The notes under the pieces: model-generated
Databases searched by the model: none
What the model saw: the letters and a program-made list of their open reading frames with translations, nothing else
Told to the model about the DNA's origin: nothing
Shown here: positions 1-64,000 of the stretch, in pieces
Layout of the letters: every line of letters begins with the position of its first letter
Numbering within the stretch: the stretch's first letter is position 1
From: Sphagnum magellanicum
Taxonomy: Eukaryota > Streptophyta > Sphagnopsida > Sphagnales > Sphagnaceae
Reading direction: 5' to 3'
Assembly (NCBI GenBank): GCA_021904315.1
Contig: CM038916.1
Coordinates: forward strand, 4,278,001-4,342,000
DNA length: 64,000 bases
Position numbers and translations under genes: made by a program

Positions 1-530
1 TGCAATGTTTGAAAATGTTTAATTTTTTTTTCATAGGTTCCCCACTACCATTTGGGTGAATGCATATTTAGGTGATACCACTAAAAACCACCCACCCATA
101 AATCACAAAAATGTTGTCTTCATTTTAATTAATAAAAAGACAAATTTCAAAAAATAAATTTTAATTTTTTTATAATTGGCTCTCAAGAATCGTCACCTTT
201 GATTTTTGAGGCCTTGAATGTATACAATCAAAATCAATGCAAGATATTTTTGTTTTCACTTTGCTCTATGGACTTTGTTTCTCAATTTCAAACTTGTTTT
301 GGAATTGCTACAAATTTTTGCAAATGACATTTTCTTTCTCTTGTGCATCAATTTACAACGAATTTAATATACATGAAATTACATGCATGAAGCATCTTCC
401 ATCTACATCAACACTTCACCCAAAAAAAAACCATTGTCAAATAGCCCTTCTCCTCCCACCAATGGAGGGTTGATGGACCCTTCGTGTCTCTAGATTTAGG
501 TCAATTCTAAAGATTTCATATCGGAAAAAA

Positions 531-561
<31 letters not shown>

Positions 562-810
562 ATATATATATATATATACATACATACATATTCCAAAAAT
601 ATTCTAAAAAGATTCTTCAATTTTCCGTCACAAAAAAAATTTTTTTAAGAAAAAAAATTTCTAAAAATAATATAAATATGTGGGGAAGTTGCTAAGGTGA
701 AGTCATCCGACACCACCCCCCCCCCCCCCCCCCCCCCCCAAATAAAATAAATCTGCTGGGTGAATTGATTGGGTACCTGTTCCCATGAGATGCCCAATTA
801 AATAGGAAGC
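1..810. repeat. AT-rich intergenic DNA with simple repeats
   Basis: No coding signal is visible. The stretch is AT-rich and holds an AAAT run that passes into AT and then ACAT dinucleotide and tetranucleotide repeats (about 537-592), plus a pure cytosine run of about 24 bases at 716-739. Short open frames here (for example 237-473) have a residue composition typical of random AT-rich DNA. Confidence 0.7.
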
Positions 811-880
811 TTCCCCGTAGCCCAGTGGATAAATACATTATGCGCTAGGTACTTCCCGACTGGGGTTTTTTTTTTCCCCC
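811..880 (+). repeat. tRNA-like SINE remnant
   Basis: The sequence contains TAGCCCAGTGG at about 818-828, a close match to a polymerase III A box. About 20 bases further on is a degenerate B-box-like block, followed by a T run. This is the usual layout of a tRNA-derived SINE head. The B box is poor and no target-site duplication was found, so this is probably a decayed copy rather than a working tRNA gene. Confidence 0.35.
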
Positions 881-1602
881 CAATTTTGTGATGTAGCCAA
901 AATTCTGGAAGATTATTTAGCCAGATGTGGCGATAAGAAAATATGAAAGTGAAAAAAATCTAGCATCCTTCTATATTTCTGGCTACCTGCCGCAACTTAG
1001 GACAGAATCTGGCGATTTTTTTTTTTGTATCGAAATTTGGCGAGAAAAAACTCCAGAAACAGAAATTTTTCGCCAATTTGAAAAACAATTCGCCAAAAAA
1101 AACCCCCTGTTTCCGAGAGTGCAAATGTGGGAGAGTTTTAGGGTTTGGAGATCTTGGCAAACGCAGTGTCCATCTTGACGTAGCGATTCTTTCTCGCGCT
1201 TCGGGGACCGGAAGAAAGAAAATCGCGGGGAAGACGACGACAAACAATTATCGGCATTGGTTGTTCTTTATGATTTTCTCCGACTTCGTTGTCAGTGGGT
1301 TGGACCTTTGGAAGACTGCCAAAAAAAAACCTTCTTTTACCGACAGTTGCATTTCCAGGGATTGAGAGCCCTGCAGAGGGGAAGGGATTGAGAAGGTCTG
1401 ATGTGGAAGGGATTGAGAGGTCTGCGGAAGTTTTTTTTTCCCTATTTCGGATGTGGCTAGTTTCTAGATTTGGAAATCGAGCATTTTTTCTGTATAGAAT
1501 TGACGAGGAGTTGGGAGACTGATCAAGCAATTTTTGTTGTTGTCGTTGTCGTTGTGGGAAGAAAGAAGAATCGACGAGAGAACTTCGGATTCTGATCAAG
1601 AG

Positions 1603-3054
1603 ATGTTGAGGTTCTTGTTTTCATCAGTTGGTTCATGGCTGATCTTTGTAGTCAAGATGCCAGGGAGCATTTTGCTTCCCCGCAAAAATGACCACCACGA
1701 TCGTCAACGGTTTCTTGAGCGATCATCAGAGGGTGAAGCTGCTGTTGATGAGGATGATGAGCAGCAACGGCAGCAGCAGCAGGGATCATCGAGATCTGCC
1801 CTCGTCGCCGCCGTAGCAAAGTTGGACTCCACTCTGTCGGAGTTGGATCGAGCAAATGCCGTCATCGAAACCTTACGAACAGAGCTGCAGGAATCTAGAA
1901 TTGTGCAAAGAAATTTGGAGAAGAATCTTGAGGGGAAAGTCTCGGAGCTCAAGCGGTTGGAAGATCGTCTCCAAGCGCAGAACACGGAGCACAATGGCAG
2001 GTTCTCGCAGCTGTATCAGGAGGCGGAGAACGTCAGACGTCGGAACAAGGGACTGGAGCAACGGAACCGGAAGCTAGAGGAGGATATCAAGAGCCTGGAG
2101 CAGGAGAAAGCCAAGTCCTACATCGGAGGAGAATCCTTCCGCGACTCCGGTCCGACTCCGCATCTCCTGGTTGGCGCGGTGGAATGTGTGCAGCAAGCGG
2201 TGAGCAGCTTCGCCAAGCTCTTTGTCGACTCTTTGCGCAAGCTTGATGTAGACTGCGACCTTATCGCACGCAATCTAGTGCCGGCTAACGTCGTCATGGA
2301 CGTGACGACAGCGGCAGATCGCAAGTTCGTTTTCCAGAGCTTCATTTGTCACGTGATGTTCTCGGAGTTCGAGAACGAGTGCTTCGGCGTCCAGGCCTTT
2401 CAGTCACGCACTCTGGATCACGAGCAGTACAGGAATGAGAGCTTCGGGCAATATCAGGGTTTGCGCAACGTAGAGGATCCCGGGAAGCTCGTGTATGCGC
2501 CTGCGCCGGACAGCTTCTTCCGCAGCTTCTGTGTCCACAAGTACGAGACGCTCACGCGGGAGCTTCGGAGCTACATGAATGCTCCGGAATCTGATACAAA
2601 TTTGGCAGCAATTCGCTCCAAAATGGAGCAGAAATTCCTCAAACTTGCGCAGTGCGTTTGGTTGATCCACAGACTGGCTTTCTCCTTCGACCCCATGGCC
2701 AGAATCTTTCGTGTGCTTCCTGGCATGTCTTTCGATGAGATGTACATGCATTCTGTGGTGATGGGTGGTCATGGGTACGAGGAAGATGATGATGGTGGTG
2801 GTGATGCTGGCATGCGCACTGAGGAGGTTGTGGTGCCCACTGTGGGACTCATGGTTGTTCCAGGGTTTTTTGTGCGAAGAATCATTGTCAGAAGCAGTGT
2901 CTATTTGGTCACCAAGCCCTCACTCTCCAGCAGCAGCATGAGTTCCAATGTACCAGAACATCATCAGGCTCTCACCATTGCTAGTGAGAACAACACTACG
3001 AAAGAAGATTCAGAAGAACTAGCAACCACAGACCTCAGGGGCTTGACAGAGTGA
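1603..3054 (+). CDS. GIL1/IRKI-like DUF641 protein
   Basis: Intronless gene of 483 codons plus stop if the first ATG (1603) is used. A second in-frame ATG at 1657 begins MPGSILLPRK and may be the true start. Residues about 75-190 form an acidic and basic coiled coil (leucine-rich, with EKNLEGK, LEQRNRKLEEDIKSLEQ). The rest matches the plant GIL1 / IRK-interacting protein family. It has LVGAVECVQQAVSSFAKL, a block ending FQSFICHVMFSEFENECF, FCVHKYETL, FLKLAQCVWLIHRLAFSFDP, then a C-terminal VGLMVVPGFFVRR block. GIL1 acts in light suppression of gravitropism, and related proteins bind receptor kinases at the plasma membrane; a similar role here is inference. A long acidic/glycine insert (EEDDDGGGD) precedes the last block, and a serine-rich tail follows. 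CpG-rich DNA from about 900 to 1600 is the likely promoter and 5' leader. Confidence 0.85.
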   Translation: MLRFLFSSVGSWLIFVVKMPGSILLPRKNDHHDRQRFLERSSEGEAAVDEDDEQQRQQQQGSSRSALVAAVAKLDSTLSELDRANAVIETLRTELQESRIVQRNLEKNLEGKVSELKRLEDRLQAQNTEHNGRFSQLYQEAENVRRRNKGLEQRNRKLEEDIKSLEQEKAKSYIGGESFRDSGPTPHLLVGAVECVQQAVSSFAKLFVDSLRKLDVDCDLIARNLVPANVVMDVTTAADRKFVFQSFICHVMFSEFENECFGVQAFQSRTLDHEQYRNESFGQYQGLRNVEDPGKLVYAPAPDSFFRSFCVHKYETLTRELRSYMNAPESDTNLAAIRSKMEQKFLKLAQCVWLIHRLAFSFDPMARIFRVLPGMSFDEMYMHSVVMGGHGYEEDDDGGGDAGMRTEEVVVPTVGLMVVPGFFVRRIIVRSSVYLVTKPSLSSSSMSSNVPEHHQALTIASENNTTKEDSEELATTDLRGLTE

Positions 3055-4998
3055 TCAGCATTTACAGGTCATGTGAAATCTGAGTTGAGCTCCATCATTC
3101 AATTCACAGTGCACAGCTCCAGATCCATTTCCAAGAGGGCAGCAGCACAGTACAATACAAAGGTTCTTCTTCTATTTGCATATCTGAGATGATGTACAAT
3201 TCTTCCACCTTTTTCCTTTTAGAACTCTAGCTTGCAACTCACTCCAAGCTCTTGTGGTGGTGTAGTTTGCTAGATTTGCAGCAGGTTTGGGAGCTGCTGC
3301 TCAGTCATATACTCTGGAATTTTGGTGTCTATCCCAATTTTGCAGCATCACGAGCTTTGTATGATTCTATCTTGGACATAGCAACAGACCCATTCAATGT
3401 GCTGTCTTAGACTGAAGTCTCTTTGGCCTTCTTCCATTCAATCCCTTTTGTTTTGTGCTGTTTTCATGAAGCATGGACACCCACAAAAGGGGAGAAAATC
3501 ATGTACTCTCTTTTCTTGGTTTTTTCAATTTGAGATTCAGCTTTTGATCAATTCTTGAGTTGTAACCAACTGAGATTTGTGCAACTTTCTCTCGGTTTTT
3601 GTTTGTGTTGAAGAAGAAATAGCAAAATGAGAGTAACCTGTCGATGGTATGTTTTCAGGGAAACACCAGATCATAGTTGTATGTTTAAGCAGGCGGCTAA
3701 CCTCCCAGGTTGGTTCATTTGCCCCCTTCTGCGGAGATTTTTTCTCCCCCCTTCCTCTACATTGTGCAGAGAGAATTTAATATCCAAGCACAACCCCTGC
3801 TTCCTTCATCTGTCTGGGAAATACTCCAGTTGTTCTCATGTTTCAAATATTGAGCTTGGTCTTGATCATCTACTACACACTGTATGAAATTTGATTATTC
3901 ACCTCAATCCAGATGTGCCCTTGCTAATTTTTAACACCCACCCCACCTTTCCTTTCTCTGTTATTGAACAACTGTACTGGGATCCACATGAAACTCTGGA
4001 AGCACCAAGCAAGGCAATCCCCAGAGATGCATTTGGGTCATCATCACTTTGGTGAGCTCATCATCTACTTTCCTGGACAATGAGAGTGAAGGCTCTTATG
4101 AAAATATGGCATCTATAACCTCCCTTGTAAGTAGTTATGGGAGTGAAGCCTCTTAAGTGAAACACTATATATTTTCTACAATCATTGCTGTGTGCTTCTT
4201 CAGCAGCACCCAGAACTTGGAACCAGATGCCATGGCGACAATATTTTTTGACAATGGTATTTGACAAGAGAAAACTTGAGAAAACTCCATGATGTGCTAT
4301 GAAAGCCTAGTGTGTGTGTTTGAAAACTTTTTCAAGGAGCTTATGTTGGCAGAAGACACCCAGTATTTTAGTAGTCCTTCAAAGAAATACATCAGTAACC
4401 CATCACAACTAAGACTGAAAATTACATTGCTTTTCAAAAAATTCATGCAATGTGATCTGAACAGTAATACAAGAGGCATACGTTGTTTTTATTACCATAA
4501 GCTAAATTTGATGTTGCAAAATGGATTGAAGAACTCATGCCAAGTTCTATGGTTTCACAAAGAAACATCCATCACAGGAATGATGTCAAAATTGTGATTT
4601 CAATTTGAGAAAAAGGTTCTCTTATGCTGTACATAGATCTTTCGACCCATTGGAAGCCAAAGAAAGGAGAGAATGGAAAAAATCTACCATATAACTCAAA
4701 TCTGTAGTGCTGTACAGATACATAGATAGGTGGATAGATAGATAGATAGATAGATCCTGTTGGTGAGTGGTCAAACAAGTGTTTATAGAAACAATTGATG
4801 GATTGCTGTTGAGCTACAGTCATGGATTTCACCATTTCTGGTTTGATCTCCTGTAACTCGATTTCTTCATGGCAGAATCAAATGGGTCACCGCCATCACT
4901 AAAACAAAAAGGGCACATCTCTGGCACTCCTTCATGCAAAAAAGGCAACCCAAAAAAACACATCAACTCCTCAAATCACGGATGGGATTCTTTTGTCA
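3055..4998. other. 3' flanks between convergent genes
   Basis: The stretch separates the DUF641 gene (+) from the membrane-protein gene (-). The first 500 bases are T-rich with repeated TTTTGT tracts, as expected for a plant 3' UTR and polyadenylation region. A GATA tetranucleotide repeat lies at about 4722-4756. I see no convincing coding exon; the short frames have no recognisable domains. Confidence 0.5.
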
Positions 4999-7952
4999 TC
5001 ACATGTAGTTGTACTGGTTCTTGAGTACAGTTTGTTGGGTGCCAGTGATGGTGTTCTTGGCAGCTTGAGATTGTAGTCTGGGTCGCTCACAAGCGTACGA
5101 GGTGAGTGGTCTTTGAATGGGGGAGTGGGGACATACAGAATGGATTGTAGACCGTGGCCGTCGCCTATAGTCTTGGTTATCACCTGAAGGCTCAACTGTA
5201 TTGGGTGTCCATCTCACCTTCTTCTTCTGCTGTGATCGGGAAGAATTCAATGTTTTCCCCAAATACTTTTGCCCCAAATCTTGCTCCTTGTTCTGACTCA
5301 CAATGCTGCTCAATGAACCTGAATGCAACATGAAACAAAATCAGTCAGCATCTTTTATGTCTGCTTTTTCTTCTCCACCCCCTTTTCAGTGAATCTGCAT
5401 GACAAGAACCTGATGCTACCCTTAATTTTACTAAAGCATCAACATCCCAACAACCCAGATTGCTTTCAAAATGCTTCGAAAACCTTACCAGCTTTAGAGA
5501 GCTGATGAACCCACCCACCCACCCATACTCAGAACTACAATACAAAAAACTCTTAAGAAACCTGAATCACAGTTATGAATGGGGAGGGGTCATTTGGGGT
5601 CCACCATGTGTGCATCTCAATTTAAACCATGAGAATGTCCAGAAACAAAGATTTTCATTTCACACTGAATTAGCAGACCATCATACTTTGCACGAAAGAC
5701 AATAGAGAGAAAGCTAACAGATGCATGGAAGAAAACTCTAGTACAAAACCTTTGGCAATGGACAAAATCAAACAATAGAATGATGCAGATGCATACAAAA
5801 TAAGCAAGTTTTCCATGAAGGAAAAATTACTTTCATGACATTTATTTTCAAATGAAATACACAAATCATACACAAAGCATGAATGGTGATGGGCAGGGTC
5901 AAAGTTCTTGACAGAAAGGGAATGAAGCTCAAGCTTTTTGTTTGTTTGTTGTTTGTTGTACAAATTCTGTAGATACATGAGGGTCTAGTCACGGCAAATG
6001 ACAAGGAAAACATGTGTGTCAGAACAGACACAGAGGTAGCAGGTTAACAATTGGGGGAGCTTACAAGCAGCAGTTGGAAGGCAGATATCACATCCACCCA
6101 GACTACACTTCTCACAATGGTTGTGAATACAAATTTCACATGCTGCTGCTCCCTGTGAGTTTATGTGTGATTCTGTTACATGCCCCAAAACAAAAGTCTT
6201 CCAAAGTTTGAGTTTATAAGTTCACAGGAGTAGTAATAGTAGTACTCTCCCCATCTCTCTCTCTCTCTCTCCAGCAAGCATAGTGAGGAGGAGGAGGAGG
6301 AGGAGGAGGAGGAGGAGGAGGGTGAGGGTTTCTTCTCTAAATTGCTGCTGCCAATTGCCAAAGAAAAATGTTTGATGATGATCACCATGGTGCTTTCCAA
6401 GTTTTTGTTGCACAAATTCTCCAAATTTTGCTCTGAATGACGAAAATGAAGTGTAAAGCAATGATTTCATGAGAACTTCTGTTCACCCAAAATGAAGAAG
6501 TGTAAGGTAAGGCCTCACATCAAGAGCATTACCAAAAGAAGGTACTGCGCAAGGCAGCTTTACATGGACCCACTTCTGGTAATGCCCTTGACTGAGGGCC
6601 TTACCCCATGTAAAGGTGTGCAGAAAATTTTCTTGAACTTAAAATGGACAAGAAAAACAGAAGATCCCACTGGAAAATGGGAGATACCTCCTTAAAACAG
6701 AATGCCCTCAGATTTCTCGGAAGTCAAATTCCAGTGTAGAACATGCCATCTGAATACACTAAAAAAATTCCACAGGTCTCTATGAAGCAGAAGCAGAAGA
6801 AGAAGAAGAAGAAGAAGAAGAATTCAGACAAAATCTTCCAAGAAATTGAGGAGTTTACTACCAAGGACTGTGAAACAGATGATCAAGTTCCTTACATTTA
6901 ATGCAACACTTAGAAACAGAAGAAAAAAAGGAAAATGACAACAAGAAGGAGACGAAGATGGAGATGGAGGAGAAGGAGGACAAAATGAAGAGGAAGACTC
7001 CAGACAAAAATCTTCTGAGAAATTGAGAAGGAATCATGAACAGATGATCAAATCCCACAACGCCAAATGCAGCAGGCAGAAGCAGAAAAAGGAGGAGGAC
7101 AAGAAGAAGAAAAGAAGCAGAAGGAGGACAAGAAGAAGAAAAGAAACAGAAGGAGGAGGAGGAGGTTTGTGGATTTGTCTTACCACAAGTAGAGGTAGCT
7201 GCTGGATCCTCCTCCAGTGTTGAAGACACCATCTCCAAGTAGTCGTAGGAAGGTGGCGGGATGTTCTCCCTCTTCACCACCCTGAGGAGTTCCAGCTGAT
7301 CTCCTCCAGCACCAACTGGATCCGTGCACACGCCTACTGACCTCGTCGTCGTCGTGTTCAGCAAAGGATTTCGCGAGGGAGACAATCTCGCTGCTGCAGC
7401 TGCTGTTGCAGGCGAACAACACATTCTTTCGGAGGATGGCAATCTCCTACTTGTTAAACCAGAGCAAGCTTGACCTGAACATGCTCTTTCAGGGGATGAT
7501 GCCAACAACAGCCTCCTGGTTGCCGACGAAGAAGAAGGAGAAGAAGGAGAAAGAGAAGCTTGACCTGAGCTTCGCGGCGGTCCAGTGTTCGCTTCATGAA
7601 CGATTTCCAAGAGCACTTGATGATGATCCGAGGAGGGTTTCTCTGTTGCCATGGCAATGTTGTCTCTGAATTGCTCCTTGGCAGCAGCAGTGAAGTCTTC
7701 TTCAGGAGATGATGCTGCTGATGATGATGAGGAGTCGGGAGAAAACGCGCAATCTCTTCTGTCCTCCGCTGCCTCCTCCTCCTCGTTCTTGCTCCGATTT
7801 CTTGTGCCTCCAAACAAGAGATACACAGCTGTGGCGGAAACCGCCAGCGCCGCGACGATTGTTAGCTTCTTCGTCAGCACAGCAGGATCCAGTTGGATAC
7901 AACTGCTTGCTGCTGCAGCACAGCTCACCATCTCTGTGCGCAAATCATTCAA
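4999..7952 (-). CDS. plant single-pass membrane protein, two exons
   Basis: Exon 1 is 7952-7184 and exon 2 is 5318-4999. The donor reads CTTGTG/GTAAGAC and the acceptor TTGCATTCAG/GTTC. Both fall in phase 1 and join cleanly into a 362-residue protein, with a 1.87-kb intron between. Residues about 30-48 (LTIVAALAVSATAVYLLFGG) form one hydrophobic segment near the N terminus. A long low-complexity Ser/Glu/Ala region follows. Exon 2 carries a basic block at about 288-310 (KKKVRWTPNTVEPSG, then an R-R-R end). It resembles the short conserved KKVRF..V.PSG..YR block seen in uncharacterised plant membrane proteins. Function is unknown. Exon 1 reads on without stops into the intron as far as 6858, so the donor is needed to reach the conserved block. 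The intron holds GGA and GAA repeats. An additional small exon cannot be excluded. Confidence 0.6.
6250..6325. repeat. CT and GGA microsatellites inside intron
   Basis: A CT dinucleotide run (about 6254-6272) is followed by about 13 GGA triplets (6283-6322). A GAA run follows at about 6794-6822. They lie in the intron of the minus-strand membrane-protein gene and account for the poly-Ser and poly-Leu shadow frames there. Confidence 0.8.
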
Positions 7953-9290
7953 GCGCGCGCCCCCACTACCATCGATATTTCCCAGTGGTTCTTCACAATC
8001 TCAGGAAGAAGAAGAAGAAGAAGCACTTCATCCCGTTTGCGACATCCAGGAGGAGGAAGACTCTGCGCCGGTCTTGTCCTTCCCTTGTAAATGTTTTTTT
8101 TCTTTGGCTTTCCTTCTGTTGCCAGAATTCTCTAGAGTTTTGGCATGCTCCTTTTCCTCTTCTTCGTTATCGTGCTTTCTCTCGTGAAAGCGTCGAGATC
8201 TGTCGATACCGAGAACGAAGACTTTCTCCACGAAGACTTTTCTCCATTGTAGCCGTTGCCAAGCTTGAAGAAGCAGCAGCAAACTGGAAGGCTTTTTTCT
8301 TAGAAGCCACTCCTCAACATCGGGGCGGTCCTCTCCTCCTCCTCCTTAATACCTTTGCAATGGAGCACGGAAAACGGAGGAGAAATGGAAACAAAAACAC
8401 AAAATCTCTTCTTCTTAGGTACTTACGTGATGCCGCAGCACAGACAACACTTCCGAGTCGAGCATGGAAGAGGATGGAGGAGCAAAGACCTCGACGAAGA
8501 ACGCCACCTCCAAGGTTATACCAGAAGAGCCCATTTCGAATGATCCATTTCACGAGGCACTGGAGAAACTACCTACATTCAACGGAGAAAGGAAACGGGT
8601 GCAACAGAGAGGAACTACTACGACTACTACTACTGTCAATTGCGAAGAACAGGAGCAGCAGCAGCCATGCAGGATCCTCCGAGAAAGAAACACCAGAAAC
8701 GGTGGAGAAGAAATAGAGACAGACAGACAGATAAAGAGTGACAGAGGGAGGGGGAGAAGAAGACCCGGAACTGGAGCATTTCAGGATCTGAACGAGCGAT
8801 TTCAATCAGAAACGAGCCTCCACGATAACGCATGCGAAACAACAACGCTCCAAAACTGTTGAGGGAGGAAAAGGGAAAGAGAGGTTGCACGCTTTTCTTG
8901 AGGTTTGGAAGATTGCAAGCAGCAGCCGGTACAAAACAAAGCAAAATAAAGCACAAGCAGATCAACCAAAGCGAATTCTTCCCCCTATCCAAAAAAACCA
9001 AAAAAAAATTCCTCTTTTTCTGTGCGAGTTCGGGAAAATTTTCGACGATCGGTTACAAGAAACGGGAGCAAACAAATTGGCCCAAAAAAACACGCACAAT
9101 TGTGCACTCCGTGGATTGTTGCCGCGGAATCGTTCGCTCGCGAGCGTCGAGAGCGCAACGACGAGGAGGCGCGACGCTCGTCCTCCACGTCTCAAAAGAG
9201 AGGTCCCCAAATCCGAGATCCCAATACGTTTGGGACCTCCCTCGGGGGTCTCAAGTCTCAACTTTCAAGCCGTGGTAGATTGGTAACTTA
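7953..9290 (-). promoter_or_regulatory. CpG-rich upstream region of membrane-protein gene
   Basis: The region immediately upstream of the minus-strand start is purine/pyrimidine skewed and CpG-rich, above all at 9000-9270, which includes the palindromic core TCGCTCGCGAGCG at about 9130. At about 9290 the sequence changes abruptly to AT-rich, CpG-poor DNA. This fits an unmethylated promoter island bordering methylated repeats. Long overlapping frames on both strands here come from base composition and show no domain. Confidence 0.5.
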
Positions 9291-12200
9291 GGGTGGGTAA
9301 AATTGTCCCCGAGGGGGGGTAAAAGTTTACCCTGATTTAAATTTTAACAATGACAGCACTTTCCAATAAAACACTAGCATTTTGTCATAACTAGGTATTA
9401 AAATAGTAATTTTAAAAGATTAATTTTAATTTATAAAATAATTTCTATTTAATTATTTATTATTAATTTATAATGGCATTAAAAAGGCACAAACATTAAA
9501 TATTAACAAGGTGTTGGGAACATGTGGTGGGAACCCTAATCCTTGTGCCCTATTTTCATATCTTACTTAAAGAAATTGGAAGAAATTTCCAAAAGGTAAA
9601 TTTGTTTTGTATGTGTATTTATATTTTCAATTGATATATATTTTTTAAATAATTAGGGTTTTTAAGTGTATGACACAATGATTTGAAATATACGATATGC
9701 AATTTTTTTTATTAAATGTTGGTTAGTTTTGCTTGAACTATTTTTTGATATGAACATGCGATTAACAACCTTGGTAAATTACTAATATGATATTTAAATT
9801 TCTTATTAGTGCTAGTTGAATATGCTTGTGTTATTTTTTTATCTAAACATGTGATTGATAGTCTTGCCCAACCAAAAAATTATATTAAGAAATTATATTT
9901 TCATAATTTATGTCACGAAAATAATCTTAAAGGTTGGAAACCCTTCTTAGTGGGATAATTTTTTCGCATTTATTTCTCATTGTCAATGATTTGTTCAATA
10001 TTCATAATGTTTCATATTAATGTATTTGTAGGATCTTCATCTAATATTTTTTCAAATTCATTTGCAACATTTAGATGTTTTTGTTTTTTTTAAGATGAAC
10101 ATGGTTTTCAATCATTCTTTTCACTTGCATTTGCAAATTCTTTTTTTTTGGGCCAATTCTAGCATTTTGAAACCTTTGTGTCAATGTATAAAAAAGTTTC
10201 ACAAAATTATTACAAAGCTTTGATTATTATGTTTGGTTAAACATAACCTAACACAAATATAAATTAATATATTTTTTTTTAAAAATTTAAAAACAACAAT
10301 TGATGAATCATCATATGGCATTTGTGGCATTACATTTTGTACAAAACTTTAATGTGACTACATTTGGTATTTGTTTCATTGGGAAAGTGATAGATTTGTT
10401 GATTGTAACATTAACAAATATTATTTCAATATTATTTTCATTGTTATAGTTTTTTTTAACTATCATTTTCTATTAATTTCTTATTGGATTTTCACTAGAC
10501 ATGTGTAAGATGACATGTAAGTTGTAATATGTTTAGATTCAAAAACAAATGTGTAGAAAAAAACATCAATGCAATTTCTTATGGTTTCCATTTGAGATGT
10601 TTGTTTAGTATTTTTAATATTTTAAATTTTAATTCAAAGTTCTAAAGAAACTTACCAATTTATTAGACATTGGGTTTTGGTAATTATGTATTAGTTAGAC
10701 CCAATGTTTGATCAAATTCCAATGGCCATAACCAAATACATGATTGGGCTATGTAGATGCATGTTAGGTCTCTTTGTGACATATATTATACATATTATGT
10801 ATTACATTTTTTTTTTTCAATTAGATGTGGGCAAAAAAAATGTGAGTCCATGCTTATTTTGTTAGTTCCTAACATTAAACAAATAGCTTTTTTTTAAACT
10901 ACACAATAAATGGATGCAAAGTTTTTTTTTTGCACAAAAAATTGCTCAAAGAGCATCAAACTTGTATGCTAAAAAAATGTGATGTAGGTAGGCTTGATGA
11001 ATTTAAAAACTAGTGTGTTTTGATGTAGTGGTCATATTATTTGCTATTAATTATTTCATTAATAACCTTTCATACTAATTTTAAACATCAAATCTTGTGT
11101 GACATATTTGTCCCGCTTGTTACTATCAAATTGAAAAGTGTTTGATTTATTTAAAATTTGAAAAAACAATTATCGACAATTAACAACAATATGTCAATTA
11201 ACACATCATGGAATGATGTATCAAAGTACCAAAGTTATTTACTATACAACCCAAAATAATTTAATTCATTCAATCAAAGAAACCTATTAGATTATCCTCA
11301 AGAAGATGATGGCAAACCCCATATTTTTTCCTTGTCTAATGGATTGAATTCAATTGTTGAAAGCACCTCCTTTGGAACTCTTAGAAATAAATGTCCTTAA
11401 TTAAGTATTAAAACAAGAAGAAATAAGTTTCATGTACTCGTTACATATTAACCTTGAAATTGTAGGAAAATCTCAAAATACTTTACCTACAAATGAAAAG
11501 AACACACATGATAATACAAGACAAATTTGCTTGTTGTTTCCCACATGTGACCATTGATTTGATTTGAATAAATTCTACACACAACTTTCAAATCCACCAC
11601 AAGTTCCATGCATTAATATTGAAAAATTCATAATGTTTAACTTCAATCACCCTAAATGTCAAGATGTTTTGCTCGATTTCATAATTCAAAACAAATTATA
11701 TTGTAAAATCTATGATGAACAAATTACACATTAAATTAAGTTAGAAGTTGCATAATATCAAAGAATCAATTAAGTTTTGACTAGTATTTTGCAATTTTCT
11801 AAGCATTACATGGAGTTCTACCAAGGTTTTTACTTGGATTTATGGATCCAAATTGATGGGTCAAAAAAAAATAAAGACCATGGGTACGGTCTAGCCACCC
11901 TTTCATAGGAAAGGAGAAACCTTTCTTGAAACCCAACCAATTGCACAATATTATGAAAATTTATAAATTGAACCTTGCTCATTACGTAAAAGATTGATTG
12001 TTCTTGTTAATCAAAAACTAAAATAATTGAAGAATAATAACTATCATTGCTATTAATGTTGTAATGCCCCAACATTATATGTGCACATAGTTGTTATTGT
12101 AGGCAATACAAAAGTCTCACTTGCCTCTTTTTTTCCTTGTCTACCTTTAGTTCCATTTATGTTTTTCTCAAAAAAGGATGGATGATGCTTAAACACACTT

Positions 12201-14590
12201 CAAGACAATGTTATCCATTATGGGCTTGTAATGGGCACTAGGTGTACAAACATGCCCATTACAAAATAGTATTGTGCATTTTTTGATTTATGTATTCATT
12301 TTTGAAAAATCATGATAATTAATGAAATCCAAACCAAAATTTATGACATTATCTAAGTGTAATGTGTAAATTGTATGTGATAGAATTTGTGTTTCTTTAT
12401 TCAACCCTTTGGACTTGGACCTAGATTAGGTTGTTTAATGAATTCATCATTGAATTCTAGATCCGACACCAATAGTTTTTAAAAGGATCTTTCAAAACCC
12501 ACATTACTAAGGTTGGAAAAATAAAGAAAATCACATAACATTAGTTTTGACCTAATAGATTTGCCTTACATCAACCAATATCAAAGACCTAAACAACATT
12601 AGGATCCAATTCCCAATTGAAAAAATTATGCCATGCTGCTTGAATATCTTTCCATTTTTTATAAGTAGATTATTTTCAATTTTATAAAAAATCAAATTAC
12701 AAAGTCCAATGCCATGACATAATAATCCCAAGCCATATATTCTACATTTGATTTATCACTATGCGAAGCAATGTGACACATGCACACATGTGCATGAATT
12801 AAAATAAAAGTCCATCTATGAATTCAAAACAAAGGTTGATATTATAAAGCTTTGAATAAGTAGATTTTTCAAGTAGAGATGTCTATTTATATTTGAAGTG
12901 CAAGGATTATTGAAGCTCCTACAATCAACTAACAACATTTCAATCTATTGGTTGTTTATAATCAATTGTTCTTTTCCTTTTCATCTTTGTGTTTTTGTCT
13001 TCCACAAAATTTCTCTAATCATAACTACTTTGAATTATCTATTCATGGACATGTTTACCATCTTAAAGTGGTCTTAGTAAACCAACACATTTGTTAATCA
13101 TCTCAAACAAAAATTGGATTGACTTTCATTTGTAAATTTCTGTTGTGAATCAATGATTGAGTTGATTAATTATCCTATGAAATAATATATAAGGTTTAGG
13201 ATGAAGGTGGTGCAATGCTCACACTTTCCAAAACTAAAATGCTAACCTCCAAGCTCGAATGCAAGTTCAACTTCCATTTGTTGGGCACACCTTTATGTGA
13301 TGTGCATGCCCTTTTGCACAATCTATAGCAAATGGCCAATGGTAGGTGCTACTTGTTCCTCCAAGTTTATGTGCAATGTTTGTGTTTGCTTGTGATTTGC
13401 AACAATATTTTACAACTAAGAACACAAAACATGCCCCAAAAAAAAACATGTTGGAAATAATACATGAATGTGTCAAAGTGTTGATCATCTGAAGGAAATT
13501 CAATTTAAATATTTCAATAGAGCCAATAAATGGTACCATTGTTTTAGTTTTCACAATTTTAAAGTGTTAATCAACCTTTTCTATGATGAAATTTCACCAA
13601 ATTATCAAATTAAAAATGAAATTTTCGAATTTGACATTTTTTTTGGAAATTTCAATTGCTATAAATTAGAAAAAAGAGGAAAATCACCAAATTTTTGTAT
13701 TTAAATCCTATCAATAACTAAAATTACACAAGGTGATTAAAATTTTGTATTTTGTATTTAGTTTATAGCCAAGTTTAACTAAAACTTCCTATGGATGGTT
13801 GCCACCTTAGCTAAATCACAAAATTCCTAACAAAAACATTGGTGCCAATGTAAAACAAGGGGGGTACAATGATTATACTCGAGTCTAGTTCTTAATTAAG
13901 CCTAAAGGCATAGGGTTAGGTATTACGTGAGGTTAGGTAGTACATAACCTACCCAAAAGTTTGAACGCAATACCTTCTAGAGGAGATTAAACATCTATCT
14001 ATGACGGAAGGTAGTTAGTTAGTTTTGTTTTGTTTGTACCAATGAGATCCACCAAACTGGGATGCTTCAAATCACATTCTTGGTCTCTTTGGAAAGCTCT
14101 CAAGGAGGAGGGGTGCATCGGCTTGGTTTCATCGCATTTGGACTTGCAGTGCAAAAGTTCTTGAATGTTGAATGATTTTTCACTGAAAATCAAATTAAAT
14201 TGTACCTGAAAATTTCGGAGGAATTGGAATGTGCCTTTGGTGTTATTGAAAAGATCCTGATGAGCAGGATTTAATGGAATTTATTTGGTAAGATTTGGAT
14301 TCAAAATTGTGGAAGATATTGATTTTTAAGTGATTTCTGCCGCAGAAAATTCAAATAATTTTTTTTAAAAAAACCAGGTTTTGGAAGGAAAAATCAGTTG
14401 AGGACATCATAACACTTGAGCCAACAGCACAGGCCACATTAGTCTTAGCTAATATACCACAAGCTCTCATGTGTGAGGGATTTGTGGAATCTTGTTATTA
14501 AACTTTACACAAGCAAATGGACTTAAAAGTTAAAGCCACTCAAGTATGTCAACTTTAAATAGAACATTCCACAACACTTTCACACAAATA
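9291..14590. other. AT-rich, CpG-poor decayed repeat DNA
   Basis: No gene is recognisable in this 5.3-kb stretch. It is about 70% A+T, almost free of CpG, rich in TG/CA, and full of stops in all frames. This is the pattern expected of old methylated transposons that lost CpG by deamination. No terminal repeats or target duplications could be paired by eye. Confidence 0.5.
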
Positions 14591-14594
14591 AGAG

Positions 14595-14660
14595 CTTGTG
14601 GACTAGCAATTCATATTCTCATCTTCCTTTAAGAAGTTTCGGGTTCAAAATCCTTAACCT
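14595..14660 (+). repeat. tRNA-like SINE head, decayed
   Basis: A block reading TTGTGGACTAGCAAT (A-box-like) is followed about 40 bases later by GGGTTCAAAATCC, a B box with one extra base. The spacing and order match tRNA-derived SINEs. No flanking duplication was identified. Confidence 0.35.
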
Positions 14661-15601
14661 TGAAAACCAGTTTGATACTCCATTGTTCTCTCACTAGTAA
14701 GAACCAAGCTATACATGTTCAAACCAAAAGGGCTTTGTTTCTTTGAGTAATAATGTAAGAATTGAGGCAAGTATTGATTTTTAAAATAAAAATTGTATAC
14801 TTCCTAAACCAGGTCAATTCTCTGAAAAAGGTGAGAACCCACCAAACAACACTACATGAGTTGAAATGTTTGGAACTCTCGACCTCCTTGCAATGCAAGT
14901 TGTTGTTGGATGAGTTCATCACTACACCATGTTAGATGTTCACCTAAATGAACCCACCACTTACAGAAAAAGGTCATGAGCTGAAATAGTTATCAAAAAC
15001 CATTCCCATACCCTTCATTATTCTTATGCTTAGTTTTTTTCAAATCAAATTAAGAGGCCAAAACAAAGTGGAAATACATTCAAAACTTGAGAAAGTTTGG
15101 TATTCTAGTTTCATTTTGATATTTGAAAATAATCAATTGATAATTTTCTCTTTTGTTCAGTCTAGATGATCAATCATTATATTACTTTAGTATGTGAGAA
15201 AACCCAAACTTCCTCTCCCATCCCCACTCACCCCTTCCCCCTTTCCCTCCTAACCAAACCAAACCATAAACCCTAGGACAAGGATGTGAGGTTTAGACTT
15301 TAGACCTAATAGCTATGCTAAAAGGGGGATTTATTTAAGAGGTAGGTTAGTGATCACATCATTGGCTATCTACACCTAAAACGGTTGCTTGGGGACGGGA
15401 TTGCATGGCACGTCTTTGCCAAGTTAGGTAATGTAAACTTCCCAAATCTTTCCAACACTTGTAGTCCAAATGGGAGGATGGGAAAAAGCAAGGAAATGCA
15501 TTGTTGACCACATGAATGGTGGCTTGGGTGTTGGTTCTTTGAACAAACTCTTAATTTTCAGACCTAATTTTTTTGACTTATGTAGGTTGCAAGCTCGTTT
15601 A

Positions 15602-15983
15602 GATCTTGGCTTTTGGTCGCTCTCAACCTAAAGCACATATATGGATCTTGGCTTTGGGTTGCTCTTAACGTAAGCACATGTGGATCTTGGTTTTGGGTCG
15701 CTCTTATCCTAAGCACATGTGGATCTTGGCTTTTGGTCACTCTTAACCTAAAGCACATATATGGATCTTGGCTTTGGGTTGCTCTTAACCTAACACACAT
15801 GAGGATCTTGGCTTTGGGTCGCTCTTAACCTAAGCACATGTGGATCTTGGCTTTTGGTTGCTCTTAATCTAACCAAATGTGGATCTTGGCTTTGGGTTGC
15901 TCTTAATGTAAGCACATGTGGATCTTGGGTTTGGGGTCACTCTTCACCTAATCAAATGTGGATCTTGGCTTTTGGTCGCTCTT
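15602..15983. repeat. ten-unit minisatellite with higher-order pattern
   Basis: Ten tandem units of 39-42 bp each start with GATCTTGG and contain a TTTTGGTCGCTCTTAACCTAA-like core. Units cycle in threes: units 1, 4, 7 and 10 carry CTTTTGGT; units 2, 5 and 8 carry CTTTGGGTTGCTC; units 3, 6 and 9 carry TTTGGGTC or TTTGGGGTC. So the array grew by copying roughly 120-bp trimers. Open frames on both strands across it (repeated ATQSQDPH-type peptides) are a result of the repeat. Confidence 0.9.
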
Positions 15984-18500
15984 TTTTGATGACTTAGCAA
16001 TGGCAACACAAAGACAACCTTTTCCTTTTGAAAACTTTGTCATTGCATCCATGACCTTTGTGGATTGAATCGATTAGCAAGTGTAACTTTGTGACCCTCT
16101 CTCTATAAGGAGCTTTTGGTCAACCCTAACTTTTGTGAAACTCTATTATGTTTGAGCAGCTTTTCTTTAAAAGCCCGATGACCCACAAGACTAGACAGTT
16201 GCTTTGCAGCTGGTGGATGTGTCGGGTATGAGCTCATTACACGTGCTACATTATTTTACAAATTGGTGTCCACCATGCAACTTGTCTTGGCTTTTATGAA
16301 TGTTTTGTTGTGTCGTAAGTGTCAATCAATTCTCGATAGGAAGATGTAGAAGAAATGGTGATCACTTTTTAAGAATATTTCATCAAATCTGGCTATAAAC
16401 CAGATATGAAGAGGTACAATTTTTTTAATAAACCTTTATTATATATATGGCTACACACTGAAAAAAACAACCATTAGAATCTGGCAAATTTTTTCCCTCC
16501 CTCACTTCTGGCAATGGAAACTCTCCAAAATGATTCATTTTTGAAGTTTTAAATTTCACTTAAAGCCAAATAAATAAATAATAATTAAATAATAAAATGA
16601 CTGGTTTTTTTAAAAATTAAATGGATGCAGCAAGCAGAATTTTTTATTTTAAAAAATTCAATTTTGCTTTTCAGGGCATAAGCTCCAAACAACATGTCAA
16701 TTGCTTCCAGGGAAGTTCAAGTGCTGGGTTTCAATGAAAATAAAGCATGTAATGACCTCTAAAGGGGTGAAAAAGAAGGCTTAGCTTAGAACCTAGTGAG
16801 GAAGTATGGAAGTCTTTTTACTTAAGTAAGATGCCGACTTTGTTAGGAACCATGAATAGTTTTGCAAACTAAGAGGGCTAAGAAGTACATAACCAAGCAT
16901 GTAAGGAATTTTGTAGCTACCAGGTGTGGTTTTTTTTTTTTTTTTTTTTTTTGGTGGGGGGCCAATTTTGCATTGTAACTAAAAAAAAATGGAAATTTCT
17001 CGATAATATGTTAATAATTTTCCCATATATATATGATATTTTTTGCTAAAAGAAAAAATAAAATTATTATTAAGTAGGGAGATACTAGATACATAATCAA
17101 TGGTTATAGCTAGTTCATCATAGTTACTATGCAAAAGTTCACAAACACTCGGGAGACAAAATTGATGAGTCATTCACTCATTCATTCATTCATTGTGTAC
17201 TCCCTAGAATTTGTTGCAATGGCAGCTTTTTTTCCTGACATTTTCAGTATTGTGGGCGGGGTGTGGGGCCGTGGGGTCCCAAGTTTTATAATAATAAAAA
17301 AAATTGTTGTCCATTCCAATAAGGCAATATAATAATTAATCAATTTTTGTTACTTCCCGACTCGCCGCTTAACAACATAGTTGGATGTTTTCCTTTGTCT
17401 TTTAGTGCCACAAGGAGACTCTTTGACACACACTTTGATATTTGAACTGAGTGTGTGTGATGATGAGGGTCCCCGCTACTAGTAAGTAAACTATAGAGAG
17501 AAAAAGAACTTGGAGTGTTGGTAGGAAGCAAAATTCGTAAAAGCACTAATATTTCATGAATTTACGGATGTCCATTATTTGTTCTTTGTAGGAGTTTTGT
17601 GGGCCATTGTATATCATAAAAGTTGAGCGTTGGCATAGGAAGCCAAATAAACATATTGGAGGAGCTCAAGAGAAACACCTTGAGAGGGCTCAAATCAATG
17701 CCTTTGGTTTGGAGAGGGAATAACAAATTCATGTTACTCTCTAAGTTTCCCATATCGAATTGGAGCACAGACAAAATCACCAAGATCTAGAGATGAACTA
17801 CGTGAAGCATTTTCCTTCCCCCGGCAACCTAGAAGAAACACAAGTGATAGAGCCATGATTCACAAAGTGAGGGAGGGTATGGAGGAAGAGGGCTAGGGTT
17901 AACCGGCACCCATTGTTGGTACCTTCGTGTTTTTGTGTGAAGCCTCTTAGCGGCCATATTTAGCCAAAAAAATGTTAGATTTGAACTCATCTTGACCCTG
18001 ATTTAGTCTACAAATGGGATATTTGTAATATTTAGAAATAATTTGAATGGATTTTAGGATTTTTACCATGGTACCAACAAGGGTATTAGTTCCTCCAAGG
18101 CGGAGGGAGAGAGGGTCGAGCCAATTTAGAGGTGAATAGGGTCAAGGCATTCTTGAAGGACCCAATGGCATAGAGCTCCAAGGTTCAATACATTAGCATT
18201 CAAGGAGTAGGTGAAACTCAAAAAAAACCATAATTCGGGTGGTAAACTGAGTTTCATCCTGTCTTTCCTTTTTCATGAGCGCCTCCATTGATGCTACATA
18301 TATTTTCACTGCTCCTAGCTGTACAACTACTATAATTACTCTCGAACCTTGTGCATTAAATGCTGAGTTTCAGCATTTCATACTGAGATTTAATAAAAAT
18401 TTCCTTAGTTTGCTGATACCATTGAAAGAGGGGATAGTAGGTGAAAGGAGGCCGAAAGACAGGGTGACTTTAGGATAGCTGAATATAAAACCTAAACTCA
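15984..18500. other. intergenic DNA, no gene seen
   Basis: AT-rich sequence with a run of about 23 T at 16930-16952 and no coding signal. Short frames have no recognisable domains and no splice-consistent extension. Confidence 0.5.
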
Positions 18501-19990
18501 ACTAACCTTATACACATGCACACACAATATAATTCAATCAGACTACATTTAAATTCAAGGATTTACTTAAATAGTAGGATATATGGTAAATCCCTCTTCA
18601 GAAAAAAAATAAATGCAAATAGCTCAGAGCTCCACCTTCAAGCTTTGGTCTCCTATTCCAAATTTTGTAATATAAGACTCTCACGTACAAGAAACAATCA
18701 AAGTGTGGGGGTGCGGACATGGTCCACACTCCAAACTTTTGAGAACAACAACAAATTTTCAACGACAAGAGTGTCAACTCAAAGGTTTTCCAAAGAAGCA
18801 CACCAACTCTTTGGCCCAGGGGATTTGCTTGGTAACCATTTGGGTTATGGGCCATGTCTGTCTCCAAGCCTCATATTCATGCACACATGGAGGAACATTA
18901 CTTACTTAGTAAGCAACTCCCTTTTTATTTTCTATGTGTATTTTGAGGGATCTCCCCCAAGCAGAAGAACCCTAGGCCCTTATGCAAGGGGAGTTCCCCC
19001 AATTGTACATGTTCCCACGTTCCCATGGAAATACTTCTTTTCTACAAAATGGAAAAGAAGCCAGGAAATCAAAAAAGAGAGCTATTTACACAAGGGGAGG
19101 TTCCTGTTGTTCTCATGCGTTCTCCTCGTGAGGTTTGGGAACACCCTCAGCCCTTAGGAGAACACACTTGTATGGGAACCTCCTCTACGACTTTCTCTTT
19201 GTGGAAGTTGCAGCTCAGTGAGGTCCTCTGAGGAGGAGATTACGAGAATATACCCACATTTCCGAGGACCTAACCATGCATTATGGCGTGTCGACATTTG
19301 TTTTTCACATCTCATGGCCAAGACTGTAATTGTCGTGCAAGGAACAAATGGCAGGCGCTTAAAAATGTAAGAGTCTGCCAAGACATCTAAGATGACCTCT
19401 AGTGTGTCGGGGAGGGGGATATATTATGTGTAGCGTAATGTGCAACTCCACATGCGTTACCGGAATAAGGACCCTTGCAAGGTGGAGCCCAAGCGGGCCC
19501 AATTCCAATAATGCCCATGGCTTGAGAGTGTTATTATGCAATGTAAAAATTGACGAGTTGATTTTTATTTGTTAAGTTGATATTAAGTTAATAGAATGGT
19601 TTTTTTTCCAATGGTTTTCCCAGGTGTGAATGAGTAGGAAAAAAGTTAAGTTAACTAACGTTTTGGGTTAGTGCTAACTAATTAGACCTTAAATAGCCTT
19701 TAACGCTTTTTACTTACAAGAAAAGAATGGAGAAAACCAATGCACAAGAGACATGGCGAATAGTTTGACAACTTGAAAGACGGCAAAGGAAAGCTAAAAG
19801 ACGGCGGAAAGACCGTTAGTGTGTCGCCTACTGCACAAACAACTTGTTTGTTTGTAAAATAGATTCTTTTTCTTTTGTAAGCTTTTGAAGAACAGCTTGG
19901 GCCAAAATGAGAGAGCATCATCTTTTCTTTTTCTTTTCTTTTCTTTTACCACGGGGAAACCAGAAATTAACTCAGTTGAGGTTCATCCAG
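18501..19990. other. intergenic DNA with imperfect inverted repeat
   Basis: A 213-codon open frame at 18516-19157 is the only long one, but its composition is not protein-like. At 19092-19187 the arms GGGGAGGTTCC...GTTCTCCT and AGGAGAAC...GGGAACCTCC form an imperfect hairpin of about 90 nt, possibly part of a small inverted-repeat element. Confidence 0.35.
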
Positions 19991-20029
19991 GACTGAAGGT
20001 CATAACGGGTATCCAGTGGTTGGTGTGCT

Positions 20030-20560
20030 GGTGGGTGCTGGTTCACTCTGAATTCTCAATTAAGCTGGATGGGAAGGGGGGTTATCATTGCCATTCCAGC
20101 CAAATTGGTGTATTCAAATTGGTGTATACAACAGCCACATCTACAGCGGTGCTCAGTATGTGATCTGCAGAGTAAAATTGGATGAAGGAAAGTCAAAACA
20201 TGCCGATCTGGCTCAAGAAAATGGTTTTGGCTCAGCATAATTGCACAATCTGCAGTGGATGGCAAAAGGCACAGCAATGCACCTGCAGAAAAGAGTGTGA
20301 TAAATATGATCTGACTGCTGCTGAGTGTTTCCGATTGGTTCATCATAATGATTGGTCCAGGTGGTTTTCTATTAGTAGTCCGTGACCTAGTTGCTGTCCC
20401 ATTTTCAGTTTCATGGGTGGGTTTGCAAAACAGTAGGCTACATAACTAAACTTGGATGTGAAAAATAATTTTTTTTTGGCAGGTCACGTACTGAGCACCA
20501 CTGCTGGAGATGCTCTTACAAAAGACTTACCTATTACACAAGTAAGCAATTTGTTTAGCA
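20030..20560 (+). pseudogene. possible decayed exons of unknown gene
   Basis: Base composition rises here, and splice-like signals flank short open blocks. One block is a TTTGGCAG acceptor followed by GTCACGTACTGAGC, reading HVLSTTAGDALTKDLPITQ up to a GTAAGC donor at about 20540. Another block near 20125-20210 reads AQYVICRVKLDEGKSK in one frame. The blocks do not join in one frame and I do not recognise the family. They could be remnants of a gene or chance. Confidence 0.2.
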
Positions 20561-21310
20561 AAATGCATTATTGGAGAAGGTGGGTTTAGGGTCAAAATTT
20601 CACCATCCATTGTGGAGTACTACAAAGCAAAAAGCCAGAAAACCCGTACAATAATCCAAGCAAACTGAAAATTTGCAGAAGAATGGTGGGTGCTCCTTCA
20701 GTGTCCTTGAAGCGGGAAATTTCATGCTCCATTTGAGTAGGTAGCACAATAATCTCCAACAAAATGTTGCAGAAGCAAAAAAGACCACTTGGAATGAAAC
20801 TATGGTGTGCAAAGTTTTACACCAGTGTTGGGTGGTTTTTACAATCAGGAACAGAGCCCCAGCGGTTATCAAGCAGGTTCTTAGGGTTGATAACCATGTG
20901 ATCGCACTACAAGGACTGAATAAATGGGTTTAGGGTCAGAGCTAGCGGTTCTTTGATTCTGACCTTTTTCAAATAACCAGAATCGAAGGTTCTCTAATTT
21001 CAATATTATTATTTTTGAATCTGGAACCAGCGGTTATTAACAAAATCAAATACCCACCCAACACTGGCAAAGACTCACACATAAGGGATTGCTGAGAGCA
21101 AACTGAACAACCCCTGATGTCATGAAATGTGAATTTTGAACCTTGCAACTGTTTGGAATCAAAGGGTTCTTCACAAACTAAAATCCAAACAGAGATGCTC
21201 GTCTACAGCTTATCACACAAGAAACAACAAGGGGTGTGTCACACTCTGGCCTTGCCATCTGCATTAAAGAAGTATCTTAAGGCAAAAAGACAAATAACAG
21301 AAACTCAAGT

Positions 21311-21590
21311 ATTTCACCATGCAAAAATATAATCTTCAAAAACCCGTCTAAAAGAAACCAAAATCCTTCAACATATTATATAACTCTGTAACTAATCTCA
21401 AGTTTCATCATGCAAAAATATAATCTTCAAAAAATCCTCTAAAAGAAACCAAAACCCTTCAACATATTATAACTCTCTCACTAATCTCAAGTTTCAACAT
21501 AAGCCAAAATGTCATCTTTCAAAGATCCTTGTATAAAATTAGACCTATTGACCTAGGGGCCAAAATCCCTTAACCTACTATAACTCTATA
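21311..21590. repeat. three tandem ~90-bp units, progressively diverged
   Basis: The first unit starts at about 21311 (TTTCACCATGCAAAAATATA), the second at about 21402 (TTTCATCATGCAAAAATATA). A third, more diverged unit starts at about 21491 (TTTCAACATAAGCCAAAATG). All share a CTTCAACATATTATAACTCT-like tail. The third unit holds a short insertion. Confidence 0.75.
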
Positions 21591-23764
21591 ATGAATCTAA
21601 ACATAATATCCTTGCATTGGTAGGCGAGGCCAACAAACACAAAATGGAGTGTTTTAATCTTTGCACCCTGTAATAATACACCTTGAAACATGTACTTACA
21701 TCAAGCTCCATGTCCTTGGCAAGAAAGAACATTGAGTCCAAAACCATCTACGCGGCCTCAACGACAAATGTAACTGTACAACATCTCTGCTATTGCTACT
21801 CATGTTGGGAAGTGAATTGTTGATAGAGAGTAGTAAAACTTGGGCTATGAAGCTCTTGGTCTTTGTGAGCTCTCCTGTAACTTAGTGTTTAATCTGATAG
21901 GAACAACTATTGGGAAAGAGCAAGTGCACATCAGTTTGTTATGGCTGCCATGATTTTCTTTCATGTATCACGAACACAACAAGCTGACACCACAACGGAT
22001 TGTATCTTCATGTCTATCAAGCAACCCACACAAAATGTGCATCTACCAAACAATTGTTTTTTTGTCTTGCATCACCCAAGTCGTCACGAATGATTGAATT
22101 TCATCCTTGTGAGGAAACACTCAAATCGGCCCAAACCTATAGAGTTCACACAATTGCAAAACAACCCAGCTACACTTCTCAATGGGATATGACAACAAGC
22201 ATCCCACGTTGTTACCTTGAAACCTTATTAATTTAAAGCACTCCCATCTCACAAGGATTCTCATCACCTTCAATTAAATATCCCAATATGTTGACATGAA
22301 GCAAGCCTTTTGCAAAACTCATGATGGAGAGTTTTTCATCACCATTCAAACCTCATGTCATATCCATCACTCACTTCATTTGTCATCATTCATCATAATT
22401 GCCCATCATCATGGATGAACACTTAACTTGTGGATTGTGTTAACTAAAGAGCTTCAACATCTAATGCATATCCCCAATTCAACCTTCTAATTATAAATTG
22501 GCCATGCCTTCATAATTTCCTCAATGATTTAAAGTGTTTGTATCATTAAAACATAAAATGTTTGGAGATTTGTCAATCTAACGGCAGAGAAGATCTCAAT
22601 ATCCATCCAATTATCATCTCATCCATTTTCTTTCTCTCGCACCCTAATAATAATAATAACAACAACCTAAACTACAATTGGATTTAATTAAATCATTTAA
22701 AACTTTGCCCTCCAACCTATTTAGATGGTTTCAAAACCTTTTTTGGGGGATTTATTGTTTTATTCCTCTAGTTAACTTCCTACCCATATAAATAACAATT
22801 GCTTCGAATCCTTTTTGAACTTGTTTTCAAAACCAGTTTGAGAAAAAAATTATTTTGAAATATGTAATGATACCTTGGCATACATATGATAATATTCATA
22901 TAAGGAGTGCACCCTAAATTGCATTCTGTTGCAACATGGAAAATTATCAAGGTATTAACACTAATACCATTTGATAAGCCCTTGTTGAGATGCAAGGAAA
23001 TAAAACCCTCCGTGACCAAACTTCTTATCCTTATTTTTTAAACACGTTCATTTTGTGCATTTGTAAAGGTTAAAATATTATTTTTTCAAATAACAATTTT
23101 TGTGTGGATCTACAAATCTAGCCATGTTAACCTTAGATCTGTCGAAAAATGAAATGACAAATGTGTTTTCAACAATGTCCTCAATCTACAAAATGTCTTC
23201 CTGTCTTGTACAATTTTTAAAAATTAATTTTAAAAATAATAATAATGAAAAATAATGAAAGACAAAAGAAAACAAGGAAAGAAACAACTTTGAGCCCTAG
23301 CTTACATCTTGGTTCTCCAAACTAAGAACTTTCTTTTTAGCTACATTTTATTTTTTTTGTGTCTAGACCAATTGAATTTCCCTTCAAAATGATGTCATGC
23401 AAATGCCACCTCAAATTGGTTTGAAATGGTTTTAGATTACATTTGAAAACATTGAGTCCAATTTATGGCTATTGACTAATAAGGTTGTTTCATTTTTTGT
23501 TGGACCTTTCCCCCCTTGGAACCTCATATAAAGTGCCCATTAATGTAGCTAAAATGTACATATTGTTGCAAGCTACATGGTTGCACAATGACCAAATTTC
23601 AATGTTCATCAAGTCATTTCATGGTCAATTAGTGGTTTAAATTTAATCACATGATGGTTTAAGAGTGTTACAAAGGGTGCAATAAAAGGTTGCCACTTGA
23701 TTCCTTAGATGCTAACAATGTGCTTTATTCTAGCTTATTCTAGTTTTTTTTTTCTTTCCCTTAA
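21591..23764. other. intergenic DNA, no gene seen
   Basis: AT-rich, stop-rich sequence. No conserved protein block, RNA gene or paired terminal repeat was found. Confidence 0.5.
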
Positions 23765-23995
23765 TGAATTTGATCAATTAACTAATCTTGCCCATGATGT
23801 AAATAGTTGAGATTAGTCATTTCTAGGTTAGTTTTTAATACATATAAATGAGCATGCATTTTCAACACTAAAGTAGATGATGAATTTGATCAATTAACTA
23901 ATCTTGCCCATGATGTAAATAGTTGAGATTAGTCATTTCTAGGTTAGTTTTAATACATATAAATGAGCATGCATTTTCAACACAAAAGTAGATGA
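23765..23995. repeat. 116-bp direct tandem duplication
   Basis: The sequence from TGAATTTGATCAATTAACTA at 23765 to 23880 is repeated almost base for base at 23881-23995. The two copies differ at only a few positions (one T in a T run, ACTAAAG versus ACAAAAG), so the duplication is recent compared with its surroundings. Confidence 0.9.
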
Positions 23996-24429
23996 TTGAT
24001 AAAAAGGGCCTTGTCCATTTTAGGTTTAGTTACATTAGGTATTTTGAAAGAAAAATAAATAATTTTTTAAAAAAATAGCCACATAAACAGCACAAAAAGT
24101 AGATAGGGTTACAAATGTCACTTACCCATTGGTTCCAAGTTGAAGCCAAAATTTTTACCTCAACCCAAAAGAAGAAAAAAAACTCCCACTTAATCACAAA
24201 GCTTTGTGACCAAAGTGCACGGAAATGGATGAATGAATTAGTGAGAACTGTTTCCATCTATCCATCCGGCGTTCTGAACTCTATCCATTTTGTGGACACT
24301 GCGTGTGCAGCGGCATCAAGCGCGCAAGCGAAAGGGACGCGAAGACGGAGGAGGAGTGACAGGGCGAGCTCGAGCGCTCGGCTCGAGAGCACGGGAAAGA
24401 AAAGGAGGAAAACGGTGGTGGGTCTCAGC

Positions 24430-24853
24430 ATGGTGATGTCTGCTTTGTGCTCTGTTGCGTCTGTAGTCAGAATAGTGCCCCTTTCTACTGTTGCTAGTAG
24501 TATCTCGAAGTCGAGCAGCGTGAAGCTGCCGCAGCTAGTGGCGCAACGGCAGCAGCAGCAGGTGTCTGCTGCTGGTAAGTGTATGGCGGCCTCTTCTTCG
24601 GTGGAAGTGACAATTGAGTGATAATTGCGGATCCGTCCCTGCAATACGCCAATCTCATGTGGTTCCGGGGTTCCTACAACGCGCAGGTGTTTGTGGGAGA
24701 GGATGAGCCCGCAGATTCTGTGGTGCGTCGCTTCCGCAAAGCCGTCATGATGGCTGGTGTCATCCCTGAGTGCCGCCGCCACCGTTTCTTTGAAAGACCG
24801 CAGGACATCGTGAAGCGCAAGCAGTAAAATGCGCGACGCAAGAAACCCAGGTA
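24430..24853 (+). pseudogene. plastid ribosomal protein bS21c, broken copy
   Basis: The reading frame from ATG 24430 starts with a Ser/Val-rich stretch (MVMSALCSVASVVRIVPL) that looks like a chloroplast transit peptide. It runs to a TGA at 24619-24621. The S21 core is in another frame from about 24624. It reads PSLQYANLMWFRGSYNAQV, EDEPADSVVRRFRKAVM, AGVIPECRRHRFFE and PQDIVKRKQ. Removing 11 bases between two AATTG copies (24612-24616 and 24623-24627) would restore V-T-I-A-D-P across the join. A TAA at 24825-24827 then interrupts the basic tail, which goes on as NARRKKPR up to a CCCAG/GTAGGTG donor at 24853. So the core is well conserved but the gene carries two breaks. bS21 is part of the 30S subunit near the 16S 3' end. 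The retained donor argues for a duplicated gene rather than a reverse-transcribed copy. A sequencing error is the alternative. Confidence 0.65.
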
Positions 24854-26092
24854 GGTGCTCTAATAGAAAATCTAATTGCTACCCTTGTGAGTCATTCTGG
24901 GAGCACGGACTCTCTGTTTTTAAAAAAAAAGCAAAACCTTGTGTTTGTGTGCACACAGGCTACTGACATGTGGACTGAGGATGAATTTGACGTGTCACGT
25001 ACTTTTTAACGTGTCCACGCATTCTATGGCATCATGGCTGTGGGAAATAGCATGGCCATTTCTTTGAGCTCAAAGTAGATACAGAAGATCTTGAACTCAG
25101 CAACTTAGGCTATTCTTTCTGCAGCTCTTAAAGTGCCCCAAGTATGAAGAGTGTTCTGGTTTTCTGGGGAGCTGAACAAACTATGCCCCCCCAATTTTGG
25201 TCCCTTTGATCCCAGGGGAACATTTCTAGTGTCTTCTCAGTGCCAGGCATGCATAAGTCATGCCTTTGGATGACCGTTCAAATTATTAGCTATTGTTGCA
25301 GTTGTCTACTATCTTGCTGCAAAATGCTGTTTTGGAAGCCCTGGATAAAACTTTGTGTATTGTAGTATTCCAGCCATGAATTTTCTCACTTGAGGGCAGT
25401 TTTAACCAGGGGTTGAATCTGCAACTTGGATTCTACTATCGGAGTTTTTCATCAGACTCCTCAAGTCCTGGCAAAGGGTCTGTACCCTCCAGCAGCATTT
25501 GAAAAATGATTGCTATTCTATTCTGGTTGATAGTTGCAGGGGGTGTCTGTGTGTGTCCACCATTTGCAGGCACCAGTTTTAAAGATATTGCCAGGGATTG
25601 ATTGTCTTTGCAGATGAGAACTTACTAGAGCAGAGAATCCAAATTAAATAGAACCCTGGTGGAAGAGAATTGTGTGTGGGGCAGGAATGCAGCATATGAG
25701 ATGTTTGATAGCAGAACGGCTGATGTTACAGTTGGAAGGTTCATTGTTGAGAAACTATTTTGCAATGCAGTCTTTCCACTGCCTTTCCAGAGAAAGGATT
25801 GTGGCTTGTAGCTTAGGAAACTAGGAAGGTGAATTCTGCTGGGTGTCTTTGCCTTTATGCATCCTTACCATTGTTGACTGTTTTCTAGGTTTCCCTTGGA
25901 GAACGCTTTTGTTCTTGCTTTGAGAATTGCTTGTCTTGACCTGTTGCCTTGCATCAAATCATGGATAACCTTTCACTAGCCATTGCCCTTGAATGTGAGG
26001 CAATCCTGTGTACTTTTAGGGGATCGCCCAAAAATAGACCAAACAGAGGTGAATTCAGAAAGATATTTGAGAGAGTAGCAGATCCACTGCAC
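24854..26092. other. downstream of bS21c copy; no exon recognised
   Basis: If the donor at 24853 is used, this would be intron and later exon of the bS21c copy. I looked for a basic C-terminal S21 exon and for further SCAB exons on both strands and found none I can support. Confidence 0.4.
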
Positions 26093-26233
26093 CTGTTTAT
26101 CTACACTGCCCACTGACTCAGCCTGCTCCATAAGGGAAGCTTTAACATGCAGAACAGTAGCATGAGCTGCCTCCACTTCAGAATATGCATTAGCCTGTGC
26201 CTCCTCCACCATCCTCCTCGCATCATCTGATAC
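26093..26233 (-). pseudogene. SCAB-like coiled-coil exon, inverted
   Basis: On the minus strand, GGGCAG/GTATCAGATGATG (acceptor) opens a 47-codon block that ends GATAAACAG/GTGCAG (donor). The peptide VSDDARRMVEEAQANAYSEV followed by EAAHATVLHVKASLMEQ aligns with the coiled-coil exon of SCAB, the plant actin filament-binding and cross-linking protein of guard cells (family pattern: ASEDAKKLVDEE, then AxIESARAAVQRVEEAL). An alternative acceptor at 26341 would extend the open frame by 36 codons. Partner SCAB exons lie only about 375 bp away but on the opposite strand, so this cannot be part of one normal transcript with them. The rest of the coiled coil was not found. Confidence 0.5.
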
Positions 26234-26607
26234 CTGCCCATCCTCACACCACCTTGCACACAAGCCTAAGATGAATTTCCAATTTTCTGTGCAGAAAAAA
26301 GACTCCAGAAATTGGCGTGCAGAGACCAGGGCAAGGCACACCTGCTTGAACAGAGCACACAACTGTCAGGTTTTCTTTTCTTACAGATGGGAATCATATG
26401 TGCTGTAGATTGGTATGAGAAACCTAGTTCTTTCTTAAGAGGAACTTTTTGGGCACATTGACTTCATGGGTACTTTTTGGGACTCGAATGTGCATTCTTT
26501 CAGTACACCCTGGAGAAGTTGCTGCCCTTCTCATTAGGCAGACATGGAGTAGCACAACTGACTGGGTTCCGGGATGGCAGTTGGTGGCTGCAAAACGTGT
26601 ATTGCAG

Positions 26608-27159
26608 CCAGGACATTATGAACTACAGGGGGAGGAGCGGCTTGGAGCCTCTCTCATAATATCTCCGCTTGAAGGAAATGGGCTTGATATCTCCACATGC
26701 ACCATTCAGTGGCATCGTGAGTCAGCTGACAGGAGCAAGGGTGGGCCTATAACAGGTGAGCATCACACTGTAGTAGTGGAGGTAATGCAACTGAGGAACA
26801 AACCAAACTTTGATCTTTCTGCCTATTTCTGTCAAAATGTGGACAATGACTGGCACCCCAAAGTAGTTAGGTTATCTCATGTCTTAGTGCAAGCTGCACA
26901 ACTCAGGGAGTACAGGCCAATGCAGTTATTTCTGGATAGTGACTCCAGGAGACCACACCAGAAATTGAATCCAGGCTCTTTTGCATGCCTAAGGATTAGT
27001 AACTTGCATCTTCACACTTTTATTTGTGAGTGGTTGCAGGTGCCACCAGGCCTCAATATGCACTGGAACCTTTTGATGTAGGCTGGATCTTGCGGGTAGG
27101 CCTTATTCTGCCAGGTGGTAAACAGGAAATCCTTTCTACTTCAGGACCTTTAGATGCAG
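26608..27159 (+). pseudogene. SCAB-like Ig-PH domain exons, fragment
   Basis: Two plus-strand exons, 26608-26755 and 27040-27159, join in phase 1 (ACAG/GTGAGC donor and TTGCAG/GTGCC acceptor). They read YELQGEERLGASLIISP, LDISTCTIQWHRESADRSKG and GPITG, then ATRPQYALEPFDVGWIL and LPGGKQEILSTSGPLDA. This matches the start of the fused Ig-PH domain of plant SCAB proteins (family pattern YEIDGTEALGS, LSKCTIQWYR, ISGATK..YAPEPFDVGR). The second exon ends in a GTACAT donor. The 284-bp intron is open in one frame, giving a misleading 210-codon frame (26449-27081). No downstream PH exon was recognised and the preceding coiled-coil exon is inverted, so this is probably a broken gene. A working gene with unseen exons is less likely. 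Confidence 0.6.
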
Positions 27160-27464
27160 GTACATATTAACAAAATGACTCATTTGTGGATGGTGAAATC
27201 AAAATCACTGCTTTTCAAGTATCCTAGAAAATCCTCTCTTTGGCCCTGAAAATCTATCAGGATCTGGTGCCAATATTCCTGCAAGTTGACATTCAGGAAG
27301 ACAGAAAAATTCATCATTCTGCTGAGGTATCTGGATGTTTGACTTTCTTGTAACCAATAGAGGGGACCCTTTGTGCCTAGGATTCCAAAATGATCCAGAA
27401 TGAATGCAGGTATTACAGATTGTGAAGGATCACCTGGTGTGTGCCTGCAGCTCACAAAAACTCT

Positions 27465-28056
27465 TCACTGACGCCAAGGATTCCAGGGCCGAGATTTGTG
27501 ACTCAACACGTTGTCCAACTTCTTCTCCATGCGCTCAAATTTCTTCTCCATGCGCTCAAATTTCTTCTCCATGCACTGAAACTTGTTCTCCATGCACTGA
27601 AACTTGTCATCCATCTTCTTCTCCAATTGGTCCACGCGCTGCCCAATTTGGGCCACCTCCATCTCCACTCCGTTGAGTTTCATCTTCGTCATTTCTTGGT
27701 TCACCACAACGGCTGCACCAGCCAGTGCAACTCCAACGCTCAGTAAATACTTCAGCTCGTTGTAAAATCTCTGCACATGTGAAATGACATTCCAATGTCA
27801 GTCAGACACGATCAAGATTTGCAGAATGCTGATGGGAAGAGGAGGAGGATCTCCTTCTCATCCTCCTACCCAACGAACACAACACTGTACCCATCCTCCA
27901 GAGAGGGGTGCAAGTTTGTTGGCTCAAAAATAGAGTGCTCACCTCCATTGTCATCGGATGTGCTACACCACGCTCCACAATCAGAGCAGGAGGTGTGCGA
28001 GCAACAGTACAAAATGAAGAGACGAAGTTTTTGAAAGCCACCATATTTTTTTGCAT
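27465..28056 (-). CDS. small coiled-coil protein, two exons, unknown role
   Basis: Exon 1 is 28056-27943 (or from the second ATG at 28044) and ends ATGACAATGGAG/GTGAGC. Exon 2 is 27770-27465, after ACATGTGCAG. The phase-0 junction gives about 139 residues. The N terminus (MVAFKNFVSSFCTVARTPPA) is basic and hydroxylated and could be a mitochondrial or plastid presequence. LKYLLSVGVALAGAAVVV may be a membrane helix. From there on the protein is a heptad coiled coil ending in four 7-residue repeats (FERMEKK twice, then FQCMEKK/FQCMENK). Past the repeats another frame stays open with similar heptad character (VGQRVESQISALESLASVKS). A frameshift may therefore have cut the tail to LDNVLSHKSRPWNPWRQ. 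I do not recognise the family. Confidence 0.45.
27520..27603. repeat. four 21-bp repeats in coiled-coil exon
   Basis: The unit TTCTTCTCCATGCGCTCAAA occurs as four adjacent 21-bp copies. The first two are identical; the next two are the GCACTGAAAC variant. Each equals seven codons, one heptad, on the minus strand. Confidence 0.9.
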
Positions 28057-28139
28057 TTCTTCAAAAAACTTATATCTCCCTTCTTTAGAAAAAATATCTG
28101 CAGTCTCCCAAAAGAAAAATATCAAAAAAAAAATCATAC

Positions 28140-28892
28140 ATTTGTATCAGACAGCATATTTTTGCTGCATAGCGAAAATAAAACTGGTTCTGACAAACTG
28201 GGAAGTGTGGGGTTCACTTTGATTGCCAGAACCAGCGAGCATGAAGTGATTAGAACCTCTCATCTCTTTTGCACAATGTGGGTTGTGACTTGTGACACTT
28301 ACAGATACTATCTGCACCACCACCTGCTGATGAATAGTGAGTGAGTCATGAACCAGTGTTGACTTGTTCGCATTCCAGTTCCCAATTCAATTCCAAGAGC
28401 TGGAACAACAATGAATCAAATGCAGGTTCAGAGTTCAGGAGTTCAGGGCTCCTATTGGAAACACAACAAAGTAGTGTTAGCAGCTTGCTGCTGGGAACCA
28501 GAACTAGACTGTGATTTTGAAGTCCATGATTTATGAATATTTTGATAATTTAAGGGAAAAAAATTCTTATTAATCCCCTTGGTATAATTCTCATCATCAA
28601 CATAGGAATAAAAGAAAAACATGCAAAATCTCAAGAAGATGTTATCAATAAACAATTGTAACATTATAAACAACAAGATGAAAAGATGAATACAACTCAA
28701 TAGAACATGGTGTAAGCCATTTTTAGCCTCACACAAGTCATGGGCATGTTTTTTCATGAGACCTATTGAAAACACAACATCCAACAATGATGGAAATCAC
28801 AATCCTACACATCAACATGTTAAATGGGTAGGCTAATTACATTGTTTTAAATGAATTAGGCATTAAGGATAGGGATTGATCATTGGACATTA
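28140..28892. other. intergenic DNA, no gene seen
   Basis: Upstream of the minus-strand coiled-coil gene. The first part (to about 28300) is moderately GC-rich and may be its promoter. The rest is AT-rich with no recognised element. Confidence 0.4.
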
Positions 28893-29048
28893 GAGGTTTA
28901 AATTTTGAATTCTTGTTTAGTTTTGAATCATGTTGGTGGTGACTTGGGGATTGCCCAAAGATGAGAGTTTGAGGTTTAAATTTTGAATTCTTGTTTAGTT
29001 TTGAATCATGTTGATGGTGACTTGGGGATTGCCCAAAGATGAAAGTTT
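28893..29048. repeat. 78-bp direct tandem duplication
   Basis: Two adjacent copies start with GAGGTTTAAATTTTGAATTC at 28893 and 28971. The period is 78 bp (26 codons), which is why the minus-strand frame repeats the peptide FGQSPSHHQHDSKLNK. The copies differ at about three positions. Confidence 0.9.
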
Positions 29049-30500
29049 TGGAGAAAGGATTTTCATTCTTTGACACAATTTTGGGAGTAATAATAGATGT
29101 AGGTACTTTATACTAGGAACTACATACTTTTTTTTTGATGTACCACAAATTTGATTTTGCTGTTTGATTTCATTTCAACAAAACATGGGAATTTTTGCTA
29201 TATTTCGATTGAAATTTTCAGTAAAAAAGAGAAGTATAGACTTTTGTAATGATTTCATATTCATATTGTTGTGTGAATTTTCTATAGTATCAAAAAATAA
29301 GGAAATGAAATGTAATTCTATTTCTAGATTTTTTAATTATATCTTGAAGTACAAATTTTGGTTATATGAAATAACCATGATTATGATGTTTTAATGAATT
29401 GTAGAAGCATGCATGTTTAGAATCAAGGCAGGAATTGAGAATGTGTGCATATTGTAATGCAAATATGTTGTTATAGTAAATGTGGAATAATTTTGCATGG
29501 ATTTAGTCACATTTAACACAACCAAAACCTAAAAATAGCATCACCCTTAATGATGAGTACAAAGGATTGCATAAACAAATGAAAACATACTTATAGTCTT
29601 TTTAAATAGATTCAAAGACAATTGCATGTATATTCAAAAACATATAATGTACTTTTGTCATAGCATGTAAAGTTTTCAAGCTACATTCTTAGGTGTTCAT
29701 TTAACATAGTTTAAATGATATACATTTTTTCATTCCCCTCTTGAACCTTACATCTCCAACTTTTTTTGTTTGCACCAAATCCAAAAACCAATTGCATTAA
29801 CACAATAAACAAATGATACAAACAAACACACATATTTAAACAAAAAAATAAAAACAAATGACTTTTGGAAAAACAAAAAAAGTAAATGGGAAAGTTGTAG
29901 AATAGAATGAAGTAGAAGTCAATCCAATATTTTTCAAATGTGGGCCTTGAACCACACCAATTTAGGGGTTCAAAAGTGGAATCTTAACAAGCTTTCAAAA
30001 GATCTCCTAAAACCATAAACTTACATTCTATCTTGCATTCGACCCAATTCCTAGTCATTAAAGGTTTAAATATATACACACAAGAGGAGGAACCGTTTGT
30101 TTTGACGAACTGTTTATTGTTTGAGGCATCATGCGTAGAGATTTGAAACTGGGTTTCAAAATCCCAAGAAAAAAGGAAAACAGAATTCAAACCTTAACTT
30201 AGCTGCATATCAAATGAAAAGAGAGGAAAAAAAGAGGGAGCGAGAAAAAGGAAGAAAAATCTGGCAAGAATTTGACCCAATTTTAATGGTTTATGTAATC
30301 AGCCTTTGAAAAAGAAATTGGCTAATATATCACCACTGAAAATAAAACGAAATCATCGCCAAAAATTTGAAAAGTGTGTTTTTTTTTCCCTCAAAAAAGC
30401 TTCTTCCCATTTGGCGACCTCAAGAAAAAAACAACAATATAATATTATATAATTATAAGTGTAATTATAAGGCGGAATTAGCAGCACAAAAGCCAAAGGA
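29049..30500. other. AT-rich intergenic DNA, no gene seen
   Basis: No conserved protein block or RNA gene. The piece from about 30260 to 30415 contains paired TGGC/GCCA motifs also seen near 890-1100, 16380-16510 and 45240-45380. Confidence 0.45.
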
Positions 30501-30519
30501 GGTCTGTTGAAGCTTATTA

Positions 30520-31925
30520 TTAGGGTTTAGTGTTTAGAATTTAGGGCTTAGAATTAAGGTTAGGGCTTAGGGTTTAGGATTAGTGTTTTTGTCAAGGATA
30601 TAAGGTTTTATGAGCTGTGTTGATGAACCCAAATGCATTATGATGACACAAATGGAGCACCTTTTTTTCTTCTTCCACATCATGTAGCACCAAGCTAGTA
30701 TGAGGCACATACCCAGTATCATGCATGAGCCCTGACAATCTCTACAGTTCTGCATATATTTCAGTCATCTGAGGATGATCTCGATCGTATACTACAAATG
30801 TATTGACCTCATTATTCACTTCAATCCAGGTGTGACCTGGTTGTTTCTTGACACCTTTTTCCTTTCCCTGCAGTTCAACATTCACACAGAGATGCCTATT
30901 GCCAGTAGCAGTGTAGATGTTTGCAAGAGCACATAACTAGCAGCATTTTCAAGCTCCAATTGAGTTGAAGCTTATCAGGTACTTCATAAATGTTGCTTCC
31001 TTAACCTAAACCTAACAACTCTCTCATTAGTCAACATATTCATGGTGCATCATCAATTAAATAACCTCAAGGGTAGAAAGTTGCATGATTATATCCAACT
31101 ACCCAACATTTTTCAGTTACAAAACAAAAAAAATTCATCACTTTTGTTGAAAAATAAAAATAAAAATAAAATTACTAAACTGCACGCTTCAATTCAAGGT
31201 TTAAGGTTCAGGGTTTTAGGGTTTAGGGTTTTAAAGGATTAGGGCTTCAGTTCAGGGTTTAAGGTTCAGGGTTTTAGGGTTTTGGGTTTTAAAGGTTTAA
31301 GGTTTAGGTGTTGTTGGAGCAATTTTGAAAGTTGTAGATTTAGGGTTAGTAAGGTGTAGGGTTTAGGGTTTAGGAAAAGGATAAACAACTACTGTCCATT
31401 TTTTGAAATAAGCAGCATTTTTAAATTACATTCAATTTAAGGTTTAGGGTTTAAGGTTTTGGGGTTTTAGGGGGTTAGGGTTTAAGGTTTATAATAGTTG
31501 GACCAATTTTGAAAGTATCGTCTACCTATTGTGGAATACCACATGTTGAAATGTTAATATAAACCCATATGATCTTTAAGGTTTAAGGTTTGTAGAGTTT
31601 AAGGTGGTACGGTTTTAGGGGTTTGGGTTTAGGTGCTATAGGTGTCACAAAAAAATTGAGTGTGATCTACCTAGCGTGGAAAACCACATGTTGGAATGTT
31701 GTTATGAACTTGGACCTTTAGGGTTTAAACTTTTAAAGGTTTTAGGGGTTAAGGTTTAAGTGTTATAGGTGTGGAACAAATTTGAAAATAACATCTACCT
31801 ATTGTGGAAAACCAAATGTTGATATGTGGTTAAAAACCTAGATATTTAAGGTTTAGGGTTTTTAGGGTTTAGGGTTTGAGGTTTTAAGGTTTTGAGGATT
31901 TAAAGTTTAGGTGTTGTAAGTGTTG
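30520..31925 (+). repeat. telomere-like TTTAGGG satellite blocks
   Basis: Clusters of TTTAGGG, TTTAAGG and GGTTTAGGGTTTTAG variants occur at about 30520-30595, 31195-31380, 31435-31490, 31570-31640, 31705-31760 and 31845-31920. Between them is a recurring unique part of about 100 bp with a CATCTACCTATTGTGGAAAA-like core and an ACCACATGTTG block (about 31500-31560, 31655-31705 and 31785-31835). So the unit is a compound of telomere-like and non-telomeric DNA repeated about every 140-165 bp. It is internal, not a chromosome end, because it is imperfect and flanked by long unrelated sequence. Confidence 0.75.
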
Positions 31926-32310
31926 ATCGTTCAAGGGTATAAGCATGTTAAAAATTACAAAAAAAGTGGATGAAAAAAAATGAAGTTAAAATCAACACAA
32001 TTTTTTATCAAAATATCAAAAAGTATATTAAGATTTACTTTAAGTTGATTTTGAAACCATTAGTGTTTTTAATTGGGTTTATTATGAACATAATACAAAA
32101 TTATTATTTTTTAAATAATAAAAGTAGGTAACAAGTATGTTTGAAATCGACTTGTCAATATGATGTTCAAACATATTTTTTCATTCAAAATTTTTATGAA
32201 ATAAACATGTGTGAAGTTATAAGATAAAAATGATTGTGTATTGAAGGGCATCATCAAAAAACCCATCTATTTTTATTTTTAAAGAATATATTTACTTGAA
32301 TCAAATATTA

Positions 32311-33887
32311 CACTATAAAAAATAGGCTTTCAAAGTTACTTACATTTAGAAAAATATACTTAAAACCTACTTTTACAATGTGAAGATTTAAAATTAATGC
32401 ATACTAATGAAGAAATATTTTGTTTTAATAATCATTCAACTAAAAAGATTACATGTATAATAATTTTGTGATGGGTTTTAGTTATACCTTTTGTTAGTTT
32501 GACAAGTAAACTACCAAGTACGTTTAGCATGCTTTCACCCTCAAAATAGATAAACCATGAAGAAGATATGGGCATTGAAAGTAGGCGAAATAAGTGTTCA
32601 GTCATAGGCCTAATTCACATATTCCAATTTAGTACATTAATGTTTTTTGTGGTTTTTCTCCATTGGTTCTTTGCATTTGAAACTTAAAAAACTATAGTAA
32701 AGCTTAACTTGGTGCACCCATAGATGTTTGGATCACTCAAATTGAATAAAAAATGAATAAGGTATGACATTCCAAAATAATGGGTCATTTTTGGAATAAA
32801 CACATTATCTAATTTTGACATGTTTTATGTTTTGTCTATGTTGCTCCTTTGCTTTTAAAGTTTAAAGAGATAATGTAGAGTTTACTTTAACGTTCCCATA
32901 GTTTTTACATCAATCAAATCAGGTAAGAAATGAAAAAATCTATAAATATTTAGTTATAGGCCTATGTGTGTTGTTACGCTTGTCTTCCCATGGTGAAAAC
33001 TAAAATATTTGTTCCATATTGTGGCTTCCATTTTGATAATCTAAATTATACAAGCAAATGCACTAAGAATATGGAGAACCAAAGTAAACATGAAAATGTA
33101 ACAACCATTTGGGATGAACAAATAAAAAATGCCCAACTTTAAAGGTTAAGTTAAATGAAATAGGACTTTATTTGCATTTTAGGTATACGCCTAATCTAAT
33201 ACCTATGTTTAGTTTTAGTTTAGTTGCCTAGGTCTAACTTTAACCTAAGCTTAAATAAGGGGGCTTAGTTTTAAACCTAACCCATCCTTAGGTAATTAGG
33301 TGGCTACCTATTATTAAGCACAATGTACATATATAGTCTTAGGTTATGCCAAGTGGCATTAAATTATTGGTCCACCCCAAACCCTATTAAATTACAACAC
33401 ATGTCATCCCACCATTGAACATCATAGTTGTAACATAGTTGATCTCTCAACTTAATCTCTACTATGGGCAATTAATGGTGGAATGTTTTGAATGTGCCAT
33501 GTGTCACCACATCATTAGTTAAATTGACATAGTTGAAATGTAGTTGAAATTACAACTAAATATTTTGTTGATGTCATATGCAATCAACCAATGAGATTCA
33601 TCCACTAGTCAAAGGAAGTTCACAACATTTCACAACCAAATTGGTAATATAGTTTGTAACTAGAATGATTATTGATGGCTATTGATGTGATGTTGACACG
33701 TGGCAAGCATTTTCAACTGGAATGTCAATGTTGACTTGCATCTATTAACTTTTTTAGTTAATAGTTGAGAATTATATTTTTCAATTGCAAAAAATATTTT
33801 ATAACTATTTTTGTCACTTTCAACTATGTTTTATAGTCAAGATGTAGTTGAAAACATAGTTGCAAAAAGGAGGATTTTCTGCTAGTG
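32311..33887. mobile_element. CACTA-like non-autonomous DNA transposon
   Basis: The left end reads CACTATAAAAAATAGGCTTT and the right end, read inwards on the other strand, CACTAGCAGAAAATCC. Both start with CACTA and are flanked by the trinucleotide TTA (32308-32310 and 33888-33890). CACTA (EnSpm) elements have CACTA ends and 3-bp target duplications. The right subterminal region (33430-33880) is crowded with TAGTTG/CAACTA motifs, which fits the transposase-binding subterminal repeats of this superfamily. No transposase frame is visible in the 1.58-kb body. Confidence 0.5.
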
Positions 33888-33894
33888 TTACATA

Positions 33895-34015
33895 CTTATA
33901 CTACCTACATACTCACCCACCTACCTACATAGATACTAGCTACAGGCACCCATTTGCCTACCAACTTACCCACCCACCCACCTATCTCCCACAACCTACC
34001 TACCTTTGTATTTTA
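33895..34015. repeat. CTAC/ACCC-rich imperfect tandem repeat
   Basis: The stretch is made of imperfect ACCTACCTAC, ACCCACCCACC and CTTACC motifs. A similar tract (CCTACCTGCC, ACCTACTTACTTAC) lies at 39918-39990 just past the right end of the larger transposon. Confidence 0.6.
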
Positions 34016-34084
34016 TAGTCTTGTAGTGATGTGTCAAAATAAACATGTAAATTTTTTTAAATTGACAAAAGTTGAACACCTTTT

Positions 34085-34152
34085 GATGGTGTGTTCCATT
34101 GGTTAAGGACTTGGTTTATCATTATGGAGGTCGAGGGTTCAATTCCTAAGAT
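34085..34152 (+). repeat. tRNA-derived SINE-like sequence
   Basis: TGTTCCATTGGTTAAGG (A-box-like) and GGGTTCAATTCC (B box, one base from consensus) are separated by about 35 bases with GGAGGTCGA between. The arrangement equals the D-arm to T-arm layout of a tRNA, but no matching acceptor stem closes it. A SINE head or tRNA fossil is therefore more likely than a working tRNA. Confidence 0.4.
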
Positions 34153-37100
34153 TATAACTTATGTACATGCTTAAAGGGCTAAGGTAGGTAGGGTAGGGTA
34201 ATAGAAGATACTAGGTTCAATTAAGGTAGGTTAAATACAATAAGATAGGCTAGGCTAGGCCATCACCTACCATTACTACAAAAACATGGATTTTATGCCC
34301 TTAACAAAGTGACTACATAATGGTTAACCATGGTTTTTCCACTAAACCAAAACATAAGTATGTCTAATTTGACTAACTTAGATTAGCATTGTAGTCACAT
34401 CATTAGTAGAAATCTTCAAATATATGATTGAAATTTATGACTAGTATTTTAGTCATAAATGACAAATAGCCCTAAAGTCATTATGGACGAGTTGTTTGAG
34501 ACAATAGTCATTTAGGACATATGTGAAATCATTAGTGATAGTTTAATTATTTTTTATTATTACAAATTGGACCTAAAAACTTGGGAAACGGTACTTTTAA
34601 ATTTTATAATATTTATTATTATAGATTTATTATATGTAATATAAATAATAGGACGTATTTTTAATCTCATTATTTTCATCCTATCAATTATTAACACATG
34701 TCACCACCTAAACTAAGTTAAAAACCTATTTTAAGTGGATAAATAGACCACCTAATCTACTTACTTAAGTTCGCTTAAATAAACACCTAACCTAGGTAGT
34801 TTTGGTAGGTGTGAAATATTTAATCAATATTCCAACGTTGACCACAAAACATGTCATTTGTAAAGTTTGATCCTTGGATTCCCAAGTTTGGAATTCAACT
34901 CCACTACTACCAAGCCATCGCACTTGTTGTGTCAATATTCTAATGTTTATTTTATTTAGCCATACTTCATTTAAACATTACACAAAATTTCAAATATGAT
35001 AAGTTGTACTTTATTAATAGTTTGTCCAGATGAAAAACTTGAAGACTTATTCATAAATTTCCTTCAATAATGTATACAACTATATAATTTTTTTAAAATG
35101 TAAATTAATTCAAAGGAAAATTATTAATTTTTTTTTATTGAATAACATTTCAATGATCATACTTTGAAAATATTAAATTCAAACACATGATGTGTAAATG
35201 AAAAAACCTTTATAGCTAACACATGAATAAATAAAATAAATAATTCATATCTTAAACCTTCATTTGGTTTAGGAATTTATACTACAATTTTTCTTTTAAT
35301 ATATCATAATTTTACTAATAAGCTTTAATTTACATGTATGAATCCATGTAATTTATCCACATAAAATATTTATTAATGGATCATAAATCAATTACATCTA
35401 TATAGATTTATTAAAAATTATGTGAGTCATACTCAATATGATGTATAATTCAATCTAAATAATTTAATAATTGAATAATATAAATTAATATTAAAATACT
35501 AAATAATTTTCTGAAATTATAATTTTTATTCACTTTTACACAAGTAAAATAAATTTATTTATTTTTATAAATATATTATATAAATTTTCATTTAAATTTA
35601 TGATAAAATTTTAATAAACAAATAATTATATGTTTCTCACATCTTACACTTCTATTTTAATATTGTAAATTTGAGATATAAAAAAATGTTTATAATATAT
35701 CATACTTTTACCATTAAAGTTTATTTCAATGTATAATATTTAATTTAGTCACATTGAATATTTAAAATGGATTATATATCAAGTATATTAAAAAAATGTA
35801 ATAACTTTTTTATTGTATTACCTATATGTATAATATTAATCAAAATAATTTTTTTACATATTGTAGTTGATTATGTCCATTTGTACTCATATTTAATTAC
35901 TAATATTCACTTTTGAATAATTGAAAAATAATTGTATGACCACTTAGGGTACCGCATCATCTAAGGTTAATGATTATATAATTATACAAGGTGCCACATT
36001 GTCCATGTAGTAGTAATTACGTAGTCATATATATAAATCATTTTATAAGTTTCCAAAGTTTAAAATATAAGTGGGATCCATTTTCCAATGACAGAAGATA
36101 TTATTTAATGAATTAAATATATAAAATGACACAACATCATGACAATATTTTCCACGTTTGAAGTAATTGAAATTCAGTCATAAACTAGAATTAGGTATTT
36201 CATTACTTGAAAAAATGATAGCTATATAATCCATGTTGATGTCTTATTCTCTAGCACACATTCGAAAACCATAATGGGTGAAATATGGTCGATGGAAAAT
36301 GGATGAACTAAATAGACCACCCACATTGGTGGAGATTCAAAAGGAATGTGATAAAGTGAAAAGTTGCAACTGGAAAAAGGACCGAAGTGGAAGGGGATAA
36401 GGTTAGCTTGAAAACCCTAGCCCATTATATGGATCGATCTTATTTCAGTTAATGTGATAATGTGGTGGTGCCATGTAGTTGGAGGCTATGTACATATATC
36501 ATTTTACAGAATTCTTTTGGTGGTATAAAGTGGGTGGCAATTTAACTATTAATGAATGGTTGTCATTTTGTGATGCATATCTTTATATGAAGGCACCTTG
36601 ATTGTTGTAACAACATTGTTGTGTTAAACTATGATGATGATCTTGTCACTTAATGCTCATTTGAACCATGTTGTAGGTGGTCATCAACTACAGAGTTGAA
36701 CATAGATATATGTTATTTATTTTGGATGGTTTAGAGGTGATGTAAGTGAAAAATGATAGCTTGTAATAGGTGATTAATGATGGCCATTAAAATTGTGTTG
36801 ACTTTGTTACCCTTATAAGAAGGTGATGGTATGGGTTATGATGGTGTCGACAATGCAATTGGTGGTCTTAATGAGATTGAACTTTGATTAAAGGTTGTGG
36901 AGAGCAACCATGAAGAGATGAGATACACCCAAGATGATATAATCCAAGGCCAAAAACGAATATCAACAGTGGTGGAAAAATTGTTGGTGTATATGGAATC
37001 ATTAAGGATTGGTCAATGCCCTTGATTTGAATATGAAGGGCATAAAAAAAAGTGATGCCAAGTTAGGATCATTTGATGGCAATATGGGAATGGTAAGGCA

Positions 37101-37515
37101 TTATATTTGGTAGAAAATTGCATCATTTGGCAAAGTTGTTGAAATTGTTTGATTCACTAAAGTCAATTTAAAGGCAACAAATAATTGTTGGATTCAAGTT
37201 ATTTAAAGTATCTTTGATTCATTAATCCTTTTCTAATGATGAATTTTTGTTTAATTTTCTTTGAAATGCATGAAATCAGGGGGTTGGCTTGACTTCATCA
37301 CTTGAATAGACTAACAAGGAGGATGAACAAACACTAATGGACTAAGAGGATGGGGTTGGTCATGCTTTAATTATAGATGCTCCATCAACCAAGGAGATTA
37401 TTGCTGTCAAGGACGACATGTGATGGGAATGGTAGAAATGTCCAAGTCATTTCATGATTTTGATCTTCATGTAAATTGAGATAGGCAAATTCAATAAAAT
37501 ACATGAGCACAAAAT

Positions 37516-38320
37516 TTGGGGAATGGATCCAAGATGATAATGTCAACAAGTATCCTCAAGAGTGGCATGACAAATTCTCAACATATTGTTGCCCCTAGAG
37601 AGGTGAGCTTTGAGTCGTTGGTGCCATACATGTGCAATCATTCTCCAAACCAACTAGTAGTTAGTAAGACCCGTTATCTATTTGTGTTAGATGTCAATGG
37701 ATTGTTATGTGTTACTCAACATTTGAAATCTACAAAAGCATGGAAACCTTTTTTTTTGCAATACGGTGTGGAAAAAAATTAATAAGCCTTCGGCCAAAAT
37801 CACTTCAATTCTTGTAATTATGTTTTTCACAATTTGACATTGGGATTTGGTTGTCAACTACATAGCCTAATCTTGTACCTATGGTTGAGCTTTTGTTAGG
37901 AAGTAGCTCAAGGTTGAAACCTGTGTTTATATGGGGCAATGAAAAGTGTGATGTGACATGAAGTAAACATCCACTAAATCTAGATAAGGAGCTTATATTG
38001 AAAAATATGAATAATATGGTTTTAGAAATCAGCCCTAGATTTTGAAAATTAAGTCTATGCAATATGTTGTTGATAGATGATTGCCTTTATGAGTGTGTTG
38101 GCAATGTGCCATTTTTGTATATCTTACCCCAACCATTAATCCAAAAGTAGAGGACAATCACTTGTTGGCCAATCTATGGCCATACTTGCTTGGGTTGTTG
38201 GAGGCTCCAAGTACTTTAAAGTACATTGGTTATAATCCACATGGGCAACGATGGATTACAAGAAAGCACCCGCATTGGTTTGCCATAAAGGCCTTTGCAC
38301 GGTCTTTTAATTTTGCTTAA
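37516..38320 (+). pseudogene. FCP1-like HAD phosphatase fragment in transposon
   Basis: Three collinear blocks in three frames follow the plant FCP1/NIF-type phosphatase pattern. Block 1, near 37665-37760, reads RYLFVLDVNGLLC, equal to motif I (L-D-x-N-G-L-L). Block 2, from 37839, reads IGIWLSTT, stop, PNLVPMVELLLGSS and later KPVFIWGN. Near 38061 it gives NMLLIDDCLYE, the second acidic motif, and VGNVPFLYILPQP. Block 3, at 38153-38290, reads DNHLLANLWPYLLGLLEAPS and NPHGQRWITRKHP, matching the family's C-terminal D-N-x-L...YL-x-GL...HPFGQ pattern. In-frame stops and frame changes show it is not functional. It is spliced-looking (little intron DNA remains) and wholly inside the CACTA-like element, so it was probably captured. 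Confidence 0.55.
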
Positions 38321-38691
38321 CTAAATGGAAGTGAACCTTTAAACCCAAATATCTATTTATTTTCATGCAATTATACTTTAGATTTTTTGTATTGTTAGAC
38401 TTTTAAAAAATAAATATAGTTATGCTTAAGACCAACATATGTAATTTTAATAATGTGTTTTTGATGTGCAAAAATCAAGGGCTATTATAGGCACTTCAAA
38501 AGCATCAACAGCATCAATTTTGCCCCCCCCAAAAATGATAATCAAAACTCTAAAGGTTATCAACTAGCTCTGAGGTCACCAACAAAGGAGGCAATTAATA
38601 GATTTGCTAAAGAAATTTGCCCAAATGTAAATCAATTACAATTTTGTTTGAATTTAGAATTTAGAATTAATTGTTGATACTAAATCTATGA

Positions 38692-38994
38692 TTGTGGATT
38701 TTTGATCTAATTAGATTATGCATTTGTGTGAAGTACAAAAAAAATGTCTTCATGATTACTCATGAACGTAAGGATTGTATAATTGGCCATTTTGTCAAAT
38801 TTGGAGGTGGAGATGTAGTGCATCATAACCATACCATGCATGAAGAGTGTATTTCTATTGCTATTACATCTTGTGTCTTGGTTGGTGTTCATTTGCCATA
38901 TTTAGAGCATGATCATGATCATCCATTTTGCACAATTGACAATACAATTGGGTATATCATTTTGTGGCCTTGGAAACTCATGACAAAATTCTAG
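38692..38994 (+). pseudogene. DUF8039-like transposon domain fragment
   Basis: This 100-codon frame reads RKDCIIGHFVKFGGGDVVHH, then HEECISIAITSCVLVGVHLP, and DNTIGYIILWPWKLM. The order (Cys-hydrophobic start, His-rich middle, V-x-V strand, L-P, then a D-x-x-G-x-x-I-x-W-P end) resembles the DUF8039 domain found in plant CACTA-derived proteins. It lies in the right half of the 5.6-kb element in the same orientation as the phosphatase fragment. I cannot see a flanking transposase. Confidence 0.35.
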
Positions 38995-39439
38995 TAAGCA
39001 TATGCATTTTCCATATTTGCAACCTATAGGTTTGATGCTAACTATTCATATTTTGTGCACTACAAGTAAACTTTCCAACTCTTTGGACATATTAATATAT
39101 TTCAAGATGCCCTCATGTGTGTAATATGTGGTGCATTTTAAGATGTTGCAAGTGGGTGAATGTTATCAATGCTTTATGTTTTGTGAGGATCTAGATTCCT
39201 ATAACTATGTGTAAATATATCAAGTGAATCATATAGGAATTAAGGTTAGGGGTAGGTCAAAATATTGTTAATTAATTATATCTAGTACAGAAAATCAATA
39301 ATAGATTTAGACATCTAGCATTGGCCACATAAATATATAAATGTTCATCTTAGTCGCTCTATTAGTCAACATAGACATGACATTTGGCACCTACATTAAT
39401 TACTATTAGGCATCATGTCATATAGGCTAGAAGACAACT

Positions 39440-39660
39440 TGGTCATAATAGACATGATAGTTGGCACCATGTCAATTGAAATTTTAGTTAACTTTGTAAA
39501 AAAACCATGCCACATGACACTCATGTGAAATCAAATTTCAATTACCTAAGTAAAAAGCCATGCCATTTGGCACCCATGTCAATTGAAATTTTAGTTAACT
39601 TAGTAAAAAAGTCATGCCACTTGGCAATTATGTGACCATTTTCTAGTCACCTAAGACATA
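39440..39660. repeat. subterminal repeats of the CACTA-like element
   Basis: Units of about 55-60 bp with GCCATTTGGCACCCATGTCA and AATTGAAATTTTAGTTAACT blocks recur three to four times, each with TGCCAC/TGGCA dyads. They sit next to the TAGTCA motif cluster at the element's right end and look like its subterminal repeat array. Confidence 0.55.
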
Positions 39661-39922
39661 ACATTTGTCACACAAGTCAGTTATGAACTAGGTCATTTTT
39701 GTCATAATGGATGACTATAAATCAACATACACTATAATCATTTTAGTCAATTCAAACAAGGCATGAATGACTTTAGACATTTAGTCACATTTAAGGCTTA
39801 AATCATTGGTTTTATTTTTATTGTAACCAAATTTGTTTGTAACCAAATTTGTCTTGTGTATGATATGACTAAAAATTCAATCATAAAAACTAGCATAAAA
39901 ACCTAGATATGTAGTAATGTAC

Positions 39923-42800
39923 CTACCTGCCTTTTTATGACCTACTTATTTACCTACTTGCATTTTTACAACCTACTTACTTACATGCCGCAATTTTTTT
40001 GATATGAGTAGAAATTTGACCAATAAAAATTTATAAATTTATCGAAGTATTCATATATTTCAATCCATGATGGTCATGGGTTAATGATGATGAATGACAT
40101 ACACAGATTTAAATTCTTTCAATACAATAACTAGTGATGGCTCAAAATATATAACAACTTTTAATATTTATACACAAAAAAAAAAAAGTTGTATGTGTGT
40201 ATACATTTCATTCATGTTCAATTTTTACATTCCTAAACAATCTTCAAACTATTATTCAACATTCTTGTAAACAATGTCCATCATCACTATGGGAGATTTT
40301 AATGTTGACCTTCTAAATGACAATAACCAAGCAAAAATAAACAATAACTATTAGATTTCATGGATAAATTATAATTAAAATCACAATGTAATGAAAGCAC
40401 CACAAAAGTTAGATTTCAATTATACCAAATATGGGCAAATGTCTTTAGAATGAATGCAAATTTGGTGTATTAGAAGCATATTGGTCGAATTTTCACAAAT
40501 CGATTTATTATTGCATTCAAATTACCAAACATACTTCCAATATATAACAAAAAATCATTAATATCTTCATTTATGTAAAATGTAACATTTTTGAAATAAT
40601 TGATTAGGTGAAAAATATAGCATTTACATGCATATAATGTGGCTTAAATTTGACTTTTTACATTTTTTTCATGGACCATGTGCAAAAAACAAAATCATAA
40701 ATATCAATAAAAATATGAACAAAAATTTGGATGATTTTTTTATCCACACATACACCCATCAAACACAATAACAATACACCTTTTATAGAAAACCTTAAAC
40801 CCAAAATGTGATAAATTTTTTTATAAGAGTTGCCAAATTCTCAAACTTAAAACTGAAAATGAAACGAAGAATAAAAAAACTTCTATCTAAATTATATCCA
40901 TTCATTATTGATGTTTGTTTCAAACATTGAAATATTTCATGCACATTGCCAAAATTTGTCTACATTATTCAAGTTTGAAAAACTTGGATTTTCTCAAACA
41001 ATATGATTATTTACAACTATATTTCATTTTTATGGTTAAATAAAAGACACTGGGTTTATGGTTTCAATTTGTAAATATCCACAATGAAATCTAAAGAAGG
41101 TTAGAATATTTTTTTTCTTGTTACAAATGTGAGAAAAATATTTTCATGGTCTTTCATAAAGCCAACAAACTTTCTTTCAATATAACTTGGGTTCATAGCA
41201 GAACATTAAATATATTACCTTATTTTAAAAACTCTTGTGATAGAACCACTTGTTTCACATTATCTTTGACACCCATATCATACATCATTATAAAATTGTG
41301 ACATTTTCATGGAATGTTGAAATATAGCAAAATGAATAAAACATATTGAAAATATATGTTTTCAAGATGCTTTTGTAATCAAATTGGTTGATTGTATTTA
41401 TTGTTGAAGCTTTTTTAAAAAACAAAACAAAGTTGTGTGTTGCTTAGATTATCTATTAGTTCTAGCCCCTCAGCTTTTGTCCTTTGAAATATTTGTAAAT
41501 GACATGGACATTACAATTAAATGTAAAAACAAGCATGAAATTAAGTTTCAATTCTCCACAATAATTCCAAGCATCATAATTTGATTCATGCAAGCTTACA
41601 TGATAGTTTTTTACAATGCATAAATTTTGAAAGTCTTCTCGTGAAACTAACACAATTGAATGTTGATATGGTGGTAGATTAAAAAATTAACAAAATTTGA
41701 AAGTCTTTGAGTGAATGAAACTAACATGTTTAAACTTCCAACCTCATGTGGTTTCCAATTTTAACATCGTCTATAGAAATATCTCTCATATTTTGACTTT
41801 AACATTACGTGAAAATCTTCCAATCTTGGGTGATTTATAATCAACAAAGGAATGAACTTGAAAGCCCTTTGCATTACATTGAAAAGGTGGGGAATTCACT
41901 TAACAATCAACTTTTTTTCTCCCCCAACATTAATAAATTGTATTGACATTGGTTAGAAAATTCAATAAATTTGTAGGAGCTTTAAAATCAATTGTCTAAA
42001 ATAGAAAGAAGGAAAAAAAGGCTTGGACTTCTTGTTAACTAATAGGTTTCAATTATCGTGTAACAATGGGCATTGACAAGTGCCAAAAAATCAACCTTTT
42101 GGGGAAGGGGGGGAAGGGTGTAGTGACCAAATATTTGGCAATAGTCAATCATGTTTTGATAACATTTTGGAAGGATGTTGAAATGCAACCATGCATGCAA
42201 ATAGACTTAGAACTTACAATTAAAATAAGAAGTTCAAAGCTTGTGGAATGTGGATGCCACAAATTGGCCTTTTTTTGGGGGTAGAGACAATGATTTTGTT
42301 GCCCCCAAAGTCTTGTGGCCACTACCCTAGCTATTTGGTGAATGACTTTTGTGAATTCCTTTTGAATTGGGGGAGTCAACAAATAATTATTCTTTTGAAA
42401 GGCTTGAAAAGTAATTCCAAATGCCTTCGTCCTAAAACAAACTATTTTTGTTTATTAAATATTATCGATTTTTTTTTATGTTTGATATTTTATTTTGTGA
42501 TATTATTTTTTAAACTAGAAAAAAAATTCATTTATCCAATAAGTATCAACAAAAAGAATGACACGTTGGATAACATGAGATTTTTCTAAAAGAATAATAT
42601 CGAGAAAATATTTTGAGATTTAAATTTGAAATGGTAGTACCTATTCCCCAAAACCTTTTAGATACAAAGGTCTATGTTAGTAGTAGCACATATGATGATT
42701 TCAATTGGATGGCTTCCATTCAATAGGTGTTTTGGTGCATACACATGGATTCAAAAAATTGGATGTAAAATAATTATTTTGGAAAATAAATAAAATTCAA
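39923..42800. other. AT-rich intergenic DNA, no gene seen
   Basis: The first 70 bases are CCTACTTAC-type repeats. The rest is stop-rich and CpG-poor. A frame at 42248-42589 (113 codons) is phenylalanine- and lysine-rich, as expected by chance in AT-rich DNA. Confidence 0.5.
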
Positions 42801-43045
42801 ATGTTTGTTTTCTATTTGCTCTTTTATGGATCCAATTGGAATCCAAGTCAAGCTTTTTTTTTTTTTTTCTTTTTTTGGGGGCCTTTCAAAAGTTTTTCTA
42901 TATTTATGGATTGAATTTTTTACCTTTCAAATTCAAAAGATGGAACACTTTTTCAAAGTCTCATTTTGTATACCTAATGAACCCAAAAGGTGGCCATTAC
43001 CACTGTCGCCAATTAGGTTGCAAGAAACAGGAAAAAAAAAAAAAA

Positions 43046-43118
43046 CCCCACCTAAACCTAACCCATAAACCCTAAACATTAAACCTAAACCCTAAACCCT
43101 AAACCTAAATCCTAAACC
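43046..43118 (-). repeat. telomere-like CCCTAAA cluster
   Basis: Several CCTAAACC and CCCTAAAC variants lie in a row, the reverse orientation of the TTTAGGG-type blocks at 30.5-31.9 kb. Imperfect and short, so an interstitial telomere-like repeat. Confidence 0.7.
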
Positions 43119-43565
43119 ATATGTCATGGGAAGGTTCTCATGGTTTTAAATAATAAGCTGATTAAAAAAATTCCCCATCTTGTTGTCGTCCTATTAACTT
43201 AGGAGAAATTTCATCAAATTATTTCCATGAAACTCATACTCTTGGATGGTCCCTTATAAAATATTAGCTTTTTGGAAATTCTCAAGAAGGTGGTGGTGGT
43301 GTTGTTGTTCTTCTTCTACTAAAGAAATTTCCACCCCGTAACACTCAATATGACCATTCCCAAAGTCATTGGTCCAATCCAATCGTATGTTCGGTTCCGA
43401 GCGTCATCCCACTACATGGAAAGTACCCCAAAGAAAAAAAAAAAAAAAAAAAAAAAAGGTTCTTTATGTTCCTAAATTTCTATTCCTAAAACTATTTGTC
43501 AATAATTTTTTGGCCCGAACTATTAGCCCCTTCCAAGGAGCTGAGGTAGGTAACTAGGGTAGTAG

Positions 43566-43763
43566 TAGTACCTTGGCCATTTCAACACTTGTCCGTTGAA
43601 TAATTAACTAATTTTGAAACATTCATTTCAACAAATGAAATATTCTTAAATATATCCACTATTTGCCGTCACAATTTTTTTTTGATTTGGAAGAAATAAT
43701 TTTTGAAAATTTCAAACATTTCTTAAAATAATATAATTAGTGGCGAATTGGCCAAGGTACTAA
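43566..43763. mobile_element. small inverted-repeat element (MITE-like)
   Basis: The left end reads TAGTACCTTGGCCATTTC and the right end, read inwards on the other strand, TAGTACCTTGGCCAATTC. They match at 17 of 18 positions. The body is about 200 bp and AT-rich without coding capacity. A target duplication is unclear: flanks are GTAG-repeat on the left and AGGG on the right. The family is not assigned. Confidence 0.5.
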
Positions 43764-43779
43764 GGGAATAGGGGGTGGA

Positions 43780-45540
43780 AGAAGGGGGGGGGGTAGGGAA
43801 GGGAGGAGAGGGAGACCTAATGAAGGGATGTGTGTGTGTGTGTGTGTGTGTGTGTGGCCAAATCTCTCATTCTTTCTCTCTCTCCCACACACACTCTCTT
43901 TCTTCTCTTATGTGAAGTACAAACTCAACACCCAAGTTGACAATTGGATATGAACTCATTAGGCCCTTATTACATACCCCCTGACTCAACTGACTAAAAA
44001 ACTGACACCAAGCCGTAGCCAAACGAAAAAAAAAAAAAAACCCCCCCTAAATGGAGGAAAAAAACTAAAAAAAAAATAAAATGAAATGGTACCCCCCAGG
44101 GCCCAGGTAATATTGCAACCATGAACACAAAACTAAAGTTTTTTCATTGTTTCTGGTGTCCAAACAAAACTTAACCCCTCCTCTTGGCGCATCTTACACG
44201 ATAACAATCGTCGAAAATGAATTAAAAATGAGCGAGTCATGCCCCCCCCCCCCCCCTCAAAATGAAGGGAGGGGTGTCAAGAACTCAAAAGAACAAACCA
44301 TTGAACATTACAAAGGCTGGTTCTCAAACACTCAAACAATTCTTTTTAAGTTGCTCTGTGACTATTAGAGTCCGAAGATGATTTGTTAAGTTTCAGGTGG
44401 CGGCACTCTTACAACACTTTAAATTGTTTAAAATTAATAAGAAATAAGAAAGTTATGAGGTTTGAAAGTAAGAAAGGTCAACAAAAAAAAAAAAGAAAAG
44501 AAAAAAAAGGAAAAAACGCATTTTGCAATTTGAATTAAATTTTTTTTTTCTTTTACTTTCTAATTTTTTGGCTGGTCCTTTTGGCTTTGCATTTTGAAGA
44601 TGATTTGTAGAGCTTGAGAAGGTCGTTCCTATATAACATTTTAAATCACTCAAAATGGACAAGAATTGAGAAAGAGATCTGCCAAAAGTGTTCCGTCATT
44701 GACAGGCGATCGATCGATGATGAGCCAAATCTACACTCGGTTAAGGTAGTTTTATAAATGTCTATTTTAAAAAAAACTTATTTGTTTGAATGTAAAGCCC
44801 TCCTATTGAGCTATGAAGTTTGGTATTATTTGGCATTTTCATCACAACGACACAGGTGGTACTATGGAATCTATCTATCTCTTTGGTTAAAACTGTTTTT
44901 ATTTTATTTTTGGGTGCGTTGGGGGGTGCGGGGGGGGGTGGTGGGTTTTTTGGGGTCTTTTTATTTGCACTGGATCAGTGTGGTTTGTCTCTTTGGGGTT
45001 TAATTTTTTTTTTTTTTTGGTTTTGTTTACAGTGGATCAGTTAGTGTCGTCTGTCTCTTTTATTTTTGTGGTCTGTCTTTTCGATTTTTATTTATTTATT
45101 TATTTATTTATTTGGGGTTGTTGGTGTGTTGGGTGGATCATTTCGTTTGTTGTGGATCCAACGGATTTTCTTAAAACGAATTTTCGCCATATTTGGTGAA
45201 ATTTATTTAAAAAGAAATTATTTCTAATGCTAGTTCAGTTTTGAAAAACTAGCCAAAAATCGAAAAAAAAATTCTAAAAAAATCGCCATGATGTATAGCC
45301 AAACGTGGATAAATCTCCTTGTGAACGATCGCCACTGTGGCAACTTCATCACAAAATCGCCACACTTCCAAAAGTGTTGGTTTTTTAAAATTTAAATTTA
45401 TTTATTTATTTTGGGGGACGTTTTCGTTTACAGCGGATCCGAGTCGTCTTTTGCTCATGTCTTTCGTTTTATTCCAAAGTTGGTTTAAATTTATTTTGGT
45501 CTGCAGTCTTTGGGGGGGGGGGCGGGGGGGTTTGATTTTG
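43780..45540. repeat. homopolymer, TG, TTTA and G-run region
   Basis: G-runs occur at about 43786-43812 and 44919-44945, with a purer block at about 45510-45530. A TG dinucleotide run lies at 43829-43856, a C run of about 18 at 44241-44258, and TTTA repeats at about 45085-45112. The G blocks have four or more runs of three or more G close together and could form quadruplexes. No gene is seen; the last part leads into the O-fucosyltransferase promoter. Confidence 0.6.
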
Positions 45541-45671
45541 CTGTTTTTTTTGGGGCCTTTCTGAAGGCAGCGTTTTGGGGAGTGTGGTTTTACGGCCATC
45601 ACGACATCGTCGAGCTTTTTGGAGCTTTTGGGTTTGAGTGGTGGTGTACAACGGAAGCTGATCGCAGCGAG

Positions 45672-45702
<31 letters not shown>

Positions 45703-46279
45703 TGTCTGTGTCTGCAGAGAAGCAGCCGGCAGCTTTAGAGATAAGAAGAGGAAGAACAACGGCAAGAACAATCCGACGTCGTAAAAGAAAGAAGAGAACA
45801 CCAGGAAACTCGCTTCGTTTGAGAGGAGGAGGAGCAGAACAGCAGGAGCTTCATTGTTGGAGGTTTGTGTTTTCTGAAGTATCTCTTTTTTCAGAGGTTT
45901 TTTTTGCTCGTCTTTGGTTTTATCCGCGCGTTTCTGCTGCTTTTCTCCCTTTTTTGTGCCTTTTTTTTTTTTGCATCTTGTTTTTGTGCAAGAAGAAGAA
46001 GAAGAAGAAGAAGCAGGAGTAGGACAAGGCGAAGAAGAAGGAGGAGAAAGAAAGAAGAATAAGAAGGAGGAGAAGGATGAGGAGGAGGAGGAGGAGGAGG
46101 AGACAAGAAGGGGGATTTGAATCCATGGCGATGGTGCGGTGGAGAATGTGAAATTTTTGTGTTTTTTTTGGTTTGGCTTTTGAAGTATGGACGAGGGATT
46201 TCTGGAGAGGAGGCAAGCGGGAGCAAGACGAGCATTCGGGAGAGCGATCTATGAAGGCGGCGACTTGTGGTTCGGATTC

Positions 46280-46314
<35 letters not shown>

Positions 46315-47987
46315 TTCTTATTGTTCCTGGATTTGGCGATTCGTTTTCCCCTCCTCTCGCGTAGGTGTCGGGTGGTTTTGTTCCTTACTGCAACTGAAAC
46401 GCTTCGCTTTCATCGCTCTCGCCTTACTATAAGGCATTTGGTTTCCTTCTCTCTAGGTATGTGCGAACGCCGGTGGATCATATCATAGCTATGGCGCCCT
46501 TGTGTGTTTGCTTCAGATCATGTTCTCTCGCTGTCTCTGTCTCTGTGTGTGTGTTTTTCTCCATGTGCTACTCGGTTGCTGTCAGGACTCCAAATCTTTG
46601 CTTTCAAGCACAGGATTTTCGAAAAGCAACACTCCATAACTCTCTTGTGTGCATCAAAGTGCTATTGCTGCTGTCTATGTGGTTTTTTTGGCTTATGTAG
46701 GGTCCTTTTTCTGCGATTGATGGTCTGCTTTCATTCTATAGCTCCTCCAACACATCCCGCACTTAGGACTTTTCAATGTGGTTCATTCTGATTACCCTGT
46801 CTGTTGTCTCCAGTGGGACCAATTTCTCTTTTTTCTTATCTTATTTCTCAACATCACTCTGCTTTTTATCAGCCTTCTGTCACACCTGCTTTTCAAAAGA
46901 GTTTCTTTTATGTCCTCTGGAGAGCTTTCTCAGCTTTCTCACCATTAGCAGTTGTTCACTGGTCCTCTGCCTCCTTTCAAATCTATACCTGGTGTTGCAC
47001 CAACAGATTTTATGGTATTTCCAAAGAAGTAGAGCCCTTTCGAAGAAGCTTCCTACTGAATATGAACTTCTTCCTATGCTTGGAACTGCATCAAGGCTGT
47101 TCCTTGTCACAGAGATCAGGTCAATGTAGTATGACACTGTGTTTCTGGTCCTTGCCAGGTGATAATGTTTCTGTGAGTTCTGTGCTATCTTTTCATCTGA
47201 ACTTTGGACGTTAATGTGGGGATAAACAGGAGGATGCCCTCCAGACATGCGGAAAACACGGAATTGATTTACATCATATAGAGAAGTAAGCTTCTGCTTT
47301 TCAGTCACTCTTGTATGGGAAGTCCTATTAGATGGCCTGTGGTTCCACATCAAGCTATTAATGTGCTATTGTCTTTGGAATTAGCTAAAGGTCCTGTCTT
47401 TAGAGTTGTTTCCATGAATCACTCTAAAATGGAGTGGAGCTTATGCTCACAAGCTTGATGCACAGCTTGAATCAGGATGCAACAGGCATTTTGTTCTGCA
47501 GTTTTGCCTCTTGGGTGGCAGCTGACATCCTGACTCCTCTGACATATTCTCATGACATGTTTTCTGAATAATTCTTGGCCTGGAATTTTGAACAGAGTAT
47601 CATACTGTTATTGACACCCACCATTGGGAGCTGATGAAGTTTGTGGGGAGTACTGGCAGCCAGTCACTGCCATTATGATGAGGCTGGTGGTCTGATACTT
47701 GGTGAATTACACCCACAAGGTTATGGCCACACATTCTCATTGTGCCGTTTTGGTTTGATGAGACCTGACACAATAGTTCCCTTCACAGTATTATTATGGA
47801 ATTTTCTCTGCATTTTCATAGAGATGCATACATTCCAGAATACCATTCTTCTGGTACTGCAGTTGATGGTTTTTTGAAGTCTGTTGTTTGGGGTTTCATG
47901 GAAAGTTTCATGGTAGCACATTGACCATGCAAGAGGAAACTGGATGAATATGTAAGGAATAATGTTGGGGTTTCAGAGAGGGGCAGC
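45541..47987 (+). promoter_or_regulatory. promoter and 5' leader of O-fucosyltransferase gene
   Basis: CpG content rises from about 45600. A CT run (45676-45700) followed by purine-rich GAA and GGA repeats (45990-46105) is typical of plant 5' leaders. The first coding ATG (47988) sits only 11 bases after a TTTCAG acceptor at 47971-47976. The leader must therefore contain at least one intron, whose donor I could not place with certainty (GTATGT at 46457 is one candidate). The many overlapping open frames at 45510-46490 come from these repeats. Confidence 0.45.
47400..47830. repeat. diverged intronic repeat, copy 1
   Basis: The segment around TTGGGAGCTGATGAAGTTTG (47623) through ATTTTCATAGAGATGCATAC (about 47830) matches 50390-50815 in order over roughly 220 bp with small gaps. 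It also shares CTCACAAGCTTG-TGCAC upstream. It lies in the 5' leader intron of the O-fucosyltransferase gene. Confidence 0.55.
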
Positions 47988-50900
47988 ATGCAGCAGTGGC
48001 AAGCACAACATCAGGCAGTACTAGGGCATGGAAGACGCCAAAAGGCTCGATCAGGAGGAGGGGGTCTTACACGCCTGCTATGGATCAGTGGCTACCTTAC
48101 TGTTACATTGGGGGCACTCTTCTCCACATTTTTCTATCCAGATCTTCTCTCTATTTTACGCACTCGAAATTTAAATGTGCAACCCTATGTCCTACCCAAG
48201 GTATCATCTCCAATTGTCAAACTTCTTGCTTGAGCATAAAGTAACCTTCCTCTGAAGCACTGAGGAGAGACTATTTTCATCCTGTTTTTCTTTAAGCTTT
48301 GAGAAAGTATATATTCGGAGATAGTTCATGAGCTGATAAGCTCCTAAACATCTCAAAATCAGGTAAGGGACTACAATGATCTGTATTACAAGCACTTGTG
48401 ATTCACATGGGTAAATCACAAGCTTTCAAATGTGCCATAGGGCAAATTCTTCTATGGTAGTGGCCACAGGCCCCCTCCTTGAGACTTTTCATCTGAGAGT
48501 ATGCATCCTGGAAACATCCCATTTTTCCTTTGGACTGGTTCTGACTGAAGTGTGTCTGAAACCTGGGTCCTTGGGCTTAAAAATTGTCATGGGTCTTCTT
48601 TGGAATTGTAAGCTCCAACATTACTACAGTCTCAAAATGGACAGACTTAGCCTTTCCTTGAACCATCCTGCAGAGTCAATGGTCTCCATCACTTGATGTG
48701 TCATGCATAAATCAAATAGTTGTTAAGACAGGTGACAGGGATGGTCTTTGCCTTGGGATTAGCTTGTGTACATGGTGTACTAGAATGATAAGGAATAGAA
48801 GGTTTAGAAATAATTGAGTCAGTTACAGTAATGTTGTATCATCTGTCTTTATATTGCTGGTGTGAAGGCATAGATTGGACATCATATGTAGAATAAGAGA
48901 AGCTGTATCTTTCAGATTTGAGTAAATAACATTGGTTTGGCTGTAACTGCAGCAGGGTGATCTTGGAGTACAGACCAGAACTGGTGAATTGAGCTGGAAG
49001 CAAGAGCTAATTCCCCCTCATTTATCTCGATTGGAGAAATCAGATGTACAGTCTGACCTACCAGATGATAAGGTGATACATTTTACCCCTTTTCAGCCAT
49101 CCCATACATGTCATTTGAAGGTCCATGAATGTGTATGACCATCATGGCCATTGAATCTGCTCCCCAGTTTTGTTCTTGGTCTAGTTTTCTCCTTTCTTTA
49201 GGCTTTAGTTTCCTCTTTTTCATGTCTGCTGTTTGGTTGCTGTTATGTTTCTGATCTGAAATATGCATAACCTTTTTATTTAGTCATATCTGAATCTTTA
49301 TGGGTTGACTTAAATAGTAATTACGGGAAATTCTTGGTACTTACCAAGATATATTTTCAGCTCTTTGTCTATTCGCTTTCTCTGCATGGGCAGATGCTTG
49401 TTGAAGATCCAATTTAGCATTGCATTGTCCCCGGCCTTTAGGTTTGTTGCTGTCACTCTGTTGTTAAAGTTTTATTGAGACTAGCTGACTGGGAGCTGAC
49501 TTCTGGAGATTTGAGGTTTCATTGCCTAGTCTGTGGCTCAAAGTCTACTGCTCTCACTCTGGCGTTGAAATTTGTGTTCAAACTAACCTGTTTTTAGCTG
49601 ACCAGGAGCTGATTGTTATATTGTTTGTGTAGGCATTGGAGTTTAAAAAACTGTGGAAGCCTCCACCAAATCGAGGCTTCATTCCTTGTGTCGATAAAAG
49701 CCCTTCATATACAGGTCAGTTTCATGTCTTCAGATTGATTCTCCACCTAAATTTCTTGCCAACACTTCTGATCTAAATCATGCTGACTTCATCACTTCTG
49801 CTTGTGATTCATGTACCAGCATTTTATTCATGTGGGATGTTTGAGCCTGGGGAATGTCTACTGCTCAATGAAGTTAGGCAGCTAGAGTTATAGGAGATCC
49901 TGCTCCAACAAAATATTGTGTTTGACATGCTGCCATTTTGGCCCTGCCTTCTTGATTAGTAAGCTTGTATGGATGATAACTGTTTCAAAACAGTTGATAA
50001 ATCTTGATCAACATTGTGTGGGACATGAAAACCTGGGAAGTGCAGGTCCAGCGAAGTCACGAGGATATCTTTTAGTGCAAAGCAATGGAGGGCTCAACCA
50101 GATGCGGGCAGGAGTAAGAATTCCAAGTTTTCAATGCTTGTTGAGTTGTGTTATTGTTTGGATGTAGGTTCAGTTCTCAAGATGTACAAAGATAATAGAT
50201 GTCCATGGAGTTGGAAAAGTGCTAGCTTTCCAGCTTCAGCCAGCTCAAGGTTAATTTTCAGGTGGCTGTCTGTCTTTTATGCATGTTGCCGTGTCATCAC
50301 CAGTTGCGTGCTTAAATGACGTGTTCAGGTGTAGCAGGTCCCAACCACTAACCTCTATGGAGGCCTTTCTGTGCCCTAAGATGCTTGCTTGTACAGGGAT
50401 AAGCTAAAGTGAAATGAAGCTCAACCTCACAAGCTTGTTGCACTTTAATGAGCATACTGTTGACTTTTTTTGAGTAGCTATCTCTCTTGAATGCTAGGCA
50501 ACATCTGAGTGAGTCTCCCCTTGGCTTCTGGAAATGTGACAGAAGCTCAGGACACAGATTTTGTTAGTTGGTTACCTAGCATTTGGCGCAGTTTATTACA
50601 TACTTACCTATACGCACTGTTGGGAGCTGATAAAGTCAGTGAGGGAGTGGTGGCAACTAGTCCCTGCTATTAGCTACAAAGGTGACAGTCATATACTTTG
50701 TGGGGACACAAGGTTATGACTATACTATTTCTTTTTGTTTCTGTTGGAACTGACACAATGGTTACCTTCAAATCATATTGTGGATTTTTCTCGGCAATCT
50801 CATAGAGATCTGTTGCTATGTCATTTTTTGCAGATTTGTGATATGGTGGCTGTTGCACGTATTTTAAATGCTACCCTTGTGGTTCCAGAGTTGGATAAGC

Positions 50901-53900
50901 GATCATTCTGGCAAGACTCTAGGTGATGATTCTTTCTTTGTACCAGGTTCTTGTTGTCCCAGCAATAGGCTCCAAATGGAAACTCTTTGTTTTAGTAGAG
51001 CACTTTCAGGCATTTCTATTGAGAATTTATAGCTGAGTGAAACTGGGATGACTAATCTTTTCATGAGAATGCACCTAGCTTTCTGGTAAGCTAATCTGCT
51101 CTTCTTTTACAAGGTCTCTATCATAGTTTTGGATGCTTCCCAAACTTCCAGATAAGGTCTTCTCTGTGTTCTGGTCTTCTCCTTTTGTTTCTTTTGTATC
51201 TTCTGGTTAGAAGGTCTTTCCTTATTCTTCTAGACGTGTTTTGTTTACTTGTAAGGTTTTCTTGTAAGTGTGGAGCTTTTTATAGCCCACTTGGTCCTCA
51301 TTTGTTTACCCCTGTTGTCTGTTATTCTATGTTTTTCTCCTTCTATGTTGTTATGTTGTTAGTTGCTAGCCAGTATCATGGCAGAGTATTCCCATTGTTT
51401 CCAGACTTGTGATAGAAACTCAGTACACAGGTTAGTGGTTACACTGACCTATACCCACTGCAGGTGATAGATAAGTTTCCATCATACATGTTACTGTTGA
51501 TGGTCTGTCAAGTGAAACTGTCACTTTTGTTCATACTGCATGTTTTTATTGTTTCTTTTTTATAGTTTGTACTGTCTGTGTTGTTCCTTCTTCCTGGTTC
51601 TGAAAGTCCTTATCTGCAAGTCTTTCTTTGACTTCAAGGAAAAGTTTTAACTTTGTTCTGGCTTCTTAATTGTGAATATGGAAATTTCTTGATTCTCATG
51701 AGAGTTTTAGTCCTCTTAGTGAGATCACTCTCATAATTTTATTTTTCTCTTTATCAAAACGAGTACAATTTGAGTGGGAAAAGGGGCAACAAATAAGAGA
51801 AGCCAATGTAAGTCAATATCTTATTGATGGCTTTGGAGTCTCACATAAGTTATGACTTCTGGGGTAATTCTGTATTTTTCTGTGCAGCAATTTTGCGGAT
51901 GTATTTGACGTAGACTACTTCATAGATGCTTTGAAAGGGGATGTAAATGTGGTGAAGACACTTCCCAGTGAACTTGTTTCAGCACCCAAAGCTGTGAAGC
52001 AGTTCCAAAGCTGGTCTAATATCAAGTACTACCAAGAGTCAATTGCTCCTTTGTGGCGTGAGTATAAGGTTTATGCCCACCCCCCAACTCCTCCCTTGGT
52101 TCTTCTCTTCTATGTCCTTGATCTTCATTGGAGTAAGCTTCCGAGGAGGAAGAATCAATCTTTCATTTGTGATAAGCAATTGTGAGACTGCCAGTTTGCA
52201 ACATTCATGACTATGTCACACTTTCATGCGCAGAGATTTGGAAATGTAGGAGCTGCAGCTGCCAAGATTCACTCTTAGGGTGCGATAAAGCCCTTGCTCA
52301 GATCAGGGAGTGTCTAGTGTTGTCTGTTAATATTTGTGCCCATAATTGGTTGTGCAGGTCATTCGTGCATCTAAATCAGATTCACGGCTTGCAAACAATG
52401 ATTTACCGGCAGACATTCAAAAACTGCGTTGCCGAGTTCACTATAATGCTCTCCGTTTTGCACCTCAAATTGGTTCTTTTGGGCAGGTTTGTTGCTTTGT
52501 GTAATTGTGCAGTTAATTCAAACAAGGAAGTGAGCCAAACATATCTTAAATCACTTTGGAGTTACTGTCATCTGGCTGAAGCTTCCAGCTTTTACATATT
52601 TTTGTTGTGTGAGCAGAAGCTTGTTGAAAAAATGAGATCAGATGGACCTTTCATAGCTTTGCATCTGCGGTATGAGAAGGACATGCTGGCCTTCAGTGGC
52701 TGCACCTATGGTCTTACTGAAGCTGAAGCTGATGAGCTCTCCAGCATTAGGTACTGTTGTGTCTAGTTGACCTGTTTGTGGTTCCATTTGTCTGCAAGGT
52801 ACAGATGTATAGCACTCTTATCTAGCATAACCATAAGGTAGTAATCACATTCGTGGTTGTAAGCAGTCTCATGATTTTGTCTAGATGGTGTGTGTCAGAT
52901 GTCTGCACAGTGTCCTGTACTGTGGAAGTACTGATTCCATCGGTTGTTAGGATCAAGGAAGTCCTGTTCAAGATTTTATGGGAAGAATTGCTTGTTCAAG
53001 ATCCTGCTCTTACAATTAATGTCTTATGTGCTAATTCTCACTATAGTTTCTCAATTCCAGGAGTCTTCAAGTTGTAATGTCTGAGATGGTGGAAATGACA
53101 TTGCAGGGAGCATACAGCTCATTGGAAGGTGAAGGATATAAACTCCACTGAGCAAAGAAGCAGGGGTTTTTGCCCCCTGACTCCCACAGAGATTGGGATA
53201 TTTTTGAGAGCACTAGGCTACCCCAATACCACCCGTATTTATATTGCTGCTGGAGAAATTTATGGTGGCGATGAACGAATTGCTGGCCTTATTTCTCGCT
53301 TCCCAAATGTGATGCGCAAGGTTCGAAATTATGCTGGTTATTTACTTTAGAAAACTTGGTTGATGCTAGTTGCTTTCACTGCAATAAACATGGAGGAATT
53401 GCTTTGCTGTAGTCATGTCTTCTCTCAGGAGATATGAGGACATATTGAATATATGTTGTGCTTTAAATGTCAGCACAATGATGAGGAATTTGACAAAACC
53501 TGTCATGCCCTCAGGAAACTGTAGCATCTGTGGAGGAGCTTGCACCATTTGTCAGCCACTCTACTCAACTTGCAGCGTTGGATTATATTGTTTCTGTTGA
53601 AAGTGATGTGTTTGTGCCATCCTACTCTGGGCATATGGCACGTGCTGTGGAGGGGCATCGAAGATACCTTGGACACCGCAAGACTATAAGCCCTGATAGG
53701 TATTTGGTATCTGGTTTTAAGCAGATCTTTCTGTTTACTGATGAGTTTTGGAGGGGCATTGTGGAGTAATTGTGCATAGTCTGGGATTTACAGATCATAA
53801 TCTTGATGGTCATTTGGCAATTGCACAATTTTGTTCACCAGTTCTGCCACTGTTGGCAAGCATCACTGTACTAAAGCTCTGAACTTCATGGTCCTGCTTT

Positions 53901-54427
53901 GTGACAGGAAAGAGCTAGTAGCCCTTTTTGACATGCTAGATAGAGGAGAGCTTGAGGAAGGCCCAAAACTTGCAGAGTTGATCACTGAGATCCACCGGAG
54001 GAGGTATGTTCAAGGCTTCTGTTGTAAGATTTAAAAACTGTGGAATAATGCATCAATAGATTTCTCCTGCTCATGCTTTTTTTTTTCATTTACTCATGTC
54101 TGTCCATTCTACCTTTGGGCTGGATATGGATTCTCTGACTTACTATCAGTCTGGAGCTTCTTTGCATTTCTTTTTAAAATGGCTTTGTGGTTATGCAGGC
54201 AAGGATCACCTCGGAAAAGAAAGGGCCCCCTCACAGGAACTAAAGGAAGGGATCGTTTTCGAACAGAGGAAGCTTTCTACACAAACCCACTTCCTGATTG
54301 TTTGTGCTCTGACTTAATGACTATATCAAAAGGTAGTCCACCTGTGTGGAATGAAACAAATAAATGGTCAATTGCTAACGATGATTTGAATACCAGTCGG
54401 ATCCTAGCATCAGTGCGAAGACAATAG
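47988..54427 (+). CDS. O-fucosyltransferase family protein, 12 coding exons
   Basis: Exons: 47988-48200, 48953-49072, 49633-49714, 50046-50113, 50834-50922, 51888-52068, 52358-52486, 52617-52750, 53107-53320, 53515-53699, 53908-54003 and 54199-54427. All introns are GT-AG and all phases agree, giving 1740 nt and 579 residues. The protein is type II: a basic N terminus, then a membrane anchor at about 29-50 ([20 protein letters not shown]). Catalytic-domain hallmarks follow: [17 protein letters not shown] (145-161), [20 protein letters not shown], the [11 protein letters not shown]-fucose-binding segment with H310 and R312, [11 protein letters not shown] (383-393), and [20 protein letters not shown] (437-456). 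These are typical of plant Golgi GT106/O-FucT-like proteins (PF10250). The acceptor substrate cannot be told from sequence. The gene looks intact. Copies of a diverged repeat lie in its introns. Confidence 0.92.
50390..50815. repeat. diverged intronic repeat, copy 2
   Basis: TTGGGAGCTGATAAAGTCAG (50622), ACACAAGGTTATGACTATAC, ACTGACACAATGGTTACCTT and CTCATAGAGATCTG occur in the same order as in copy 1. A short third match (GATAGAAACTCAGTACACAGG, with CCTATACCCACTG) is at 51410-51465. The copy ends about 20 bases before the acceptor of coding exon 5. Confidence 0.55.
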
Positions 54428-56183
54428 CATTGCTTGTATGCATCACTCCAGTGTATAGTTCAAAGCAAGAAGCAGAGCTAATCTGAGTTGTCTATTTCTT
54501 TTCTTCTTAATGCCAATTTGTACCATTCAAATGTTGGTGCAACTTTCTCATTTTTCCAGAGACTTGACTTTTCTGGATGAAGGAAAAGTCCTCACATTTT
54601 GGTGATCCGATTTGAGCTGTAACCCAAGATTCAGAAAGGCTTAGACATTGGCATTTTTGACGAAGTGTTTCTGCGAAGACATGTTCTCAGTTAGAACATG
54701 CAGGTACCAACCCAATTTGGATTTTTTGTATTGATTCCAATCTCTGAGGTTCTGCCAAATTTGGAAGAGTCAATAGTTGGTTTTGTAGGTTGTAAAAGCT
54801 CTGTAGTCCGAAGTAGTTTCTTTGCAGCTGAAATAGCGAGCTTAGTGTTTTGAAGAGAAAAGCATACTCTTCAGTTTCTATCAAAATCTACCAGTGGTTT
54901 TCTTGACAAAAGTTTTCTTTTTGGTCATTTGGAATTTAGAAATTATAATTTTTTCAAGGGGGCTTCTAAAAATCCTGAGCTTGGAATTCCCAAAACTCGT
55001 ATTGTCCTCAAAAAGATCATGCTTTTGAATCTCTTTCTTTTCTGTCACATTCTTTTTGGTTTTCTTTTGTTATCTCCTTCACTTCCAAAGTGTTTGTCTA
55101 GGTTGTCAGCATCAGGGCTGAGTCTTTTCACTACTGCTGTATTCCAACTGAAACTCCGTACATTGATCTACTCTATGGACGGGAACTGTTGTGACCTGTC
55201 ACTGGGAGGGTGATGAACTCAGCAGTATGTTTTGAATGAGCTTGAATCATCTTATCAATGCTGCTGTTGAAGGGTATGAAACATGCATATGATTGTTGCA
55301 GTTAATTAATTAAATCATTCTGCAATCCTTACTCTATTTTCGGAGGTTGGGTAACATCTTTTTCCTTTTCTTGTTTGTTGATTTGTTGTTGGATCATTTT
55401 TGCTCTTTGGGTCCATGAAACTTTCAAGCATATAGATCAGATCCACCAGATTCACCAGATCGACCCATGCACAGTATGTGGGCCTTTTGCCAATGCCTAT
55501 CTTGTGCAAAGTAGTGTGCAATACCTTCAGCTGGAATTGTCATAAAAAGGTTGAGTTATGGAGCCAAGTCTGATAAATTAGGGTTGATAGAAATTTGAGA
55601 CTTTTCCACTACTAGATCTCAAACATTTCCATTGTATATGGGACCTTTGGGTTGCCTTTTCAGGCAGCTTCTCTAGGCTTGCAGGCAACTTGGATGCCAT
55701 GTAAGCACCCATTAAATACATTGCTTACATGATGCTCATGCTTTCACCTACACAGGTGATGTTTGTCTTGTAACCTTGACTAGTTTGGGGATGTTCATTC
55801 CAACTGCCTGGTGCCTCATAGGGGTAAAGATCATTAAGTCCAGGGGTCTTCTTACTGGGAGAAAGAACAGTGTGTTTGAATCCCAAATTTCTGAGGTGTT
55901 CCACAGCTGTGAGTGGCACTAATTAAGGGAATTGCTATAATCTTTGCATTGAAGATGTTTCATCCAAGTATGAAATTCCTCAAGTTCTTATTGGCATAAT
56001 TATACCAGCAGCATGGAAAATTCTGCTCTTCTCAGAAAAGCAAAGTATTCAATTCCCATCACTCTCATAAGAAGTGCAAAGGATCTACCCAACTTCAACT
56101 CTAGTGAAGTCAGAAATTTTGGATCTACCTTGCCATCATCACCCATCATCTTACAACAGCATTAAAGTCCAAAACTCCAAAAT
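54428..56183. other. 3' flanks between convergent genes
   Basis: The first 200-300 bases are the 3' UTR of the O-fucosyltransferase gene; the last part, on the minus strand, is the 3' UTR of the PLP-lyase gene. A minus-strand frame at 55725-55919 shows no recognised domain. No additional gene is supported. Confidence 0.5.
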
Positions 56184-59100
56184 TCAAAATTTACTAAGTG
56201 CCTCCAGTACGCTTTCAAGTGCCAGTGCCCAATGTGTCCAATGAGTCCCACCCTTCACAAAACAGACAATTCTGGTATAATCAGTCTGGAGTTCCAAAGG
56301 AAATAAACCTAAAGATATCCGTGTACAGGCGTGCATCTTCAGCTTCATTTACTTAAGTTGCAAAGAGGAAGGTACCTACTACCTGGCAGAAAATGACATA
56401 TGGTTCCCGTAGAGGGCCATCACATGAGAGCTCACTTGTGCTGCCGTCTACAAATGTTCCATCTGCAAACACAACCTGTCAATTCCACACAAACATGTGC
56501 TATTACAAGCTGTTTCGCCTGTTGATTCCACACAAACATTGCTATTACAAGCTGTTTCATCTGTTGATTCCACACAAACATGTGCTATTACAAGCTGTTT
56601 CACATTACAGGCTGTTTTTGTTTAACTTTGATTATCTTCTTAGGCATGCCAGTCATGTACTTTGTTCCAGATTTGACTGCACAACCAGCATCCATCCCAC
56701 ATCCACAAGGGCATTGAAATGCTGACAACTGATCAGGAGCTTCAGGTTTTTTTGCTTACTTCTGACTCATAACCAGCTGATGCACCAGCAACTGGCCTAA
56801 TATAAGCTCCAACAGGACAGCACTTTTGCACTGCTGCGCAGAATGCCAGAAGACGCTCTCGAGTGCCAAGTTGCACTGCCTGTCCAGATTGATGCAAAAT
56901 ACAATTTCTGTGAGTTTATGCTTTGAGCACAAAGACCCCTTTTTTATCAGTTTTAATGTGACCAAAAACCAGTCCAACAGACCAAATGATGGTGAGGAGA
57001 CTGAGAAAGACCTGAATGATGTCATGGCGCTGGATGCGGGGAGGTGGTTGCACTTTATAACCTTCAGCTGCCATCACCTCTGCCACCAGTAAGCCCCCCT
57101 GCCATCACTTCAAACAAAAAGTTCAGCAAGATTTGATTTGGTATTTCTGCTTCCCAAAAGATTCAAAGTGTGAAGGACAAGCACCATCACAGAGTGTCTA
57201 GGATGGGCTCCATTTCAGTAGCTTTTGAGATAGTTTAAAGTACAACCTTTATAGCCTCACCAACCATTTGAGGACCCAAGAACAAGCCCTGGAATAGCAG
57301 TCGCATGACATCTCCAGAGGTGGCACCAGCTTCCATGCCAATACCAGGTGCACACAATCGAGCAGCAGCAGATTCTACCCATTCTGCCTTTCCTGCTACA
57401 TATCCACCACTTGGAGCGATTGTGCCTCCAGGGTTCTTTATGAGGCTTCCAGCCATGAGGTCTGCACCCTGTACAAAGAGAGAACACAAGCCAGAGCTCA
57501 TCTCAGAATCGATTCCTACTCCCTTTCACCTAGTTCAACACATACAGAAACACAAGGAAAGCATGACATCAGGTCATGGTGGCAAAAAGATGGAAGGAAG
57601 ACCAGAAACATCTGACCTCTGCAAGAATCATTTTTGGGCTATTGAGTTATCCTCTCCAGTCACAAAGGAAATCAAAGATAGAGCAGCAAAAATACCACAG
57701 CGGTGGGTTCCAAAGTCTCCACAAACTCGCCATAGCAGTTGTCCACAACCACCACACACCTTGGATTCTGAGCCTGCAAAACCAGCAGCATACAAGGGCA
57801 ACTCACAGGATCAAACATCTGACCCATTTCCTAAAACTTGGGCTCCTAGTGATGTGGGATGGTGCACATGGAAGAAGAAGAATAGAAGTGACTTGCCTTG
57901 ATCTTCTCAATTGCTCGCTTAATCTCTGCAACAGTCAGGGACTTGCGCCATGAGTAGCCACAAGAGCGCTGTATGAATGCACACTGTGTCTGTGGCTTCA
58001 CTGCCTCATCAAGTCCATCCCAATCAAGCCCACCATCCTCCAGTAGCTACAATGGCAGATGAATGAAACCCCCCAAGGTCAGCTGTAGTGGGTGGGTTCA
58101 TATACATCTCATCAAGAAAACCAATTGACATGTACACAATTTTTTTTTATCATCGAGCAACAGATTGAACAAATGATCAGGGAGTGCAGTAATGCTGTCC
58201 AAAAAGTGGGTTCTTACTGGAAGTTCTTGATACGATACCCCAAATTCTTTTAAGGATCCATGATTTGGAGAACCTCGAAGTCCAATGACTTCTTCCAGTG
58301 TGTCGTAGGGTGCACCCGCCACAGCCAGCAGCTGATTGTGGAATGATCAAATTGCCCCTCAATCTCTTCGCATGGAACCAAGCTCCAATGTGATTGAACT
58401 GTGCAAAGTACTTAAACTTGGAAAACTGAGCACCACTCAACAGAGTATAGACACAGCCCTTCTCATGACTACTATGAAAGCAAAGAAGCTTACCTCACCA
58501 CCAGGGCGCAGAGCTGCATACAGAGCACATGCGATTGCATGGGTGCCTGAAAAGAACTGCAAGCCAACAAGTGCACATGTGAATCATGAATGCTCTTCAA
58601 GGCATTCAACAGAATATAAAATCCCAAGGACCAACAACACAACCCTTGGCCTACTACTAGGCTCAAGAATCCAAGTCAATAATGCACAAAATTTACAGCA
58701 GCAAAAAAGGAACGGCCAAGCAAGCATACCTGAGAGCGTACGATGGCAGCCTCCGAGCCAACCAGAGTTGCAAAAGCTGAGTCCAGTGCCTCCCTGCCTC
58801 CAGCATCATTGTGGCCACACCCTGTGGATCCTCCAAAATGCTGCCACTTCCACAATCAGTTGACCAGTATATACCTTTTCAATGAAACTACCTTGAATTT
58901 TGGCAAAACATCCATAGGCTTCAAGAAGGAAGTTCAAGCAACAAACAAGCCTGCATGTATGTTGCAGTAGGATTTACAATACACATGATACATACATGTG
59001 TGCCAACTCAAGCAAGCGTTTGAATGGACAATCAACTACATAATTGAAAGAGACATAGATTCAATGCTGTTTTTCTAATGAATTGGACAACCATGCACAC

Positions 59101-59728
59101 ATGTGCATGCATGTTGGGATTTATTGTAGGGTATTACAAAAAATACGCACATGGGTACCAACTCGAGCACTTGCATATGCATTCAGCATGCGGTCAAGGT
59201 TCTTTGCCACAATAGCATCAATCCTCATGAATTCAGGATACAACAAGTTCACCGCATCTGCCACCTGTACTAAGGAAAAAAACATCAAAGCACAACAATC
59301 AGGAGTGATGATTCTAAACCCTTCCCACTCCCTGGCATCCTGAGAGGGAGGAGAAAATCAAGCACAAAACCAATCAGTGATTGCTCCCCACCCCTTACTT
59401 GCATCTTCAGAAGGAGGGCCTCATCATGATGATGATACCACTTTCTCCACTGCAGCATCATCTCTAACTCTCTGCCACAAACATGGAGAGAGAGAGAGAG
59501 ACATACACACACACATACACACAGGGAGGGGGATGGTTGACGTACTTGGGGACAGAAATGAGAGTCATTGACTACAGGAAGAGGTTCCACACTCTGCATC
59601 TGCGCTCTCCTGCACACTCGGCGTGTTGGCACATTGCAGGTGAGTATAGATGCAGGCTGCGAGGAGGAGGCCGGAGGCAGAAGAAGGTCCTTGGTACAGA
59701 TCCCGGCCATCATCATCATCATCGCCAT
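56184..59728 (-). CDS. YnbB / 'aluminium resistance'-type PLP lyase, 12 exons
   Basis: Exons in order: 59728-59546, 59264-59151, 58840-58730, 58556-58494, 58331-58218, 58046-57897, 57773-57696, 57468-57247, 57098-57012, 56879-56760, 56475-56383 and 56252-56184. All are phase 0, giving 467 residues plus stop. Residues 1-60 are Met/Ser/Arg-rich and look like an organelle transit peptide. The rest follows the PF06838 (methionine gamma-lyase-like, bacterial YnbB) fold-type I PLP enzymes. Visible blocks are HFGGSTGCGHNDAGGRE (100-116), FFSGTHAIACALY (137-149), PYDTLEEVIGLRGSPNHGS (165-183), FIQRSCGYSWRKSLT and VVVVDNCYGEFVE (252-264; D256 probably pairs with the pyridine nitrogen). GADLMAGSLIKNPGG follows (272-286; K282 is the likely PLP lysine), then DGTFVDGSTSELSCDGPLR and GGTHWTHWALALE. 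Bacterial relatives are about 410-430 residues. The sixth intron starts with GC. The substrate is unknown; C-S lyase activity is inferred. Confidence 0.88.
59465..59530. repeat. GA / CA microsatellite in first intron
   Basis: A GA run (about 59485-59500) is followed by ACACAC/ATACACAC repeats up to about 59522, inside intron 1 of the minus-strand PLP-lyase gene. These give the poly-Val-Cys and Ser-Leu shadow frame. Confidence 0.8.
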
Positions 59729-59890
59729 TCCTTCTCCTGTTCTTGTTCTTCTTCTTCACCGTCGTGTGAGTCCTTCTGAGTGTATGCACTCTTTTGCTGG
59801 TGGTGGTAGTTGCTGGAAATTCAAGCAAGTAAGAGAGTTAGGGTTTCTGCTGCCTGCTGCTGGTCGAGGAATAGTAAATGTTCAAAAGTG
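59729..59890 (-). promoter_or_regulatory. 5' leader/promoter of PLP-lyase gene
   Basis: CT/GA-skewed sequence immediately upstream of the minus-strand ATG at 59728. It includes the ATC triplet run that continues into the poly-Met N terminus. No clear TATA box is placed. It might also drive transcription to the right, but no plus-strand gene is recognised there. Confidence 0.35.
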
Positions 59891-59974
59891 TTTTCTGATT
59901 TTCTTCTTCTTCTACGAGTGGGTTGTTGTTGTTCAAAATTCTTCAGGGTTTTGTGTAAGGGTTCAAGGTTTAAG

Positions 59975-60625
59975 ATTCTTCTTCTTCTACGAGTGGGTTG
60001 TCACTATTGTTCAGAATTTGTGTTTGAGATGTTAAAGGAATATGAATCTGCTGCAAACAAAGGGGCAGGACATGCATGCTCCAAAGAATGCAATTCTTGA
60101 GGGGGAGTGGGATATGGATGCTGCCAAGGTTTTTCTCTTCAAATGGGTAAATCCTAAACCCTAAACCATCCTCTCCCTTCAAATGCTTCTTCTTTCTGAA
60201 TCATTTTCTCCTTCACCACCTGTTCATCTCTTCTCTTCATACTCGTTGGTAGGTACTCTCCTGTTTCTTTCCCATGCCTCTGTCACACAAGAATTGGGTG
60301 ACAAACGAAATTGACTCAGAAGAGGATTTTTCTGCAGTTGTTCTTCTACTAGTGAGTTGTTGTTCAGAGTTGTGTTTGGGTTGTTCAGAATTGTGTTTGA
60401 GCTGCTGCTGAAGGAATACAAATCTATAACATACAAGACAGGATGCATGCTCCAAAGAAATTCTTGTTTGGAGTGGGAGATGTATGCTGGTTGTCTTATA
60501 CACCAAGATTTCTCTTCCATTTCAAATGGGTACTTTCCTCCTCTCCCTCTAATGCTGTCTGACTCTTTTTTCCCTTCACCTGTTCATCTCTTTTTGTTCA
60601 TGGTACTACTCTCCTACCTTTGTCT
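59975..60625. repeat. diverged ~360-bp tandem duplication
   Basis: Unit 1 (59975-60265) and unit 2 (60335-60625) share an ordered set of blocks. These are TTCTTCTACGAGTGGGTTGT or its variant, CAGAATT-TGTGTTTGAG, GGACATGCATGCTCCAAAGAA or GGATGCATGCTCCAAAGAA, GGAGTGGGA-ATG-ATGCTG, TCTCTTC...CAAATGGGTA, and CACCTGTTCATCTCT...TACTCTCCT. A third copy of only the first block lies at about 59895-59930. Confidence 0.7.
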
Positions 60626-63600
60626 TCAAGACTTACCACCACTTTTCTTGCTTCAATTCTCATCTTTTTTCATGTTCATGAGCCCTCTCTCATTTTGATG
60701 GCCTCTTCTTTTGCTTCAATTCTCCATTAGAACTTTAACCCTGAACTCCATAGATAGGGTTCCAGATAGAAGATGTTAATAAACCATTACTACCATCCAA
60801 TTTCTATCAAAGAACTGTTAGGCCTATTAACAATTGTCAAGCTACATGTGGTGGCACAAGCAAAGCAGGCATGTGAGTGTCAAGCAGGCATGAGTGTGTG
60901 TGCTGCCAATCCCCCAAGGCTTCTTCACACTGATGAATCTGTTTGTTTTGCCCAGCTTTACACACATGCCCTTTTGGTAGGTACCTCCTGCAAAAGTCAA
61001 GATTCTCTTCTGCATTTGTGTGTAAATCAGAGCTGAAGACAGAGGTCCCCATCTCCCAATTGGAAGAAGCTTTGTGTGCCAGATGCAGAATTGGATTCCA
61101 TGAAAGTCTCCTTTTGTCAGATTAGGGCAACAGATCAGAAAGCCTATTTCATGATAAAATTGTTGATTTTATGCATGCATGCATGTATGTATATCAGGTA
61201 CAAGTTCTTTCTTGGCCAGCGTGATTGAGAAGATGGAGCAATGTGGAATGAAAGCTGGACAACCGATAAACAAAATTCCAATGTGAATTCCAGAGCTCAT
61301 GAAAGGCAAATAATGTTGTTTGTCCTTGAGAGGCACTTGGAGCAAAAACACGAGCACCAGATGCACTCTCTGGGGCAGCTCTGCTTTGCTCCTGAAGCAT
61401 GGAATCATGCACAATTGTCAAGGTGTGTGCTTCCTGACAATAGAGTTGATCACCCACTGTGCATGTTTGTGATTTCATTGCAAAATCTGTATAATAAAAC
61501 TGAATGGTGTCTGTCTGTCTGTCTAAAGCCTTATACTTACCTACAAACATACCCAAGTTCCCCTCTATGTAGCTACTTATAAACTACCCCTTCCCTCTTA
61601 CACACCTACTCTGTCCCTCCTCACCTCCTTGGCAAAAGAGTGGAGTGGGTGGACAAATACCCATCCTTAGCTTGTCTATGGACTAGGTACCTGGTGAGAG
61701 CTGCCGGGTTACCGTGTATAATCGAGCTGTGGCGGTGGTGAGATTATGTGTGCCAACCTGGCTGCTCAAGCTGGTTACTGGACATAACTGGGTGGAGACA
61801 GGGCACTGAGTGCAGACATTCAGCCCTGTGAGTGGGCATAGTAGAAATCGTGGCCAATAGCAGTGCAATCTGCAGGTGCGTTATGTCTTCTAAACTTGCG
61901 TCCTCTTGGTCAGTAGGAATGTGATGAGCCCTTTGTTGACTGGTTATGTAATAAAAACTTGGGTTTCACACTGCTTTGCACTACCAGTGACAATCAAACT
62001 GACATAAGGTTGGAATATTAATATACCCATCCCTAGCTTCTATGTAATAAGAATAATGTTTCCTGGAAGTATGAAACCTTCATACCTCTCTACAAACCTA
62101 CCCCTTCCCTGTTACAAACCTATACCCATCCTCTAGTTTGTTACTACAATTTCAACAGCAACTTTGATGAACAAATCTGAAAGTTAGTAAACCGTATAAG
62201 ACCATGCATGATCAAGCCTAGAGGAATTTGTACAAGTGTTTTACGCATGCAAGAAATCTATGATTTCAGCATGGTAGACAACCATGAGTGAAATAAATTC
62301 AGCACACAACAAAGGTGCTACAATGATATGTGAGGGTATACATTTTCCCTATCTACTGCCTTCAAACTTGTAGCATCACTCCACACTATTTATGGTTTTG
62401 ACAATACTTGGTTTTGTTGGGTCATGGCATTAGGCACGAAGGACAATGCATTCACTTGGGCCTAGAGCATTGTAATGCTAGACAAAACAATGAATTAAAC
62501 TAGATTTTAAACACTTGGAAAAAGTTGCGATTGTTTGATTTTTAAAATGGTGGATTTTGAACTAAACTATAATTCTTGTGTAAAGTTATCAAGAGTTACT
62601 ATTTGGACTTTGATGGTTTGTATATGTTTTGGAAATGCATTCTCAATGAGTATTAGTTAGAGCCTTTTAGAGCCTTCTAAGCATGACTCCAGTCTCCTAG
62701 TGACACAAGTGATCAATCTATATTTCTTTGACATCATGCTATTGTATCTTAGAGGACATTTCAATTGTACACAACAAATTCCTTAAAAGAAAACATGGGC
62801 TTTGTGCCAAGTGCCCATGGATGTGACAAATGTTTCCAATTTGATTTGAAGTTATCATGAGAACTAACAAGTTGGGTTTCTTCTTTTTATTGTAAATATA
62901 CAATGGGTAATCATCAAGCACAAAGTGCTTAGTAGTTTAGAAAAAGTTTAAATGGCCAAAACTTAAAGCTCTCGAAGTAAGAGAAAGGAGGCAAATGATT
63001 TGGTACTTAATTTGTCTCAAAGATATATACAAATTAATTTGTTAGATGACTCATTTTATTTCCTACTTGTGAATTTTTTGGTTTAGTTGCAATTTTAATG
63101 CTTTGGTAAATGATATAAAGTGTTATATGCCTATGTATTATAAATAATGTAATCCAAAGTTATAATTATAGTTTAGAACCAAATGATCATAAAGCAAATA
63201 TCAATTTATGGCTCTCATGCATTTTACACCTCTACCTTCCATGTTTTGAAAAATAAAATTCTCATGTGATTTGCTGAATAATCTTAGGTAGTTCCATAGT
63301 TCCCATGGATCTCCATATTGTTCTCAATACGTTCACTTTTAACCCCATATTCTTTATGAAGAGGCCATGCAAAATATATTTTTGGGCGTGTTGAGAGTTT
63401 TAAGACTTTTTATAAGGGGTTTGTGTTCAAAGCATGGCAATATATATTTTTTTCTTTTGGTTTTTGGGGGTGATGAGCCAATCAACAAGGCCCATTTCTT
63501 TTAAAAAAAAAAAAAAAAAAACAACATTTCAGCTTTGGGTGCACCCACAACTAATTGAATAGAAAATCACACCACGTGGCTTGTTTACATTCATGATGCT

Positions 63601-64000
63601 TTTGCCCCGGTGCTTTAAGATGTGTAAAGCCTCTAGGGGTGGTGGGATGCATTCCCAAAATGCCCGACATTCCCCAAATGCGATGCTCGACTTGACTTAT
63701 AACCCTTGTGGGAGGCCCCTTACTCTAAGAAGGCTTGCACCATGGGGGTTCACTTCTTCACAAAGGATTTCATTTCATTTCTTCCCCCAAGAAAAGCCAA
63801 AAATAAGGTGCACCATTTAAGGTGAACAATTATCATGTTCCAAAAGAACACCAAATTTACAACATATGACACCCACAATTTATTTGAAAGTTGGGCTCTC
63901 CAATTATGGGATAGCATGATCAAAGTGCACATGATGCATATTGACTTGTATCTAGTGGAACTTGGTCGGTTATGGCTAAAATCTCTTCCTCGTTCTTTAT
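60626..64000. other. intergenic DNA, no gene supported
   Basis: 60626-61900 is moderately GC-rich with many short frames but none has a recognised domain. About 61540-61680 and 62035-62140 share CCCATCC-TAGCTT-CTATG and ACAAACCTACCCCTTCCCT-like blocks and look like diverged copies of one repeat. From 62200 on the sequence is AT-rich and CpG-poor with an A run at 63504-63521. Confidence 0.45.

Follow-up and report, generated by a model that had tools for sequence, protein, structure and literature searches.

Two questions are raised by the interval 34271-39919 of a 64,000-nucleotide stretch of Sphagnum magellanicum DNA (here the window, numbered from its first base): whether it is one transposon, and how a phosphatase gene came to lie inside it. 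A preliminary description, made from the sequence alone, presented the interval as a CACTA-like transposon that had captured a host FCP1-type gene. The terminal inverted repeat CATTACTACA begins at 34271, its reverse complement ends at 39919, and an unstranded TAC lies on either side (34268-34270 and 39920-39922). Because the window contains 86 comparable inverted 10-mer pairs with equal 3-bp flanks at a spacing of 1-15 kb, the terminal match and the TAC are weak evidence when taken alone. The right flank (39920-39984) is a TACCTACC-type array. When the two flanks are joined through a single TAC, the joined query matches 43 rows outside the locus among the best 40 of 144 candidates, and 37 of these extend at least 30 bases beyond the join on both sides, with identities of 71-83%. 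One insertion explains both ends, since the flanks match elsewhere across the join, and 34271-39919 therefore lies as a whole within a copy of a different repeat. The empty sites with a single TAC, which the preliminary description had suggested seeking, are paralogous and lie in copies of the target repeat family.

Both ends recur in the genome. The right subterminal region with the right end (39632-39919, plus strand, ending ...TATGTAGTAATG) gives 31 rows at 30 places including the window, and at 24 of these 30 the match starts from the terminal base itself. Seventeen sister stretches taken with 200 flanking bases provide independent end points: similarity ends between 39916 and 39943, and exactly at 39919 in nine of them. 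In a reading of 18 records, with positions fixed at the query end, the terminal sequence is TGTAGTA(A/G)TG in 12 and a near variant in six. No phosphatase match lies within 6 kb of 21 of the 30 right ends, or of 20 if a remnant (L036) is counted. The left end (34271-34400, plus strand, beginning CATTACTACAAAAACATGG) gives 11 rows at nine places including the window; one is the left end of a relative on contig C6 (C6:15245064, GTG-CACTACTACAAAAACATGG), and a relative on C2 matches from 34308. Sister copies were thus found by terminal sequence, as had been proposed, and together with the empty sites they make the matching ends and exact TAC duplication convincing. The interval is a genuine element, and its description as CACTA-like is upheld.

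The architecture of the family is seen in its longer relatives. The C6 element (C6:15245064-15263665, 18.6 kb) has CACTACTACA at both ends and a GTG duplication, with TNP2 and DUF4218 transposase pieces on the minus strand and the phosphatase on the plus strand; its sequence was read in part, and among the deep lineages the ends of a minority were read. The C2 relative has its own DUF4218, recognized by Pfam, and a decayed TNP2, and is split by a better-preserved nested TNP2/DUF4218 element; its left terminus is decayed and no target duplication was seen there. TNP2 was not found in the window copy, nor in 10-kb stretches of the sisters L032, L034 and L035, and is present in C2, C6 and other relatives. 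These features agree with the CACTA (En/Spm) superfamily carrying TNP2 (PF02992) and DUF4218: CACTA/CATTA-type ends (CACTACTACA in C6, CATTACTACA in the window), 3-bp target duplications, paralogous empty sites for the window copy, clustered short subterminal repeats, transposase pieces in long relatives and internally deleted copies. Unlike known members, the family has a phosphatase-like domain in its second gene, and the window copy has no TNP2.

The interval is also composite. A second, high-copy CACTA-like element occupies 34401-36302 on the plus strand, with a left end CATTAGTAGAAATCTTC (CACTAGTAG in L003) and no right end. Matches to L003-L006 and L008 begin at 34395-34400, and that to L007 at 34366. 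L007 aligns up to 36310 and reaches its terminus, ...ACTAGTG, some 170 bases further on. With 163 first-look candidates for this repeat, the segment is, as read from these alignments, a cut-off copy of a different CACTA-like repeat that is itself abundant. Its truncation point coincides with eight bases, ATGAACTA (36303-36310, unstranded), that can be aligned with the inserted element as well as with the outer one, in either case with a single mismatch: the L007 alignment stops at 36310, and those of C2 and L032 begin at 36303. The overlap looks like the scar of a microhomology deletion that took out the transposase half. The second element and the junction, along with an end match that is not significant alone, are what might be expected if ends from different elements framed a chance composite whose phosphatase half is a mere right-hand fragment, but the 37 matches across the joined flanks largely refute this, the ends of C6 match those of the window copy on both sides, and it is the least credible explanation considered. 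Of the single CACTA-like element first described, the one insertion and the shared ends stand; the interval is not simple, and its phosphatase is common to other elements.

Subterminal repeats bear out the earlier account only in part. Among 637 segments of 300 bp, five contain at least five AGTCA/TGACT sites, and all five lie at the two ends of the element. The clustering is thus real at both ends. Inverted TAGTCA/TGACTA clusters had been proposed, but the sites are in mixed orientation, and four of the seven left-hand sites lie beyond 34400, inside the second element. A subterminal tandem array (53-base unit, 3.1 copies, plus strand) is located at 39461-39626.

The phosphatase block (37585-38335, plus strand) is a decayed FCP1/NIF-type sequence. 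As first reported, four motifs occur in order on the plus strand, LDVNGLL (37687-37707), IGIW (37839-37850), LLIDD (38067-38081) and NPHGQ (38234-38248), spread over several frames, with stops in all three forward frames. Pfam gave no NIF match for the window's pieces or for their read-through. With the NIF profile (PF03031, curated cut-off 21.8 bits), L059 and L049 score just below the cut-off at 21.7 bits (E 1.7e-4) and 20.8 bits (E 3.3e-4), and others, at C2:13359024 and C3:9089837, score above it at 30.7 and 36.9 bits. A search of solved structures with the L059 frame gave no match. The domain is phosphatase-like (PF03031). It shares the motif order LDVNG, IW/VWSS, LLxDD, NPxG with plant FCP1/NIF-type phosphatases such as the genome's host gene, an open two-domain NIF frame (L061); unlike this gene, to which the query is 34-36% identical, the transposon copies are broken. 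The catalytic signature of FCP1 is DxDx(T/V). The window copy has DVNGL instead and the host frame DVNG/DING, with an Asn at what is presumably the second Asp of the signature. Activity would be doubtful even in an intact protein because this Asp is replaced.

Three further blocks of the plus strand are conserved around the phosphatase. The upstream block (36819-37110), detected by tblastn, is open over 98 aa in C2 and broken in the window. A downstream coding block termed mid (38489-38674) has profile matches in the window, C2, L032, L034, L035 (the same as L012), L018 and L021, and partly in L049. A second downstream coding block (FVKFGGGD...WPWKL, 38737-38991) occurs in 11 records at 10 places including the window; its carriers L038, L039 and L043 have no match to the phosphatase profile. 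The idea that this block is a known CACTA domain was not borne out, as Pfam gave no match for it in three copies. The window has no tRNA and no Rfam match, and a search of a plasmid collection, uninformative here, gave no match. The phosphatase block itself is also found in the sister elements L031, L032, L033, L034 and L035. The stops in the window copy would suit a host fragment captured and fossilised by this element alone, but that history is contradicted by sister and distant elements with the same block, several of them with the same neighbouring blocks, and is very improbable. The original claim of capture by this element is not supported: the same gene occurs in its sisters, is found in relatives that diverged deeply and have TNP2 on the corresponding side, and carries a history of constraint.

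The association with transposase was quantified over 59 phosphatase loci, obtained by collapsing 103 rows after removing the host gene (two rows) and 15 distant-looking rows (E 3.9e-8 to 9.8e-5; taken out by hand, although certain others just as weak, close to loci that were kept, stayed in). Among the matches listed, TNP2 lies within 20 kb of nine of the 59 loci, always upstream and in eight cases on the opposite strand. Random placement, in which the sizes of contigs C4, C11, C12, C18 and C20 are approximate, gave means of 0.80 and 0.20 and maxima of 6 and 4 in 2000 runs, against the observed 9 and 8; six shifts gave 0-1. Restoring the 15 rows yields 73 loci and still nine TNP2 neighbours among the matches listed. 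DUF4218 lies within 20 kb of six of the 59 loci among the matches listed, all upstream and five on the opposite strand (shifts 0-2); the DUF4218 tallied for C2 is part of the nested element. Among the best 150 of 657 and the best 150 of 479 candidates, neither domain is listed within 20 kb of 47 of the 59 loci. Same-strand exceptions are the remnant L036, C13:8557898 (TNP2) and C6:3610245 (DUF4218). The region C3:6.34-6.65 Mb contains five phosphatase loci, three of which (L034, L035, L041) are probably local duplications because they have a common flank.

Codon positions record how the gene evolved. In 11 close pairs, differences at first, second and third positions are nearly equal (0.125/0.134/0.118), and in 122 deep pairs, which are not independent of each other, they are highest at the third (0.318/0.267/0.513). 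These values change little when L033 is left out, or when L034 and L035 are. Internal branch sums behave likewise (0.73/0.64/1.93). The gene was therefore constrained before it decayed. The main rival places this constraint in the host: several CACTA elements would have captured members of a host phosphatase family independently, and the third-position signal would be selection before capture. Long branches with a third-position excess would look alike in both cases, and the genome offers possible sources in the open frame L061 and, with 91 matches, in numerous further NIF sequences. The tree separates 18 phosphatase copies from five other NIF sequences, L061 among them, with an ultrafast bootstrap of 97; repeated capture gains some room from the fact that only five outside sequences were taken in, but these form a separate group. 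Moreover, the gene has the same position, in mostly divergent orientation to TNP2, in C6 (L033) and C17 (L055), which stand on opposite sides of the tree, and 80 of 86 kept rows are 44-98% identical to the query, well above the host gene. Repeated capture is thus unlikely. The larger NIF group of 91 matches, many paired 1.1-1.4 kb apart, was also tried as part of the same family and dropped, its members L062 and L063 grouping apart in the tree.

The preferred explanation, held at a probability of roughly three in four, is that 34271-39919 belongs, as a dead and non-autonomous element, to a CACTA (En/Spm) lineage with a phosphatase-like accessory gene in its ORF2 half that was acquired once, used, and has decayed here. 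The long form is that of C6, with TNP2-type pieces leftward in the left half and the phosphatase-domain gene rightward in the right half, a place taken to be the CACTA ORF2 position. The FCP1/NIF-like domain would have been acquired once, before the lineages split, and kept under protein-level constraint while elements were active, with neutral decay of each copy after insertion. In the window copy, the second CACTA-like element probably inserted at a point 130 bases inside the left end, and a later microhomology deletion would have removed its last part together with the transposase half. As long as the lineage remained active the gene was apparently of use, and its protein may have worked for the transposon, perhaps by acting in transcription or by helping it to escape silencing. 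More tentatively, a bryophyte CACTA lineage might have turned an FCP1-like domain, whose catalysis was perhaps altered, into an accessory protein that functioned for the element, selected across several diverged sub-lineages and possibly interfering with small-RNA silencing or with transcription in the host.

When transposons capture genes, the process is usually viewed as random and its products as short-lived. In this case a captured domain was seemingly kept and constrained through much of the history of a transposon lineage, and this apparent retention makes the use of stolen host enzymes by transposons testable. A partial parallel is the Chenopodium 'Jozin' CACTA, in which ORF1 is stable and the ORF2 region gains domains (Peptidase_C48, Transposase_24) alongside captured gene fragments (PMC8978399). 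Its ORF2 region is similarly open to extra domains, but the gains are termed stochastic there, whereas codon positions here point to constraint through diversification; the word phosphatase is absent from the main text (PMC8978399). In the open PubMed Central literature, no report of a CACTA element with FCP1 was found, and of the papers listed for NLI interacting factor, transposon, FCP1 and moss none is on the subject by title. One article, on plant promoters by its title, has five occurrences of 'cacta' and one of NLI interacting factor (PMC5339303). Counts of FCP1/NIF genes in such genomes may partly reflect transposon remnants.

The element at 34271-39919, a CACTA-like transposon flanked by TAC duplications, is proved real by its family of related copies and by empty sites. 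A pair of inverted 10-mers with equal 3-bp flanks is weak evidence on its own, since 86 such pairs occur by chance within the window. When a query that fuses the 100 bases left of 34271 to the right flank, keeping one TAC, was searched against the genome (438,994,042 bases, 31 contigs), the best 40 of 144 candidates scored gave 45 matching rows: two are the element's own flanks and 43 lie elsewhere, 37 of which continue, at 71-83% identity, for 30 bases or more to either side of the join. Thus, the element sits within a copy of a different dispersed repeat, and the single-TAC empty site sought in the preliminary description is found in paralogous copies of that repeat. This result reduces the odds that the ends come from different elements and form a chance composite. 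Other copies sharing the ends were likewise recovered. The right-end query matched 31 rows at 30 places, own locus counted, 24 of which start at the last base and run inward, and in 17 sister stretches with 200 bases of added flank similarity ends between 39916 and 39943. Among 18 records the final ten bases read TGTAGTA(A/G)TG in 12, the other 6 having a near variant, and the 124-base left-end query gave 11 rows at 9 places. The target repeat (about 34085-34270 and 39920-40022), matched across the join at 37 or more places, has a left part that resembles a tRNA-derived SINE, in which TGGTTAAGG ... GGTTCAATTCC look like the A and B boxes.

The left half of the element is composite. Six further records (L003-L008) match positions 34401-36302, and the coding blocks of the outer element do not appear in their 3-kb stretches. 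This inserted repeat itself looks CACTA-like by its left end, CATTAGTAGAAATCTTC (CACTAGTAG in L003). It can be aligned to L007 as far as 36310, and L007 extends about 170 bases more to its own end, ...ACTAGTG, so the inserted copy here lacks that end. Alignment of the outer element with its C2 copy and with the sister L032 starts at 36303. The two alignments overlap by 8 positions (ATGAACTA), which differ from each side at one base and resemble the junction left by a microhomology deletion. The subterminal clusters described earlier are present at the left as AGTCA/TGACT sites, but 4 of the 7 in the left 300 bases belong to the inserted element. L003-L008 and the insert represent a second abundant, AT-rich CACTA-like family (end CACTAGTAGAAATC in L003). 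AGTCA/TGACT motifs lie close to the end of this family too, and cross-mobilisation is conceivable.

At 37585-38335 the phosphatase motifs keep their order and are interrupted by stops and frame changes, a fossil as first proposed. Its capture by this one element did not hold up: the same block occurs in sister elements on C2, C7, C6 and C3, accompanied by downstream blocks in the C2, C7 and C3 sisters and by the upstream block in those on C2, C7 and C6. The phosphatase is broken in all five sister elements, and none of 12 further loci examined has a single open frame across the whole block. Four kept matches are stop-free over more than 100 codons (C3:6564653, C16:12663254, C7:8331841 and C19:6770863), none spanning the full 188-residue query. 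The favoured reading of these sequences is a resident gene of the transposon lineage rather than a one-off capture. An 18.6-kb CACTA element on C6 (C6:15245064-15263665), found by the left-end query and read across the 10 kb at its right-hand side and 30 bases at its left end, starts GTG-CACTACTACAAAAACATGG at 15245064 and finishes TGTAGTAGTG-GTG at 15263665. On the minus strand it carries DUF4218 (15249767, with 2 stops) and a stop-free part of TNP2 (15251136), and on the plus strand the phosphatase, split into two pieces (15257984-15259601).

The phosphatase search returned 103 rows; 86 were kept, forming 59 loci, and 2 host-gene rows and 15 rows judged distant were left out. Neighbour counts are lower bounds, since the best 150 of 657 TNP2 and the best 150 of 479 DUF4218 candidates were scored. 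Among these, TNP2 lies within 20 kb of at least 9 of the 59 loci, upstream in all nine and on the opposite strand in eight, against chance expectations of 0.80 and 0.20 (opposite-strand) by random placement and 0-1 when all loci were shifted. Restoring the 15 distant rows, with the host rows still out, gives 73 loci and still at least 9 neighbours. DUF4218 is near at least 6 loci (6 upstream, 5 opposite-strand), that at the C2 locus coming from a nested element; one or both domains accompany 12 loci, and 47 have neither among the scored candidates. Contrary same-strand partners occur at C13:8557898 (TNP2), C6:3610245 (DUF4218) and in record L036 (TNP2 remnant), and no TNP2 was found in the 10-kb stretches of the sisters L032, L034 and L035. 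A phosphatase match lies within 6 kb of 9 of the 30 right ends and is missing from 21, so the gene is frequent in the lineage, but either not universal or often deleted. Inside the C2 copy is nested a better preserved TNP2/DUF4218 element; next to it lies a SET-domain frame (PF00856; G000:C2:13346616-13347413, minus), possibly another accessory gene. In L041, the minus strand at 8169-9696 holds long open leucine-rich repeat frames (LPTSIGQLSALQNL...) that abut a CACTA right end.

Codon positions were compared over 123 codons in 18 phosphatase copies, using pairwise differences from pairs that are not independent of one another. Close pairs (>=84% identity, n=11) differ by 0.125, 0.134 and 0.118 at positions 1, 2 and 3, and deep pairs (<=70%, n=122) by 0.318, 0.267 and 0.513; 20 pairs are intermediate. 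Without the C6 copy (L033), the values are 0.113, 0.123 and 0.118 (n=8) and 0.320, 0.266 and 0.512 (n=112). Branch lengths fitted per position on a single tree sum to 0.73, 0.64 and 1.93 for internal branches, 0.65, 0.74 and 0.68 for 11 short tips, and 1.41, 0.98 and 2.48 for 7 long tips. The picture suggested is of constraint first, with neutral decay following insertion.

The transposon phosphatase profile matches both domains of L061, an open host frame of 594 codons in this genome with two tandem NIF domains (146.5 bits over 466 residues scanned). L061 is 34-36% identical to the query, and 80 of the 86 kept rows are 44-98% identical. In a tree of the 18 copies with five other NIF sequences, a thin sample from one genome, a split with support 97 sets all the outsiders apart, which favours a single acquisition of the domain by the transposon lineage. 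A second repetitive NIF-phosphatase group, many members with 1-3 stops and often paired 1.1-1.4 kb apart, may be another mobile family; its members L062 and L063 fall outside the transposon copies studied.

In the CACTA superfamily, TNP2 acts on CACTA ends and subterminal repeats to bring about transposition, and the present element would have been moved in this way. The phosphatase-like protein may have a role for the transposon. Since RNA polymerase II and small-RNA factors are targets of FCP1-like proteins in plants, service in transcription or in escape from silencing would be a natural guess. An Asn, read in the window copy and in L061, occupies the place of the second Asp of the FCP1 signature, which makes an enzymatic role uncertain. 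The ORF2 region of CACTA elements is reported to gain additional domains, Peptidase_C48 and Transposase_24 among them, and capture of gene fragments is also described (PMC8978399); the main text of that paper mentions no phosphatase. No paper joining CACTA and FCP1 was found among the open PubMed Central papers searched.

Elsewhere in the window, telomere-like TTTAGGG/CCCTAAA repeats in the chromosome interior flank the element (31186-31884 and 43051-43121), and a tandem array of 9.6 copies of a 39-base unit occupies 15602-15983. Host gene pieces encode a GIL1/IRKI C-terminal domain (1504-3054), a SCAB actin-binding Ig domain (26428-27081) and an O-fucosyltransferase domain (52176-52766).
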